A program made the translations under genes and the position numbers. A stretch of 49,638 nucleotides of DNA from Fimbriimonadaceae bacterium (lineage in GTDB: Bacteria > Armatimonadota > UBA10988): positions 1 to 49,638 of the forward strand of contig JADZEX010000094.1 of assembly GCA_020850355.1 (NCBI GenBank), written 5' to 3'. The notes under the pieces were generated by a model. That model searched no databases and was not told the DNA's origin. It saw only the letters and a program-made list of their open reading frames with translations. Of this stretch, positions 1 through 49,638 are shown piece after piece. Numbering within the stretch: the stretch's first letter is position 1; each line of letters starts with the position of its first letter.

Positions 1-431
1 GCCAGGGCGGTCTGCGAGACCTGCACGTAGCTCTCGATCGAGGGCGTCTCGAAGTAAGCAGCCGCCTTCTCGATGCTATCGGTGCGCTGCGTCTCGGGCG
101 AGGTGATCTCAACCACGAACCGCGGCCGCTCGCGCCAGTAGTCGGCCCGGTCGGTCGGGTCGCAGCAGACCATCAGGTCGGGGTAGTAGAAGATCTGACC
201 CTCGCGCAGGCGCAGCTTGAGGTCCGAACCACGCACCTCGCAAGGGTGGTCGTCGAGGAAGCTGCCCAGGTCGACCATCAGGTTGACGAACAGCCGGTCG
301 TGCGTGGCGCTGACCCCTGGCATCGGATAGACCTGCCCCCTAACGTACTCGTGGCGTGCGGCAGCCTGGCGCTCCGCGGAGAGGTACTCCGCGGGCGAGA
401 TCAGCAACCTCGGCTCGGCGATCGCGACCAT
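1..431 (-). CDS. Uma2-family (DUF820) endonuclease-like protein, C-terminus cut by window edge
   Basis: Reading leftwards from ATG at 431 gives 143 residues with no stop before the window edge. The start MVAIAEPRLLISPAEYL, the segment ARHEYVRGQVYPM, then SATHDRLFVNLM, YYPDLMVCCDP and FVVEITSPET match the Uma2/DUF820 family, a restriction-endonuclease-like (PD-(D/E)xK) fold. The PD of YYPDL and the VEI segment would be the metal-binding core. These proteins are common as many paralogues in Cyanobacteria, Chloroflexi, Planctomycetes and Armatimonadetes, and their physiological role is not settled. The gene is divergent from miaB. Its promoter lies so close to the ATG that the transcript would be leaderless. 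Family assignment is secure; nuclease activity is assumed from the family. Confidence 0.85.
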   Translation of the reverse strand, partial: MVAIAEPRLLISPAEYLSAERQAAARHEYVRGQVYPMPGVSATHDRLFVNLMVDLGSFLDDHPCEVRGSDLKLRLREGQIFYYPDLMVCCDPTDRADYWRERPRFVVEITSPETQRTDSIEKAAAYFETPSIESYVQVSQTAL

Positions 432-437
432 GGGGGC

Positions 438-467
438 ATTGTAGGGCCCGGCCGACAGCGCCGTCAA
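438..467 (-). promoter_or_regulatory. sigma-70 type promoter of the Uma2 gene
   Basis: On the minus strand TTGACG (462-467) and TACAAT (438-443) are separated by 18 bases. The expected transcription start, about 7 bases beyond the -10 box, falls on or next to the ATG at 431, so there is no room for a ribosome binding site. Confidence 0.6.
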
Positions 468-479
468 ATGCACGGTGCG

Positions 480-508
480 TTGACAGTCCGGCGGGCCCGT
501 GATACGTT
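480..508 (+). promoter_or_regulatory. probable sigma-70 promoter of the miaB run
   Basis: A perfect TTGACA (480-485) is followed after 17 bases by TACGTT (503-508). It points towards miaB and lies back to back with the promoter of the divergent Uma2 gene. The -10 box matches the consensus only partly. Confidence 0.45.
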
Positions 509-557
509 CCGACGCAGCACACTGGTGGACCGAGGGGAACGGTCCCGAGGACGCGGG

Positions 558-1856
558 ATGCCTCGGAAGCTCTACATCGAGACCTACGGCTGTCAGATGA
601 ACGTCGCCGACAGCCAACTGATCGCCGGCTCGCTGGCGGCGGTCGGCTACACCGCCACCGACACGACGGCCGACGCCGACGTCATTCTGGTGAACACCTG
701 CGCGATTCGCGAGAACGCCGAGACGCGTGTTTGGGGCCGCCTGGGGCAACTGGCGCAACTGAAGCGTGAGCGGCCGGAACTGACTCTGGGCGTCGTCGGC
801 TGCATGGCGCAACACATCAAAGACACCATCGCGGCGCGGGCCCCGCAGGTCGACCTGGTGGTCGGGCCCGATGCCTACCGCCGGCTGGGCGACATTCTGG
901 AACAGGACCGCGACACGCCCTACATCGATGTGCGCCTGGACAAACGCGAGACCTACGAGGCTCTCGACCCGTCCAGCGACAACGGAATCACCGCGCACCT
1001 CACGATCATGCGCGGTTGCGACAAGTTCTGCACCTTCTGCATCGTGCCCTTCGTACGGGGCCGCGAGCGCAGTGTGACCCGCGACGAGGTGCTCCGCGCG
1101 GCGCACCAGCTGGTGGCCGACGGCGTGCAGGAGATCTGTCTGCTGGGCCAGACGGTCAACGCCTGGCGCGACGGCGAGCAGGAGTTTGCCGACCTGCTGC
1201 TGGCGCTGCGCGAGCTGCCCGGCCTGCAGCGGGTGCGCTTCACCTCGCCGCACCCGGCCGACTTCAGCGACCGCGCGATCGCCGCGCTGGCGCGCGGTGG
1301 CAACCTGATGCCGGCGCTGCATTTGCCGCTGCAAAGCGCGGCCGACCGGGTCTTGGAGCGCATGAACCGCGGTTACACCTATGCCCAGTTCGGCGACCTG
1401 GTGCGTCGCTTCCGGGCCGCCGTGCCCGACCTCGCCATCACCACCGACTTGATTGTCGGGTTTCCGGGCGAGACGCTGGCCGAGTACCAGCAGACCCTCG
1501 ACTGCCTGGACGAGCTGCGCTTCGATGCGGCGTTCATGTTCCTTTACTCGCCGCGCTCGGGGACCAAGGCCTACGAGTGGGACGACGACGTGCCCGCTGC
1601 TGAGAAGACCCGCCGACTCGAGGCGGTGATCGCGCGACAAGAGGCCATCTCGGCCGAGGTCAACGCGACCTGGCGGGGCCGCGAGGTCGAGGTGCTGGTG
1701 GAAGGCCGCGCGAAGCGGGGCAATGGCTGGTGGGGCCGCACCCCGCAGTACAAGAACTGCGTTTTCCAGGTCGCGCCCGACCCGGCTCCCGGCGACCTGG
1801 TCCGGGTCCGCGTCGCCGACAGCACGGCCCACACGCTGCTCGGGGCCGCGGTGTGA
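558..1856 (+). CDS. miaB: MiaB, tRNA-2-methylthio-N6-dimethylallyladenosine synthase
   Basis: A 432-residue radical-SAM methylthiotransferase that adds the 2-methylthio group to i6A37 of tRNAs reading U-initial codons. The N-terminal UPF0004 domain begins at KLYIETYGCQMN. Its auxiliary 4Fe-4S ligands are Cys12, Cys48 (NTCAIRE) and Cys82 (GCMAQ). The radical SAM cluster motif CDKFCTFC gives Cys154, Cys158 and Cys161. A C-terminal TRAM-like RNA-binding segment follows (about residues 365-432). The ATG at 558 is preferred because the family begins a few residues before YIETYGCQMN; the same frame is open further upstream but that part reads like antisense of the Uma2 gene. The gene overlaps the next one by four bases (GTGA). 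The alternative MtaB/RimO subfamilies fit less well. Confidence 0.95.
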   Translation: MPRKLYIETYGCQMNVADSQLIAGSLAAVGYTATDTTADADVILVNTCAIRENAETRVWGRLGQLAQLKRERPELTLGVVGCMAQHIKDTIAARAPQVDLVVGPDAYRRLGDILEQDRDTPYIDVRLDKRETYEALDPSSDNGITAHLTIMRGCDKFCTFCIVPFVRGRERSVTRDEVLRAAHQLVADGVQEICLLGQTVNAWRDGEQEFADLLLALRELPGLQRVRFTSPHPADFSDRAIAALARGGNLMPALHLPLQSAADRVLERMNRGYTYAQFGDLVRRFRAAVPDLAITTDLIVGFPGETLAEYQQTLDCLDELRFDAAFMFLYSPRSGTKAYEWDDDVPAAEKTRRLEAVIARQEAISAEVNATWRGREVEVLVEGRAKRGNGWWGRTPQYKNCVFQVAPDPAPGDLVRVRVADSTAHTLLGAAV

Positions 1857-3466
1857 ACCGCCGCACGCGGCTCGGGGTGGCTGCCGGGCTGGTGGTGGTC
1901 GTCGGCCTGGGGGCCAGCCAGCTCTTCGCCGAGGTCTTTGGCCTGACCTACGACGAACCGGTCTACGCGGGTGTCGCCGAGCGGCATTGGGAATGGTTCG
2001 AACGCCTCCTGCACGGCGACGCGTCGGCGCTCAGCCGGGCCGGGCTGGAGCGCCACTGGGGCAACTCGGGTGACACGCCGCTGGAAGCCGACTGGCAACC
2101 GCCGGTCGGCAAGCTGGTCGGCGCGCTCGGTCGACGGCTGCCGCTGCCTGGTGTCTTCGCCCGCTACCGTGCCGGCAATGTGCTGCTCTACGCCCTGACC
2201 GCGGCGCTGCTGTGGCTCTGGATCGGCGGCCGCGCCGGGCCTTTGGCAGGGGCCGCGGCGGCGGGCACCTGGCTGGTGCTGCCCGGCGCGGTGCATCACG
2301 GCAGTCTCGCCGGGATCGACCAGCCGGTCGCCTGCTTCGCCACCCTGGCGCTGTGGTGCGGTCAGCGGGCGGTCGAACGGCCCACCTGGCGACGCCTGCT
2401 GCTGTTCAGCCTGACGCTGACGCTGGCGGTCGAGAGCAAGTTCAACGGCGTGCTGGTGGCCCCGGCGGTGCTGCTGGCCGCGGCCTGGCAGCGCCCGGGA
2501 CTGAGCCGCCGCGAGTGGGGGCGCCTGCTGCTGGCGACTGGCCCGGTGGCCTTCCTGCTGGGCCTCGCGCTGTGGCCCTGGCTGTGGTACGACACCTTCC
2601 GGCATCTCGGTCAGGTGATCCAGTTCCACGGCCGCCACGGCTACATCGCCACGCTCTACCTGGGGCGCGTCTGGATCGATCCCCCGCCGCCCTGGCACTA
2701 CGCGCCGGTGCTGCTGGCGATCACCACCCCGCTGCCGCTGCTGGCGGCTGCCGGCCTCGGCGCGGCCACCGCGCGGCGCGATCCGCTGGCCCGGCTGCTG
2801 CTGGTCGCGGTGCTCTGCCACCTCGCGCCGTTCCTCTCGCCGGCCGCGGCCAAGTACAACGGCGTGCGGCTGTTCGTGGCGGTCCTGCCGTTGCTGGCGG
2901 CGCTCGCCGGCCTCGGCGCGGCGCGGCTGCTGACCGCGCTGCTGCGCCGCTGGCCCGCCTGGGCGGCCCGTCGCCGGGCGCTCGGCGCGGCGTTGCTGGC
3001 GGCCGGCCTGGTCCCCGCGCTGGCCGCCGTGCTGAGCGTCTACCCCTACCCCTCGGCCTGGGCCAACGCGCTGGTCGGCGGGCCAGCCGGCGCCGTGGCG
3101 CGGGGCTGCGAGCCGGTCTTCTGGGGCGAGCCCCTGCGGGAGTGCCTGGTCGCAGTCAGCCGCGCCGCCGCACCCGGCGAGGTGGTCTACCTCAACCCGC
3201 CCGGCGCGCTGGCGATGTGCGGGATCTACCAGCAGCTCAACCTGGTGCGGCCCGAGCTACTCCTCGGGCACGGTCCGCAGTGCGCCGCGACAGCGCGCTG
3301 GTTCGTCTACCAGAACCGCCGCTCGGAGTGGGACGCGGTCGGCCAGTGGCTGCTGGACAACGTCCCGCCGAGGTATGTCGCCCGCGCTGGCGAAGTGCCG
3401 GTCGGCTATGTCTGGGAGCGCCCGTCCGACGGGGGAGGCCCGCTGTGGAGCAAGTTGCCGCGGTAG
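1853..3466 (+). CDS. GT39/ArnT-like polytopic membrane glycosyltransferase
   Basis: A 537-residue protein with many hydrophobic segments, starting at GTG 1853, which overlaps the miaB stop. After the first membrane helix comes LTYDEPVYAGVA, which corresponds to the acidic first-loop motif (D-E) of GT-C enzymes such as dolichyl-phosphate-mannose protein mannosyltransferases and ArnT. In that family the acidic residues contact the polyprenyl-phosphate sugar donor. Later features typical of the group are a long run of helices and a soluble C-terminal part (about residues 400-537). It probably moves a sugar from a lipid carrier onto a protein, lipid or polymer on the outer face of the membrane. 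Donor and acceptor cannot be read from the sequence. Its linkage to miaB and ricT looks like an operon of convenience. Confidence 0.7.
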   Translation: MNRRTRLGVAAGLVVVVGLGASQLFAEVFGLTYDEPVYAGVAERHWEWFERLLHGDASALSRAGLERHWGNSGDTPLEADWQPPVGKLVGALGRRLPLPGVFARYRAGNVLLYALTAALLWLWIGGRAGPLAGAAAAGTWLVLPGAVHHGSLAGIDQPVACFATLALWCGQRAVERPTWRRLLLFSLTLTLAVESKFNGVLVAPAVLLAAAWQRPGLSRREWGRLLLATGPVAFLLGLALWPWLWYDTFRHLGQVIQFHGRHGYIATLYLGRVWIDPPPPWHYAPVLLAITTPLPLLAAAGLGAATARRDPLARLLLVAVLCHLAPFLSPAAAKYNGVRLFVAVLPLLAALAGLGAARLLTALLRRWPAWAARRRALGAALLAAGLVPALAAVLSVYPYPSAWANALVGGPAGAVARGCEPVFWGEPLRECLVAVSRAAAPGEVVYLNPPGALAMCGIYQQLNLVRPELLLGHGPQCAATARWFVYQNRRSEWDAVGQWLLDNVPPRYVARAGEVPVGYVWERPSDGGGPLWSKLPR

Positions 3467-4167
3467 TCTGCGAGCAGATCCACGGCCCGATCTGGTGCCG
3501 CGTCAGCGACCAGCCGGCCTGCGGCACGCCGGTCGTGCTGCCGACCCGCTTCGGGGTGGCGCTCGGCCAGGTGCGCGGACCGCTGCGCGAGCTGCCCGAC
3601 CCGCCGCCCGAGCGGGCCCGCGCCGCCACCGCGGCCGACCTGGCCCGCGCCGCCGAGAACGCCCGCTGGGCCGCCGACGGGCTGCGGCTGGTGACCGCGC
3701 AGGTCGAGCGGCACCAGTTGCCGATGAAGATGGTCCGCTGCTTCTGGGCCCTCGACCGGCGGCAGGTGACCTTCTTCTACACTGCTCCCGGCCGCGTCGA
3801 CTTCCGGGCGCTGCTGCGCGACCTGGTGCGCGCCTTTCCGGCGCCGATTCGGCTCGAGCAGGTCGGCGACCGCGATGTCGCCCGGATGGTCGGCGCGCTC
3901 GGGCGTTGCGGTCGCGAGGTCTGCTGCCGGGCCTGGATGCCGCACTTCCAGGCAATCAGCGTGACTCACGCCCGCGAACAGGGTCTGGCGGCGTTGCCGG
4001 TGCATCTCGCCGGGCAGTGCAACCGGCTGCGCTGTTGCTTGCGCTTCGAGCTGGACGACGACGCGAGCGCCCCGCGGACCGACCGCGACGACCCCCGCCT
4101 GCGACCGGTGCGCGTGGCATCCTACCATCCCGACGAGGACGAGATCGCTGGCTGGGAGGATTCCTGA
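3445..4167 (+). CDS. PSP1-domain protein, RicT/YaaT-like
   Basis: A 240-residue protein. GTG at 3445 is chosen because a strong GGGGGAGG ribosome site lies at 3431-3438; this makes the gene overlap its predecessor by 22 bases. The PSP1 core is clear: residues around GRCGREVCCRAWMPHF followed by HLAGQCNRLRCCLRFE carry the conserved cysteine pairs. In Bacillus the RicT-RicA-RicF (Y) complex binds two 4Fe-4S clusters and promotes RNase Y-dependent mRNA maturation and phosphorelay functions. Here no RicA or RicF gene is nearby. The ThyX-family gene starts two bases after this stop, so the two are surely co-transcribed. Family assignment is firm; the molecular role in this organism is inferred. 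Confidence 0.88.
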   Translation: MEQVAAVVCEQIHGPIWCRVSDQPACGTPVVLPTRFGVALGQVRGPLRELPDPPPERARAATAADLARAAENARWAADGLRLVTAQVERHQLPMKMVRCFWALDRRQVTFFYTAPGRVDFRALLRDLVRAFPAPIRLEQVGDRDVARMVGALGRCGREVCCRAWMPHFQAISVTHAREQGLAALPVHLAGQCNRLRCCLRFELDDDASAPRTDRDDPRLRPVRVASYHPDEDEIAGWEDS

Positions 4168-4168
4168 G

Positions 4169-5680
4169 TTGCCCACCGACCGTGCGCTGCTGGCGCCCTA
4201 CTGCACCAACCTCGAGCGCCCCGTCTTTGCGCTGCGCAACCTGCCCGAAGAGGTCGTCGCGGTGCTCTTCGCCTACTACTCACGGAGCACCGACAGCCTG
4301 CGCGACAACCTCGCCCGGTTGCTGGCCGACGGCGACCTGGCGTTGCCGGGCGGCGCGCCCGACGAGGCGCCGGAGGGGCTGGCGGCAGCGCAGGAGAAGG
4401 CCCGCCAGTTTCACGAGAAGTGGGTCGTCGGCTACGGTCACAGCTCGGTAGCCGAGCACGCCGTGGTGCATCTGGCCGTCGAGGACGTCAGCATCGTCGC
4501 CACCAAAGTGATTGAGGACTGCCGCCTGGCCAGCTTCACCGAGAAGTCCACCCGCTACGTGCCGTTCGACGGCGACAGCTTCGTGCGCGACCCGGCGGTC
4601 GTCGCGAGCGGGTTGCTGCCGGTCTACGAAGCCGCCTGCCGCAGCGCTCTGGAGACCTACTCGCGGCTGTTGCCGGTGGTCGAGGCGCAGGTCGTCGAGC
4701 GCTTCGCCTGCCCGCCGGACTGGCCGGCCCGGCGGTATGCCAGCACGGTCCGCGCCAAGGCCTGCGACCTGCTGCGCTACCTGCTGCCGGCGGCCACTCG
4801 TACCAACCTCGGCCTGACCTGCAACGCCCGCCTGCTGGAGCATCTGCTGACCAAGCTCTACAGCCACCCGCTGGGCGAACTGCGCGAGCTGGCCGCGGCG
4901 TTGCAGCGCGAAGCCACGGCGATCGTCCCGACGCTGATCAAGTACGCCGCGCCGAATGCCTACCAGCAGCAGACCCGCGCCGCGGTGGCCGCACTGGCCA
5001 CCGACCTGCCGGCGCCGACGCCGACGGCGACGGCGAGCAGTAACCTGGTCCGCCTGGTCCGCGCGCCCGACGATCCGGTCGGCGAGCTGGCGACCGCGAT
5101 CCTGTACGAAGCGGCGCACCTGCCCTACGGCGACCTCCGGGCCCAGGTCGCCGCGCTGCCGGCGGCTCGGCAGCAGGCCATCGTCGACGCTTACCTGGCC
5201 GACCGCGGCCGCTGGGACGCGCCGCTGCGGGCGTTGGAGCTTGTCAGCTACACCTTCGAAGTGCTACTCGACTACGGCGCCTACCGCGACATTCAGCGCC
5301 ACCGGATGTGTACCCAGACGGCCCAGACGCTGACCACCCACCACGGTTACGAGACGCCGCCGGAGCTGCTGGAGTTGGGCCACGGCGCGGCCTACGACGC
5401 GGTGATGGCGCAGTCGGCGGCGGCCTGGGCCACGCTGGCCGCGGCCGTCGGCGAGGAGCGCGCGCAGTATGTGCTGCCCCTGGCCTGGCGCAAACGGCTG
5501 CTGCTAACCTGCAACCTCCGCGAGCTGCACCACTTCATCAGCCTGCGTTCCGGCCGTCAGGGCCACGTCAGCTACCGCCGCGTGGCGCAGGACTGCTGGC
5601 ACGAACTCCACCGGGTCCACCCGGCGCTGGCGGCAGCGGTGCGGGTGGACCTGGCAGAGTACGCGCTGGCGCGGGGGTAG
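4169..5680 (+). CDS. double-domain ThyX-family protein (putative flavin-dependent thymidylate synthase)
   Basis: 503 residues, about twice the length of ordinary ThyX (roughly 220-250). TTG at 4169 is used because GGGAGGA lies 8-9 bases upstream. The first half holds GHSSVAEHA (residues 90-98) and CRLASFTEKSTRY (118-130), aligning with the ThyX signature RHR-x2-S-x-N-E-x-S-x-R-Y, but its R-H pair is replaced by D-C. The second half has RHR at 377-379 within DIQRHRMCTQTAQTL but lacks the following S/N-E/S-R-Y part. ThyX makes dTMP from dUMP with FAD, NADPH and methylene-tetrahydrofolate, using sites between subunits. A composite site between the two halves is possible; a changed function is also possible. 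No thyA is visible in the window. Confidence 0.75.
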   Translation: MPTDRALLAPYCTNLERPVFALRNLPEEVVAVLFAYYSRSTDSLRDNLARLLADGDLALPGGAPDEAPEGLAAAQEKARQFHEKWVVGYGHSSVAEHAVVHLAVEDVSIVATKVIEDCRLASFTEKSTRYVPFDGDSFVRDPAVVASGLLPVYEAACRSALETYSRLLPVVEAQVVERFACPPDWPARRYASTVRAKACDLLRYLLPAATRTNLGLTCNARLLEHLLTKLYSHPLGELRELAAALQREATAIVPTLIKYAAPNAYQQQTRAAVAALATDLPAPTPTATASSNLVRLVRAPDDPVGELATAILYEAAHLPYGDLRAQVAALPAARQQAIVDAYLADRGRWDAPLRALELVSYTFEVLLDYGAYRDIQRHRMCTQTAQTLTTHHGYETPPELLELGHGAAYDAVMAQSAAAWATLAAAVGEERAQYVLPLAWRKRLLLTCNLRELHHFISLRSGRQGHVSYRRVAQDCWHELHRVHPALAAAVRVDLAEYALARG

Positions 5681-5688
5681 CCGCGCCC

Positions 5689-7149
5689 CTAACGGTCGGG
5701 CGCGGTCTCACCCACCAGCGTCGGTGGCTTCAGGTTGGCGTAGCGGCTCGGGCACTCGGGCTCGGTCTGGCGGACGCCGTGGGGCGTGCGGCGCAGGCCC
5801 GAGGGGCCGCTGGTCAGGGGCTGCAGCAGCTTGTCCACCTCCGCGGGCGGCTGGGTCAGCGAGAGACTCCAAACGCGGGCGTGGCGACCGGCGACCTGGG
5901 AGAACAGGGCGCTGCCGTCAGCCCAGCAGATCACGCGGGCGGTCCAGTCGGCCGCCTGCAGAGCCTGCAGACCGGTTACCGCGTCCTCGTTGCTGCCGGC
6001 CTGGTAGCGATCGCGGATCGCGGCGCAGAGGGCCTGCACCGCCGGGCTGAGCTGCGCCGCCGGCAGGCCGTTGGGGCCGTCGGCCGCGGTCTGCTCAGCC
6101 GCGGTCAGCAGCGGCCAGAGTCGCTCGCCGGGTCCGCCCAACGGGCCGTAACCCCGGGCAGCCAGCCGTTCGGCCAGCGGCAATGCGGCATACCAGGCGG
6201 CAGCCAGGTCGGTCGCCGCGCGCGGCCGGTCGGCCGGCGTCGCCAGCTTCACGCCCAGGACAGCGCCGAGGCCTTGCCAGACCTGCCAGGCCGGCCGCTG
6301 GCGCACCGCCACCAGCAGTTCTCCCGCGCCGCCCAAGGCCAACGGCGGCAGCGGGTCGGGCGCCGTGGCCAGCGCCGTGTCGACCGGTCCGGCGGCCCGC
6401 CAGGTCACGGCCCGCGCCCACTCACCGGCGCTCTGGGCATGCTGCCAGCTATACCACGGGCCGGACTGCGCCGGCGACTGGCCCGCCGATCCCACGCCAT
6501 AGCTCGCGCGGCCAGCCCCGCCGCCTGCCGCCACCCAGACCACGCTGACCTGGCCTCCGGGACTCCGCTGAATCGCGCTCAGACGGTAGTCCAGTTGGCT
6601 CCGCCACGAGCGGAGCAGGTCCTGCAGTGCTTGCAGTTGCAGGAACTGCCGGACCTGCTGGAGCTCCGGGCCGGGGCGCTGGTCCAACACCTGCAGCCCG
6701 CGCGCAGCGGCCGGCCGGGCCGCCTGCCAGGCTGCCGCGGTCGCCAGGGCCTGGGTCCGCACCTGCTCCGTCGCGGCCCAGTACCGCGCCGCGACCGCCG
6801 CCGGCAGCTCCGCCGCCGGCAGGTCGCGCAGACTCCGCAGCGGCTCGCCCAGCGCCGCGACCGCCGGGCTGCGCAGCCAGGTCGCCAAGGTCTCGTCAAG
6901 CGCTGGAGCGCGGGTGATCAACCACAGCCCCTCAACTTGGATCGCCTGACAGCCAAACGCGGCGGCCACCCCGGCCGGTGTCGCCGCGGTCACCGGGCCG
7001 ACCGCCGGGCGCTGGTCGTCGACCGCCAGCACCTCCCACCGCGGATCGGCGGCCAGCAGCTCTTGCAGCCGCTGCGTCAGCTCGCCCGCCAACGCGCCAC
7101 GGCTGCCCAGCGTCAGGGTCAACAGGACCCAGAGTCCCCTGCGTTTCAT
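5689..7149 (-). CDS. secreted protein of unknown function, copy 1 of family A
   Basis: 486 residues with a signal peptide (MKRRGLWVLLTLTLGSRGALA). The first ~70 residues of the mature part, from LTQRLQELLAADPRWEVLAV to LWLITRAP, follow the length and rhythm of a secretin/TonB short N-terminal (STN) domain, with the two short strands and TPAGVAAAFG helix. The rest, rich in Ala and Trp, I do not recognise. ATG 7149 overlaps the stop of the upstream B1 gene (ATGA), so both come from one transcript. A paralogue (A2, 9286-10785) sits 3.6 kb upstream with the same partner; aligned segments include LTxRLQEL, FGCQAxxxEGxWxxxxAP-like patterns. The gene is convergent with the ThyX gene, only eight bases away. 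Confidence 0.75.
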   Translation of the reverse strand: MKRRGLWVLLTLTLGSRGALAGELTQRLQELLAADPRWEVLAVDDQRPAVGPVTAATPAGVAAAFGCQAIQVEGLWLITRAPALDETLATWLRSPAVAALGEPLRSLRDLPAAELPAAVAARYWAATEQVRTQALATAAAWQAARPAAARGLQVLDQRPGPELQQVRQFLQLQALQDLLRSWRSQLDYRLSAIQRSPGGQVSVVWVAAGGGAGRASYGVGSAGQSPAQSGPWYSWQHAQSAGEWARAVTWRAAGPVDTALATAPDPLPPLALGGAGELLVAVRQRPAWQVWQGLGAVLGVKLATPADRPRAATDLAAAWYAALPLAERLAARGYGPLGGPGERLWPLLTAAEQTAADGPNGLPAAQLSPAVQALCAAIRDRYQAGSNEDAVTGLQALQAADWTARVICWADGSALFSQVAGRHARVWSLSLTQPPAEVDKLLQPLTSGPSGLRRTPHGVRQTEPECPSRYANLKPPTLVGETAPDR

Positions 7150-8495
7150 CGCCCACCTCCCCAGTCGGCCGTCTGCAGCGCCGCCGCCGCGGGCGGATCA
7201 ACCAGCGCCCGCAGCCGCAGCGCCGTCGCGCCACCCAGCCACTGGCTGTAACCCGGCGCGCTCAGCTCGAAGCTCCCCTCATCGGGGTGGTACCAGCACT
7301 TCAGCGCCACGCCGCCCTGCTCATTCGGCAGATTGGCCGGCAGATTGGCCCAGCCCCAGGCGACGGCCTGTTCCAGCAGCGCCGCCAGCGGCTGGCGAGT
7401 CGCCTCCGGAAGCTCCCGCAGCCGCAGCGCGCCGTCGCGCAGGCGTTGCTCCCAGGTCGCCTCCAGCGCCGCGTAGCAGGCGGCCCGCAGGTCGTCTTCG
7501 GCGGCGTACTGCTCGTTGACGGTGAACTGGGTGGCCGGCCACCAGCGCAGGGGCGTGTTGCGGACCAGCAGCGCCGCCACCTGCCGCGGCGGGTCCAACC
7601 GGTAGCCGTCCCCGGCCGGCCGCAGCGTCGCCCCCGCCACGCGCGCCAGCGCTACCAAAGCCTGGCGGGCCGGCAGTGCGGTGGCCTGCAGCCGCAACGG
7701 GCGGTTGGGCAGGTCCGCGGCCACGGTCAGAGTCGTCCCACACTGCGCGCTCCAGGCCGCAGCCAACTCGGCCGCGCTGCCGACCTGGTCCAGGGTGATG
7801 GCCGTGCTGAGGCGGGCGTCGCGGCCCAGCTCGGTCGTCGCGCGGGTCCGCTCCAACAACCCCTGGCGGTACTCGGCGGCCGGCAGGGTGCCGCCCAGCT
7901 CGGCCTGCTTGCGGGCGAAGCGGTCCAGACCGCGCTGTTCCAGCGCCACGGTCTGCACCCGTTCGTAGTTGGCGGTGGTGCTCGGAAACGCCGCCAGCAG
8001 GCCAAAGAGCGGCTCGCCAACCACCGGCAGCGCGGCCACCCGCAGCCACGGCTCCCCAGCCTGGCGCTGGACCTGTTGCTGCCACAGGTTGCCGACGGTC
8101 GGCGCCGCCATCCAGCAGGCCGCTTCGCGCAGGCGCTGCCGGCTGACCTCGTCACGCCAGCCGCGCACCAGAATCGTCGCCGCTTCGGTCAACGGTGCCG
8201 CGGCCTGCGGGGTGGCCGTCTCCGGCCCATCCTCCCCCCGCCGCAGCAAGGCCTGATACGGCTCCGGCACGTCGCGCAACAGGTTGTCCAAGGTCACCGG
8301 GACCGTCGGCTCGATCACCAGCACGTCGCCGTAGCGCACCACGGTGTGCCCCGCCACCTCCCGCGGCGCCCACCACGGCCCCGTCCCGGGCCACTCGATT
8401 TGCAGCACCTCCGCCGCCAGGGCCGGGGGACAATCTCCCACCACCCCCCGCGGCGCAGGCGCCGTCAGCAAGAGCAGACTCAAAGTCAGCCACAT
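7146..8495 (-). CDS. secreted protein of unknown function, copy 1 of family B
   Basis: 449 residues beginning MWLTLSLLLLTAPAPRGVVG, a signal peptide. GGAGG lies just upstream of ATG 8495. A central segment (about residues 230-300: LDQVGSAAELAAAW, then LPARQALVALARVAGA and GYRLDPP) resembles an STN/secretin N-domain, which usually forms part of a periplasmic ring or signalling domain. The following RNTPLRWWPATQFTVN block is strictly kept in the B2 paralogue. There is no beta-barrel or secretin domain after it, so this is a soluble exported protein. It is translationally coupled to A1. The first 242 bases of the coding region are almost identical to those of B2 although the rest has diverged. 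Function unknown. Confidence 0.75.
   Translation of the reverse strand: MWLTLSLLLLTAPAPRGVVGDCPPALAAEVLQIEWPGTGPWWAPREVAGHTVVRYGDVLVIEPTVPVTLDNLLRDVPEPYQALLRRGEDGPETATPQAAAPLTEAATILVRGWRDEVSRQRLREAACWMAAPTVGNLWQQQVQRQAGEPWLRVAALPVVGEPLFGLLAAFPSTTANYERVQTVALEQRGLDRFARKQAELGGTLPAAEYRQGLLERTRATTELGRDARLSTAITLDQVGSAAELAAAWSAQCGTTLTVAADLPNRPLRLQATALPARQALVALARVAGATLRPAGDGYRLDPPRQVAALLVRNTPLRWWPATQFTVNEQYAAEDDLRAACYAALEATWEQRLRDGALRLRELPEATRQPLAALLEQAVAWGWANLPANLPNEQGGVALKCWYHPDEGSFELSAPGYSQWLGGATALRLRALVDPPAAAALQTADWGGGR
8221..8462 (-). repeat. near-identical block shared by the 5' ends of B1 and B2
   Basis: Positions 8221-8462 align without gaps to 11860-12101 (constant offset 3639). Within this, 8221-8278 is identical, and 8333-8462 differs only at 8406 (C here, T at 12045). 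The rest of the two genes differs at many positions. This points to recent gene conversion or very strong constraint on the 5' end. Confidence 0.75.
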
Positions 8496-8516
8496 TGTCT
8501 GGCACCTCCACCCCTT

Positions 8517-8545
8517 GATATCGCTGCTGCGGACAGCGCTGTCAA
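8517..8545 (-). promoter_or_regulatory. promoter of the B1-A1 pair
   Basis: TTGACA (8540-8545) and GATATC (8517-8522) are 17 bases apart on the minus strand. The same arrangement, TTGACA-N17-GATATA, precedes B2, which supports both calls. Confidence 0.6.
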
Positions 8546-8647
8546 GGGCACTCAGAGAGAAACACGCCGTGACATACCGGCCGGGGTAAGGGGGAACCCA
8601 CCGCGGGTGCGGCGGCTGACGTCAGACACGGCCCCGCCCACTGCACC

Positions 8648-8673
8648 GGGGAGCCGGCGTCCGCCGGCTCCCC
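8648..8673 (-). terminator. hairpin terminator after the small secreted-protein gene
   Basis: GGGGAGCCGG (8648-8657) pairs perfectly with CCGGCTCCCC (8664-8673) across a six-base loop, 12 bases beyond the stop at 8685. There is no T tract, so it may need a factor or only protect the 3' end. Confidence 0.5.
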
Positions 8674-8684
8674 GCGCGACCATG

Positions 8685-9230
8685 CTACGACAGATCCTCA
8701 GGTCCCAGGACCAGCCCGTCACCAACGCCACCGCCGGGCGGGTCCTCCGGACCGCCACCGCCCTGCTCGCCGACGACCGAATAGTCGGTCGTGTGGCTCG
8801 CCGAGTAGACGATTGGCGTACCGGGCACGCCGTTGTCCGTGATCGCCACGACCGTCTCACCCTCGGCGTGCGAAGTGTAGTTACCCTCCTGGTCGAGCGA
8901 CTTTCCCAGGGTTGTCAGGAGGGTCAGATCCCAGCCGAACTGAAACCCCTGCGGCGGCGTCTCCACAGTCGTGCTGAGTCCGTCCTTCTGACCCATGTAG
9001 GAGTCGTCAATGTGGCCTGAGAGCTCGATGGAGACCTCATTGGGTGCCCCGGCGAACTGCACCGCTACCAAAGCCCCGACAAGGGCGTAGGCCTGGCCAG
9101 CGGTCCCCTTCAGCTTGGTGCCCTGGTTGGTGACGACGCTGGCACTGCCGCTGACTTGGGAGGCTGCCAGAGTTGGTCCGATGCTCCAGGTCAGAGCCAG
9201 CAGCGCCTTCAGAACAGTCAACCGTTTCAT
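8685..9230 (-). CDS. small secreted protein of unknown function
   Basis: 181 residues from ATG 9230, chosen because it begins a normal signal peptide (MKRLTVLKALLALTWSIGPTLAASQ). The mature part looks beta-rich (SGSASVVTNQG, VSIELSGHIDDSY, VYSASHTTDYSVV) and ends in a flexible Gly/Pro/acidic tail (GGGGPEDPPGGG). There is no cysteine and no domain that I recognise. It lies 55 bases after the A2 stop and before a hairpin, so it is the last gene of the B2-A2 transcript. Copy 1 of the cassette has no equivalent. A role as partner or substrate of the B/A proteins is a guess from position only. Confidence 0.65.
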   Translation of the reverse strand: MKRLTVLKALLALTWSIGPTLAASQVSGSASVVTNQGTKLKGTAGQAYALVGALVAVQFAGAPNEVSIELSGHIDDSYMGQKDGLSTTVETPPQGFQFGWDLTLLTTLGKSLDQEGNYTSHAEGETVVAITDNGVPGTPIVYSASHTTDYSVVGEQGGGGPEDPPGGGVGDGLVLGPEDLS

Positions 9231-9285
9231 GTCATGCTCCTTCTTGCACTCGAGATGCCGGCACTCGGGCACGGCAATCTCCTGA

Positions 9286-10785
9286 TTACTCGTCGGGCAC
9301 TTCGCCCAGCGAAACAATGCCCGCCGACCCAGGATTACGGCGGGCCGGACAGGCTGGGTCGCCGCGGCTCGGACCCGGCTGCACCATCCTGCTCCGCGCC
9401 CCCCCGCCCGCGAGATTCCGCAGGGCGGCGAACTGGCCGGGCGTGTCACCGCTCTGGCGTGCAAAGGCATGGGTATCGCCATCGGTCAGTTGGACGACCA
9501 ACCCCATGCAGGTGTCCAGGCCTGCATACAACAGGCCGCTGCCCACGGGCGGTTTGCGCATGCACTCCAGTTCGTGCAGGGCTTCGAGCGGCCGCTGGCA
9601 CTCGCTGATGTCCAGGACCAGCTCGGCCAGTGCCGTTGCCTCTGCGCTGAGGTCCGCCGCCGGCACTTCGCGCTCCGCTCGGAAGTCGGCCTGCAACGAC
9701 GGACCAAGCGCCTGCCAGAACCGCCGCATCAGTGCTCGATGCAACGGCTCCTGGAGGCCGACGACACTGTGCTTGCGCTGTGTCAGCGACAAGGCCCGCA
9801 ACCAGGCCGTCGTCAGCGGCCGATCGACCGGCCAGGTCTCGCAGGTCGAGTCGCCGCGGTGCGGCGGCAGACGCGCCAACGCCACCGCCAGCGCCGCGGC
9901 CGCGGCGGTGCCGCTACGGCTCCGCAGGCGCACCAGCAGGCGGCCCGGCAGAGCCTCAGGGTCGACTGGCGCGGGCCACGGGTACGGGCAGTCCGCCAGG
10001 ACCGTCGCGACCGACCCGACTGCTTCCCAGGAGCGTGCGATGGCGTCCAGACCCGGATGGAGGATGCAGGGGGCAGCGGAGTCGTCCGCAGCCGATTCGG
10101 TAGCCGCCACCGGCAGCGGGCCAACTTCGCGCCAATGATGAGTGTCGTCGCGCCAGATCCGCATCAGGCACCAGGTCACGGCCGGTCCGCCGACCGCGCG
10201 GGTGGACAGCATCTCGATGCGCGTCAGGCCGCTGCGGCCGAGTTCCGAAACAACCTCGAGATTGCGCCAGGCCAGTGCCCGGCACGCCGCGGTAGCCGCG
10301 GGTCCGGTGGGCGGGAGGGGGACTAGGCCGGACGCTGGCGCGGCGTCGCCGGCCTGTTGGCGCCAGGCGGTGAAGGCGGCGTCGCCGGCGGCGAGGGCCG
10401 CTTGCAGGGCGGGCTCCGAGCCGGTGTTGAGGGTCTGCCGCCGCCAGTGCGGGGCTAGCTTCCCGAGCTCGGCACAGACGTCGGAACTCTGCTGCACCAC
10501 CTCCTCGTCCAGCCACCGATCCAGCGGGTCGCCGTCGGCGGGCGCCGGGGCCACCACCCAGATGCCCTCGAGTTCGACCGCCTGACAGCCATAGGCTTCG
10601 GCCATCGCCAGGGGGGTCCGATAGAGCGGCTGCCGGAGCGGCGGACCGCCCGGATCCAGCGCCACCAGTTCGAGCTGGGGATCCTCGCGGCACAGCTCCT
10701 GGAGCCGTTCAGTCAGAGTCGGCGCGGCCGGCAGACCGCGCAGCAGCAGCAAGGCCGCCAACGGCAGAATGCGGATCGCGGTCAT
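9286..10785 (-). CDS. secreted protein of unknown function, copy 2 of family A
   Basis: 499 residues from ATG 10785, which overlaps the B2 stop (ATGA). The open frame extends five codons further, but the overlap with B2 and the signal peptide MTAIRILPLAALLLLRGLPA favour this start. The segment from LTERLQELCREDPQLELVAL to IWVVAPAP matches the STN-like N-terminus of A1. The remainder is more diverged and the C-terminus is a low-complexity Gly/Arg/Pro tail absent from A1. It is the middle gene of the transcript B2 - A2 - small secreted protein. I know of no function for this family. Confidence 0.72.
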   Translation of the reverse strand: MTAIRILPLAALLLLRGLPAAPTLTERLQELCREDPQLELVALDPGGPPLRQPLYRTPLAMAEAYGCQAVELEGIWVVAPAPADGDPLDRWLDEEVVQQSSDVCAELGKLAPHWRRQTLNTGSEPALQAALAAGDAAFTAWRQQAGDAAPASGLVPLPPTGPAATAACRALAWRNLEVVSELGRSGLTRIEMLSTRAVGGPAVTWCLMRIWRDDTHHWREVGPLPVAATESAADDSAAPCILHPGLDAIARSWEAVGSVATVLADCPYPWPAPVDPEALPGRLLVRLRSRSGTAAAAALAVALARLPPHRGDSTCETWPVDRPLTTAWLRALSLTQRKHSVVGLQEPLHRALMRRFWQALGPSLQADFRAEREVPAADLSAEATALAELVLDISECQRPLEALHELECMRKPPVGSGLLYAGLDTCMGLVVQLTDGDTHAFARQSGDTPGQFAALRNLAGGGARSRMVQPGPSRGDPACPARRNPGSAGIVSLGEVPDE

Positions 10786-12134
10786 TGTCCACCTCCCCAC
10801 GCGCTAACCAAATCCGGGCTGAAGGCCGGGACACCGGCGGCTCGCGCCAGGAACTGCGCCACCGCCAGGCCGGTCAACTGCTCGCTGTAGCCCGGCAGAC
10901 TCAACTCGATGATCTGCCACTTGGAGTGGTACCAGCACTTCATCCGCACCTGCCCCGCCTCGTCCGGCAGGCTGGGGCGGAGGGCGGCCCAGTGCCAGGC
11001 GGTGACCTCTTCGAGCAGCTCGCCGAAGGCCGGGGTGGCCGCTGGCGGCAGGTCGCCCAGGCGGCGCGCCTCGTCGCGCAGCAGGTCCTGGCCGGCCTGG
11101 CCGAGCGCGGTGTAGCAGGCGGCCCGCAGGTCGTCTTCGGCGGCGTACTGGTCGTTGACCGTGAACTGCGTCGCCGGCCACCAGCGCAGCGGCGTGTTAC
11201 GCGCCAGCAGCGCTCCAGTCTCGCGCGGGGCGGTCAGCCGATAGCCCTCAGCGGTGGCTGTCAGCTCGGCGCCGGCCAGCCGCGCCAGCGCCAGCAGCGC
11301 CTCCCGCGCCGGCAGCCGGTCAGCCCGCAGCAGCACCGGCCGCGCGGCGACCGCCGGCTCTACCGCCAACGGCACACTGCTCTCGACCGCCCACAACCCC
11401 GCCAGCTCGTCGATCGTGGCCACCTGATCGAGGTCGATCGCCACGTCCAGCCGGCGGTCCCGGCCGATCCCTGTCCCGGCCCGCGTCGCCGCCAGCAACC
11501 GCCGGCGGTACTCCTCGGCCGGCAGCGCCCCGCCCTTGGCGGCCTGCTTGCGGGCGAACCGGTCGAGGCCGACCTGGCCCAGCTCAACCCGCAACGAGCC
11601 GCCGATCACCGGCCGCGGGTCGAGGTAGTAGACCACCCCGATCAGCGGGGCCTGCGGCTCCAGGGGTGTCGGCACCAGGCGCACCCAAGGGGTCCCCGCC
11701 AGCCGCTGCTCCTGCTGCCGCCAGACCCGCGCCACCGCCGGGCCGGCCATCCAGCAGGCCACCTCGCGCAAGCGCTGCCGCGACTCGTCGTCGTCCAACC
11801 CCTTCGTCAAAATGAACGCCGCGTCGGTCAGCGGCGCAACCTGCTCCGGCGCCAGGTCCTCCGGCCCATCCTCCCCCCGCCGCAGCAAGGCCTGATACGG
11901 CTCCGGCACGTCGCGCAGCAGGGCGTCCAGGGTCACCGTAACGGTCGGCTCGACCACCACCACGTCGCCGAAGCGCACCACGGTGTGCCCCGCCACCTCC
12001 CGCGGCGCCCACCACGGCCCCGTCCCGGGCCACTCGATTTGCAGTACCTCCGCCGCCAGGGCCGGGGGACAATCTCCCACCACCCCCCGCGGCGCAGGCG
12101 CTGTCAGCCACAGCAGACTCAGCGTCAACCACAT
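10782..12134 (-). CDS. secreted protein of unknown function, copy 2 of family B
   Basis: 450 residues from ATG 12134, with AGGAGG seven to nine bases upstream. The signal peptide MWLTLSLLWLTAPAPRGVVG and the next ~60 residues are nearly the same as in B1. The STN-like segment (LDQVATIDELAGLW, LPAREALLALARLAGA, GYRLTAP) and the block RNTPLRWWPATQFTVNDQYA are shared. Divergence rises in the middle and at the C-terminus, so the copies probably differ in what they bind. Both B genes end with a translationally coupled A gene, which suggests that A and B act as a pair in the cell envelope. Confidence 0.75.
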   Translation of the reverse strand: MWLTLSLLWLTAPAPRGVVGDCPPALAAEVLQIEWPGTGPWWAPREVAGHTVVRFGDVVVVEPTVTVTLDALLRDVPEPYQALLRRGEDGPEDLAPEQVAPLTDAAFILTKGLDDDESRQRLREVACWMAGPAVARVWRQQEQRLAGTPWVRLVPTPLEPQAPLIGVVYYLDPRPVIGGSLRVELGQVGLDRFARKQAAKGGALPAEEYRRRLLAATRAGTGIGRDRRLDVAIDLDQVATIDELAGLWAVESSVPLAVEPAVAARPVLLRADRLPAREALLALARLAGAELTATAEGYRLTAPRETGALLARNTPLRWWPATQFTVNDQYAAEDDLRAACYTALGQAGQDLLRDEARRLGDLPPAATPAFGELLEEVTAWHWAALRPSLPDEAGQVRMKCWYHSKWQIIELSLPGYSEQLTGLAVAQFLARAAGVPAFSPDLVSAWGGGQ

Positions 12135-12155
12135 GACCCTACACCTCCTGCGGCT

Positions 12156-12184
12156 TATATCACCCCCCCCCAGGCCCATGTCAA
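12156..12184 (-). promoter_or_regulatory. promoter of the B2-A2 transcript with a G9 tract in its spacer
   Basis: TTGACA (12179-12184) and GATATA (12156-12161) on the minus strand are 17 bases apart. The spacer holds nine consecutive G (C9 at 12163-12171 on the plus strand). Slippage in the tract would change the box spacing. TATAAG at 12154-12159 is a second possible -10 at 19 bases. Confidence 0.55.
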
Positions 12185-12268
12185 GAACCATTTTCGGCTG
12201 ACATCAGGCAACATACTGGAGGGGGTATGCGGGTGGCGGTGAGGGGTGGCAGGGGGCTGATGGTCACC

Positions 12269-12291
12269 CGGCGGCGGTGTTGCCGCCGCCG
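12269..12291 (-). terminator. hairpin after the HEFFH-protein gene
   Basis: CGGCGGCGG (12269-12277) pairs with CCGCCGCCG (12283-12291) around a TGTTG loop, directly beyond the stop at 12293. It marks the end of the peptidase operon. Confidence 0.5.
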
Positions 12292-12292
12292 C

Positions 12293-13825
12293 TCACGGTG
12301 CCGCGGGCGCGGCGGGTGGTGGTTCCAACTGGTAGAGACCGCCCTGGAACAAGAAGCCGGCCGCCTGTGGCAGGTAGGCGCCGTCCGGGTCGCGGGCCAG
12401 GACGATCCGCACGGTGCGGCCGGTGTCCGGGTTCGAAGCGTAGTAGGGGTTGTCCTCAGCGGTGGTCAGGAGGCCGGGTTCGGCGCCGGCGAAGAGCCGC
12501 CAGGAGCGCCCGGCCGCGTTGCGCCAGCGCAGCACGGTGGGCTGGCCGGCGGCGTCGCGGGCGTCGATCGAGAGGCTGCCGCGGTGCCAGTCGTTCTGGG
12601 TCGGGCGGTGGCGGTAGCTGCCGACCAGCGTCTGCAGCGGCACCTGGGCGTAGAGGTCGGCCGGCGGCAGAGCGTAGCGCAGAGCGATGTGCAAGGGCGG
12701 CGCGGCCTGCGGCGTCAGCAGGCGTTTGTGCAGCGCTTCGTAATAGTAGTCGGGCTCGAAGCGGCCCACGAAGTCGGCCGGCCAGGTGCGCCGGTCGAAC
12801 CACTGGTGGCTCTGGTCCTCCAGCCCAAACTCCGGGTAGATCCGGAACAGGTGGTGGAAGAACTCGTGCTGCAACCACTGTGGCAGATAGGCGCGGCGTT
12901 CGACGTCGGTGTAAGGGCCGAAGCCGATGTGCGGTGGTTTGCGGAGCAGCCAGCGGTCGTCAATGATGAAGAGCGGTGAAGCGCCGTCGGGGCCGCCGCC
13001 CATGCCACCGGTGATGAACTCGGTCCGCGCAAAGTCGGGGTGCTGTTCGGGCACGTGCGACGGGTAGATCAGCCACCACCAGTCGGTGCTGGCGCGGTCG
13101 GCGGCGGGCACCAGGCGAGCGATCACCGCGGCGGCGTCCTCGGCCAGGCCGGCGTGCCGGTGCGGTTGCAGCCGGCAAGCCACCCGGACGGTGGCCGCGG
13201 GCAGGTGGACCACCCGGGTCTCGACGCCCAGGCGGCCGGCGGTTGAGGCCAGCAGGTACTCCCGGAAGAGCCACAACGACTGCTCCAACACGCGGTACCG
13301 GTCGGCCAGCAGCGCGGCGGCCAGGCGGTGCTCGACCGGCACGCCGCCGCCGGCCTCGGCCTCGGGGCGGGTGCGCGGCTCGAGGCCGGTCGACTGGCCG
13401 ACCAGCACGACCGTCAGCACCGCCCGTTGGGGCGCGCTCTGGTGCGTCACGGCGCTGCCGGCGGCGACCCGCCAGCGGGCGCAGTCGGTGAGCATCCGGA
13501 GGGCGTAGTAGCAGGGCGGGCGCCCGATGTTGAGGCCCGGCGACCGGGTCAGTGCAGCGATCACCGGCAGGGTCTGTTGCCACGGGTCGGCGGCCGGGGG
13601 GACGTCGGCCCAGAGCGCTTCGAGGTCGGCCAGCGCGGCGGCGTAGCGGCCTTCCTGATAGGCCGTCTCGGCGCCCAGGAAGGTGTCCAGGGCACGCCCC
13701 AGCAAGGCCGGTGCGCCCGCTGCGGCGGCTGGCCCCAGGAGGGTGCCGAGGGCTGCCGACGGCTCCGCGCCAACGGCCGTGGTGGCCAGCAGGGCCAAGG
13801 TGGTCGAGACGGTGACGATGGTCAT
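12293..13825 (-). CDS. secreted protein with an HExxH zinc-protease-like motif
   Basis: 510 residues with a signal peptide (MTIVTVSTTLALLATTAVGA). Residues 45-75 look like one TPR-type helix pair (AYQEGRYAAALADLEALW). The notable motif is LQHEFFHHLFRIYPEF, residues 318-333, with the gluzincin-type pattern H320-E321-x-x-H324; His340 or Glu333 could be a third ligand. I cannot place it in a named peptidase family. It starts 21 bases after the epimerase stop and is the last gene in a run with two aminopeptidases and an epimerase, so peptide breakdown is a reasonable role. The domain surrounding the motif is otherwise unfamiliar, and a non-catalytic function cannot be excluded. Confidence 0.65.
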   Translation of the reverse strand: MTIVTVSTTLALLATTAVGAEPSAALGTLLGPAAAAGAPALLGRALDTFLGAETAYQEGRYAAALADLEALWADVPPAADPWQQTLPVIAALTRSPGLNIGRPPCYYALRMLTDCARWRVAAGSAVTHQSAPQRAVLTVVLVGQSTGLEPRTRPEAEAGGGVPVEHRLAAALLADRYRVLEQSLWLFREYLLASTAGRLGVETRVVHLPAATVRVACRLQPHRHAGLAEDAAAVIARLVPAADRASTDWWWLIYPSHVPEQHPDFARTEFITGGMGGGPDGASPLFIIDDRWLLRKPPHIGFGPYTDVERRAYLPQWLQHEFFHHLFRIYPEFGLEDQSHQWFDRRTWPADFVGRFEPDYYYEALHKRLLTPQAAPPLHIALRYALPPADLYAQVPLQTLVGSYRHRPTQNDWHRGSLSIDARDAAGQPTVLRWRNAAGRSWRLFAGAEPGLLTTAEDNPYYASNPDTGRTVRIVLARDPDGAYLPQAAGFLFQGGLYQLEPPPAAPAAP

Positions 13826-13846
13826 GGCACGCTCCGTGGTCGGCGG

Positions 13847-15022
13847 CTACGGCGGCGGGGTCAGGCGGTAGCGCTCGACCAGCTGCGCGTCGAGCTGCAC
13901 TCCGAGCCCCGGGCCGCTCGGCACCGGCAGGCAGCCGTCCTCCAAGGGCAGCGCCAGGCCGGCCTGGTGGGGCGGCTGCAAGACATTCTGGTGCAGGCCC
14001 AGCTCGGTGAACTCGACGGCCTCGGTGACGGCCGGGGTCGCCGCGAAGAGGTGGGCCTTGGCGGCCAGCTCGGGCCCACAGCCGTAGCTGGTGCCCAGCA
14101 CACAGCGCCGCCCGGCGGCGGCGGCCAGCGCGGCGATCTGCTTGGCCCGCAGCAGCCCGCCGGCCTTGCCCAGCTTCACGTTGAGCACGTCGACCGCCTC
14201 GTGGCGGATCAGTTGCAGGGCGTCGTGGGTCGAGTAACAGCTCTCGTCCGCCTCGATCGGCGTGTCGACGGCGCGCCGCACGAAGGCCAGGCCGGCCAGG
14301 TCCCAGGCCGCCACCGGCTGCTCCAGCAGCTCCAGCCCGACCTCGGCGCGCTCGGCCAGCCGGCAGAGCTGAATCGCCTCTTTCGGATCGTAGCCCTGGT
14401 TGGCATCGGCGCGGAGCGAGGCCTGTGGGCCGATGGCGTCGCGGATGGCGCGCAGCCGGTCGGCGTCCTGCCGCGGGTCACCGCCGATCTTGGCCTTGAA
14501 GGCGCGCACGCCCTGGGCCAGCCAGGTCCGACAGGCCTCCGCCATCGCCGCCGCGGGGCCCCCGGCGATCTCGACGGCGACCGGCACCCGCGTGCGGGCC
14601 CGACCGCCGAGCAGCACGCTGACCGTGGTCCCCAGCGCCAGGCCGACCAGATCGTGCAGCGCCAGGTCGATCCCGGCTTTGGCAACGGTGTTCCCGCGGT
14701 AGTCGATCCGCCACAGCAGGTCCTCGCGGTCGAGCGGGTCGTGACCGATCAACTGCGGGCCGAGGTAGTCGTCGACCGCCGCCTGGGCTTCCTCCAAGGT
14801 CTGCCCGAAGAAGCCGATGTCGACCGTCGCCTCGCCCACCCCGCGGAGGCCCGTGTCGGTGTCGATCTGCACCAACAGGTACTCCAGCAGCGGCGTCGGT
14901 CGCTTCGGTGACAGGCGGCCCAGCCGGCCCCACTCCAACTTGGTGCCGGCCCCGGCGGTCGAGTACGGCGGTGGCGCCACCGGGATCCGCAACGGCACCG
15001 TCGTGACGGCGGTGATCTTCAT
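13847..15022 (-). CDS. enolase-superfamily enzyme, MLE subgroup (probable dipeptide epimerase)
   Basis: 391 residues. The catalytic set of the muconate lactonising subgroup is complete: K176-x-K178 in FKAKIGG, metal ligands D206 (DANQG), E234 (LEQP) and D259 (EADES), and K283 (NVKLGK). Enzymes with this set include L-Ala-D/L-Glu epimerase and other dipeptide epimerases, o-succinylbenzoate synthase, N-succinylamino acid racemase and muconate cycloisomerase. Position between peptidase genes favours dipeptide epimerisation, perhaps of cell-wall peptides, but the substrate cannot be fixed. ATG 15022 overlaps the M42 stop (ATGA), so it is translationally coupled to the upstream aminopeptidase gene. 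Confidence 0.8.
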   Translation of the reverse strand: MKITAVTTVPLRIPVAPPPYSTAGAGTKLEWGRLGRLSPKRPTPLLEYLLVQIDTDTGLRGVGEATVDIGFFGQTLEEAQAAVDDYLGPQLIGHDPLDREDLLWRIDYRGNTVAKAGIDLALHDLVGLALGTTVSVLLGGRARTRVPVAVEIAGGPAAAMAEACRTWLAQGVRAFKAKIGGDPRQDADRLRAIRDAIGPQASLRADANQGYDPKEAIQLCRLAERAEVGLELLEQPVAAWDLAGLAFVRRAVDTPIEADESCYSTHDALQLIRHEAVDVLNVKLGKAGGLLRAKQIAALAAAAGRRCVLGTSYGCGPELAAKAHLFAATPAVTEAVEFTELGLHQNVLQPPHQAGLALPLEDGCLPVPSGPGLGVQLDAQLVERYRLTPPP

Positions 15023-16044
15023 CGGATCAGCGGCTCCAGCTCGTGCGCGTGTTGCAGGAAGGTCGCCAGCAACTGCACCGTGGCGTCGATGTCGTCGACG
15101 TGGGCCAGTTGCACGGTCGAGTGCATGTAGCGCGTCGGCGCGCCGACGGTGGTCGCCAGCGCGCCGCGGCCGGTGCGTTGCAGGGCCGAGGCGTCGGTGC
15201 CGCCGCCGATGTTGCGCTGGTAGCGGATCTGGTGCCGCTCGCAGAGCTCGAACAAGAAGCGCAGCAGGCGACGATCCCCGATGGTCAGGCCGTCCATCAG
15301 GTAGATCCCGGTGCCCTCGCCGAGGGCGCAGAGGTATTCGTGCTTCGGGATATGCGCCCCCCAGGTGACACTGCCATCGATTGCCAGCCCGATGTCCGGC
15401 TCGATGGCGTAGGCCGCCGGCGGCATCCCGCGGACGCCGACCTCCTCCTGCACAGTGCTCACGGCGTAGACGTCGACCTGCGCGGCCGGCAGTTGCTGTA
15501 GCGCGGCGAGGAGGCAGTAGGTGCCCAGCCGATCGTCGAAGTTGCGGCCCATGTAGACCTGGTCGTTGAGCTGCACCAGCTCCTGGGCGAAGCTGACCGG
15601 ATCGCCGACGGTGACCAGCCGCACGACCTCCTCGCGGGGCCGGCCGACATCGATCAGCATGTCGGCCAGCGCCGGCGGGCCACCGTCGCGGGCCGGCACG
15701 ATCACGCCTTGGATCGGCTGCTGGCCGTGGATCACCACCCGTTGGGAAACGATCGCCTGGGCGTTGAGCCCGCCGACTGGCTGAAACCGCATGAAGCCGT
15801 CGCCGTCGATGGACTTCACCATCATGCCGATCTCGTCGGCGTGCGCGGCCAGCACGACGCGCAAGGGGCGCTCGCCCGGTCGGGGATCGGTCGCCCGCCG
15901 GAGGCCGATCACGTTGCCGATGCGGTCCCGCCAGACCTCGTCGCAGCAGGGCCGCAGGGCGGCGGTGACGACCTCCTGGATCGGCTCCTCGAACCCGGAG
16001 ATGCCGGGTGTGTTGCAGACCTGGGCCAGCAGTTGCGCGTCCAT
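15019..16044 (-). CDS. M42-family metallo-aminopeptidase (FrvX-like)
   Basis: 341 residues, the usual length for the M42 family of cytosolic tetrahedral aminopeptidases, which trim N-terminal residues from short peptides with two metal ions. Visible ligand motifs are HADEIG (His68, Asp70), the bridging Asp in NFDDRLG, the catalytic Glu pair in STVQEEVGVRG, the Asp of IDGSVTW and the last His in PTRYMHS. The N-terminus NTPGISGFEEPIQEVV is typical. It is the second gene of the operon led by the M24 gene, 32 bases after it. Older databases call close relatives endoglucanase or FrvX; peptidase is the better supported function. Confidence 0.9.
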   Translation of the reverse strand: MDAQLLAQVCNTPGISGFEEPIQEVVTAALRPCCDEVWRDRIGNVIGLRRATDPRPGERPLRVVLAAHADEIGMMVKSIDGDGFMRFQPVGGLNAQAIVSQRVVIHGQQPIQGVIVPARDGGPPALADMLIDVGRPREEVVRLVTVGDPVSFAQELVQLNDQVYMGRNFDDRLGTYCLLAALQQLPAAQVDVYAVSTVQEEVGVRGMPPAAYAIEPDIGLAIDGSVTWGAHIPKHEYLCALGEGTGIYLMDGLTIGDRRLLRFLFELCERHQIRYQRNIGGGTDASALQRTGRGALATTVGAPTRYMHSTVQLAHVDDIDATVQLLATFLQHAHELEPLIR

Positions 16045-16076
16045 CGTCGTTCCTTTGGGGCGGTCGAGCGAGCTGG

Positions 16077-17411
16077 TCAGCTCGGTGGGAAGGCCTGCAG
16101 CAGGCCCGGTTGACGCATCATCGCGGTGACCTCGTCGAGTTCCAGCGGCGCGGCGGCGGTGAGGTTTTCGAGGCCGTCGGCGGTGATCACCACGGTGTCC
16201 TCGACGCGGTAGTAGAGCCGCTCGGCGGGTAGCCGGAACTGCGGGTCGACCGAGATCACCATGCCCGGTTCGAGCGGCCGCCCGTAGTGCAGGCCGCCGT
16301 CATGGACGGTTAGACCGACGGCGTGCGAGATGTGGCCGCCGAACTCGAACATCGCCTCGGCGGCCTGGCGGTGCGCCGGGGAGACGAAGGGCCAGTCGGC
16401 CAGCACGAGGCGCATCCGGGCGGCGGCGGCGGCGTGCAGGTCGGCGACCATTTGACCGGGACGGATCAGCTCCAGCAGCACCTTGTGGTACTCGACGACG
16501 AAGCCGTAGATGGCGCGCTGCGTTGGCGACCAGGTGCCGTTGACCGGCCACATGCGACCGATGTCGCTGGTGTAGTAGTGGTAGTCGGGCGCACAGTCCA
16601 GCAGCACCAGGTCGCCCTCGGCGAGCGGGCAGTCGTTGGCGCAGTAGTGGCCATAGAAGGCGTTGTCGCCGCCCGCGATGATCGCATGGTAGCCGCGGTC
16701 GCGGGCGCCGCCGGCCAGGTAGTGGTACATCAGCAGCGCATCGAGCTGGTACTCCAGCACCCCCGGCCGCGTCGAGCGCAGCGCCTCGTTGGCCCCAATC
16801 GCCGTCAGCAGCCCGGCCCGCCGCAGCACCGCCAACTCGGCCGGTGACTTGATCAGCCGCAGCTCCTCCATCAAGGGGGTCAGGTTGCGGGTCTCAAGCT
16901 GCGGGAAACGGGCGCGCACGGTGGCGACCAACTGGGCGCCGCGGGTGAGCCGGGTGTCCCACGGGTCGGCCGCCTGCTGGGCTGCTCGCGAGATCACGTC
17001 GTGGCGGCTGACGGTGCGGTTCTCGCCGTCTTCAAAGGGCAGGTAGAGCAAGCTGGCGCGGCTCAGGAAGCCACCCAGATCCTCCCAGCCGAGCACCCGG
17101 TCGAGGCCGGTCTGCTGCCGCACCAGGTCGGCGTTCTGGGCACAGGCCACCGGTCGCGTCGACTGCTGCTCGACCTGCGACGCGGGCGGCAGGAAGGCCG
17201 TGGCCCGGGCGGTGCGGGAGTCCAGCAGCAGGTAGGCGCGCGGGGTCTCGAGGCCGGTCAGGTAGTAGAAGTCGCGGTACTGGTCGAAGGTGTCCGAGCC
17301 CAGCGGCCCGGGCGCCCCTGGCAGCAACGCCACCGCGCCCGGCGGCAGGGCCGCACACAGCCTGGCGCGGCGCTCCCGAAACTCGGCTGTCGTGAAGTCG
17401 GTCTGGTACAC
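16077..17411 (-). CDS. Xaa-Pro aminopeptidase, M24B family
   Basis: 444 residues from GTG 17411, selected because AGGAGG (17421-17426) precedes it at good spacing; the frame is open further but with no such site. An N-terminal creatinase-like domain (residues 1-150, with FDQYRDFYYLTG) is followed by a pita-bread catalytic domain. Metal ligands are visible in LLDCAPDYHYYTSDIGRMWP (two Asp), HISHAVGLTVHDGG (His) and two later Glu, in ISVDPQF and the C-terminal RVEDTVVIT. It removes N-terminal residues before proline. It is the promoter-proximal gene of the peptide operon and divergent, over 139 bases, from the DUF6807 gene. I found no clear -35/-10 pair in that divergent gap. Confidence 0.88.
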   Translation of the reverse strand: MYQTDFTTAEFRERRARLCAALPPGAVALLPGAPGPLGSDTFDQYRDFYYLTGLETPRAYLLLDSRTARATAFLPPASQVEQQSTRPVACAQNADLVRQQTGLDRVLGWEDLGGFLSRASLLYLPFEDGENRTVSRHDVISRAAQQAADPWDTRLTRGAQLVATVRARFPQLETRNLTPLMEELRLIKSPAELAVLRRAGLLTAIGANEALRSTRPGVLEYQLDALLMYHYLAGGARDRGYHAIIAGGDNAFYGHYCANDCPLAEGDLVLLDCAPDYHYYTSDIGRMWPVNGTWSPTQRAIYGFVVEYHKVLLELIRPGQMVADLHAAAAARMRLVLADWPFVSPAHRQAAEAMFEFGGHISHAVGLTVHDGGLHYGRPLEPGMVISVDPQFRLPAERLYYRVEDTVVITADGLENLTAAAPLELDEVTAMMRQPGLLQAFPPS

Positions 17412-17550
17412 GGCCGGGCTCCTCCTGGCTCGCCCGCCGGGCGGGAGCGCCACTGTCGAGCGTGGTTCTCCGCGCCGCCGGCCGTTCCCTGCGTCGGGCC
17501 GCCGCAGGAGTCGGCCCAGGCGCCACGAAACCGGCGTCGGGAGTGCCGCG

Positions 17551-18483
17551 ATGGGCTGGAACGCCTTGCTCTGGCCGTTGCTGCTGGCCGCGCCAACCGC
17601 CCCGCAGGCCGTCTACGACGCGGCCACTGGCCGCTGCGAGGTCAGCCTGGCCGGCCAGCCCGTGCTGCGCTACAACTACCGCACGGTCGATCCCGGCCCG
17701 CTGCTGGAGCAGGTCGCGGCGGGCAACCGGATCTACTGCCGCTCGCGCAGCAACTACCTGCACCCGCTCTACGGCCTCGACGGCGAGGTCTTGACCAGTG
17801 ACTTCGCGGTCGACCATCCGCACCACCGCGGGATCTACTGGGCCTGGCCCGAGACCATGCTCGGCGACCAGCTCGGCGACCTGCACGCCCTGCAGCGGGT
17901 CTTCGCGCGGCCGACCGGCCACCTCACCGTGACCCACAGCGCCACCTCCGCCACCCTCAGCGCCGCCAATGTCTGGCTCTGGGACGACGCCCAGCCAATC
18001 GTCGACGAGACGATTCGGATCACCGTGCTGCCAGGCGAGGGCGAGTCCCGCGTGGTCGACCTGGACCTGAGCCTGCTGGCGCGGGTCGACGCGGTGAGCC
18101 TGGCACGCCGCGCCACCAACCTCTACGGCGGGTTGAATCTGCGGTTGGCGCCGGCGGCGGGGCAGCAGATCACCTTCCACTGCGACCCGCCGGAGGCCAC
18201 CCCACGGCGCGCCTGGAGCGACCTCTCCGGCACCTTTGGCGCTGGCCGCCAACCGACGGGCCTGACCGTGCTGCAGCACCCCGGCAACCCGGAGTACCCG
18301 GGCGACTGGGTGCAGTTCCCGAATCTGAACTGGTTCCAGCCGACCTTCCCGACCGCCGGCACCCGCCGCGCGCTGTCACGCGAGACCCCGCTGCGGCTGC
18401 GCTGGCGGCTGATCGTCCATGCCGGCCCGACACCGTCGGAGGCGGCGTTGGCGGCGGCCTGGGCGGCCTATGCCGCAACTTGA
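17551..18483 (+). CDS. DUF6807 (PmoA-like) secreted protein
   Basis: 310 residues from ATG 17551, with a short hydrophobic signal-like N-terminus (MGWNALLWPLLLAAPTAPQA). The conserved core HPLYGLDGEVLTSDFAVDHPHHRGIYWAW, with its cluster of histidines and aspartates, is the hallmark of the DUF6807 family, formerly labelled methane oxygenase PmoA by similarity only. Such genes regularly accompany Gfo/Idh/MocA oxidoreductases in Planctomycetes, Verrucomicrobia and Armatimonadetes, as here: the next gene starts 13 bases on. A part in carbohydrate catabolism is likely; there is no reason to think it concerns methane. Confidence 0.8.
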   Translation: MGWNALLWPLLLAAPTAPQAVYDAATGRCEVSLAGQPVLRYNYRTVDPGPLLEQVAAGNRIYCRSRSNYLHPLYGLDGEVLTSDFAVDHPHHRGIYWAWPETMLGDQLGDLHALQRVFARPTGHLTVTHSATSATLSAANVWLWDDAQPIVDETIRITVLPGEGESRVVDLDLSLLARVDAVSLARRATNLYGGLNLRLAPAAGQQITFHCDPPEATPRRAWSDLSGTFGAGRQPTGLTVLQHPGNPEYPGDWVQFPNLNWFQPTFPTAGTRRALSRETPLRLRWRLIVHAGPTPSEAALAAAWAAYAAT

Positions 18484-18496
18484 CGGAGGAGCCCCG

Positions 18497-19843
18497 ATGC
18501 CTGCTCACCGCGATCCTGCACCTTCGCGCCGGGCGTTCCTGGCGCGCACCGCCAGCGCGGCGGTGGCCGCCGCCGGGCCGGTCGCCGCGGCCAGACGGCC
18601 GGCGCCGAGCGCCCGCATCAACCTCGGCGCGATTGGTCTGAACGGCATGGGCGCGGCCAACCTGGCCAACTGCGCGGTCCATCCCGACGTGCAGGTGGTG
18701 GCGCTCTGCGATGTCTGGCAGGCGCGGCTGGACCGGCAACTGGCCAAACACCCCGGCGCCACGGGCTACCGCGACTGGCGCGAACTGCTGGCGCACCGCG
18801 ATCTCGACGCCGTGATCATCGCCACGCCGCCGCACTGGCACGCGCTGATGGCGATCACCGCCGCGCAGGCCGGCAAGGACATCTACCTGCAGAAGCCGAT
18901 GACCCTCTACCCCGGCGAATCGCTCGCCGTGCGCAACGCGGTCAACCGGCACGAGGTGATCTGCCAGGTCGGTACGCAGATCCACGCCAGCGCCAACTAC
19001 CGCCGCTGCGTCGAGTGGATCCGCTCCGGTCAGCTCGGCCCGATCAGTGCGGTCCGCACCTTCAATGTCATGAACCAGGGTCCCGAGGGCATCGGGAAGA
19101 GCCCGCCGACCGCGACCCCGGGCGACCTCTGGTGGGACATGTGGTGCGGCCCCGCGCCGCGTCGCGAGTACCATCCGAAACTGGCCGAGAGCTCCTATTG
19201 GCACTGTTGGTTCATGCCCTACTCGGGCGGCTGGACGCCCGGCATGGCGCCGCACCTCATCGACCTGCCGATCTGGGCCCTGGAGCTCGACCTGCCGACG
19301 GCGATCCACTCGATGGGTGGCCGGCAGATCGACGACGACGGCGACGCGCCGGAGCAGCAGGAGATCGTCTGGCAGTACCCCGGTCTGGTGTTGACCTGGT
19401 CGATGAGCACGGTCAACAGCTTCGCCTGGGACTTCGGCCGCGGCTCCCCGGCGCGGCGACTGGGGATCTACTTCCACGGCCAGCGCGGCACCCTGATCGC
19501 CGACTACGGCCGCTGCGAGATCGTCGCCGAAGGGGCCCTGCTGACCGACGCCGCGGCCCCACCGGCCTCGATTCCGCCAAGCACGGGCCACGAGCGGGAG
19601 TGGCTCGACTGCATCAAGTCACGCCAACTGCCGTCCTGCCACGTCAACTACCACAGCCGGGTCGACCTGCCGCTGACGCTGGCGAATCTGTCGCTGCGCC
19701 TCGGCCGGGGGCTGCGCTTCGACCCTCGGCGGCAGGTGATTGTCGGTGACGACGAGGCAGTGCGAGCCGCCGTGCCGGAGTACCGCCGCCCCTGGAAGTT
19801 CCCCGTCGAGTACTTGCCAGTGGCCTGGCAGCAGGGCAGGTGA
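18497..19843 (+). CDS. Tat-exported Gfo/Idh/MocA-family oxidoreductase
   Basis: 448 residues. GGAGGA stands seven bases before ATG 18497. The N-terminus has a twin-arginine signal: SRRAFLARTAS (R11-R12) followed by an Ala-rich hydrophobic stretch. The Rossmann fold begins at INLGAIGLNGMG, VVALCDVW is the second strand, and LQKPMT holds the family Lys-Pro. The middle domain has DLWWDMWCGPAP and GWTPGMAPHLIDLPIWAL, typical of the secreted subfamily in Planctomycetes and relatives. These enzymes use NAD(P) or, when exported, a bound cofactor for oxidoreduction of sugars or their derivatives. The substrate is unknown. It is the second gene of a four-gene run. Confidence 0.88.
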   Translation: MPAHRDPAPSRRAFLARTASAAVAAAGPVAAARRPAPSARINLGAIGLNGMGAANLANCAVHPDVQVVALCDVWQARLDRQLAKHPGATGYRDWRELLAHRDLDAVIIATPPHWHALMAITAAQAGKDIYLQKPMTLYPGESLAVRNAVNRHEVICQVGTQIHASANYRRCVEWIRSGQLGPISAVRTFNVMNQGPEGIGKSPPTATPGDLWWDMWCGPAPRREYHPKLAESSYWHCWFMPYSGGWTPGMAPHLIDLPIWALELDLPTAIHSMGGRQIDDDGDAPEQQEIVWQYPGLVLTWSMSTVNSFAWDFGRGSPARRLGIYFHGQRGTLIADYGRCEIVAEGALLTDAAAPPASIPPSTGHEREWLDCIKSRQLPSCHVNYHSRVDLPLTLANLSLRLGRGLRFDPRRQVIVGDDEAVRAAVPEYRRPWKFPVEYLPVAWQQGR

Positions 19844-19846
19844 AGC

Positions 19847-20935
19847 ATGTCCGACCGACCGTATGGTGTGCTGGTCCATGGCGCCGGCTGGGTCAGCACG
19901 CAGCACCTCGCCGCCTTCGCGCGCAACCCGTGCTGTGAGGTGGTGGCGGTCTCGTCGCGCCGTCTCGCCTCGGCGCAGGCCCGCGCCGCGGAGCAGGGCC
20001 TGACGGTCGCCTGTTACGACGACTACCAGGCCGCGCTGGCGCATCCCGGGGTCGACATTGTGGTGATCGCCACGCCGCAGCAGCATCATGCGCAGAACGT
20101 GATCGACGCCGCGCGGGCCGGCAAGCACCTCGTGATCGAGAAGCCGGTGGCCTGCTCGTTGGACGAACTGCGCCAGATGCGCGACGCCGTGCGCGGAGCT
20201 GGCGTGGCCAGCGTGGTCAGCTTCGTGCTGCGCTGGAACCCGCTGTTCGAGACGATCAAAGCGCTGATCGCCGACGGCGCGGTGGGCACGCCGTACTGCG
20301 TCGAGTGCGATTACCAGAGCAACTTCGCGAGCTGGTGGCCCGGTTTCGAGGAGGCTCGCCGCGCCGACCTGGGGGTCAGTGCGCTGCTGGTCGGAGGTTG
20401 TCACGCGGTCGACGCGGTGCGCTGGTTCGCCGCGCCGGGGCAGTCTGAAGCGGCCGTGCCCAGCGAGGTTTTCGCGTGGAGCGGTGGCTGGCGCAAGGGG
20501 GCCACGCGCGAGTACAACTACCTCACCAACCGCTTCGGCGAGGGCCCGCCGCTGGAGTACGACGGCTTGGAAATAGCCCTCGTGAAGTTCACCAACGGCG
20601 TGCTCGGCAAGGTCTCCGTGAACGCCGACGCGGTGATGCCGTACCGTTTCCCGATCCGGGTCTTCGGCGACGCGGGGACCATTCTGGACAACCGCGTCTG
20701 GTCGGGCAAGTACCCGCGGCAGACCGACTGGGTCGAGATCCCGACGATCCTGCCGGATTCGAGCGACGTCAGCCACCACCCGTTCGAGGGGCAGATCAAC
20801 CACTTCGTCGAGACGCTTCGAGCCGGCCAGCGGTCGCATTGCGATCTGGACGACGCCGTGCTGACCCACGAAATCGTCTTCGGCGCGCGGCAGTCGACCG
20901 CCACCGGCCAGCCGGTCCGGCTGCCGCTGATCTGA
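19847..20935 (+). CDS. cytosolic Gfo/Idh/MocA-family oxidoreductase
   Basis: 362 residues, starting three bases after the previous stop. The glycine motif VLVHGAGWVSTQH is at residues 8-20, VVAVSSR follows, VVIATPQQHHAQ closes the Rossmann part, and VIEKPVA carries the conserved Lys-Pro. The substrate domain contains LLVGGCHAVDAVRWF, with the family Asp-His type pair (GCHAVDA). It has no export signal, unlike its neighbour, so the two oxidoreductases probably act on either side of the membrane in one pathway, for example on imported sugar derivatives. Specificity cannot be inferred from the sequence. Confidence 0.88.
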   Translation: MSDRPYGVLVHGAGWVSTQHLAAFARNPCCEVVAVSSRRLASAQARAAEQGLTVACYDDYQAALAHPGVDIVVIATPQQHHAQNVIDAARAGKHLVIEKPVACSLDELRQMRDAVRGAGVASVVSFVLRWNPLFETIKALIADGAVGTPYCVECDYQSNFASWWPGFEEARRADLGVSALLVGGCHAVDAVRWFAAPGQSEAAVPSEVFAWSGGWRKGATREYNYLTNRFGEGPPLEYDGLEIALVKFTNGVLGKVSVNADAVMPYRFPIRVFGDAGTILDNRVWSGKYPRQTDWVEIPTILPDSSDVSHHPFEGQINHFVETLRAGQRSHCDLDDAVLTHEIVFGARQSTATGQPVRLPLI

Positions 20936-20986
20936 CGCGGTCGACCAGACAGGATTGCCGGCCGGCCGCCGGGGGCACGATCGGGG

Positions 20987-21274
20987 GTGGAGCACCCCGT
21001 GCGCGACCTGACCAGCGCTGGCTGGATCCACTTCAAAGGCGGCCTGTTCCTGCTGGCCACGCTGCTGGCCGGCGCCGCGCTGCTGCTGCAACAACCCGAC
21101 CTGCGGACCGCCTTCCTGGTGACCACGGCGGTGGTCTGTGGGGCGCGCTTCTACTACTATGCGTTCTACGTGATCGAGCACTATGTCGACGACCAGTACC
21201 GCTTCGCCGGGCTCTGGTCGCTGGTGCTCTTCCTCTGGCGCCGTGGGAGCGGACGGGCGGTGCCCAGGCAGTAG
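20987..21274 (+). CDS. small two-helix membrane protein
   Basis: 95 residues from GTG 20987. Two hydrophobic helices are evident, about residues 17-35 (GGLFLLATLLAGAALLL) and 40-62 (TAFLVTTAVVCGARFYYYAFYV), followed by a third weaker stretch (LWSLVLFLW) and a basic tail. It lies 51 bases after the oxidoreductase gene on the same strand. There is no similarity I recognise. It could be a membrane anchor or remain unrelated to the upstream genes. Confidence 0.55.
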   Translation: MEHPVRDLTSAGWIHFKGGLFLLATLLAGAALLLQQPDLRTAFLVTTAVVCGARFYYYAFYVIEHYVDDQYRFAGLWSLVLFLWRRGSGRAVPRQ

Positions 21275-21425
21275 GCGCGGGCCACAGCCTGGCGACGGCC
21301 GACAGGTCGCGAAGCAGAGCATGGCTCCCCTCGACGCGCGGCTAACCGGGCTGGCAGCAGACGCCGGTCCGCGCCACCAGCCGGCAGCGGTGCTGGCCAG
21401 CCTACTGCCGCAGTCGGCGATCCAG

Positions 21426-21443
21426 CGATGCGTTACCGCATCG
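21426..21443. terminator. small hairpin between the convergent membrane-protein and recX genes
   Basis: CGATGCG (21426-21432) and CGCATCG (21437-21443) flank a TTAC loop in the 224-base convergent gap 21275-21498. Nothing else stands out in that gap. It may end transcription from one or both sides. Confidence 0.3.
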
Positions 21444-21498
21444 GAGCGACGCGCAATCGTGCTGCGTGGTGAGCAGGAGCGCCAGGCGACCGCGCCGC

Positions 21499-21984
21499 TT
21501 ACTCCGCCTCGTTGCCGCCTTCGCGCGGCAGGTCGAGTTCGCTGAGCACCTGCACCACCACGCCGACCGGCAGGCCGCGGCGTTGGAGGTAGCCGGCCAG
21601 GCGGCGGCGGGCGACCGCCGGCTCCAGGCCGCGCAGGCGGCTGAGGCGTTGGACGGCGAGGTCGCGCGCGAGAGCCAGCTCGGTGTCGTCGGCGATCCAG
21701 GTGGCCAGAGCGGCGTCGATCAGCTCGGGGGCGATCCCGCGGCGGCGCAGGTCGGCGGTCAGGCGGTGCCGGCCGTGACCCTTCAGCAGCACCCCGTCGT
21801 GGACATAGGCCTGGGCGTAGGCCGTATCATCCAGCAGCCGGGCGCGCAGCAGGCCGTCCAGCACGGCCTGCACAACCGCGGACTCGCAGCCGCGCTGAGT
21901 CAGCTTGCGGCGCATCTCGGCGACGCTGTAGCGCCGCCGCTCGAGCAGCTTGAGAGCGGCGGCGCGGGCGGCGGCGAGGTCCAC
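21499..21984 (-). CDS. recX: RecX, regulator of RecA
   Basis: 161 residues from GTG 21984, one base after the recA stop. An ATG at 22029 in the same frame would add 15 residues within recA but has no ribosome site and adds no family-like sequence, so the shorter form is preferred. The RecX three-helix repeats are plain: ALKLLERRRYSVAEMRRKL, VQAVLDGLLRARLLDD with AYAQAYV, and RRRGIAPELIDAAL. RecX binds in the groove of the RecA filament and limits its activity. The recA-recX pairing and spacing are classical, so it shares the SOS-box promoter upstream of recA. Confidence 0.88.
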   Translation of the reverse strand: MDLAAARAAALKLLERRRYSVAEMRRKLTQRGCESAVVQAVLDGLLRARLLDDTAYAQAYVHDGVLLKGHGRHRLTADLRRRGIAPELIDAALATWIADDTELALARDLAVQRLSRLRGLEPAVARRRLAGYLQRRGLPVGVVVQVLSELDLPREGGNEAE

Positions 21985-21985
21985 C

Positions 21986-23017
<1,032 letters not shown>

Positions 23018-23078
23018 CACCGGTCCTCCCCGCCGTGCCACCCGGCCCGCCGACTCGCCCTGGCACGGGCCTGGCTGC

Positions 23079-23107
23079 ATTCTAGCACCCGCGCAGACCG
23101 CTGGCAA
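23079..23107 (-). promoter_or_regulatory. recA-recX promoter
   Basis: TTGCCA (23102-23107) and TAGAAT (23079-23084) on the minus strand with an optimal 17-base spacer; five of six bases match the consensus in each box. It stands about 60 bases before the recA ATG. Confidence 0.7.
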
Positions 23108-23116
23108 TGCCAAACG

Positions 23117-23128
23117 GAACATTTGTTC
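23117..23128. promoter_or_regulatory. LexA/DinR-type SOS box
   Basis: GAACATTTGTTC fits the Gram-positive LexA consensus CGAAC-N4-GTTCG in its palindromic core GAAC-N4-GTTC. It ends ten bases upstream of the recA -35 box, where bound LexA could block RNA polymerase. It could also touch the divergent sigma factor gene. The Escherichia-type box (CTG-N10-CAG) is not present here. Confidence 0.75.
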
Positions 23129-23252
23129 TCAGATCCAACGAGAGGCTGGTCGCGCGGCGGTCGACTCGCGAAGTTGAACCGAAGTTTTCGCCGTGGGCAA
23201 CTTGCGCGCGCGGCGATTTGGCCCCAAAGTGAACACGAGAGTGGGATATTAC

Positions 23253-24188
23253 ATGGGCCTCGAAGAGCACGCGGACGGATCTGCCTGGGTGGTGGACGAC
23301 GACGAGGACCTTGGGGAGACCCCGTACACCTCGTCGGGCAGCGAGTTTGCGACGGCCGCGGCGATCGCCTGGCGGACCTACCACCCGGGCGGCGACACGG
23401 CCAACACCGATATTCTGACCGCTGACGAGGAGCGCCTCCTGGCGCGCCGGATCGCCGCCGGTTGTGAGGACTCGCGGCGGCAGCTCATTGCGGCCAACTA
23501 CCGGCTGGTGTTCCATGTGGTCAGCCGGTTCCGCCACACCGGCGTGCCGATTGAGGACCTCATCCAAGAGGGCAACCTCGGGTTGATCGAGGCCGTCGAC
23601 CGTTTCGACCCGAAGCGCGGCTGCCGCTTCAACACCTACGCGCTGCTGTGGATCCGTGGTGCCGTGCTGCGCGCCGCGACCCGCCTGCGGCCGCTGATGC
23701 CGGTGCCGGAGCGCCTCGCGCAGGCGGCCTCGCGGATGCGACGCGAGGAGGATGTGCTGTCGCAGGAGCTGCAGCGCCAGCCGACCGCCGACGAGGTCGC
23801 CGACCGCGTTGGCCTGACGCCTGAGCGCGTCGAAGAGACCCGTTTCCTGCTCCGCCGGCCGACCTCGCTCGACACGCCCGACAGCGAAGATGGGCGGTCG
23901 CCCGAGGAGTGGCTGGTGGCCGACTGCAATCCCGAGATGAGCGCCGCGCTGGCCCATCAAGACCTCGCGCGGGCCATCTGCGAGGGTCTGGATCTGCTCA
24001 CGCCGCGCGAGCGCGAGGTGCTGCGGCTGCGCTTCGGCCTCGACACCGACGACCCGCGCAGCCTGGCCGAGGTCGGCCGGGTGCTCGACATCTCGCGCCA
24101 GCGGGCACGCGAACTGGAACAGAGCGCGCTGCGCCGCCTGCGGCACAAGCCGCCGAGCAACCTGCACCTGGCGGCCGCCGGCGATTGA
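23253..24188 (+). CDS. sigma-70 family sigma factor (group 2/3, RpoH/SigB-like length)
   Basis: 311 residues from ATG 23253; a GTG at 23193 in the same frame would add 20 basic residues and cannot be excluded. An acidic N-terminal stretch (VVDDDEDLGE) precedes region 1.2-like ADEERLLARRIAAG. Region 2 is NYRLVFHVVSRFRHTGVPIE with DLIQEGNLGLIEAVDRFDP and FNTYALLWIRGAV. Region 3 includes ERLAQAASRMR, and region 4 ends with LTPREREVLRLRFGL, the helix-turn-helix LAEVGRVLDISRQRARELEQ and ALRRLRH. It lacks the long region 1.1 of primary factors, so it is an alternative or second housekeeping factor. Being divergent from recA across a gap with an SOS box, it may respond to DNA damage; this is inference. 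Confidence 0.88.
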   Translation: MGLEEHADGSAWVVDDDEDLGETPYTSSGSEFATAAAIAWRTYHPGGDTANTDILTADEERLLARRIAAGCEDSRRQLIAANYRLVFHVVSRFRHTGVPIEDLIQEGNLGLIEAVDRFDPKRGCRFNTYALLWIRGAVLRAATRLRPLMPVPERLAQAASRMRREEDVLSQELQRQPTADEVADRVGLTPERVEETRFLLRRPTSLDTPDSEDGRSPEEWLVADCNPEMSAALAHQDLARAICEGLDLLTPREREVLRLRFGLDTDDPRSLAEVGRVLDISRQRARELEQSALRRLRHKPPSNLHLAAAGD

Positions 24189-24216
24189 CCCGGATTAGGG
24201 CATCTTCTGAGCGACT

Positions 24217-24239
24217 ACGGGCGCCCGGCGGGCGCCCGT
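24217..24239 (+). terminator. hairpin terminator of the sigma factor gene
   Basis: ACGGGCGCCC (24217-24226) pairs perfectly with GGGCGCCCGT (24230-24239) over a GGC loop; GCTGTTT follows. It begins 29 bases after the stop. Confidence 0.65.
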
Positions 24240-24297
24240 GCTGTTTGGGAGCAGGAGTGCCCCGCGACGCACGAATCTGCGCAGGGGAAGGCGACTG

Positions 24298-25293
24298 ATG
24301 AGCGAGTTCGATGATCTCCGCGGCCAGATCGACGCGGCCCGCGAGCGGGTCCTGGCGGTGCCGCGGACGCTCGGCCGCTACTTCGTCGGCAAAGACGACA
24401 TTCTGGAGCTGATGACCCTCTGCGCGGTGGCCCAGGAGCCGTTGCTGCTGGTCGGCCCGCCGGGCACCGCGAAGTCCGACCTGGTCGTCAAGTTCGCCGC
24501 CGCGCTGGCGCTCGAAGAGCGGGACTACTTCGAGTACATGCTCACCAAGTTCACCGAGCCAAACGAGATTCTCGGCCCGATCGACATCAACCAGCTCCGC
24601 GAGGGCAGCTTCATCCGCCGCATCGAGGGCAAGCTGCCGACGGCGCGGGTGGTCTTCTTGGACGAGATCTTCAAGTCCAACTCGGCCATCCTCAACACGC
24701 TGCTGACCATTCTCAATGAGCGCAAGTTCTACCAGGACGGCCGCCCCGTGCCGGTCGCGCTGGTGATCCTGTTCGCTGCCACCAACACGGTGGCGCGGTA
24801 CGAGGAGATGGAGGCGCTGCGCGACCGGTTCATCTTGAAGGTGCCCTGCGACGGCGTGCGGGCCGACCACTTCGAGGCGCTGGTCGACCAGGGCGTGATG
24901 AACGAGATGCATCGCGCCTTCGGCCAGACGCCGTGGGCGCGGGTCGCCTCGCTGGACGACTTCCTGACCGTCCGCCGGTACCTCGACTGGCAGCTCAGCG
25001 GGCTCAGCAGCGGGGCGCCCGAGGGCGTCGCGGCGGACCGCGCGCGCTACTTCCCGCCTGCCGTGTTCGACCTCTTCCGCCGCATGTTGGCCGGGCTGGA
25101 GGCCGAGGACCTGGTGGAGGTCAGCGACCGCAAGGTGATCAAGCTGTACCGCCTGCTGCGCACCCGGGCGTTCTTGTACCACGGCGGCGAGGTGCGCCCG
25201 GCAGATCTGCGGCTGCTGCGCTACCTGGGCGAGGACGAGGAGAAGTTCGCCCTGGTCCGCGAGCGGGTCGACCAGATGCTGCGCGTCGGGTGA
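24298..25293 (+). CDS. MoxR-family AAA+ ATPase
   Basis: 331 residues from ATG 24298, with AGGGGAAG upstream. Walker A is GPPGTAKS (residues 53-60), Walker B is VVFLDEIF (118-125), sensor 1 is FAATN, and the arginine finger lies in LRDRF. The motif FTEPNEILGPIDI is characteristic of the MoxR/RavA group. MoxR ATPases are chaperones that help insert cofactors or activate partner proteins, usually together with a VWA-domain protein. No VWA gene lies next to it here: the next gene is convergent argD. The C-terminal lid continues as LLRTRAFLYHGGEVRPADL. The RavA-like branch is more likely than classical MoxR. Confidence 0.88.
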   Translation: MSEFDDLRGQIDAARERVLAVPRTLGRYFVGKDDILELMTLCAVAQEPLLLVGPPGTAKSDLVVKFAAALALEERDYFEYMLTKFTEPNEILGPIDINQLREGSFIRRIEGKLPTARVVFLDEIFKSNSAILNTLLTILNERKFYQDGRPVPVALVILFAATNTVARYEEMEALRDRFILKVPCDGVRADHFEALVDQGVMNEMHRAFGQTPWARVASLDDFLTVRRYLDWQLSGLSSGAPEGVAADRARYFPPAVFDLFRRMLAGLEAEDLVEVSDRKVIKLYRLLRTRAFLYHGGEVRPADLRLLRYLGEDEEKFALVRERVDQMLRVG

Positions 25294-25327
25294 CCGCGGG
25301 GACCGGCCCGCGCCGGACCGGCCCCCC

Positions 25328-25342
25328 GGTCTGCGTCAGACC
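25328..25342. terminator. short hairpin between convergent MoxR and argD genes
   Basis: GGTCTG (25328-25333) and CAGACC (25337-25342) enclose CGT and overlap the argD stop codon. The small gap also has other GC-rich inverted pairs, so this is a weak call. Confidence 0.3.
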
Positions 25343-26535
25343 GCCGCAAGGGCGTCGTTCAGCAGCGCCAGCCCCTCGTCAACCTGTTCGGCGCGCAGCA
25401 CCAGCGGCGGCAAGATGCGGAGGGCCGTCGGACTGACGGCGTTCAGGATCAGCCCCCGCTCGGCACAGGCGTCGCGCACCGCGGCGGCCTTCTCGGCGGT
25501 CAGCTCGAGAGCCAGCATCAGCCCGCGGCCACGCGCATGGTCGGCCAGCGGATGGGTCGCCGCAAGTTGCTGCAGCCCGGCCAGCAGCCGTTCGCCGACG
25601 CTCGCGGCGTGGGCCACCAGGTCTTCGGCGAGCATCGTCTCGACCACCGTCAGACCGGCGCGAGAGGCCAGGTAGTTGCCGCCAAAAGTGGTGCCGTGGG
25701 TCCCCGGCGTGACGCAGTCGGCGACCGCCTGAGTCATCACCACCGCACCGATCGGCACGCCGCCGCCGAGACCCTTGGCAAGGGCCAGCGCGTCGGGCTG
25801 GAGGCCGTACTGCTGGTAGGCGAAGAAGCTGCCGGTGCGGCCCAGGCCGCACTGCACCTCGTCCAGCAGCAGCAGGATGCCGCGCTCGTCGCAGAGCTGC
25901 CGCAGGCCGACCAGGAACTCGGGCGTCGCGACGTGGATCCCGCCTTCGCCCTGAATCGTCTCGACCAGCACCGCGCCGATGCTGTCGTCGACCGCCGCGC
26001 GCGCGGCGGCCAGGTCGTTGAACGGAACATGCTGGAAGCCCGGCACCAGCGGCGCCAGGCCCTTCTGGATCTTGGCCTGCCCGGTGGCGCTGAGCGTCGC
26101 CAGGGTGCGGCCGTGGAAGCTGCCCTCGAAGGCCAGCACGCCGGTCCGGCGGCCTTCGCCGACCTGGGCCCCGTTCCACAGCCGGGCAAACTTCAGCAGC
26201 GCTTCGTTGGCTTCGCAGCCGCTGTTGCAGAAGAACGCGCGGTCCAGGCCGCTGAGCTCGACGAGGCGCTGTCCAAGCCGGATCTGCGGTTCGATCAGGA
26301 AGTAGTTGCTGCTGTGCAGCAGGGCCCCGATCTGCGCCGTCAGGGCGGCCGTCAACTGCGGGTGGGCGTAGCCCAGGGTGTTGACGGCGATGCCGGCCAG
26401 CCAGTCGAGGTAGCGGCGGCCGGCGCTGTCGTAGAGGTAGCAGCCGTCACCGCTGACGAAGGCCAGTGGCAGCCGCCGGCCGTAGTTCTGGAGCAGGTAG
26501 GTTTCGTCGAGCTGCTGATGCTCGCTGAGGTTCAT
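25336..26535 (-). CDS. argD: acetylornithine aminotransferase
   Basis: 399 residues from ATG 26535; a start five codons upstream is possible, but GGGAG sits correctly before this ATG. It is a class III PLP aminotransferase: FFCNSGCEANEAL (phosphate loop), FEGSFHGRT, VETIQGEGG, LLDEVQCGLGRTG and the PLP lysine K254 in LALAKGLGGGVPIGA. It converts N-acetylglutamate semialdehyde and glutamate to N-acetylornithine in arginine synthesis, and often also acts in lysine synthesis. The opening DETYLLQNYGRRLPLAFVSG is typical of ArgD. Other arginine genes are not nearby. A GCGG palindrome (CCGGCCGCGCGGCCGG, 26559-26574) lies in the 84-base gap upstream. Confidence 0.9.
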   Translation of the reverse strand: MNLSEHQQLDETYLLQNYGRRLPLAFVSGDGCYLYDSAGRRYLDWLAGIAVNTLGYAHPQLTAALTAQIGALLHSSNYFLIEPQIRLGQRLVELSGLDRAFFCNSGCEANEALLKFARLWNGAQVGEGRRTGVLAFEGSFHGRTLATLSATGQAKIQKGLAPLVPGFQHVPFNDLAAARAAVDDSIGAVLVETIQGEGGIHVATPEFLVGLRQLCDERGILLLLDEVQCGLGRTGSFFAYQQYGLQPDALALAKGLGGGVPIGAVVMTQAVADCVTPGTHGTTFGGNYLASRAGLTVVETMLAEDLVAHAASVGERLLAGLQQLAATHPLADHARGRGLMLALELTAEKAAAVRDACAERGLILNAVSPTALRILPPLVLRAEQVDEGLALLNDALAAV

Positions 26536-26619
26536 CACCGCGTCTCCCACAAAGGCGCCCGGCCGCGCGGCCGGACGGGAGGTCCGCCGGCCGCCGCGCC
26601 TGCGCGCTTTGGCCGCTGG

Positions 26620-28722
26620 TCAGTCGGATCCTTCGGAGCCCTGCCCGCCGCCGAGCAACAACAGCTCGTCCGCCGCGGCGGTGAAGGCCGTGAGGGGCTC
26701 CCGGCGCGCCACGGCGGGAGCGCGTCGCGGGAGCTTGATACGGAAGGTGGTCCCCACGCCGCGCTCGCTGCTGACGTCGATCTCGCCGGCGTGCTCGCGG
26801 ACGGTCGAGGCGACGATGCTGAGCCCCAAGCCGGTCCCGCGACCTGGCGCCTTGGTGGTGAAGAAGGGGTTGAAGATCCGCGACAGCACTTCCTTCGGGA
26901 TGCCCTCGCCGGTGTCGCGCACGGTCAGTTGGACGTGCTCCTCGTCGAGCCGCTCCAGCACCACGGCGACCGCGCCGCCCTCGGCGGTGGCCTGGTAGCT
27001 GTTGGTGATCAGGTTCAGCGCCACCTGCCGCAGGGCCCCGCGGTTGGCCCAGACCTCCGGCACCGCGGCAGCCCGCACGGTGACCTCGATGTCGCGGGTG
27101 GCCATGCTCTTGCGCAGCAGCGCCACGGTCTGGTCCAACAGCGCGCCCAGGTCGACCCACTCGCGGTCCTGGCTGCTGGCGCGGGCGAAGTCCAGGACGT
27201 TGTTGATGATTTCCTGGACCCGCGCAATCTCGTCCCGCGCGATGCTGAGGTCTTCGACCACGTCGGCCGACTTGGCGTCCAGGATCTCGTCGAGGTCGTA
27301 GATGGCGCTGGCGATGATGCCGATCGGGTTGCGCAGCTCGTGGGCCACGCCCGAGGCAAGCTGACCGATCGCGGCCAGCTTCTCCTGTTCCACCAACTGC
27401 GACTGCAGGCGCATGCGGCGGGTGATGTCCTTGGCGATCACCTGCACCAGCCGCTGGCCGTCGGCGTACTCGATGCGGCCGAGGGTCACGCTGACCGGCA
27501 GCAGCCCGCCGTCGGCGCGGCGCAGGTGGCAGCCGTCCCAGGTGCCGCAGCCCTGCTCGCAGGCCTCGCGGTAGACTTCGTCGAAGGCCGCCTGGTCGTC
27601 GTGCTCCAGGCAGCCGCTGAAGTGTGTGCCGACCAGCTCGTCCGGCTCCACGCCGCACATCCCGGCCATCATGCGATTGGCCCGCGTGACCTGCCCGGCG
27701 GGTCCTTGCAGGTAGGCGATCCCGACTGGGGCCGACTCCATCGCCATCCGCATGAAGGCCTCGTTGGCCGCCAGCTCCTGCTGCAAGCGGTGACTCAACG
27801 TCACGTCGCGGGCGTGTTGCACCACGGCCAGCAGCTCGCCGGTGGCGGGGTCGTGCAGCGGATGGCAGTCGATGGCGTAGACCGCGCCGCCGAGGCTCAT
27901 CTCGCAGCCGACCACCGAGACGCCGTCGGCGAAGGCCTGGCGGACCGGGCAACCGTCCAGCGGCAGCAGGTCGGCCAGCCGCTGCGGGTACTCGTCGTAG
28001 CCCTGCTCACTGAGAAACGTCCGCGCCGCGCGGTTGACGACCAACACCGCCATCTCGGGCGACCAGACGATCACGATGTCGCGGATCCGGTCGAGGATCG
28101 CCTGCAGCCGCTGCTCGCTGCGCTCGCGGACCAGCCGGAGCTGGTTGACCAACTCGTAGTCCTGAGCGTGCACCAGCGTCAGCGCGGCCTGGTCGCCAAA
28201 GAGCTGAGCCACCTCCAGCTCGCCGGCGGTGAGCGGCCGCGGGGCGTCGAAGTAGAGCACCAGTGCCCCGAGGATCTGCTCCCCGCGCCGCAGGCCGACC
28301 AGCGTCACACCGCGGATGCCCTCGTCGCGCATCAGCGCCACGACCGCCTCGGCGAGGCCGGTCTGGCTGGGATCGAGGATGTCCCCGATGCTCAACGCGC
28401 CGTGCTGCTCCAGCCACCGGAGCAGCGGCACGTGACCGGAGACGAGGTGCCGCCGGTAGGCTTCGGAGACGCCCCGCGAGTGGCGCACGACACGCTTCGT
28501 GGAGTCGGCCGGCGCCAGCAGAATCAGCGCCCGGTCGGCCGCAAAGGCCTCGGTCGCGGCGGTCAGGATGTTGTCGAGGGCGGTGTCGGTGTCGAGGTCG
28601 GCATTGGAGCGCACGGCGGCCCGCAGCACCGCCCGGAGTTGGCTGTTCTCGGCGCGCAGCCGGGCCAGCTCAGCCTGTTGGGCGGTGGCGAACTCGTTCC
28701 AGGTCTCCAGCCGCGTCGCCAT
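26620..28722 (-). CDS. soluble GAF-PAS-PAS sensor histidine kinase
   Basis: 700 residues without a membrane segment. A coiled coil (residues 10-38) leads into a GAF domain (about 45-190), PAS 1 (205-305), and PAS 2 (320-435, with NRMMAGMCGVEPDELVG). The HisKA domain has phospho-acceptor His461 in SGVAHELRNP. The ATPase domain has the N box ALNLITNSYQA (N570 region), G1 DTGEGIP, F box FNPFFTTK and G2 GRGTGLGLSI. It resembles NtrB/AtoS-like kinases that serve sigma-54 activators. A cysteine group in PAS 2 (CEQGCGTWDGCHL) might sense redox state or bind metal; this is only a suggestion. No response regulator lies beside it, so it is an orphan kinase. Confidence 0.9.
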   Translation of the reverse strand: MATRLETWNEFATAQQAELARLRAENSQLRAVLRAAVRSNADLDTDTALDNILTAATEAFAADRALILLAPADSTKRVVRHSRGVSEAYRRHLVSGHVPLLRWLEQHGALSIGDILDPSQTGLAEAVVALMRDEGIRGVTLVGLRRGEQILGALVLYFDAPRPLTAGELEVAQLFGDQAALTLVHAQDYELVNQLRLVRERSEQRLQAILDRIRDIVIVWSPEMAVLVVNRAARTFLSEQGYDEYPQRLADLLPLDGCPVRQAFADGVSVVGCEMSLGGAVYAIDCHPLHDPATGELLAVVQHARDVTLSHRLQQELAANEAFMRMAMESAPVGIAYLQGPAGQVTRANRMMAGMCGVEPDELVGTHFSGCLEHDDQAAFDEVYREACEQGCGTWDGCHLRRADGGLLPVSVTLGRIEYADGQRLVQVIAKDITRRMRLQSQLVEQEKLAAIGQLASGVAHELRNPIGIIASAIYDLDEILDAKSADVVEDLSIARDEIARVQEIINNVLDFARASSQDREWVDLGALLDQTVALLRKSMATRDIEVTVRAAAVPEVWANRGALRQVALNLITNSYQATAEGGAVAVVLERLDEEHVQLTVRDTGEGIPKEVLSRIFNPFFTTKAPGRGTGLGLSIVASTVREHAGEIDVSSERGVGTTFRIKLPRRAPAVARREPLTAFTAAADELLLLGGGQGSEGSD

Positions 28723-28747
28723 TGCGACTCCTAACCTCGCCCGCGCT

Positions 28748-28765
28748 GGCGGCGGTTCCGCCGCC
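28748..28765 (-). terminator. hairpin after gcvT
   Basis: GGCGGCGG (28748-28755) and CCGCCGCC (28758-28765) are separated by TT, in the 45-base gap after the gcvT stop at 28768. There is no T tract. Confidence 0.4.
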
Positions 28766-28767
28766 GC

Positions 28768-29856
28768 TCAGGGCTTGTAGAACGGCGGGGTGGTCAGCCG
28801 GCAGGGCAGCGGCTTGCCGCGCACCAGGACCTCGACCGCCGCTCCGTCGGGGAGCGCCGCCGGGACGTAGCCCAGGCCGATCGAGCGCTCCAGCAGCGGC
28901 GAGAAGGTGCCACTGGTGAGGCTGCCACAGGGCTCGCCGCCGACGGTGATCATGGCACCTTCGCGGATCACGCCGCGCCCGACGACCTCGACACCGGTCA
29001 GGCGATCGGCCGGCCCCGCCGCCGCGACCGCTGCCAGGGCGTCGCGCCCGACGAAGGGCTGGCCGAGGTCGACGAACCGCGCCAGGCCGGCCTCCAACGG
29101 ATTGCGCCGCGGCGTCAGCTCGTGGCCGTGGAGGCAGAACCCGGCCTCCAGGCGCAAGGTGTCGCGGGCCCCCAGCCCGACCGGCAGCAGGCCGGTCGGC
29201 GCCCCGGCGGCCAGCAGCAGGTCCCACAGCGCGCCGACCGCCTCGGCCGGGCAGCACAGCTCGTAGCCCGGGCCGCCGGTGTAGCCGGTCCGCGAGATCA
29301 GCACCGCCGCGCCGGCCAGCTCGAAGGTCGCGAACTGGTAGTACCGCAGCCCTGCCAACGTCTCCCCCGCGGCGCCCAGCAGGCTGACCAGCAGATCGCG
29401 GCTGCCCGGCCCTTGCAACGCCAGCAGACCGCTCGCGGCACTCTGGTCGGTCAACTCACAGTCGCTGGGTGCGAGGCCCTGCAGCCAGGCCAGGTCGCCC
29501 GCGATGTTGCCGGCGTTGACGACCAGCAGCAGATGGTCGGCGGCCAGCCGGTAGTACAGCAAATCGTCGAGCACGCCGCCGGCCTCGTTGCAGAGCAGGG
29601 CGTAGCGACAACGGCCGACCGCCAGGTCGGCCACCCGGTTGGAGACGGCGCGCTCCAGGAACGCGACCGCCCCGGGCCCGCGCAGCTCGAACTCGCCCAT
29701 GTGGCTGACATCGAACAGCCCCATCGCGCGGCGCGTGGCAAGGTGCTCGGCGACGATGCCGCTGTACTGGACCGGCATCTCCCAGCCGCCGAACTCGACC
29801 AGGCGCCCGCCCAGGGCGACGTGTCGCTGGTAGAGCGGGGTGCGCTGCAACGTCAT
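28768..29856 (-). CDS. gcvT: glycine cleavage system T protein (aminomethyltransferase)
   Basis: 362 residues, the standard length. The N-terminus [29 protein letters not shown], then [36 protein letters not shown] and the C-terminal [16 protein letters not shown] and SGTFSP are all GcvT hallmarks. The invariant Asp in RDTLRLEAG region and the Tyr/Arg in the folate pocket are retained. It transfers the aminomethyl carbon from the H protein to tetrahydrofolate. The ATG overlaps the stop of the TPR-protein gene (ATGA). The gcvH and gcvP genes are not in the window. A YgfZ-type folate enzyme is a less likely alternative because the GcvT-specific motifs are complete. Confidence 0.93.
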
Positions 29857-32468
29857 GAGGGCTCCTCGTCCAGCCGCCGCGCGGCCCAGGTCGCCGCCGG
29901 GCGCACCAGGTGGCGGTAGACGCGGTCGCGCCAGCCGGGGCGCTCGGCGATCAGGCGAGCCAACGGCGGCGAGAGCAGTTCGTAGGTGGCCACCGCCAGG
30001 CGGCCGGCGGGGCGCGGCCGGAGGCACTGTTCGCGGTAGGCGCGCAGCGTCACCACCTCGGGCGCCAGCGCGGAGCCGCAGGCCGCGGTGGCGATGAAGC
30101 AGGGCCGCCCACCCCCGCCGCCGGCCTTCTTGGCGGCGTTCGGCACGAAGGTCAGGTCGGCGCCGCACCGTTCGCAGCGCTCGGCGCCCTTGGCGTTCGG
30201 GAAGCGACAGACCCGGCAGCGGTCGTGCTGCGAGGAGTCGTAGCGCAGCTCGCCGGCCGCCTTGCGCAACACACGGGCGCGGACGTCGGCGTCCTCTTCG
30301 CGCTTCGGCCGGCTGACGTCCGGCGGAGCCGAATCGGGGTCGTACTCCTCGTCCTCGGGCTCGGCAGCCGGCGGCGGCGGGGGCGGCGGCGCCGCCTTGA
30401 CTTCGGCCGCGCGCTTCGCCTCGGTCTCCAGGAACTGCCGCACGCTGCGCGCGTCCGGGTCGGCCAGGCCGAGGTCCAGGGCCTCTTCGAAACAGACCAG
30501 CGCCTGGACCTTCTGGCCCAGGCCGAGGAAGAGCTCGCCGAGGCGATAGCACAAGTCCGGGTCGGTCGGCGCGGCGGCGACCGCCTTCTCGAGCGGCCCG
30601 CGGGCCTCGCTCCAGCGTTCCAGCTCGCACAGCGTGGTGGCCAGGCCGCGCTGCACCCGCGGGTCGTCGGGCTCGGCCGCCTCGGCGTACTGGTAGGCCT
30701 GCAGAGCGGCCGCCAGGTCGCCCGCCTTGGCGCCCAGCTCGGCCTTCACCAGATGCGCTTCGAGACAGCCGAAGTCGAGCGCAATCGCCTTGTCAGCAGC
30801 CTCGATGGCAGCCCCACGGCGGTCGCGGCCAGCCTCGGCATGGGCCATGCCAGCCCAGGCGAGGGCCTCCACGGCGCGCTCGGGACGGAGCGCCAGGACA
30901 CCCTCCAACGACGCCATCGCCGCGTCCCAGTCACTGGCCTCGAAGGCCTCCTCGGCGCGGCTGAAGAGCGTTGACCAGTCGGCCTCGGCCGCCGGCGGCG
31001 CCGGGCGGGCCTGCTCCGGCTCGGCGACCCGCGTGACCGTTGGCTGCGGCGCGGGCTCCGGCGCAGGTGTGGTCGCAGGCTCCGGCTCAGGTTCCGGTTC
31101 GGGCGCCGGCTCAGGTTCCGGTTCCGGTTCCGGTTCGGGCACGGGTTGCGGTTCCGGCGCCGGCTCCGGTTCGGGCGCGGGCTCCGGTTCCGGTTCCGGC
31201 TCAGGTTCCGGTGCGGGTTCCGGTTCGGGTTCGGGCGCCGGCTCTGGTTCCAGTTCCGGCGCAGGTTCCGGCTCGGGCTCTGGTTCCGGTTCTGGCGCGG
31301 GCTGCGGCTCTGGGGTAGGGGTGGACGCGGGGGTGGCGGGTCCGCCGGACCGCAGGGCGCTGACCTCGGCTTGGATCGCGGCGCGGAAGCGCTGTTTCAG
31401 GAGCGGGTCGCGCTCGGCCGCTTCGCTGGCAGCTTCGAGGGCCAGTTCGAGGTGCTCCAGCCGCAGCGCCGGGTCGGCTGGCGCGCCGGCGGCGAGCGCC
31501 TGCGCCAGGCCGTTGTAGGCCTGCGCCGCCAGACCGGCCAGCGGCGCGGTGCGATCGTCGCCGAGCTCGGCGAGGTCCAGCAGAATCTGCTGGTACTCCT
31601 GCAGCGCGTCGTCCGGCTCGACCTCCAACTGGTCGGCGGTGGCGGCCAGCCGCTCGACCAGGGGTGCCGTGCGGTCGTCCAGACCGGCCTGCGCCATCGC
31701 CACCGCGGCCTGCTCGCGCCGCGCCTGCAACTGCGGTCGGAGCGCCTTCAACTGGTCGGTCAGCGCGTACAGGTTGCTCAGCTCCTGCAGCTCCGCCAGC
31801 GCTGCGTCGAGGTGCGGCAGCTCGCGTCGCTGCTGCAGCGCCGCCGCCAGCGGGTCCTCCGGCCAGTCGCTCAGGAAGCTGGCCTCCAACTGCACCTTGA
31901 CGCTGCGGAGCTGAGCCTCGAGCGGATCCAGTTGCTCCGACGGCATCGCGCGGCGCAGGTAGGGCATCACCAGCAGCAGCTCGCCGAGCTGTTCACTGGC
32001 GCCCGCCCGGGCGGCCGCGTCGACGCTCTCGACCCGCCGCGCATGTTCCTGTGCCGCCTCGCTCAGCAGTCGGGCCATCTCCTCGCGGTAGTCGTCCTTG
32101 TCCGCCGCGCTGGGGAGCAGTTCAAGATAACGCGCCGCGCCGACCAGCCGGTCGATACGCTGTGCGGGCTGCTCCGAGGTCTGGAAGATCAGCCGGTAGA
32201 CCTGCGGGTTGTCGGGGTCCAGGTCGAGCGCCTGGTGGATCAGCCGCTCAACTTCCGGCACCTGGCCGCGGGCATACTCCAGCGAGGCCAGGCCGAGCAG
32301 CAACTCGGCGTTGTCGGGCTCGAGCGCGACGGCCATCGCCAAGGTCTGCGCGGCGTCGTCCAACCGACCGATGTCGCTGTAGGCCAGCGCCAGTTCGGTG
32401 AGGGCACTGATCGACTGCGGATCGTCGCGAACCGCTTGCTCCAACGCTGCCAGATCGGGCTCGGCCAT
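29853..32468 (-). CDS. large TPR protein with Pro-Glu repeat linker, zinc ribbon and CFI-box C-terminus
   Basis: 871 residues. Domain order: N-terminal TPR repeats (residues 1-100), helical or coiled segment (110-370), a linker of about 100 residues made largely of alternating Pro and Glu (about 383-486), a second TPR array (about 500-690), an acidic/basic stretch, a zinc ribbon with two CxxC pairs (CRVC and CERCG, about 750-772), and a C-terminal domain opening [10 protein letters not shown] (about 790). The last element is the CFI-box C-terminal domain found at the end of many uncharacterised bacterial proteins. There is no signal peptide. It is probably a scaffold with extended spacing between two protein-binding arrays. 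It is translationally coupled to gcvT, which is odd for a scaffold. Confidence 0.8.
31010..31320. repeat. hexamer repeat tract encoding the Pro-Glu linker
   Basis: Degenerate GGCTCC/GGTTCC/GGTTCG units run for about 300 bases and translate on the minus strand as alternating Pro and Glu with occasional Ala, Gln, Val or Leu. Third-position changes break the repeats, so selection acts on the protein pattern. Length changes by slippage would alter the linker in steps of two residues. Confidence 0.8.
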
Positions 32469-32490
32469 GCGCTGCTCCAGGCTAGCGCAT

Positions 32491-32496
32491 AGTATA
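32491..32496 (-). promoter_or_regulatory. candidate -10 box of the TPR-gcvT transcript
   Basis: TATACT on the minus strand, 23 bases before the ATG at 32468. No good -35 element lies 16-18 bases further upstream, so the call is tentative. Confidence 0.3.
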
Positions 32497-32534
32497 CGTC
32501 GTGACCGGTTGGACGGACACCGCGACCCGGCGCC

Positions 32535-35500
32535 TCAGCGCACCACGGTCAGCCGGTAGCCGAAGGCCTGGGCCGCGGTGCCGAAGCGGACCGCTGGCCC
32601 GGCGGCTGGCGGCGCGACCGTGGCAACCACGCGGCCGGCGGGATCGACCTGCTCGATCTTGGTCAGGCGGCCGCCGGCCGCCCCCAGCCGGTCGAGCTGC
32701 AGCGCGACTTCGGCCGGCCGGCTGCCCGGCAGCAGAGTCAGCCGCCAGGGGTTCTGGCGGGTGTCCAGCCGGAACGCGCCGTTGGTCCGCACCGCGCCGA
32801 AGCCGAGCACCCGGCCGGCGGTGTTGTACCGCCCCGGCTCCAACACCTTGGTGGTTGGGATGTGGGCCACCTTGGCCGCCGGGCCGCCGCCGGTGACCGT
32901 CAAGGTACCGCCATCGAAGCGGCCCTCGTCCACCACTGGGGCATCCAGTTCGTAGCGCTGGCCGCCCCGCTCCGGGTCGTAGACGCCGTACTTCAGGGTC
33001 AGCGTGCCCGGCTTCAGGCCGTCGGGCAGGGTCCCCGTCAGCAGCACCTGGTGGGTGCCGACGGTGGTCAGCTTGTCGGCGGTGACGTTGTGGCCGAGCT
33101 GGAACAGGATGTCGGAGTTCTTGACCCAACCCGGCAGCAGCTCGCCCGGCCCGCAGACGTGGAAGAACGCCCGCGCGCTGGCCGGCGCTGGCGAGGTCAC
33201 CGTCCAGGCCATCGTCAGCTCGAAGCGCCCCCCGCCGAGGTCGCGGCAGCCGGTCACCCGCGGCGCGATCCCGAGCCGGTTGCTGCGGAAGTCGTAGGGC
33301 GGGCGGGCGTCGACAAACAGCAGGCCCGGAGCCTGGCTGCTGGCGCTGATCACCCCGTCGCGGCGGCTGATGTCGGCCCGCAGCGCACCGGCCCGGGCGA
33401 CGAAACCGTACTCCGGCAGCACCGTGCCGTCGACCGTCCAGTCGGTTGGTCCGCGGTTGACGGTCACCGCGCCGTTGGACCAGGTCACCCGCTGCCGCGT
33501 GACGGCCGCGCCGTCGAAGGCGTGGGCCAGCAGCTCCTGCCGCTCCAACTCGGCGCAGAGCGGCTGCAGCAGGTAGTAGGTGCTGACGGTGCGGCGGTAG
33601 AACGGCCCGTCGCACATCGGCGTGCGGCCGCCCAGGACGGTCAGGCTGAGGTAATCGTCGCTGCCGTAACCGTGCAGCGCGGTGGGCCGTTCGCCGCTGT
33701 AGCGTGGGCCCAGCCCGCCGGCCAGCAGCACGAACTTGCCGTGGTGACCCATATCGAACCAGGGCACCCGGTCCCACTGCGTGAAGTCGAGCTTCAGCTC
33801 GTGTCGGGCCCCCTCGCGCTGGACCGTCAGATGGTCGGCCTGCGCCGCGTCGAGGTGGCCGATCAGCCCGTCGTGCCCGGCCTCGCTGAGGGTCGGGCCA
33901 CCGAGGATCTGGCGGGCCGTGTCGAAGCCCTTGGCGCTGGCGGCGGTGTCGACCATTTTCGGCAGGAAGTTGCCGGCGCGGTCGTACTGGTCAACCGGCG
34001 GCGCGGCGCTCCAGACGTCGATGAAGATGCCGTCCAGCCCGACTTCGCGCTCCAGCGTCCGCAGGTTGGACTCCAAGAACGGCTGCAACGCGGTCGGCAG
34101 CCACTTGTAGCTGCGGGCGTTGCGCCCCTCGTTGAGCCAGGCCAGCCGCGGGGTGCCGTCTTCGTTGAAGCCGATGTGATCGTAGCTGAAGCCGGTGGCA
34201 TCGGGATAGTAGTCGATGTAGTTGTCGTGCAGCACGAACAGCCGGCCGTTGAGCTTGGCGGCCGCCGCCATCGCGTCGAAGTCGGCGCGGTTGCCGGCCG
34301 GGGGCCAGATGTCAGGCAGGCGGTAGTCGTAGCCCCAGCGCTGCCAGACATGCTTCACAAAAACCGCCTCGTCAATCCCGTAGGCGGACGCCAGGGCCAA
34401 GTCGTTGGCGGCCTGGCGGTAGTCGCCGCCCCACTGGTCCACGCACATCTTGCCGCGGATCGCCGGCACCCCGGGGCTCATCGGCAAGTTGGCCACCGCC
34501 CGCCACTGCCGGGCTGCGGCGAACGCGCCGGTCGCCGACGGTACGTAGGTGAAGGTCGCATCGTGATGTGCCACCAGCGTCGTCAGGTGGCTGGCCTGGT
34601 CGTGCTCGAAGCGGTCGGGCACCGGGTCGCTGGCACTGACCAGCGCCAGACCATTGGCGTAGTCGGCCCCGACATAGCGCGTCGTGACGCTGAACCCGCC
34701 GTAGCCGAGACTGAACTTCGGGCAGCCCTCCAGGACGTGCCCGTGGCCGAAGTAGACCTGCTGCGTGGCGACGCTGGCCGGGCCCAGGTGCAGCTTGGTG
34801 TAGCGCGGCTGCCCGCGCTGGTCGCGCTGCACCCCGGGCATCGCCCAGGCGATTTGGAGCGCCCCGGCCGCCGGTCGGACCGTCGCCACAGCCGGCACGC
34901 TGCGGCCCTGATAGCCGATCCGGTGGGTCACCTGCAGGGCCTCGCCGACCCGCTCGGCGGTGACCGCGCCGCTGGTCAGTTGTTGCAGCAGCCCGGCACC
35001 AGCGACTTCCGCGGTGAAGCCATCGTAGACCACCCCGCCCGGCTGGCCGGCGAAGGCGATCTGGGCGTCGAGCAGCCCGGCCGGTCCGGGCACGACCGCC
35101 GCGCCGAGATCACCCAGCGGGCTCTGCAACCGCCACCCGACCGCTGGGGCGGCGACGCTCTGGCCGCGGGACACGGCCTGCGCCGCAGTGGCGGCGAGTT
35201 GCGCCCGAGCCGCCTTGGCATCCGCCGCTTCGACCGGCAGCGGCGCGCCGACCCGCAGCAGCGGGGCACCCCAGAAGGCCGAATCACAACTGGTGTTGTG
35301 GGCCGGACCGGGATCGCCCAACAGGCGGAGCGTCACGGTCTGGCCGCGGTACGACGACAGGTCGACGCTCCAGGGCTCCCAGACCTTGGCCGCACTGTGC
35401 TGCTGGGCCACCTCGCGGAAGGCCCCGCCGGCCGACACCAGCACCCGGAACGTGACGCCGTCGCTGGCACCCTCGGCCGGGGAGCTGTCGCGGATCGCCA

Positions 35501-36227
35501 GCCCGGTGTCGAGACGGATCGGCGCGGCGTCGGGCAGTTGCAGCCGGTAGTCGCCAGCCACCGCGCCGGTGCCGCCCTGGTAGGGCGGGTGCAACTGCAC
35601 CGCATCGCGCGTCGCGCCGCGGGTGCTGCTGGTGCCGAAGGCATAGTTGGCCCGACTGCGCGGATCGGTCGTCGTCCCGGCCGGTAGCGCATAGGCGGCG
35701 CCCTGTTGGGGCAGCACCACCACCCGCCCGGGTCGAAGCCTGGCCAAAGCCAGCGCGCCGCTCCCCGCGACGACGGTCAGCGGCAGCTTGGCACCGGCCG
35801 GGTCCGCACCCAGATCGCTGGTCGCCCCGACCGCCGGCGGCGGTTCGGCGGCCACCACCAGCACGGTGTGCCACTCCTCGGCGCCGAACTTGGCGCTGGC
35901 GTGGATCGGGTAGAACACCTTGTAAGTGCCCGCACCCATGCGGATCGGGAACTCGACCCGCACGCTTTGCCCCGCCGCCACACTGACCGGCCGGGTGGCC
36001 GGCGCATCGACCGTCCAGGTGTCGATTACTGCCGCGGTGACCGTCCCGCTGACCGCCACGGCGCGGCGGTTGGTGATCGTCACAGGCACCGCGCGGGGCG
36101 CGTCGAGCGCCGTCCAGGCCGGCTGCTCCGCAATCTCGAGCCGCACCCCGTCCCGCTCAACGACGGCCGGCGACCAGCCGTAGGCCGCCCCGACCGCGCC
36201 CAACAGTACGACGAGCCAGCAGCGCAT
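32535..36227 (-). CDS. very large secreted glycoside-hydrolase-like protein (GH101/TIM-barrel type)
   Basis: 1,230 residues from ATG 36227, with GGGAGAAGG upstream and signal peptide MRCWLVVLLGAVGAAYG; a start 11 codons upstream lacks these. The N-terminal 140 residues look like an Ig-like fold. Residues 200-345 include a jelly-roll carbohydrate-binding-like part (WEPWSVDLSSYRGQTVTLRL). Residues 400-600 form a beta-sandwich as before the barrel in GH101-like enzymes. The barrel carries KMCVDQWGGDY, FVKHVWQRWGYDYRLPD, LHDNYIDYYPD and GLDGIFIDVWSA (Asp near 733), which resembles the nucleophile strand of endo-alpha-N-acetylgalactosaminidase and related DUF5696-type families. C-terminal beta domains end the protein. 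Substrate unknown; an exported polysaccharide or glycoprotein hydrolase is likely. Confidence 0.68.
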   Translation of the reverse strand: MRCWLVVLLGAVGAAYGWSPAVVERDGVRLEIAEQPAWTALDAPRAVPVTITNRRAVAVSGTVTAAVIDTWTVDAPATRPVSVAAGQSVRVEFPIRMGAGTYKVFYPIHASAKFGAEEWHTVLVVAAEPPPAVGATSDLGADPAGAKLPLTVVAGSGALALARLRPGRVVVLPQQGAAYALPAGTTTDPRSRANYAFGTSSTRGATRDAVQLHPPYQGGTGAVAGDYRLQLPDAAPIRLDTGLAIRDSSPAEGASDGVTFRVLVSAGGAFREVAQQHSAAKVWEPWSVDLSSYRGQTVTLRLLGDPGPAHNTSCDSAFWGAPLLRVGAPLPVEAADAKAARAQLAATAAQAVSRGQSVAAPAVGWRLQSPLGDLGAAVVPGPAGLLDAQIAFAGQPGGVVYDGFTAEVAGAGLLQQLTSGAVTAERVGEALQVTHRIGYQGRSVPAVATVRPAAGALQIAWAMPGVQRDQRGQPRYTKLHLGPASVATQQVYFGHGHVLEGCPKFSLGYGGFSVTTRYVGADYANGLALVSASDPVPDRFEHDQASHLTTLVAHHDATFTYVPSATGAFAAARQWRAVANLPMSPGVPAIRGKMCVDQWGGDYRQAANDLALASAYGIDEAVFVKHVWQRWGYDYRLPDIWPPAGNRADFDAMAAAAKLNGRLFVLHDNYIDYYPDATGFSYDHIGFNEDGTPRLAWLNEGRNARSYKWLPTALQPFLESNLRTLEREVGLDGIFIDVWSAAPPVDQYDRAGNFLPKMVDTAASAKGFDTARQILGGPTLSEAGHDGLIGHLDAAQADHLTVQREGARHELKLDFTQWDRVPWFDMGHHGKFVLLAGGLGPRYSGERPTALHGYGSDDYLSLTVLGGRTPMCDGPFYRRTVSTYYLLQPLCAELERQELLAHAFDGAAVTRQRVTWSNGAVTVNRGPTDWTVDGTVLPEYGFVARAGALRADISRRDGVISASSQAPGLLFVDARPPYDFRSNRLGIAPRVTGCRDLGGGRFELTMAWTVTSPAPASARAFFHVCGPGELLPGWVKNSDILFQLGHNVTADKLTTVGTHQVLLTGTLPDGLKPGTLTLKYGVYDPERGGQRYELDAPVVDEGRFDGGTLTVTGGGPAAKVAHIPTTKVLEPGRYNTAGRVLGFGAVRTNGAFRLDTRQNPWRLTLLPGSRPAEVALQLDRLGAAGGRLTKIEQVDPAGRVVATVAPPAAGPAVRFGTAAQAFGYRLTVVR

Positions 36228-36302
36228 CACCTTCTCCCGCCACCGCGCCGAACCTGGCACGGCTGCACCTTGGACGACGGAGTTCGTCGGATCGTCGCCG
36301 CT

Positions 36303-36337
36303 CCCTGCGACCGGCCGGTCAGCCGACGCTGAGCGGC
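36303..36337. repeat. 35-bp direct repeat, left copy
   Basis: Identical over all 35 bases to 38256-38290 and in the same orientation. It begins CCCTGCGACCGGCCGG and ends GCTGAGCGGC, and includes the 12-base palindrome GACCGGCCGGTC. This copy lies outside any gene, between the glycosidase-like gene and the nuclease-like gene. Confidence 0.9.
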
Positions 36338-36349
36338 AAACGGTGTCGG

Positions 36350-37021
36350 CTAGGATCCATCGTCCTGCAGCCGCGTCAGCAGGTCATCGAGAGTACCAAA
36401 GCTGCCGATGTGGCCGGTGTCGTGTAGCCGCTCCACGAGACGATCGTAGTACGACCCGCTGGCCGCCTGACCCGGCTTCTGCTTGCTGTACACGGTGCCG
36501 CGTGCTTGAAAGACGCTCCGGAGGTACTGCAAGTGATACTGGGAGCGGGTCTGTGTGGCGTCAGGCGCTTCCATCTGTTCGGGGTCGCGCTTCCGAACAT
36601 CATAGTGCTGGAGTGCCCGCCTCAGATCGGCCGACTGGGGATTGGCCGCGACCATTCTGCGATTGCCTAGTAGCCACGTCTCAATGCAGCACACCTGAAC
36701 TATCACCACCAGCTCGGCGCCGATGGCATCCACGCCAACGGCCGCCTGGACCTCATCGCGCAGAGCCATTGGATCATGATCATCGGAGTCGAGGGATACT
36801 ACAAAGTGGCTGATGCAGCGGTACCGGCGAATGTCGGCGGCGGCGGCGGCAATGTGGTCCAGAATGCTAGGGTAGCCGTAACCACTGAGCAGCAGCAGGT
36901 TGTTCGCCGTGACTTGGTCAATACTGCCGACTTCCTGAAGCCACGGCAAGCGGTGCCTGAGCCAGCCCCGGTAGACGGCCGGCTCTGTGCGCCTACCCTC
37001 GACCAGGAGGTACAGGTTCAC
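36350..37021 (-). CDS. TOPRIM-like nuclease subunit of a putative defence pair (DUF4276-like)
   Basis: 223 residues from GTG 37021, overlapping the ATPase stop by four bases. The N-terminus MNLYLLVEGRRTEPAVYRGW has the strand-Glu pattern of TOPRIM domains (Glu8, then Thr12-Glu13). HFVVSLDSDDHDP (Asp78, Asp80, Asp81) supplies the D-x-D metal motif. CIETWLLGN (residues 112-120) resembles the ExWLL signature of DUF4276/RloB/DUF4435-like nucleases. In known systems such subunits work with an SMC-like ATPase (AbiL, PARIS, split OLD). It has a low-G+C composition like its partner and no relation to the genes around. I infer a nuclease activated through the ATPase; the family assignment rests on motifs only. 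Confidence 0.65.
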   Translation of the reverse strand: MNLYLLVEGRRTEPAVYRGWLRHRLPWLQEVGSIDQVTANNLLLLSGYGYPSILDHIAAAAADIRRYRCISHFVVSLDSDDHDPMALRDEVQAAVGVDAIGAELVVIVQVCCIETWLLGNRRMVAANPQSADLRRALQHYDVRKRDPEQMEAPDATQTRSQYHLQYLRSVFQARGTVYSKQKPGQAASGSYYDRLVERLHDTGHIGSFGTLDDLLTRLQDDGS

Positions 37022-38154
37022 TGCACACCATGCCGGTACTCTGGCGTATTCATCAGACGCATGAACTGTTGATGCCGCGAGACGCCTTGGAGCGCTGGCA
37101 AGGCAGCCGCTGGCCGGACGTCAACCACTGCGCCGCGGCGCTGGACAAGGCGCCAGCACTCGATCGGGATGTTGTTGATGATGTAGGGGTGGTGACTGGT
37201 CAGGATGTACTGCACCCGCCCGCGGCGTGCCATGACGTTCGCAGTAATGGTATCCAGACAGTTGACACCCAGACCATTCTCGAACTCATCAATGAGGATG
37301 ATGGTGTCATCGGGAGCCAGGGCATCCTCCAACAGATGCACCAAGGACCGCTGCATCCCAGCCGACATGATCGGCCAAGTCACCCAACCACGAACGCCAA
37401 GCTCCTTGCAGGCCGTCACCAGTGGTTCGTCGCGCAGGCCATAGCGACTGCGCCAGTCGGGTACATACTGGCTCAGGGGGCCGATCTCCAAGTTGCGCAC
37501 CGTTGGGAAGATGCTGCAGTAGTCAGACTTGATCTTGGCAAAGTCCTCAACGCAGTTCTGTTGAAGCAGGTAGGCGCGTACCAGGATGGGAATATCCACC
37601 AGGGATCGAATGGCCTCGGGAGTGCGCGAGGCTTCTTGCAGAGTTTGGATGTCGCTCGCCATCCTGGAGTACGAGATAGTCGCATCACGGTGGCGGTCCA
37701 CTTCGCTGAAGAGCATGCGGCGCATCACGTTGGCGACAGGGGCGATGCGTTCCACTTCGTCAAACAGTGCCACCGCACTGAAGGCTCGCGTGAACTTCGG
37801 GTAGTCGCGGCCACTGAGGGTGAAGCGCGAGCGGCTTCGTTCGACGATGACGTCGCCGTTGTAGGAAAGGGACTCTGCCGCCATCAGGGCCTCGGCCTCG
37901 GGCCGTTGCGAGGGTGCACCCGTCTTGCCGGTCCAGCGAAACCGCTTGGCGCCGGAGTGGATCTCCATCTCCCAGGTGATCTTTGGCGGGAGTCGCTCGC
38001 CCAGAGCGATTCGGCGCATCGTGCGCAGCGCGTCGAGCACTCGGGTCTTGCCCGCCCCAGAAACGCCGATCAGCAGATTCAGCTCGCCAAGCTCCGCGGA
38101 CCGCAACTCCCAGTTCTGCACGCCATCCTTGAATGCAAAGCGATCTACGGGCAT
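37018..38154 (-). CDS. SMC/OLD-like AAA ATPase of a putative defence pair
   Basis: 378 residues from ATG 38154, with GGAGGA six to seven bases upstream; the frame is open a further 33 codons, back into the repeat, without a better start. ATPase motifs: Walker A GVSGAGKT (residues 30-37), signature-like SAGMQRSL (264-271), Walker B IILIDEFEN (285-293) and switch histidine in LTSHHPYI (318-325). This order is that of AAA_15/AAA_21 ATPases in OLD, RloA/PrrC-type, AbiLi and PARIS AriA proteins. The middle part (about 90-250) is an insert that likely forms a coiled or sensor region. There is no TOPRIM domain in this polypeptide; the next gene supplies it. Phage defence is inferred from this architecture. 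Confidence 0.78.
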   Translation of the reverse strand: MPVDRFAFKDGVQNWELRSAELGELNLLIGVSGAGKTRVLDALRTMRRIALGERLPPKITWEMEIHSGAKRFRWTGKTGAPSQRPEAEALMAAESLSYNGDVIVERSRSRFTLSGRDYPKFTRAFSAVALFDEVERIAPVANVMRRMLFSEVDRHRDATISYSRMASDIQTLQEASRTPEAIRSLVDIPILVRAYLLQQNCVEDFAKIKSDYCSIFPTVRNLEIGPLSQYVPDWRSRYGLRDEPLVTACKELGVRGWVTWPIMSAGMQRSLVHLLEDALAPDDTIILIDEFENGLGVNCLDTITANVMARRGRVQYILTSHHPYIINNIPIECWRLVQRRGAVVDVRPAAALPALQGVSRHQQFMRLMNTPEYRHGVQ

Positions 38155-38255
38155 CGTCGGTCCTCCGCTCGCCGTAATGGTGACCCGACCGGCAAGTTGC
38201 GGCCTATCGGACCCAGTTCCTTCAGATCGCGGAGACCGGATCGCAACGCGCATTG

Positions 38256-38290
38256 CCCTGCGACCGGCCGGTCAGCCGACGCTGAGCGGC
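38256..38290. repeat. 35-bp direct repeat, right copy
   Basis: Same sequence as 36303-36337. Its last 19 bases are the stop codon and final codons of the gene at 38272-38931, so the repeat unit reaches into a coding 3' end, as attachment sites often do. Confidence 0.9.
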
Positions 38291-38931
38291 GGTTGGCGGG
38301 GAGTCAACAGGAACAGCGCCGGTTCGTCGGGCGGGCAGCGCAGCAGCAGGGGCTCGTCGGGAGCAGGGCGGCTGGCGCCGGCGACCGCACCATCGAACGG
38401 GTCGATCAACAGCAGCCAGCGCGGGCCGGGTGGCGGCAGCGGCAGCGCGCCGCCGGCGGGGGCGTAACCGGCGAGCTCGTCGCCAGCACCGCGCAGGGCC
38501 CAGCCGGGTGGGGCGGGCTGCGGTTGCCAGCCAGCGACGTCGGCGGTTTGGCTGGCGAGGGCCACCAGCGGCGCCAACGCCGCGGCCGGGCCGGCCAGCA
38601 GCAGGTGGCCGGCGAACAGCGCGGCCCAGGCGGCGGCGACGTCGCCCACCTCGTGGACCTGGCTGGCGTCAGTCAGCACGTGCGGCTCGGACGGCAGCAG
38701 GCCGGGCGGCGCCAGCACGCCGATCCCGGCACGGCGGGCGGTGTCCTTGGCAACCACCGCGGCGTCGGCCGCCGCGGCGGCCAGCCGGACGCCGTTGAAG
38801 CCGGCGGCGGCCAGTTCACGCACGGCGCTGCGGATGCGCGCCACGCCTCGGGGCAGCGCCAGGTCAGCGGCCAGCAGCAGGGTCGCCTGGCCCTTGCAGA
38901 TCGCCCCCTGGGCCGTGAAGGTGACGGGCAT
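38272..38931 (-). CDS. uncharacterised protein resembling part of a glycosidase TIM barrel
   Basis: 219 residues. The stretch VARIRSAVRELAAAGFNGVRL, AVVAKDTARRAGIGVLAPPGLLPSEPHV follows the pattern of the early strands of GH2/GH5-like barrels (search helix, FNxVRL strand, then DxADRxGIxV). The usual acid/base Glu region is missing and the protein ends with a Leu/Pro-rich tail ending at PLSVG. It has no signal peptide. It starts one base after the TPM gene stop, so it belongs to the nucleotidyltransferase - TPM operon. Its last codons form part of the 35-bp repeat. It may be a non-catalytic remnant or an independent binding protein. Confidence 0.5.
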   Translation of the reverse strand: MPVTFTAQGAICKGQATLLLAADLALPRGVARIRSAVRELAAAGFNGVRLAAAAADAAVVAKDTARRAGIGVLAPPGLLPSEPHVLTDASQVHEVGDVAAAWAALFAGHLLLAGPAAALAPLVALASQTADVAGWQPQPAPPGWALRGAGDELAGYAPAGGALPLPPPGPRWLLLIDPFDGAVAGASRPAPDEPLLLRCPPDEPALFLLTPRQPPLSVG

Positions 38932-38932
38932 C

Positions 38933-39868
38933 TCAGTTCTCCCAGCCGCCGGCCCCCAGCGCGCCGAAGCCGGTCACGCCGAAGCCGCCGCGGCCGACCA
39001 CCGGCGCCGCCATCCGGCGCCCGAGGCGCGCTGCCCGCGGCTCGCGGGGCAGCTCCGGGGTCGTCCAGGCAAAGGCCACCGGCAGCACCGCCAGGCAGCC
39101 CGCGACCATGAACCACTCGACGCGGAAGCGCAACAGACAGAACAGGCCGAGGTACAGCAGCAGCGCCGGCAGGCTCAGGCCAACCGCCCGCGCCAGGCCG
39201 AGGCGGACCGCCAGGACGGCCCCGACCAGCAGGGTTGGCAGCAGCACCAGCCAGCGCCAGCTCAACCAGGGGCGGAGCGGCCGGGGCTCGAACGGCGGCT
39301 CGGCGGCGGGCGCGGCCGACGCCGGAGCGGCGGCCGCGGTCAGCCCGACAGCCTTCCCCAGCCGGTCACAAGCCACCGACAGCGCATCGCCGACGGCGCT
39401 GGTGCTGCGGCTGGCCAACGCCGGCTTGAGCTGGTCGGTGACCACCTGGTAGCGCAGCGCCGCCGTCACTTTGCGGTCCAGCGTGGGAGTTACCGCGCAG
39501 GTCACCCCGCCGCTGGTGAGGTGCAGCAGCAGCACGCCGCGGCGCGGCGGGCCCGTCGCCGGGACCGTCGGCGGTGGCACCTCGAGGGGGTTGGGCGGCT
39601 GGGCGACCCAGGCGGTCAACAGCGCGGCCGCGTCGGCTGGCGTCCCCTCGTCGCCGCGGATCAGCAAGATCAGGAACTCCACCCCGGTGGTGCTGCGGAT
39701 CGCGGCGATCTTCTCGGTCAGCACCCGTGCCCGTCCGCCCGGCAGCAGCTCGGCGAGGTCCCAGACCCCGGCCTCCCAACGTCCCGGCGGTGGCGCCGCC
39801 GACCCGACGCAGGTCGCCAACAGGACCAGCCCCAGCCACGACCGGCCAAGTCTGCCCCGCTGACGCAT
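38933..39868 (-). CDS. TPM-domain membrane protein (YgcG-like)
   Basis: 311 residues with an N-terminal signal (LGRSWLGLVLLATCVGSAA). The TPM domain (about residues 30-175) runs from VWDLAELLPGGRARVLTEKI through TGVEFLILLIRGDEGTPADAAALLTAWV to RRGVLLLHLTSGGVTCAV. Two membrane helices follow (WLVLLPTLLVGAVLAV and LALLLYL-type segment), then a Gly-rich end (GRGGFGVTGFG), which is the usual TPM-protein tail. TPM domains act in photosystem II repair in plants, but in most bacteria their role is unknown and links to membrane protein quality control are only proposed. ATG overlaps the upstream stop by one base (TGATG). Confidence 0.78.
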   Translation of the reverse strand: MRQRGRLGRSWLGLVLLATCVGSAAPPPGRWEAGVWDLAELLPGGRARVLTEKIAAIRSTTGVEFLILLIRGDEGTPADAAALLTAWVAQPPNPLEVPPPTVPATGPPRRGVLLLHLTSGGVTCAVTPTLDRKVTAALRYQVVTDQLKPALASRSTSAVGDALSVACDRLGKAVGLTAAAAPASAAPAAEPPFEPRPLRPWLSWRWLVLLPTLLVGAVLAVRLGLARAVGLSLPALLLYLGLFCLLRFRVEWFMVAGCLAVLPVAFAWTTPELPREPRAARLGRRMAAPVVGRGGFGVTGFGALGAGGWEN

Positions 39869-40971
39869 CAGGTGGCCTCAGCCGGCGCGTCGGCGGGCGG
39901 CGGGTCGGCCACCTCCGCCGCGGGCACGGCCGCGGCGGCTGGCTCCGGCTCCGGGGGTGCGGCGGGCGGTGGCTGGTCGCTGGCCGCCGGCTCCGGCGTG
40001 GTCTCGGCGACCGGCTCGGCCACCGCGGCCGCGGCGGCGCTCGGCGCCTCGTCTGGCACCGCCGCGGGCGGCGACTCGTCCGGCCCGGCGGCCGGACCGG
40101 CCGGCGGGGTAGACGGCGCGGGGGCCTCCGGCGCGACGTCGGCCGCCGCGTCGGGGACGGCCGCGCTGGTCTCGGCCGGCGTCAGGGCCAGTTGCTCGGT
40201 CGGCGCGGCCGGCGGGGCCTTCTTGCTGCTCTTGCTGGCGGGCTCCAGTTGGCGCAGGGCGGCAGTGATAACTTCGCACCAGGCGTCGAACAGGCCGGGC
40301 AGCCGGCTCCGCTCGGGCACCTCACCCTCAAACCGCAGCGCGTGCAGCCGGCGCAGCGTGTCGAGGTCCAGCTTGAGAGTCCGCGCCACCTCGCCGAGCG
40401 TGACCAGCGGCGTGCTGTCGGCCGGCCGGCCGTGCAACCGCAGGGCATTGCGCAAGAGATGCAGCAGACTGCCGTAACTGCGGTCGAGCAGCGCCACCAG
40501 CTCGCGCGGCGCCGCCCCGGCGTAGGCCGCGCGCAGCCGGAAGAGCTTGTCGCGCAGCTCCACCCGCAGTTGTGCCCGCAACGCGTTGGGTCCGCAGGGC
40601 AGCTTGCCCAGGGGACTCTCGCCATGCAGCAGGCGGTGCTGCCCGCGGATATCGAGCACGATGCTGGGGGTGCTGGCGGCCACCGCGCGGAGGTCGTCGA
40701 GGGTCAGCAGAACCGGCCGCAACTGCACCGCCCGGCGGGCCGCGCAGTGCCCGGCAGCCGCGGTCAGGTCGGCGGCGCGGACCGTGTCGAGCAGCAGCAA
40801 GAGGTTGACGTCGGAGCGGCCGGGGCGGTAGCCGCCCTGCACGGCACTGCCGTAGAGCAGGACCGCCGCCAGCCGCGGGCCGTATTCCGCCACGAGGCGC
40901 GGGACGCTGTCGGCCACCGCCTGGGATACCGCGGAGGGTAAGCCGAGACCGTCGAGCGCGTCGTTGACCAT
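39868..40971 (-). CDS. nucleotidyltransferase-domain protein with a long Ala/Pro-rich tail
   Basis: 367 residues from ATG 40971; the frame stays open upstream but that part is antisense of the LarA-like gene. The N-terminal half is a minimal nucleotidyltransferase (Pol beta superfamily): LLYGSAVQGGYRPGRSDVNLLLLLD. The GS and first Asp of the motif GS-x(n)-D-x-D are present, but the second Asp is Asn (DVN). A helical HEPN-like or DUF4111-like part follows (ELRDKLFRLRAAYAG, LLHLLRNALRLHG). From about residue 250 the chain is low-complexity Ala, Pro and Glu. Weakened catalysis or a binding role is possible. It leads an operon with the TPM protein and the 219-residue protein. Confidence 0.7.
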   Translation of the reverse strand: MVNDALDGLGLPSAVSQAVADSVPRLVAEYGPRLAAVLLYGSAVQGGYRPGRSDVNLLLLLDTVRAADLTAAAGHCAARRAVQLRPVLLTLDDLRAVAASTPSIVLDIRGQHRLLHGESPLGKLPCGPNALRAQLRVELRDKLFRLRAAYAGAAPRELVALLDRSYGSLLHLLRNALRLHGRPADSTPLVTLGEVARTLKLDLDTLRRLHALRFEGEVPERSRLPGLFDAWCEVITAALRQLEPASKSSKKAPPAAPTEQLALTPAETSAAVPDAAADVAPEAPAPSTPPAGPAAGPDESPPAAVPDEAPSAAAAAVAEPVAETTPEPAASDQPPPAAPPEPEPAAAAVPAAEVADPPPADAPAEAT

Positions 40972-41009
40972 GCACCACCCGCCGCGCCCCCGGGCCACGC
41001 GACGGGCGT

Positions 41010-41039
41010 ATCGTAAAGCGCGGCGAGGGCGCTTGTCAA
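41010..41039 (-). promoter_or_regulatory. promoter of the nucleotidyltransferase operon
   Basis: TTGACA (41034-41039, overlapping the stop codon of the LarA-like gene) and TACGAT (41010-41015), 18 bases apart on the minus strand. The spacer also forms AAGCGC/GCGCTT (41016-41021 and 41029-41034), which followed by TTTAC could end the upstream transcript. Confidence 0.5.
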
Positions 41040-42337
41040 GCAGCCTCGAAGGCGCTCCGCAGGGCCCACAGCCCGGTCGCCGGGTTGGCGATGAAGAAGA
41101 ACCGTTCGCCGTCGGGCAACGTGTTCCAGCCATCGCGGAGCTGCTCCGGTCGGTACCGCGCGATGGCCGTGGCGAGGTCGCCGTAGGCGAAGTTGGCGCC
41201 CTCGACCTCGGCGCGGGTGAGGTGGCCCGGGCAGTAGGTGATCCGGAAGCGATCCTCGCTGGATCCATGGATCAGATGCGCCGCCGCCGAGAGGTTGGCT
41301 CGCAGGTCGGCCTGGGCCTCGACCGCCGCCAAGGTGGCTGGCGTGCCGCGGTAGCCGTACTTGCGGATCAGCGCATCGATGGCCGCGTCCTCGCCGAACT
41401 CGCGCAGGCCCGGCGCCAGGATCAGCAACTCGCCGCCAGCGGCCAGCGCCATGCGGGTGCGGTAGACCGCCTTGTTGCCCAGCCAGGTGGACTTGAACTC
41501 GTCGGGATCGAGCCACACCACGACGCGCTCAAGGGGGGCGTCGAGCAGGTCGAGGTTGACCTGCTGCGCCAGCCGGGCCGCCTGCAGGTAGGTCTCGCGG
41601 TCGTCGCCCAGCCAGAGCCCGCGGGTCACCATGCCGCCGTCGGCCAGCCGCTCGCGGACGGTCAGGGCGTAGCAGATCGGCAGGTCGCCGCAGAAGTGCT
41701 CGGCCGCGTAGTCGAAGACCCGCCGCACCGGCGTGTCGGCGCGGCCCATGATGCGCTCCATGCCGTAGGCCGCGCCCAGGAAGTGCGACTTGTTGATGAT
41801 GTCGCTACCGCCGACCCCGACGAAGAGGTTCTTGTTCTGGTTGGCCAGCCCAATCACCTCGTGCGGTACGACCTGGCCGACCGACAGGATCAGGTCGTAG
41901 TCGCCCTCGACCAGGTAACGGCTGACGGCGATCTCCATGTCGTAGGCGACGCGGCCCTCGGAGACCTGCTGCACGAAGTCAGCCGGCACGACGCCCCGCC
42001 GCACAATGCCGCCGCGCCAGTCGTGCACCAGGAAGCGCGCCGGATCGAGGCCGGGGAACATCGTCTGGATCTGCGCCGCCGTCATCGGGCTGTGGGTGCC
42101 CAGGGCGGGCAGGATGTCGACCGTCACGTCGGGACCGAGCAGTTCGTCCAGCAGCACGGTCAGCTCGCCGGCCCCGGAGTGGTACCGCGTGAAGTCGGGC
42201 GGCACCACGAGCACGCGACGCAGGGGCCCGATCTGGTCGAGCGCGCTGACCAGCAGGTCGCGGCAGGCCGCCCGGTCGAGCAACAGGTCGGCCCCACCTC
42301 GACCAGCGAGGCAGGAGAAGCGCGTCTTGGTCAGCAT
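41036..42337 (-). CDS. LarA-like / DUF2088 family protein
   Basis: 433 residues from ATG 42337, with GGAGGA six bases upstream; the open frame runs much further but that part is antisense of the mutase gene. The N-terminal lactate-racemase-like domain is shown by VLVVPPDFTRYHSG, LPALGTHSPMTAAQI (with the conserved His) and GVVPADFVQQV, then SVGQVVPHEVIGLANQNKNLFVGVGGSDIINKSHFLG. LarA carries a nickel-pincer cofactor and interconverts hydroxyacid stereoisomers; this branch lacks lar cofactor genes here. The substrate may be a sugar acid or another 2-hydroxyacid. It is divergent from the mutase-like gene. Confidence 0.75.
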   Translation of the reverse strand: MLTKTRFSCLAGRGGADLLLDRAACRDLLVSALDQIGPLRRVLVVPPDFTRYHSGAGELTVLLDELLGPDVTVDILPALGTHSPMTAAQIQTMFPGLDPARFLVHDWRGGIVRRGVVPADFVQQVSEGRVAYDMEIAVSRYLVEGDYDLILSVGQVVPHEVIGLANQNKNLFVGVGGSDIINKSHFLGAAYGMERIMGRADTPVRRVFDYAAEHFCGDLPICYALTVRERLADGGMVTRGLWLGDDRETYLQAARLAQQVNLDLLDAPLERVVVWLDPDEFKSTWLGNKAVYRTRMALAAGGELLILAPGLREFGEDAAIDALIRKYGYRGTPATLAAVEAQADLRANLSAAAHLIHGSSEDRFRITYCPGHLTRAEVEGANFAYGDLATAIARYRPEQLRDGWNTLPDGERFFFIANPATGLWALRSAFEAA

Positions 42338-42360
42338 AGGATCCTCCGCGGCGTGGCGCC

Positions 42361-42369
42361 ATTGTAGCA
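42361..42369 (-). promoter_or_regulatory. extended -10 promoter of the LarA-like gene
   Basis: TGCTACAAT on the minus strand fits the extended -10 form (TG-n-TATAAT with one mismatch), 24 bases before the ATG. No -35 consensus is needed for such promoters and none is seen. Confidence 0.5.
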
Positions 42370-42391
42370 GACGGGCCGCGGGAGACGTGTC

Positions 42392-43789
42392 GTGAGCAGC
42401 CTCAGCAGCGGGCCACCCCGGCCGTTGAAAGTCAGCATCGCGGGCATTCGCGGGGTCGCCGGCAGCGGGTTGACCGCCGAGCTGGCGGTCCGGTTGGCCG
42501 CCGCCTTTGGGACCTACCTGCGCGAGGACCAGCGCGGCCCGACCGTGCTGTTGTGCCGGGACACCCGGCCCTCGGGCCTGATGCTGGCCGCCGCCGTGCG
42601 CAGCGCGCTGCTGGCGACGGGCTGCCGCGTGCGCGACCTGGGAGTCTGCCCGACGCCGGTGATGCAGTGGACCGTCCGCCACGCCGGCTGCGATGGCGGT
42701 GTGGCGATCACCGCCGGCCACGGGCCAGAGCACTGGAACGCCCTGAAGTTCGTCGGCCCCGACGGGGTCTTCCTGGACGCCAACCAGGGCGCCGAGCTGC
42801 TCGATCACTTCCATCACAACCGCCCGAACTGGGTCGGCTTCGAGGCAGTCGGCGCCCTGGAGCCGGTCGAGCCAGCGGCTCTGGAGGCCGACCTGGCGGC
42901 CCATCGGGCGGCCGTCCTGGCGCTGGTTGACGCCGCGGCGATCCGGGCGCGGCGCTTCAAGGTGGCGGTCGACCTGGCCAACGGCGCCTGCCACCGCGCC
43001 ACCTTGGCGCTGCTCGAAGCGCTCGGCTGCGTGGTGCTGCCGATCAACGACGAGCCCGACCAGCCGTTCCCACACCCGCCCGAGCCGAGCCCGCAGAACC
43101 TCAGCCAACTGCGCGCCCTGGTCCGCGCCGGCGGCGCCGACCTCGGCTTCGGGCACGACGCCGACGGCGACCGCCTCGGCCTCGTCACCAACGGCGGCCA
43201 GGCGCTCAGTTCGCAGTACACGCTGACCCTGGCGGCGGCGCAGGTCCTGCCGCGGCAGCCCGGGGTGGTGGTCACCAACCTCTCGACCAGCCGGCTGGTC
43301 GACCACGTCGCGGCGCGGCACGGCGGGCAGGTCGAACGAGTCCGCGTCGGGCAGACCTGGATCGCCGAAGGAGTCCACATCCACCACGCCGTGCTGGGCG
43401 GCGAGGGCAGCGGCGGCGTGATGTTCCCGGCGCTTAGCCTGGCCCACGACAGCCTCGCCAGCATCGCCCATCTGTTGGACCTGCTGGCCGCCAGCGGCCG
43501 CCCGCTGAGCGCCCTGGTTGGCGACCTGCCGTCCTACACCTGGCGCGAGCAACGGGTCGACCTGCCCGAGGGCGAAAGCGTCCAGGCGCTCACCGCCCTG
43601 CGCGAATGGGCCGAGGAGCAGACCGCCGCGACCGCCGACTTCACCGAAGGCGTCCGCCTGAGCTGGCCGGACTCCTGGGTCCACGTCCGCAGCAGCATCA
43701 CGGAGCCGATGTTACGCGCCGTGGCCGAAGGTCCCGCCGGCCTGGTCGATGAACGACTCGACGCGGTGCTGCGGATCGTGCGAGGTTGA
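42392..43789 (+). CDS. phosphohexomutase-like protein lacking the catalytic serine
   Basis: 465 residues from GTG 42392 with GGGAG upstream. The alpha-D-phosphohexomutase fold is complete: SIAGIRGVAGSGLT near the start, metal-binding loop GHDADGDRLG, sugar loop GGEGSGGVMFP, and phosphate loop RSSITEPMLRAVAEG. The active-site loop is ITAGHGPEHWNALKF, where related enzymes read TASHNPxxWNAxK: the phospho-serine is Gly109 and the Asn after His is Gly. The protein therefore should not work by the normal phospho-enzyme route. Because the rest is well kept and the gene shows no decay, a binding or regulatory role or a different chemistry is possible. The nearest active relatives are GlmM/ManB type enzymes. 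Confidence 0.82.
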   Translation: MSSLSSGPPRPLKVSIAGIRGVAGSGLTAELAVRLAAAFGTYLREDQRGPTVLLCRDTRPSGLMLAAAVRSALLATGCRVRDLGVCPTPVMQWTVRHAGCDGGVAITAGHGPEHWNALKFVGPDGVFLDANQGAELLDHFHHNRPNWVGFEAVGALEPVEPAALEADLAAHRAAVLALVDAAAIRARRFKVAVDLANGACHRATLALLEALGCVVLPINDEPDQPFPHPPEPSPQNLSQLRALVRAGGADLGFGHDADGDRLGLVTNGGQALSSQYTLTLAAAQVLPRQPGVVVTNLSTSRLVDHVAARHGGQVERVRVGQTWIAEGVHIHHAVLGGEGSGGVMFPALSLAHDSLASIAHLLDLLAASGRPLSALVGDLPSYTWREQRVDLPEGESVQALTALREWAEEQTAATADFTEGVRLSWPDSWVHVRSSITEPMLRAVAEGPAGLVDERLDAVLRIVRG

Positions 43790-43811
43790 CCGGGCAGCGC
43801 GGGCCTTGGAT

Positions 43812-43834
43812 GGTCTGATCCAACGGATCAGACC
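43812..43834 (+). terminator. perfect hairpin after the mutase-like gene (terminator or operator)
   Basis: GGTCTGATCC (43812-43821) and GGATCAGACC (43825-43834) flank AAC. There is no T tract, so an operator for the RND pump gene 66 bases further on is an alternative. Confidence 0.5.
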
Positions 43835-43855
43835 GACCCGGCCGATCGCTGGAAC

Positions 43856-43871
43856 ATACCCCGCAGGGTAT
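43856..43871. promoter_or_regulatory. palindrome upstream of the RND pump gene, possible operator
   Basis: ATACCC-CGCA-GGGTAT, a perfect six-base inverted repeat ending 28 bases before the chosen ATG. No regulator gene is adjacent. Confidence 0.35.
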
Positions 43872-43899
43872 TGCGTTGACAGGGACGGGAGCCACGACG

Positions 43900-46800
43900 A
43901 TGGAGCATCATGGGGGACTGGCCGCCAGGCTGGTGAGCTACTTCGCTGACAGCAAGCTGACGCCGCTGGTGATTGTGGCCGCGGTGCTGCTGGGCTTCGC
44001 GGCGGTGGTCGCGATTCCGCGTGAAGAAGAGCCGCAGATCGTCGTGCCGATGGTGGATGTCTTGGTGCGGCTGCCCGGCGCCACGCCGCGCGAGATGGAG
44101 CGGCGGGTGGCCGCGCCGCTGGAGCAGTTCCTGTGGGAAGTGCCGGGGGTGGAGTACCTCTATTCCACCAGCAGCCCGGAGCAGGTGCTCTGTGTGGTGC
44201 GCTTCAAGGTCGGCGAGGACGTCGAGGACTCCCTGGTCAAGCTGCAGGCCAAGCTGCAGGCCAACTACGACAAGATCCCGCCGGGCGTGCAGGGCCCGCT
44301 GATCAAGCCCCGCAGCATCGATGACGTGCCGATCCTGGCGCTGACCTTCTGGGGGCAGGGCTGGGACAGCTTCCGGCTACGGCAGTTGGCGGCCGACCTC
44401 GAAGACGAACTGAAGCAGACGCCCGACGTCAGCGAGACGACCCTGATCGGCGGCGAGCCGCGGCAGATCAATGTCGAGCTGGACCTCGCCGCGCTGAGCG
44501 CCCGGGGGCTGGCGCCCGGCGAGGTGGCGCAGTTGCTGCAGGCCGCCAACAACCGACAGATCGCCGGTGACCTGACCACCGACGGCCGCAATCTGGTGCT
44601 CCAAGCCGGCCGCCTGCTGGTCAGCGCCGGAGATGTCAACAGCGTCGTGCTCGGCACCACCGGCGGCGCGCCGGTCTACCTGCGTGACGTCGCCCGCGTC
44701 ACCGACGGCCCCGGGGAGCTCACCAACCAGGTCGAGTTCCAGGCGGGCCCGGCCTTTGGCCAGGGCCATGGCGCCGACCACGGCGCCGCCGCGGGCCACG
44801 GCCCCACCGCCGGGGCCTCGCACCCGGCGGTCACCCTGGCGGTCGCCAAGCGGCGCGGCACCAACGCCATCGTGGTGGTCGAGCAGGTGCTGGCCAAGGT
44901 GGAACATCTCCGGGCGGCTGGGACGATCCCGCCCGAGGTGCAGATCACGGTCACCCGCGACTACGGCGAGACGGCCAACGAGAAAGCCAACGAGTTGCTC
45001 TACCACATGGGCATCGCGGTGATCTCGGTGACCCTGCTGATCGGCTTCGTGCTGGGCTGGCGCGAGAGCGGCGTGGTGGCGCTGGCGATTCCGGTGACCC
45101 TGGCGCTGACGATGTTCCTGTTCCATTTCATCGGCTTCACGCTCAACCGGATCACCCTGTTCGCGCTGATCTTCAGCATCGGCATCCTGGTCGACGACCC
45201 GATTGTCGATGTCGAGAACATCGTGCGCCACTTCCGGATGCCCCGCAACCGGGGCCGCAACCCGCTGGCAGTGACCATCGAGGCGGTCAACGAGGTGCGC
45301 TCGCCGCTGATCCTGGCGACCTTCGCGGTGATGGCGGCGATTCTGCCGATGGCCTTCGTGCGCGGCATGATGGGCCCCTACATGCGCCCGATCCCGGTCG
45401 GCGCCTCGGCCGCGATGTTCTTCAGCATGGCCGTCGCTTTCGTGGTCACCCCCTGGGCCGCCTACCGCATCCTGCAAGGCGTGCAGCACGGCGGCGGCCA
45501 CGGCCACGGCGAGGCCGATGACTGGTCGACCCGGCTCTACCGCAAGTTCGCCTGGCGGCTGGTGACCCAGTCCAAGTTCCGCAACGCCTTCCTGGGCAGC
45601 ATCACTCTGATGCTGCTGGCCGCGGTGGCCCTGGTGCCGCTCAAACTGGTCCGCGTCAAGATGCTGCCCTTCGACAACAAGTCCGAGTTCCAGGTGATCG
45701 TCGACTTGCCGGAAGGCACCAGCCTGGCGCGCACCACCGCCGCCACCCGCGAACTGGCCGCCACGCTGCGGCAGATCCCCGAGGTCAAGGACCTTGAGCT
45801 GTACGTCGGCACCAGCGGGCCGTACAACTTCAACGGCCTGGTGCGGCACTACTTCCTGCGCCGCGGCGAGCACCTCGCCGACATTCAGGTCAACCTCAGC
45901 GGCAAGCATGATCGCCAGCGGCAGAGCCACGCCATCGCCCGCGAGGCGCGTGACAAGCTGCTGCCAGTGGCACGGCGCTGGGGCGCCACCTTGCAGGTCG
46001 CCGAAGTGCCGCCCGGGCCGCCGGTGCTGCAGACGTTGGTGGCCGAAGTCTATGGTCCCGACTACGACCAGTTGATCGGCGTTGGACGGCAGGTGCTGGA
46101 GGTCTTCCGCCAGACCCCGGGCGTGGTGGACGCCGATATCTACACCGAGGACCCGCAGACAAGGCTCGACTGGCGGCTCGACGGCGAGAAGGCCGGGCTG
46201 CACAACATCACCGCGGCCGATGTCGCGCAGACCCTCCGGATCGCCTCGGACGGCCTGCCCGTTGGGCTCGCCCACGACGCCGAAGCGCCGGAGGATGTCG
46301 CCATCAAGGTGCGCCTGAACCCGGAACAGCGCGAGTCCGTGGCGGCCCTCGGCGACCTCAAGCTGCGCAGCCCCGACGGCCACCTGGTGCCGCTGGACGA
46401 AGTCACCTACACCGACCGGCGGCGCGTCGAGCCGAGCCGCTACCACAAGAACCTGCAGCCGGTGATCTACATCACCGCCGACATGGCCGGCAGCGAAGAG
46501 AGCCCGGTCTACGCGATCCTGAAACTGAGCAAGGCCGTTGCCAGGCTGGCGATGCCCGACGGCACGCAGTTGCAGCAGTACAACGCCCACCAGCCCTTCA
46601 GCACACACCAGTGGTCGCTGAAGTGGGATGGCGAGTGGCACATCACCATCGAGGTCTTCCGCGACCTGGGGATCGCCTTCGCCGCGGTGCTGGTGCTGAT
46701 CTACGCGCTGGTGGTGGGCTGGTTCGCCAGCTTCAAGACCCCGCTGGTGATCATGACGGCGATCCCCTTCTCGCTGGTCGGCATCTTGCCCGCCCACTGG

Positions 46801-47205
46801 CTGGGCGGCGTCTTCTTCACCGCCACTTCGATGATCGGCTTCATTGCCGGCGCCGGCATCGTGGTCCGCAACAGCATCATCCTGGTCGATTTCATCGACC
46901 TCCGGCTGTCGCAGGGCATGCCGCTCGAAGAGGCGGTGGTCGACGCAGGCGCGGTGCGCTTCCGGCCGATGCTGCTGACGGCGATGGCGGTGATCATCGG
47001 CACCGCCGTGATCCTGCTCGACCCGATCTTCCAGGGCCTCGCGGTTGCCCTGATGGCCGGCGAGGTCGCCTCGCTGCTGCTCAGCCGGATGGCCGTGCCG
47101 ATCCTCTACTACCTCAGCATCCGCCGAGAGCACCCCCGCGCGGGCGGCATCCCCGTCGCCGAACCCGATTGGGACGAGCTGAGCCGCCGCTTCAGCCACG
47201 ACTGA
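43900..47205 (+). CDS. RND-family efflux transporter permease with His-rich loops
   Basis: 1,101 residues from ATG 43900 (GGGAG upstream; a TTG at 43876 adds eight residues). First helix is [20 protein letters not shown], then the porter domain opens [22 protein letters not shown]. Helix 4 has the paired acidic residues [16 protein letters not shown]. Helix 10 has [15 protein letters not shown], with Arg where AcrB has Lys940. Two His-rich insertions are at residues about 286-308 and 528-540 ([10 protein letters not shown]), which may bind metal. The DD pair and VRNS form fit the HAE-type drug and hydrophobe exporters more than the HME metal exporters. No membrane-fusion protein or outer-membrane channel is encoded next to it, so partners must be elsewhere. 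Confidence 0.9.
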
Positions 47206-47269
47206 CCGCCGGCAACCTGCCAGACCTGCCCCGGCTGCCGCCCGACGCAGCCGGGGCCGCGCCCGTCCG

Positions 47270-47300
47270 TGGGACAACCCACCTGTCCCATAGTGGGACA
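47270..47300 (+). promoter_or_regulatory. three palindromic half-sites for a sigma-54 activator
   Basis: TGGGACA (47270-47276), TGTCCCA (47284-47290) and TGGGACA (47294-47300): the last two form a perfect inverted repeat with spacer TAG, the first two one with a seven-base spacer. They end 73 bases before the -24 element, the normal place for enhancer-binding proteins. Confidence 0.6.
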
Positions 47301-47373
47301 CAGCGCCCCACTGCCCGCCCCATCCGCCGCGCCCGGAGTGGCTCTCTGAGCCAGTTGGGTCCAACCGGCGGGG

Positions 47374-47388
47374 TGGCCAGATCCTTGC
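47374..47388 (+). promoter_or_regulatory. sigma-54 (-24/-12) promoter
   Basis: TGGCCAGATCCTTGC matches TGGCAC-N5-TTGC with the GG and GC pairs exactly 12 bases apart. Transcription would begin near 47399-47401, 37 bases before the chosen start codon. Confidence 0.65.
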
Positions 47389-47436
47389 GAACACCTTCCA
47401 ATGACCCGCCTCTGTGGCGCGGTCAGGGACAAGGCG

Positions 47437-47802
47437 ATGCCGGAACCCATCCTGCTGGTGGATCGCGAAACGAACCGCTGCCGTTTGCTGCAGCGGCGGC
47501 TCGAACGCCATGGCTTTGCGGTCACCACGGTGGAGTCGCTGGAGCAGGTCGACCCGCAGCGGGACCTGCCGGCGCGGGTTCTGGTGGTCGACCTGGCGCT
47601 GCTCTGCGGCCCCGAGCGGGGGCCGATCGAAGAGCTGGTGGGCCAGGTTCTGGGCGCTCCGACGTACGTCTGCCGGCATTGCGGCCGGCGGCTGCGCGAA
47701 GTCGAACCCGGAGCGGGAGTGGTGGTCTGCTGCGGCGAGCCGATGCACTTCATCGCGCCCGCCGAGCAGCCGGTGTGCGAAGAGGAGGCGATGATATGGT
47801 GA
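47437..47802 (+). CDS. shortened receiver-like domain fused to a desulforedoxin-type iron site
   Basis: 121 residues from ATG 47437; an ATG at 47401 is in frame but would coincide with the predicted transcription start. Residues 4-76 follow a CheY-like receiver: PILLVDRETNRCRLLQRRLERHGF (strand 1, helix 1), LVVDLALL with Asp52 at the phospho-acceptor place, APTYV as strand 4. The receiver stops there, and TYVCRHCGRRLREVEPGAG with VVVCCGEPMHFI (residues 77-106) matches desulforedoxin, the N-terminal Fe(Cys)4 domain of desulfoferrodoxin: Cys79, Cys82, Cys98, Cys99. The gene overlaps the ECF sigma gene by seven bases. I know of no described protein with this join; a redox- or iron-sensing partner of the sigma factor is a hypothesis. 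Confidence 0.72.
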   Translation: MPEPILLVDRETNRCRLLQRRLERHGFAVTTVESLEQVDPQRDLPARVLVVDLALLCGPERGPIEELVGQVLGAPTYVCRHCGRRLREVEPGAGVVVCCGEPMHFIAPAEQPVCEEEAMIW

Positions 47803-48422
47803 CCCGCACGCGACACCTGCCGACCGCCGGCCTGCCGGCCGGCGCGGACTTCGAGGCCCTCGTGGCCCGGCACCGCCCGCAGATCGAGCGCGCCGCCCTC
47901 TCGCTGACCGGCGACGCTGACGATGCCGCCGACCTGGTGCAGGACACGCTGATCCGCGCCTTCCGCTATTTCCACAACTTCGCCGCCGGCAGCAACTTCC
48001 GGGCCTGGGTGTTGCGCATCTTGCAGAACACCCACATCAGCCGCTACCGGCAGGCCCGGCGCAGCCAGGACAACCTGGCCTGGGAAGAGATCGTCGAACA
48101 CGGCGAGGGCCGGGTCGAGGAGGCCGCCGTCGACCGGGCCGCCGATCCCGACCACGCCGTGCTGGCGATGTTGCCAGACGAGGAAGTCCAGGTCGCCCTG
48201 GAGAGCCTGCCGGCCAGCTTCCGCCAGGTGATCGAGCTGTCCGACCTGCACGATTACACCTACGCCGAGATCGGCGACCTGCTCGACCTGCCGATCGGCA
48301 CCGTCCGCAGTCGGCTGTTCCGCGCCCGGCAGCGGCTGCGGCTGATCCTCAGCGACTACGCCGTGCGCAACGGCTACCTCCGCGCCGACGAACTCGACGA
48401 GGTCTTGCTGCACGCCGCCTGA
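47796..48422 (+). CDS. ECF-type RNA polymerase sigma factor
   Basis: 208 residues from ATG 47796, with GAGGAGG upstream and a seven-base overlap with the receiver-desulforedoxin gene, so translation is coupled. Region 2 is DFEALVARHRPQIERAALSL to DAADLVQDTLIRAFRYFHNF and NFRAWVLRILQNTHISRYR. Region 4 is ALESLPASFRQVIELSDL followed by the helix-turn-helix YTYAEIGDLLDLPIGTVRSR and LFRARQRLRLIL. There is no adjacent anti-sigma factor. The preceding small redox-type protein is the only candidate regulator nearby. Control through the sigma-54 promoter would make a sigma-54 to ECF cascade. Confidence 0.93.
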   Translation: MVTRTRHLPTAGLPAGADFEALVARHRPQIERAALSLTGDADDAADLVQDTLIRAFRYFHNFAAGSNFRAWVLRILQNTHISRYRQARRSQDNLAWEEIVEHGEGRVEEAAVDRAADPDHAVLAMLPDEEVQVALESLPASFRQVIELSDLHDYTYAEIGDLLDLPIGTVRSRLFRARQRLRLILSDYAVRNGYLRADELDEVLLHAA

Positions 48423-48644
48423 GACCGCTGGGCCAGGACTTGGACAGTCGCCGACCGCCCCGCGGTTGGCTGTTGGCATGGTTGGCCGCAGCTCAGATGA
48501 CGCGAACATCAAGCGTGGCTGACATGCTCCGCCGCATCGGCGCTACAGAACACGACGCCGCGATCCGAACCGACTCCCAGAGGCGCTGCCAGGCTCAGAC
48601 GCTCGTACCGGCAGGGTCGCTGAAGCCACAAGGGAGAAGGTCAG

Positions 48645-49638
48645 ATGCTGAAGAACGCAACCCTCGGCCGACGGATCGGCTTCGGGTTCGGATCGCTGCT
48701 CGCGATCCTCGCCGTCCTCGGGCTGGTGGCAGTCACCAACATGGTGCGCGTCAAGACCAAGGCCACGATGCTGGCAGTCGAGTATGTACCCGAGGTCAGC
48801 CTCGCCAGTGAGTTGGAACGCACCACGTTCCGGACGATGTTCGAAGGCCGCCGCTATGTGCTGGGACGGCACCTCCCGTCCTGGGACAGCGGCCAGGAGG
48901 CCCTCGGCCAGGTCAAGGCCAACCTGGACAAGGCCGCTCAGTTGGCTGCCAACGCCCCGCATCTGGTGAAGCTGAAGGAGCAGGTCCCCGAAGCGCAGGC
49001 CGCGCTCTCGGAGTACGAGAAGCTCTGGCAGCAGACCAAACAGGAAATGGAGCGCTGGCAAGCCGCTGAAGATAACATGAACAAGGCCGCGCCAGAGTAC
49101 ATGGCGGCCTGTTACACCTACCTGAAGTCTCAGGCCCGCAAGCAGCGCGCCGAGACCACCACCGTCGGCATGTTGGATCGCGCCTGGAAGCTGGAAAAGG
49201 TCAACGACGTTATCGATGTCGGCAACGCTCTGCGCCTGGCGGCCTGGAAGGCCGCGGCCCTGCGCGACGCGACCATCATGCAGAAGGCGATGCCCGAGTT
49301 CGAGACCATCACCAAGTTGGTCGCGGCGATGAAGCCACGCACCAAGACCAGCGAGGACATGGCCAACCTGAACACGGTGCTGAGCACGGCGGCGACGTAT
49401 AAGAAGGGCTGCCAGGAGCTGATCGATGTCCTGGCGGCGCTCGACGAGAGCAACAAACAGCGTCTGGTCGTCGGTGATCAGGTGCTCGAGATAGCGCAGC
49501 AGGTCGCGTCCGCCGGCATCGACATCACCAAGAAGTCGACCACCGAAGCGGCCGGGGCGCTGGCGACGTCGTCGGCGATCCTGATCATCGGTCTGCTGGT
49601 CGCCCTCGGGCTGGGCATCTTCCTGGCGATCACCATCA
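48645..49638 (+). CDS. methyl-accepting chemotaxis protein, C-terminus beyond window
   Basis: 331 residues from ATG 48645 (AGGGAGAAGG upstream) without a stop before the window end. Helix 1 is about residues 10-33 (IGFGFGSLLAILAVLGLVAV). The helical periplasmic sensor (34-305) is rich in Lys, Glu and Gln with long amphipathic helices, the length and pattern of a helical bimodular (HBM) or extended four-helix bundle domain. The second membrane helix starts near 307 (ATSSAILIIGLLVALGLGIF). HAMP and signalling domains must follow outside. The opening MLKNATLGRRIGFGFGSLL is typical of such receptors. The 222-base gap before it (48423-48644) shows no promoter that I would defend. Confidence 0.82.
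   Translation, partial: MLKNATLGRRIGFGFGSLLAILAVLGLVAVTNMVRVKTKATMLAVEYVPEVSLASELERTTFRTMFEGRRYVLGRHLPSWDSGQEALGQVKANLDKAAQLAANAPHLVKLKEQVPEAQAALSEYEKLWQQTKQEMERWQAAEDNMNKAAPEYMAACYTYLKSQARKQRAETTTVGMLDRAWKLEKVNDVIDVGNALRLAAWKAAALRDATIMQKAMPEFETITKLVAAMKPRTKTSEDMANLNTVLSTAATYKKGCQELIDVLAALDESNKQRLVVGDQVLEIAQQVASAGIDITKKSTTEAAGALATSSAILIIGLLVALGLGIFLAITI

Follow-up and report, generated by a model that had tools for sequence, protein, structure and literature searches.

The window, a stretch of 49,638 nt from a Fimbriimonadaceae bacterium, carries a two-gene cassette (AB) in which A is an ATPase resembling AbiLi, AriA, and PtuA and B is a probable TOPRIM-like partner. Judged by sequence comparison, the AB family is a third sister branch of ATPase + RloB-like TOPRIM modules, beside the RloB/AbiL and DUF4276 pairs, and it holds together as a coherent branch across at least eight phyla. 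An antiphage function is most likely, on evidence that is good though indirect, as relatives of the pair are placed at the gpA-gpQ hotspot of P2-like phages. The intact pair, the conservation of its catalytic residues, the linkage of the two genes, their spread, the insertion footprint and the phage-hotspot placement are direct observations.

The AB pair lies on an inserted unit

Genes A and B span positions 36350-38154 on the minus strand, with A upstream of B, and the GTG start of B shares 4 nt with the TGA stop of A (GTGA overlap). The start of A was set at 38154, as Met1 is kept in 74/74 rows of the family alignment; an alternative ATG upstream, at 38253, would add 33 aa to the protein, and family conservation favours 38154. 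The features on which the initial annotation had built its case, i.e., two ORFs joined by the GTGA overlap, the motifs of A (Walker A, SAGMQR, DEFEN, and switch His) and those of B, are all present, with the motifs of A conserved in 74 homologues and the acidic residues of B in 69. The pair also differs from its surroundings in base composition, as had been pointed out before: its GC content is 61–62% vs. 72–78% in the neighboring genes, and its third-position GC is 0.75–0.76 vs. 0.86–0.92. Coordinates of all features are listed in Table 1. Elsewhere in the window, two near-identical stretches (7473-8454 and 11112-12093) lie at a distance of 3639 bp and share exact blocks of up to ~70 bp; they probably represent a tandem gene duplication.

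Table 1. Features of the AB cassette and its borders; positions refer to the window.
Feature	Position	Strand	Remarks
Direct repeat (35 bp), right copy	38256..38290	.	spans the final five codons of gene 38272-38931, its stop codon, and the sequence immediately beyond
Direct repeat (35 bp), left copy, on the downstream side of B	36303..36337	.	non-coding; repeats the final codons, the stop codon, and the 3′ flank of gene 38272-38931
Flanking gene, 219 aa, no known domain	38272..38931	-	outside the system; its 3′ end is the duplicated target
Leader of A, 101 nt, adjoining the right repeat	38155..38255	-	likely promoter and ribosome-binding region, from sequence
Gene A, SMC/ABC-head ATPase, 378 aa	37018..38154	-	family conservation, Pfam AAA_21, predicted model
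Walker A GVSGAGKT, A residues 30-37	38044..38067	-	G30, S32, G33, G35, and K36 invariant in 74
ABC signature-like SAGMQR, A residues 264-269	37348..37365	-	S264 and G266 invariant
Walker B Asp289-Glu290 (in IILIDEFEN)	37285..37290	-	invariant
Switch His321-His322 (in TSHH)	37189..37194	-	invariant
Gene B, TOPRIM-like, 223 aa, GTG start	36350..37021	-	RloB/DUF4276 homology by hhalign; predicted model
B Glu8, first TOPRIM acidic residue	36998..37000	-	69/69
B Asp78-x-Asp80, TOPRIM DxD position	36782..36790	-	D78 69/69; position 80 D or E 69/69
B Glu114, ETW motif	36680..36682	-	69/69

The cassette is bordered by a perfect 35-bp direct repeat, for which the chance expectation in the window is 0 and of which only two copies exist across the 6.67-Mb genome. 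The limits first given to the locus, 36303-38290, are the exact outer ends of this repeat, although the repeat itself was absent from the initial annotation. Since the repeat is a second copy of the 3′ end of the neighboring gene (38272-38931), the AB cassette is an insertion, with an inserted unit of 1953 bp. In the nearest genome the two genes flanking the cassette lie apart, and thus the search for an empty site in relatives provided no pre-insertion sequence to compare. No known RNA family was found in the repeats. A reading of the window repeat as an integron attC site was not supported, since there are only two genome copies and no array.

Protein A is an SMC/ABC-type ATPase and protein B is probably TOPRIM-like

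The Walker A, signature, Walker B, and switch motifs of A are all intact and are invariant or nearly so in the 74 homologues. The protein matches Pfam AAA_21 (1.1e-12), and its predicted model (pLDDT 93) gave PtuA (Septu/retrons) and SMC heads as the best Foldseek matches. With these four motifs and the modeled SMC-head fold A can be classed with the ABC/SMC-type ATPases. The predicted model of B (pLDDT 96) consists of alternating strands and helices. In the model and the alignment the pattern is that of TOPRIM domains: Glu8 stands just after strand 1 (residues 3-7) and the DxD residues D78/D80 are at the end of strand 3 (72-78), within a beta-alpha fold.

The relationship of B to DUF4276 and RloB, suggested previously from its motifs, was supported by hhalign. 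The B profile aligned with DUF4276 over the full length (96.9%, E 1.3e-10) and with RloB at 96.2% (E 2.5e-9). Likewise, the division of labor between an ATPase and a TOPRIM-like protein, as known from PARIS and AbiL, agrees with the resemblance of A to AbiLi and AriA and with the RloB/DUF4276 kinship of B. In the viral library BFVD the best Foldseek match of B was an RloB-like phage protein (E 1.4e-3). Foldseek against the PDB returned no match at E ≤ 0.001, and the top matches were unrelated alpha/beta folds; the TOPRIM assignment made in the initial annotation therefore rests on homology and motif position, together with the order of strands and helices, and not on a solved structure. On these grounds, B is probably TOPRIM-like.

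A and B form a conserved module with a wide horizontal spread

When A and B were each searched by tblastn against 72,556 plasmids, both returned the same 7 plasmids, with the genes adjacent and in the same order. These plasmids come from Bacteroidota, Cyanobacteria, and Gamma- and Betaproteobacteria. Among 94 A loci, B was found immediately downstream on the same strand in 89, mostly with a 4-nt overlap. All 31 copies of B in 30 whole genomes adjoin an A, and two A copies occur without B; the 30 genomes searched for a solitary B were chosen for containing A, so a solitary B is possible elsewhere. Distance matrices of the two proteins correlate (Mantel r 0.85; 0/2000 permutations). The AB pair is a real conserved module with near-obligate linkage, and its two members co-evolve.

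A single-sequence scan of genome contigs with A found nothing. An 8-row profile of A used against GTDB genomes revealed at least 234 relatives, of which 80 were kept. The relatives belong to Cyanobacteria, Bacteroidota, Myxococcota, Planctomycetota, Verrucomicrobiota, Acidobacteriota, Pseudomonadota, and others, i.e., at least eight phyla. In Armatimonadota, the phylum of the window genome, B was present in only 2/61 genomes. The cassette has spread widely by horizontal transfer across phyla, plasmids, and phages.

Relatives occupy a phage hotspot, plasmids, and solitary chromosomal sites

On several viral contigs, the AB pair resides in P2-like phages between gpA (PHROG 91, nicking at the origin) and the portal gene gpQ (PHROG 68), and gpQ is followed by the genes for terminase, scaffold, and capsid, ordered as in P2. 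A prophage in the E. coli chromosome NZ_AP045766.1 carries the pair (WP_497750508.1 + WP_029396084.1) at the old-tin position, with this gene order in its RefSeq annotation; it was 1 of 5,426 genomes. The cos-proximal gpA-gpQ locus, which is old-tin in P2 itself, is a published anti-phage hotspot (PMC9122126). The survey of this hotspot curated arrangements seen at least 10 times (PMC9122126), and with such a threshold an arrangement as rare in E. coli as AB could be missed. With this naturally occurring copy, the predicted function can be examined directly in a laboratory host.

Small plasmids of 10–15 kb carry AB as well, two of them together with classic toxin-antitoxin genes, and on one larger plasmid an AB copy lies beside a restriction-modification system. 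The Methylovorus plasmid pMsip02 (L028:1-9816) contains filamentous-phage genes (Zot domain, capsid, integrase), with AB next to the integrase. A 10-kb Proteus plasmid holds two AB copies (L024:1082-2949 and 6661-8554); one A is split into two frames and its B is intact.

The chromosomal copies are solitary insertions. For 69 cassettes, the two closest genes on either side were mainly of the housekeeping kind, and a comparison of PADLOC families near vs. far from these cassettes gave no enrichment, so that placement of the chromosomal copies in defence islands was rejected. The initial annotation had named recurrence in defence islands as a supporting finding, which was not what the neighborhoods revealed; its proposal of an antiphage candidate is supported indirectly by the relatives at the P2 gpA-gpQ position. 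Since they stand alone among housekeeping genes, mining of defence islands would miss them. At the same time, the family is not tied to a single conserved housekeeping context, the finding that had been named as an argument against a defence role. Only a cyanobacterial subset shares a site: in six loci (L032, L036, L039, L045, L048, and L051) AB lies beside mnmG (gidA), a tRNA-modification gene, and this site may represent one old insertion. In Sphingobacterium alkalisoli an RloB-type pair and an AB pair are located ~6 kb apart (L211:5188-5724; G083 contig C16).

Direct repeats flank a fraction of the cassettes

Exact direct repeats of at least 17 bp within 400 bp on both sides were detected for 8/83 cassettes vs. 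7/3083 control placements (p 2e-11), which corresponds to ~10% of AB cassettes and 0.2% of controls; some of the repeat-flanked loci are close kin (three Nostocales), and the number of independent events is thus below 8. A looser blastn test with 1500-bp flanks gave 12/91 vs. 12/318 in the control, and because of this noisy control the strict test was used. Sister RloB/DUF4276 pairs showed direct repeats in 3/33 cases (9%). Specificity of the repeats for the AB family was thereby rejected; the equal rate in sister pairs indicates a habit of such cassettes and not of the AB branch.

Several of the repeats are duplicated gene ends: on one side of the cassette the gene end is restored, and the other side retains a remnant. 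In the three Nostocales the repeat is the 3′ end of one gene, and in L072 a 277-bp repeat includes the start of a gene that in translation looks like a GHMP kinase (resemblance only). In L034 (9729-9798 and 11956-12025) purL has its last 21 codons repeated on the far side of AB, and the distal copy has an in-frame stop. In L098 (9868-9933 and 12005-12070) a second copy of the start of fhs (formate-tetrahydrofolate ligase) lies upstream of A, and the two copies are 86% identical. A Flavobacterium contig (L087:28-5816) contains five copies of an imperfect ~130-nt hairpin repeat, and each of several small cassettes, AB among them, is followed by such a copy; this array looks like an integron-type one with no visible integrase. 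A homologous hairpin was found 3′ of B in another Flavobacterium; in L034 such a homologue of the L087 repeat separates B from the purL remnant. In Saprospira (L210:4000-6150) an RloB-type pair is flanked by a 35-bp repeat resembling a terminator hairpin.

No recombinase gene was found inside the cassette. Movement by one-sided homologous recombination with illegitimate joining (PMC3240628) is possible, and so is movement by recombinases acting in trans or by integron integrases. We consider it highly unlikely that the AB unit is itself a minimal mobile element, in which A and B, or a recruited host enzyme, would insert the 2-kb cassette at gene ends, duplicating and hence restoring the gene end. 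If self-insertion were true, a single ATPase-TOPRIM machine would serve both defence and mobility, and there would be no separate recombinase. Repeats of this kind at gene ends offer a way to study the movement of small defence cassettes that lack a recombinase of their own.

AB probably acts as an abortive-infection module

By analogy with characterized systems, we regard AB as probably a two-gene, toxin-antitoxin-like abortive-infection module, in which A would sense infection and restrain B, and the freed B, a predicted nuclease, would stop phage growth. In PARIS, the ATPase AriA forms a hexamer that keeps the TOPRIM tRNase AriB sequestered, and a phage trigger sets AriB free (PMC12409363). 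Pairs of an AAA antitoxin and a TOPRIM toxin were validated in NetFlax (PMC10440598), and AbiLii of Fusobacterium was found to be toxic in E. coli (PMC3985639). From these precedents we infer the nuclease activity, its target, the trigger, and the restraint of B by A. The SMC/ABC-type ATPase A would probably oligomerize, keep B inactive within the complex, and sense an infection cue. The trigger would cause an ATP-driven rearrangement and release of B, which as a TOPRIM metal-dependent nuclease may cut an essential nucleic acid, with tRNA as the foremost candidate by analogy with AriB. Activity of B would arrest or kill the cell, and phage growth would stop. In the 2014 study, an AbiLi homologue did not neutralise Fusobacterium AbiLii (PMC3985639). 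The antitoxin role of A is for this reason not certain, and the restraint by A is the weakest step of the scheme.

Alternatively, AB could be an addiction (toxin-antitoxin) module that stabilises plasmids or mobile elements and has no dedicated phage sensing. This would account for its presence on the small plasmids, two of which hold classic toxin-antitoxin genes, and for the finding that B never occurred without A (in the loci and in the 30 A-selected genomes), whereas A can stand alone; the Proteus plasmid with one A split in two frames also keeps an intact AB copy. Yet, the chromosomal copies by housekeeping genes in many phyla and the P2 gpA-gpQ hotspot fit defence better, and the sister systems of the same architecture are antiphage, so that we judge a pure addiction role unlikely. 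Defence against incoming plasmids or foreign DNA, with B as a direct DNA nuclease and no host killing, appears quite improbable to us. In its favour, A is SMC/Rad50-like, and DNA is the substrate of TOPRIM in OLD/Gabija (PMC10952713). Against it, those two-gene systems that are most closely related to AB are abortive or toxic, and small plasmids themselves carry AB.

The patchy presence of the pair, exemplified by the Armatimonadota genomes, its mobile contexts, and the insertion footprints speak against a function in cellular housekeeping or repair, as for the archaeal OLD-family protein Cran1 (PMC12796447), or a tie to tRNA modification via mnmG. The mnmG adjacency would favour such a role, but that site is restricted to cyanobacteria, where a single old insertion may explain it, and we find a housekeeping role scarcely plausible.

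AB is a separate branch among known ATPase-TOPRIM systems

The window B reached 13.3 bits on Pfam DUF4276 (cut-off 30.2) and had no match to Pfam RloB; some distant relatives of B just reach the DUF4276 cut-off, e.g., with 30.6 bits. In PADLOC, the best match of the window B was HEC-01B (7.3e-5), with AbiLii at E 0.022, and 53/69 B members match AbiLii weakly. Protein A matched PADLOC AbiLi at 3e-15 over about half of the profile, and A members matched AriA at up to 1.9e-24. RloB proteins of the same genomes scored 42–178 bits on the RloB model (cut-off 31.5), mostly above 60, and RloB and DUF4276 proteins of these genomes taken together mostly 60–200 bits on their own models. On the AB-family B profile they remained below 16 bits vs. 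over 300 for own members. The ATPase partners of the sister pairs had ~30 bits or less on the AB-family A profile, whereas an own member reached 230 across that C-terminal stretch. In a 50-sequence tree the AB family (support 87/97), RloB (96/93), and DUF4276 (94/92) each occupied one side of a branch. The diverged branch considered in the initial annotation is thus recognizable as a clade of its own, below the Pfam cut-offs. It is apparently unnamed in every library searched here, and automated tools may label some of its members AbiL or DUF4276.

AbiL (AbiLi/AbiLii; RloA/RloB-type, PF13707) has, like AB, a ~400-aa ATPase followed by a ~200-aa TOPRIM-related protein, but the window B misses the AbiLii and RloB models and belongs to a separate clade. 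DUF4276 pairs (PF14103), which are probably the HEC-01A/B candidates of PADLOC, share the two-gene layout and a full-length alignment of B profiles with AB; the window B is, however, below their cut-off and again in a separate clade. Literature searches on DUF4276 found no paper. PARIS likewise combines an ATPase sensor (AriA) with a TOPRIM effector, but AriB is a DUF4435 protein, and B of the AB family has no AriB match in PADLOC or Pfam. PtuA of Septu and retrons provides the nearest solved structures to A (Foldseek E ~1e-11), whereas PtuB is an HNH protein and B is RloB/DUF4276-like, with no HNH match. In OLD proteins and Gabija GajA an ATPase is also coupled to TOPRIM; AB, in contrast, consists of separate ORFs with no fused TOPRIM and no UvrD-like helicase next to the pair. 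The NetFlax pairs of AAA (D29) with RloB or OLD_TOPRIM toxins represent the same class of pairing as AB and were proposed as toxin-antitoxin/Abi systems (PMC10440598).
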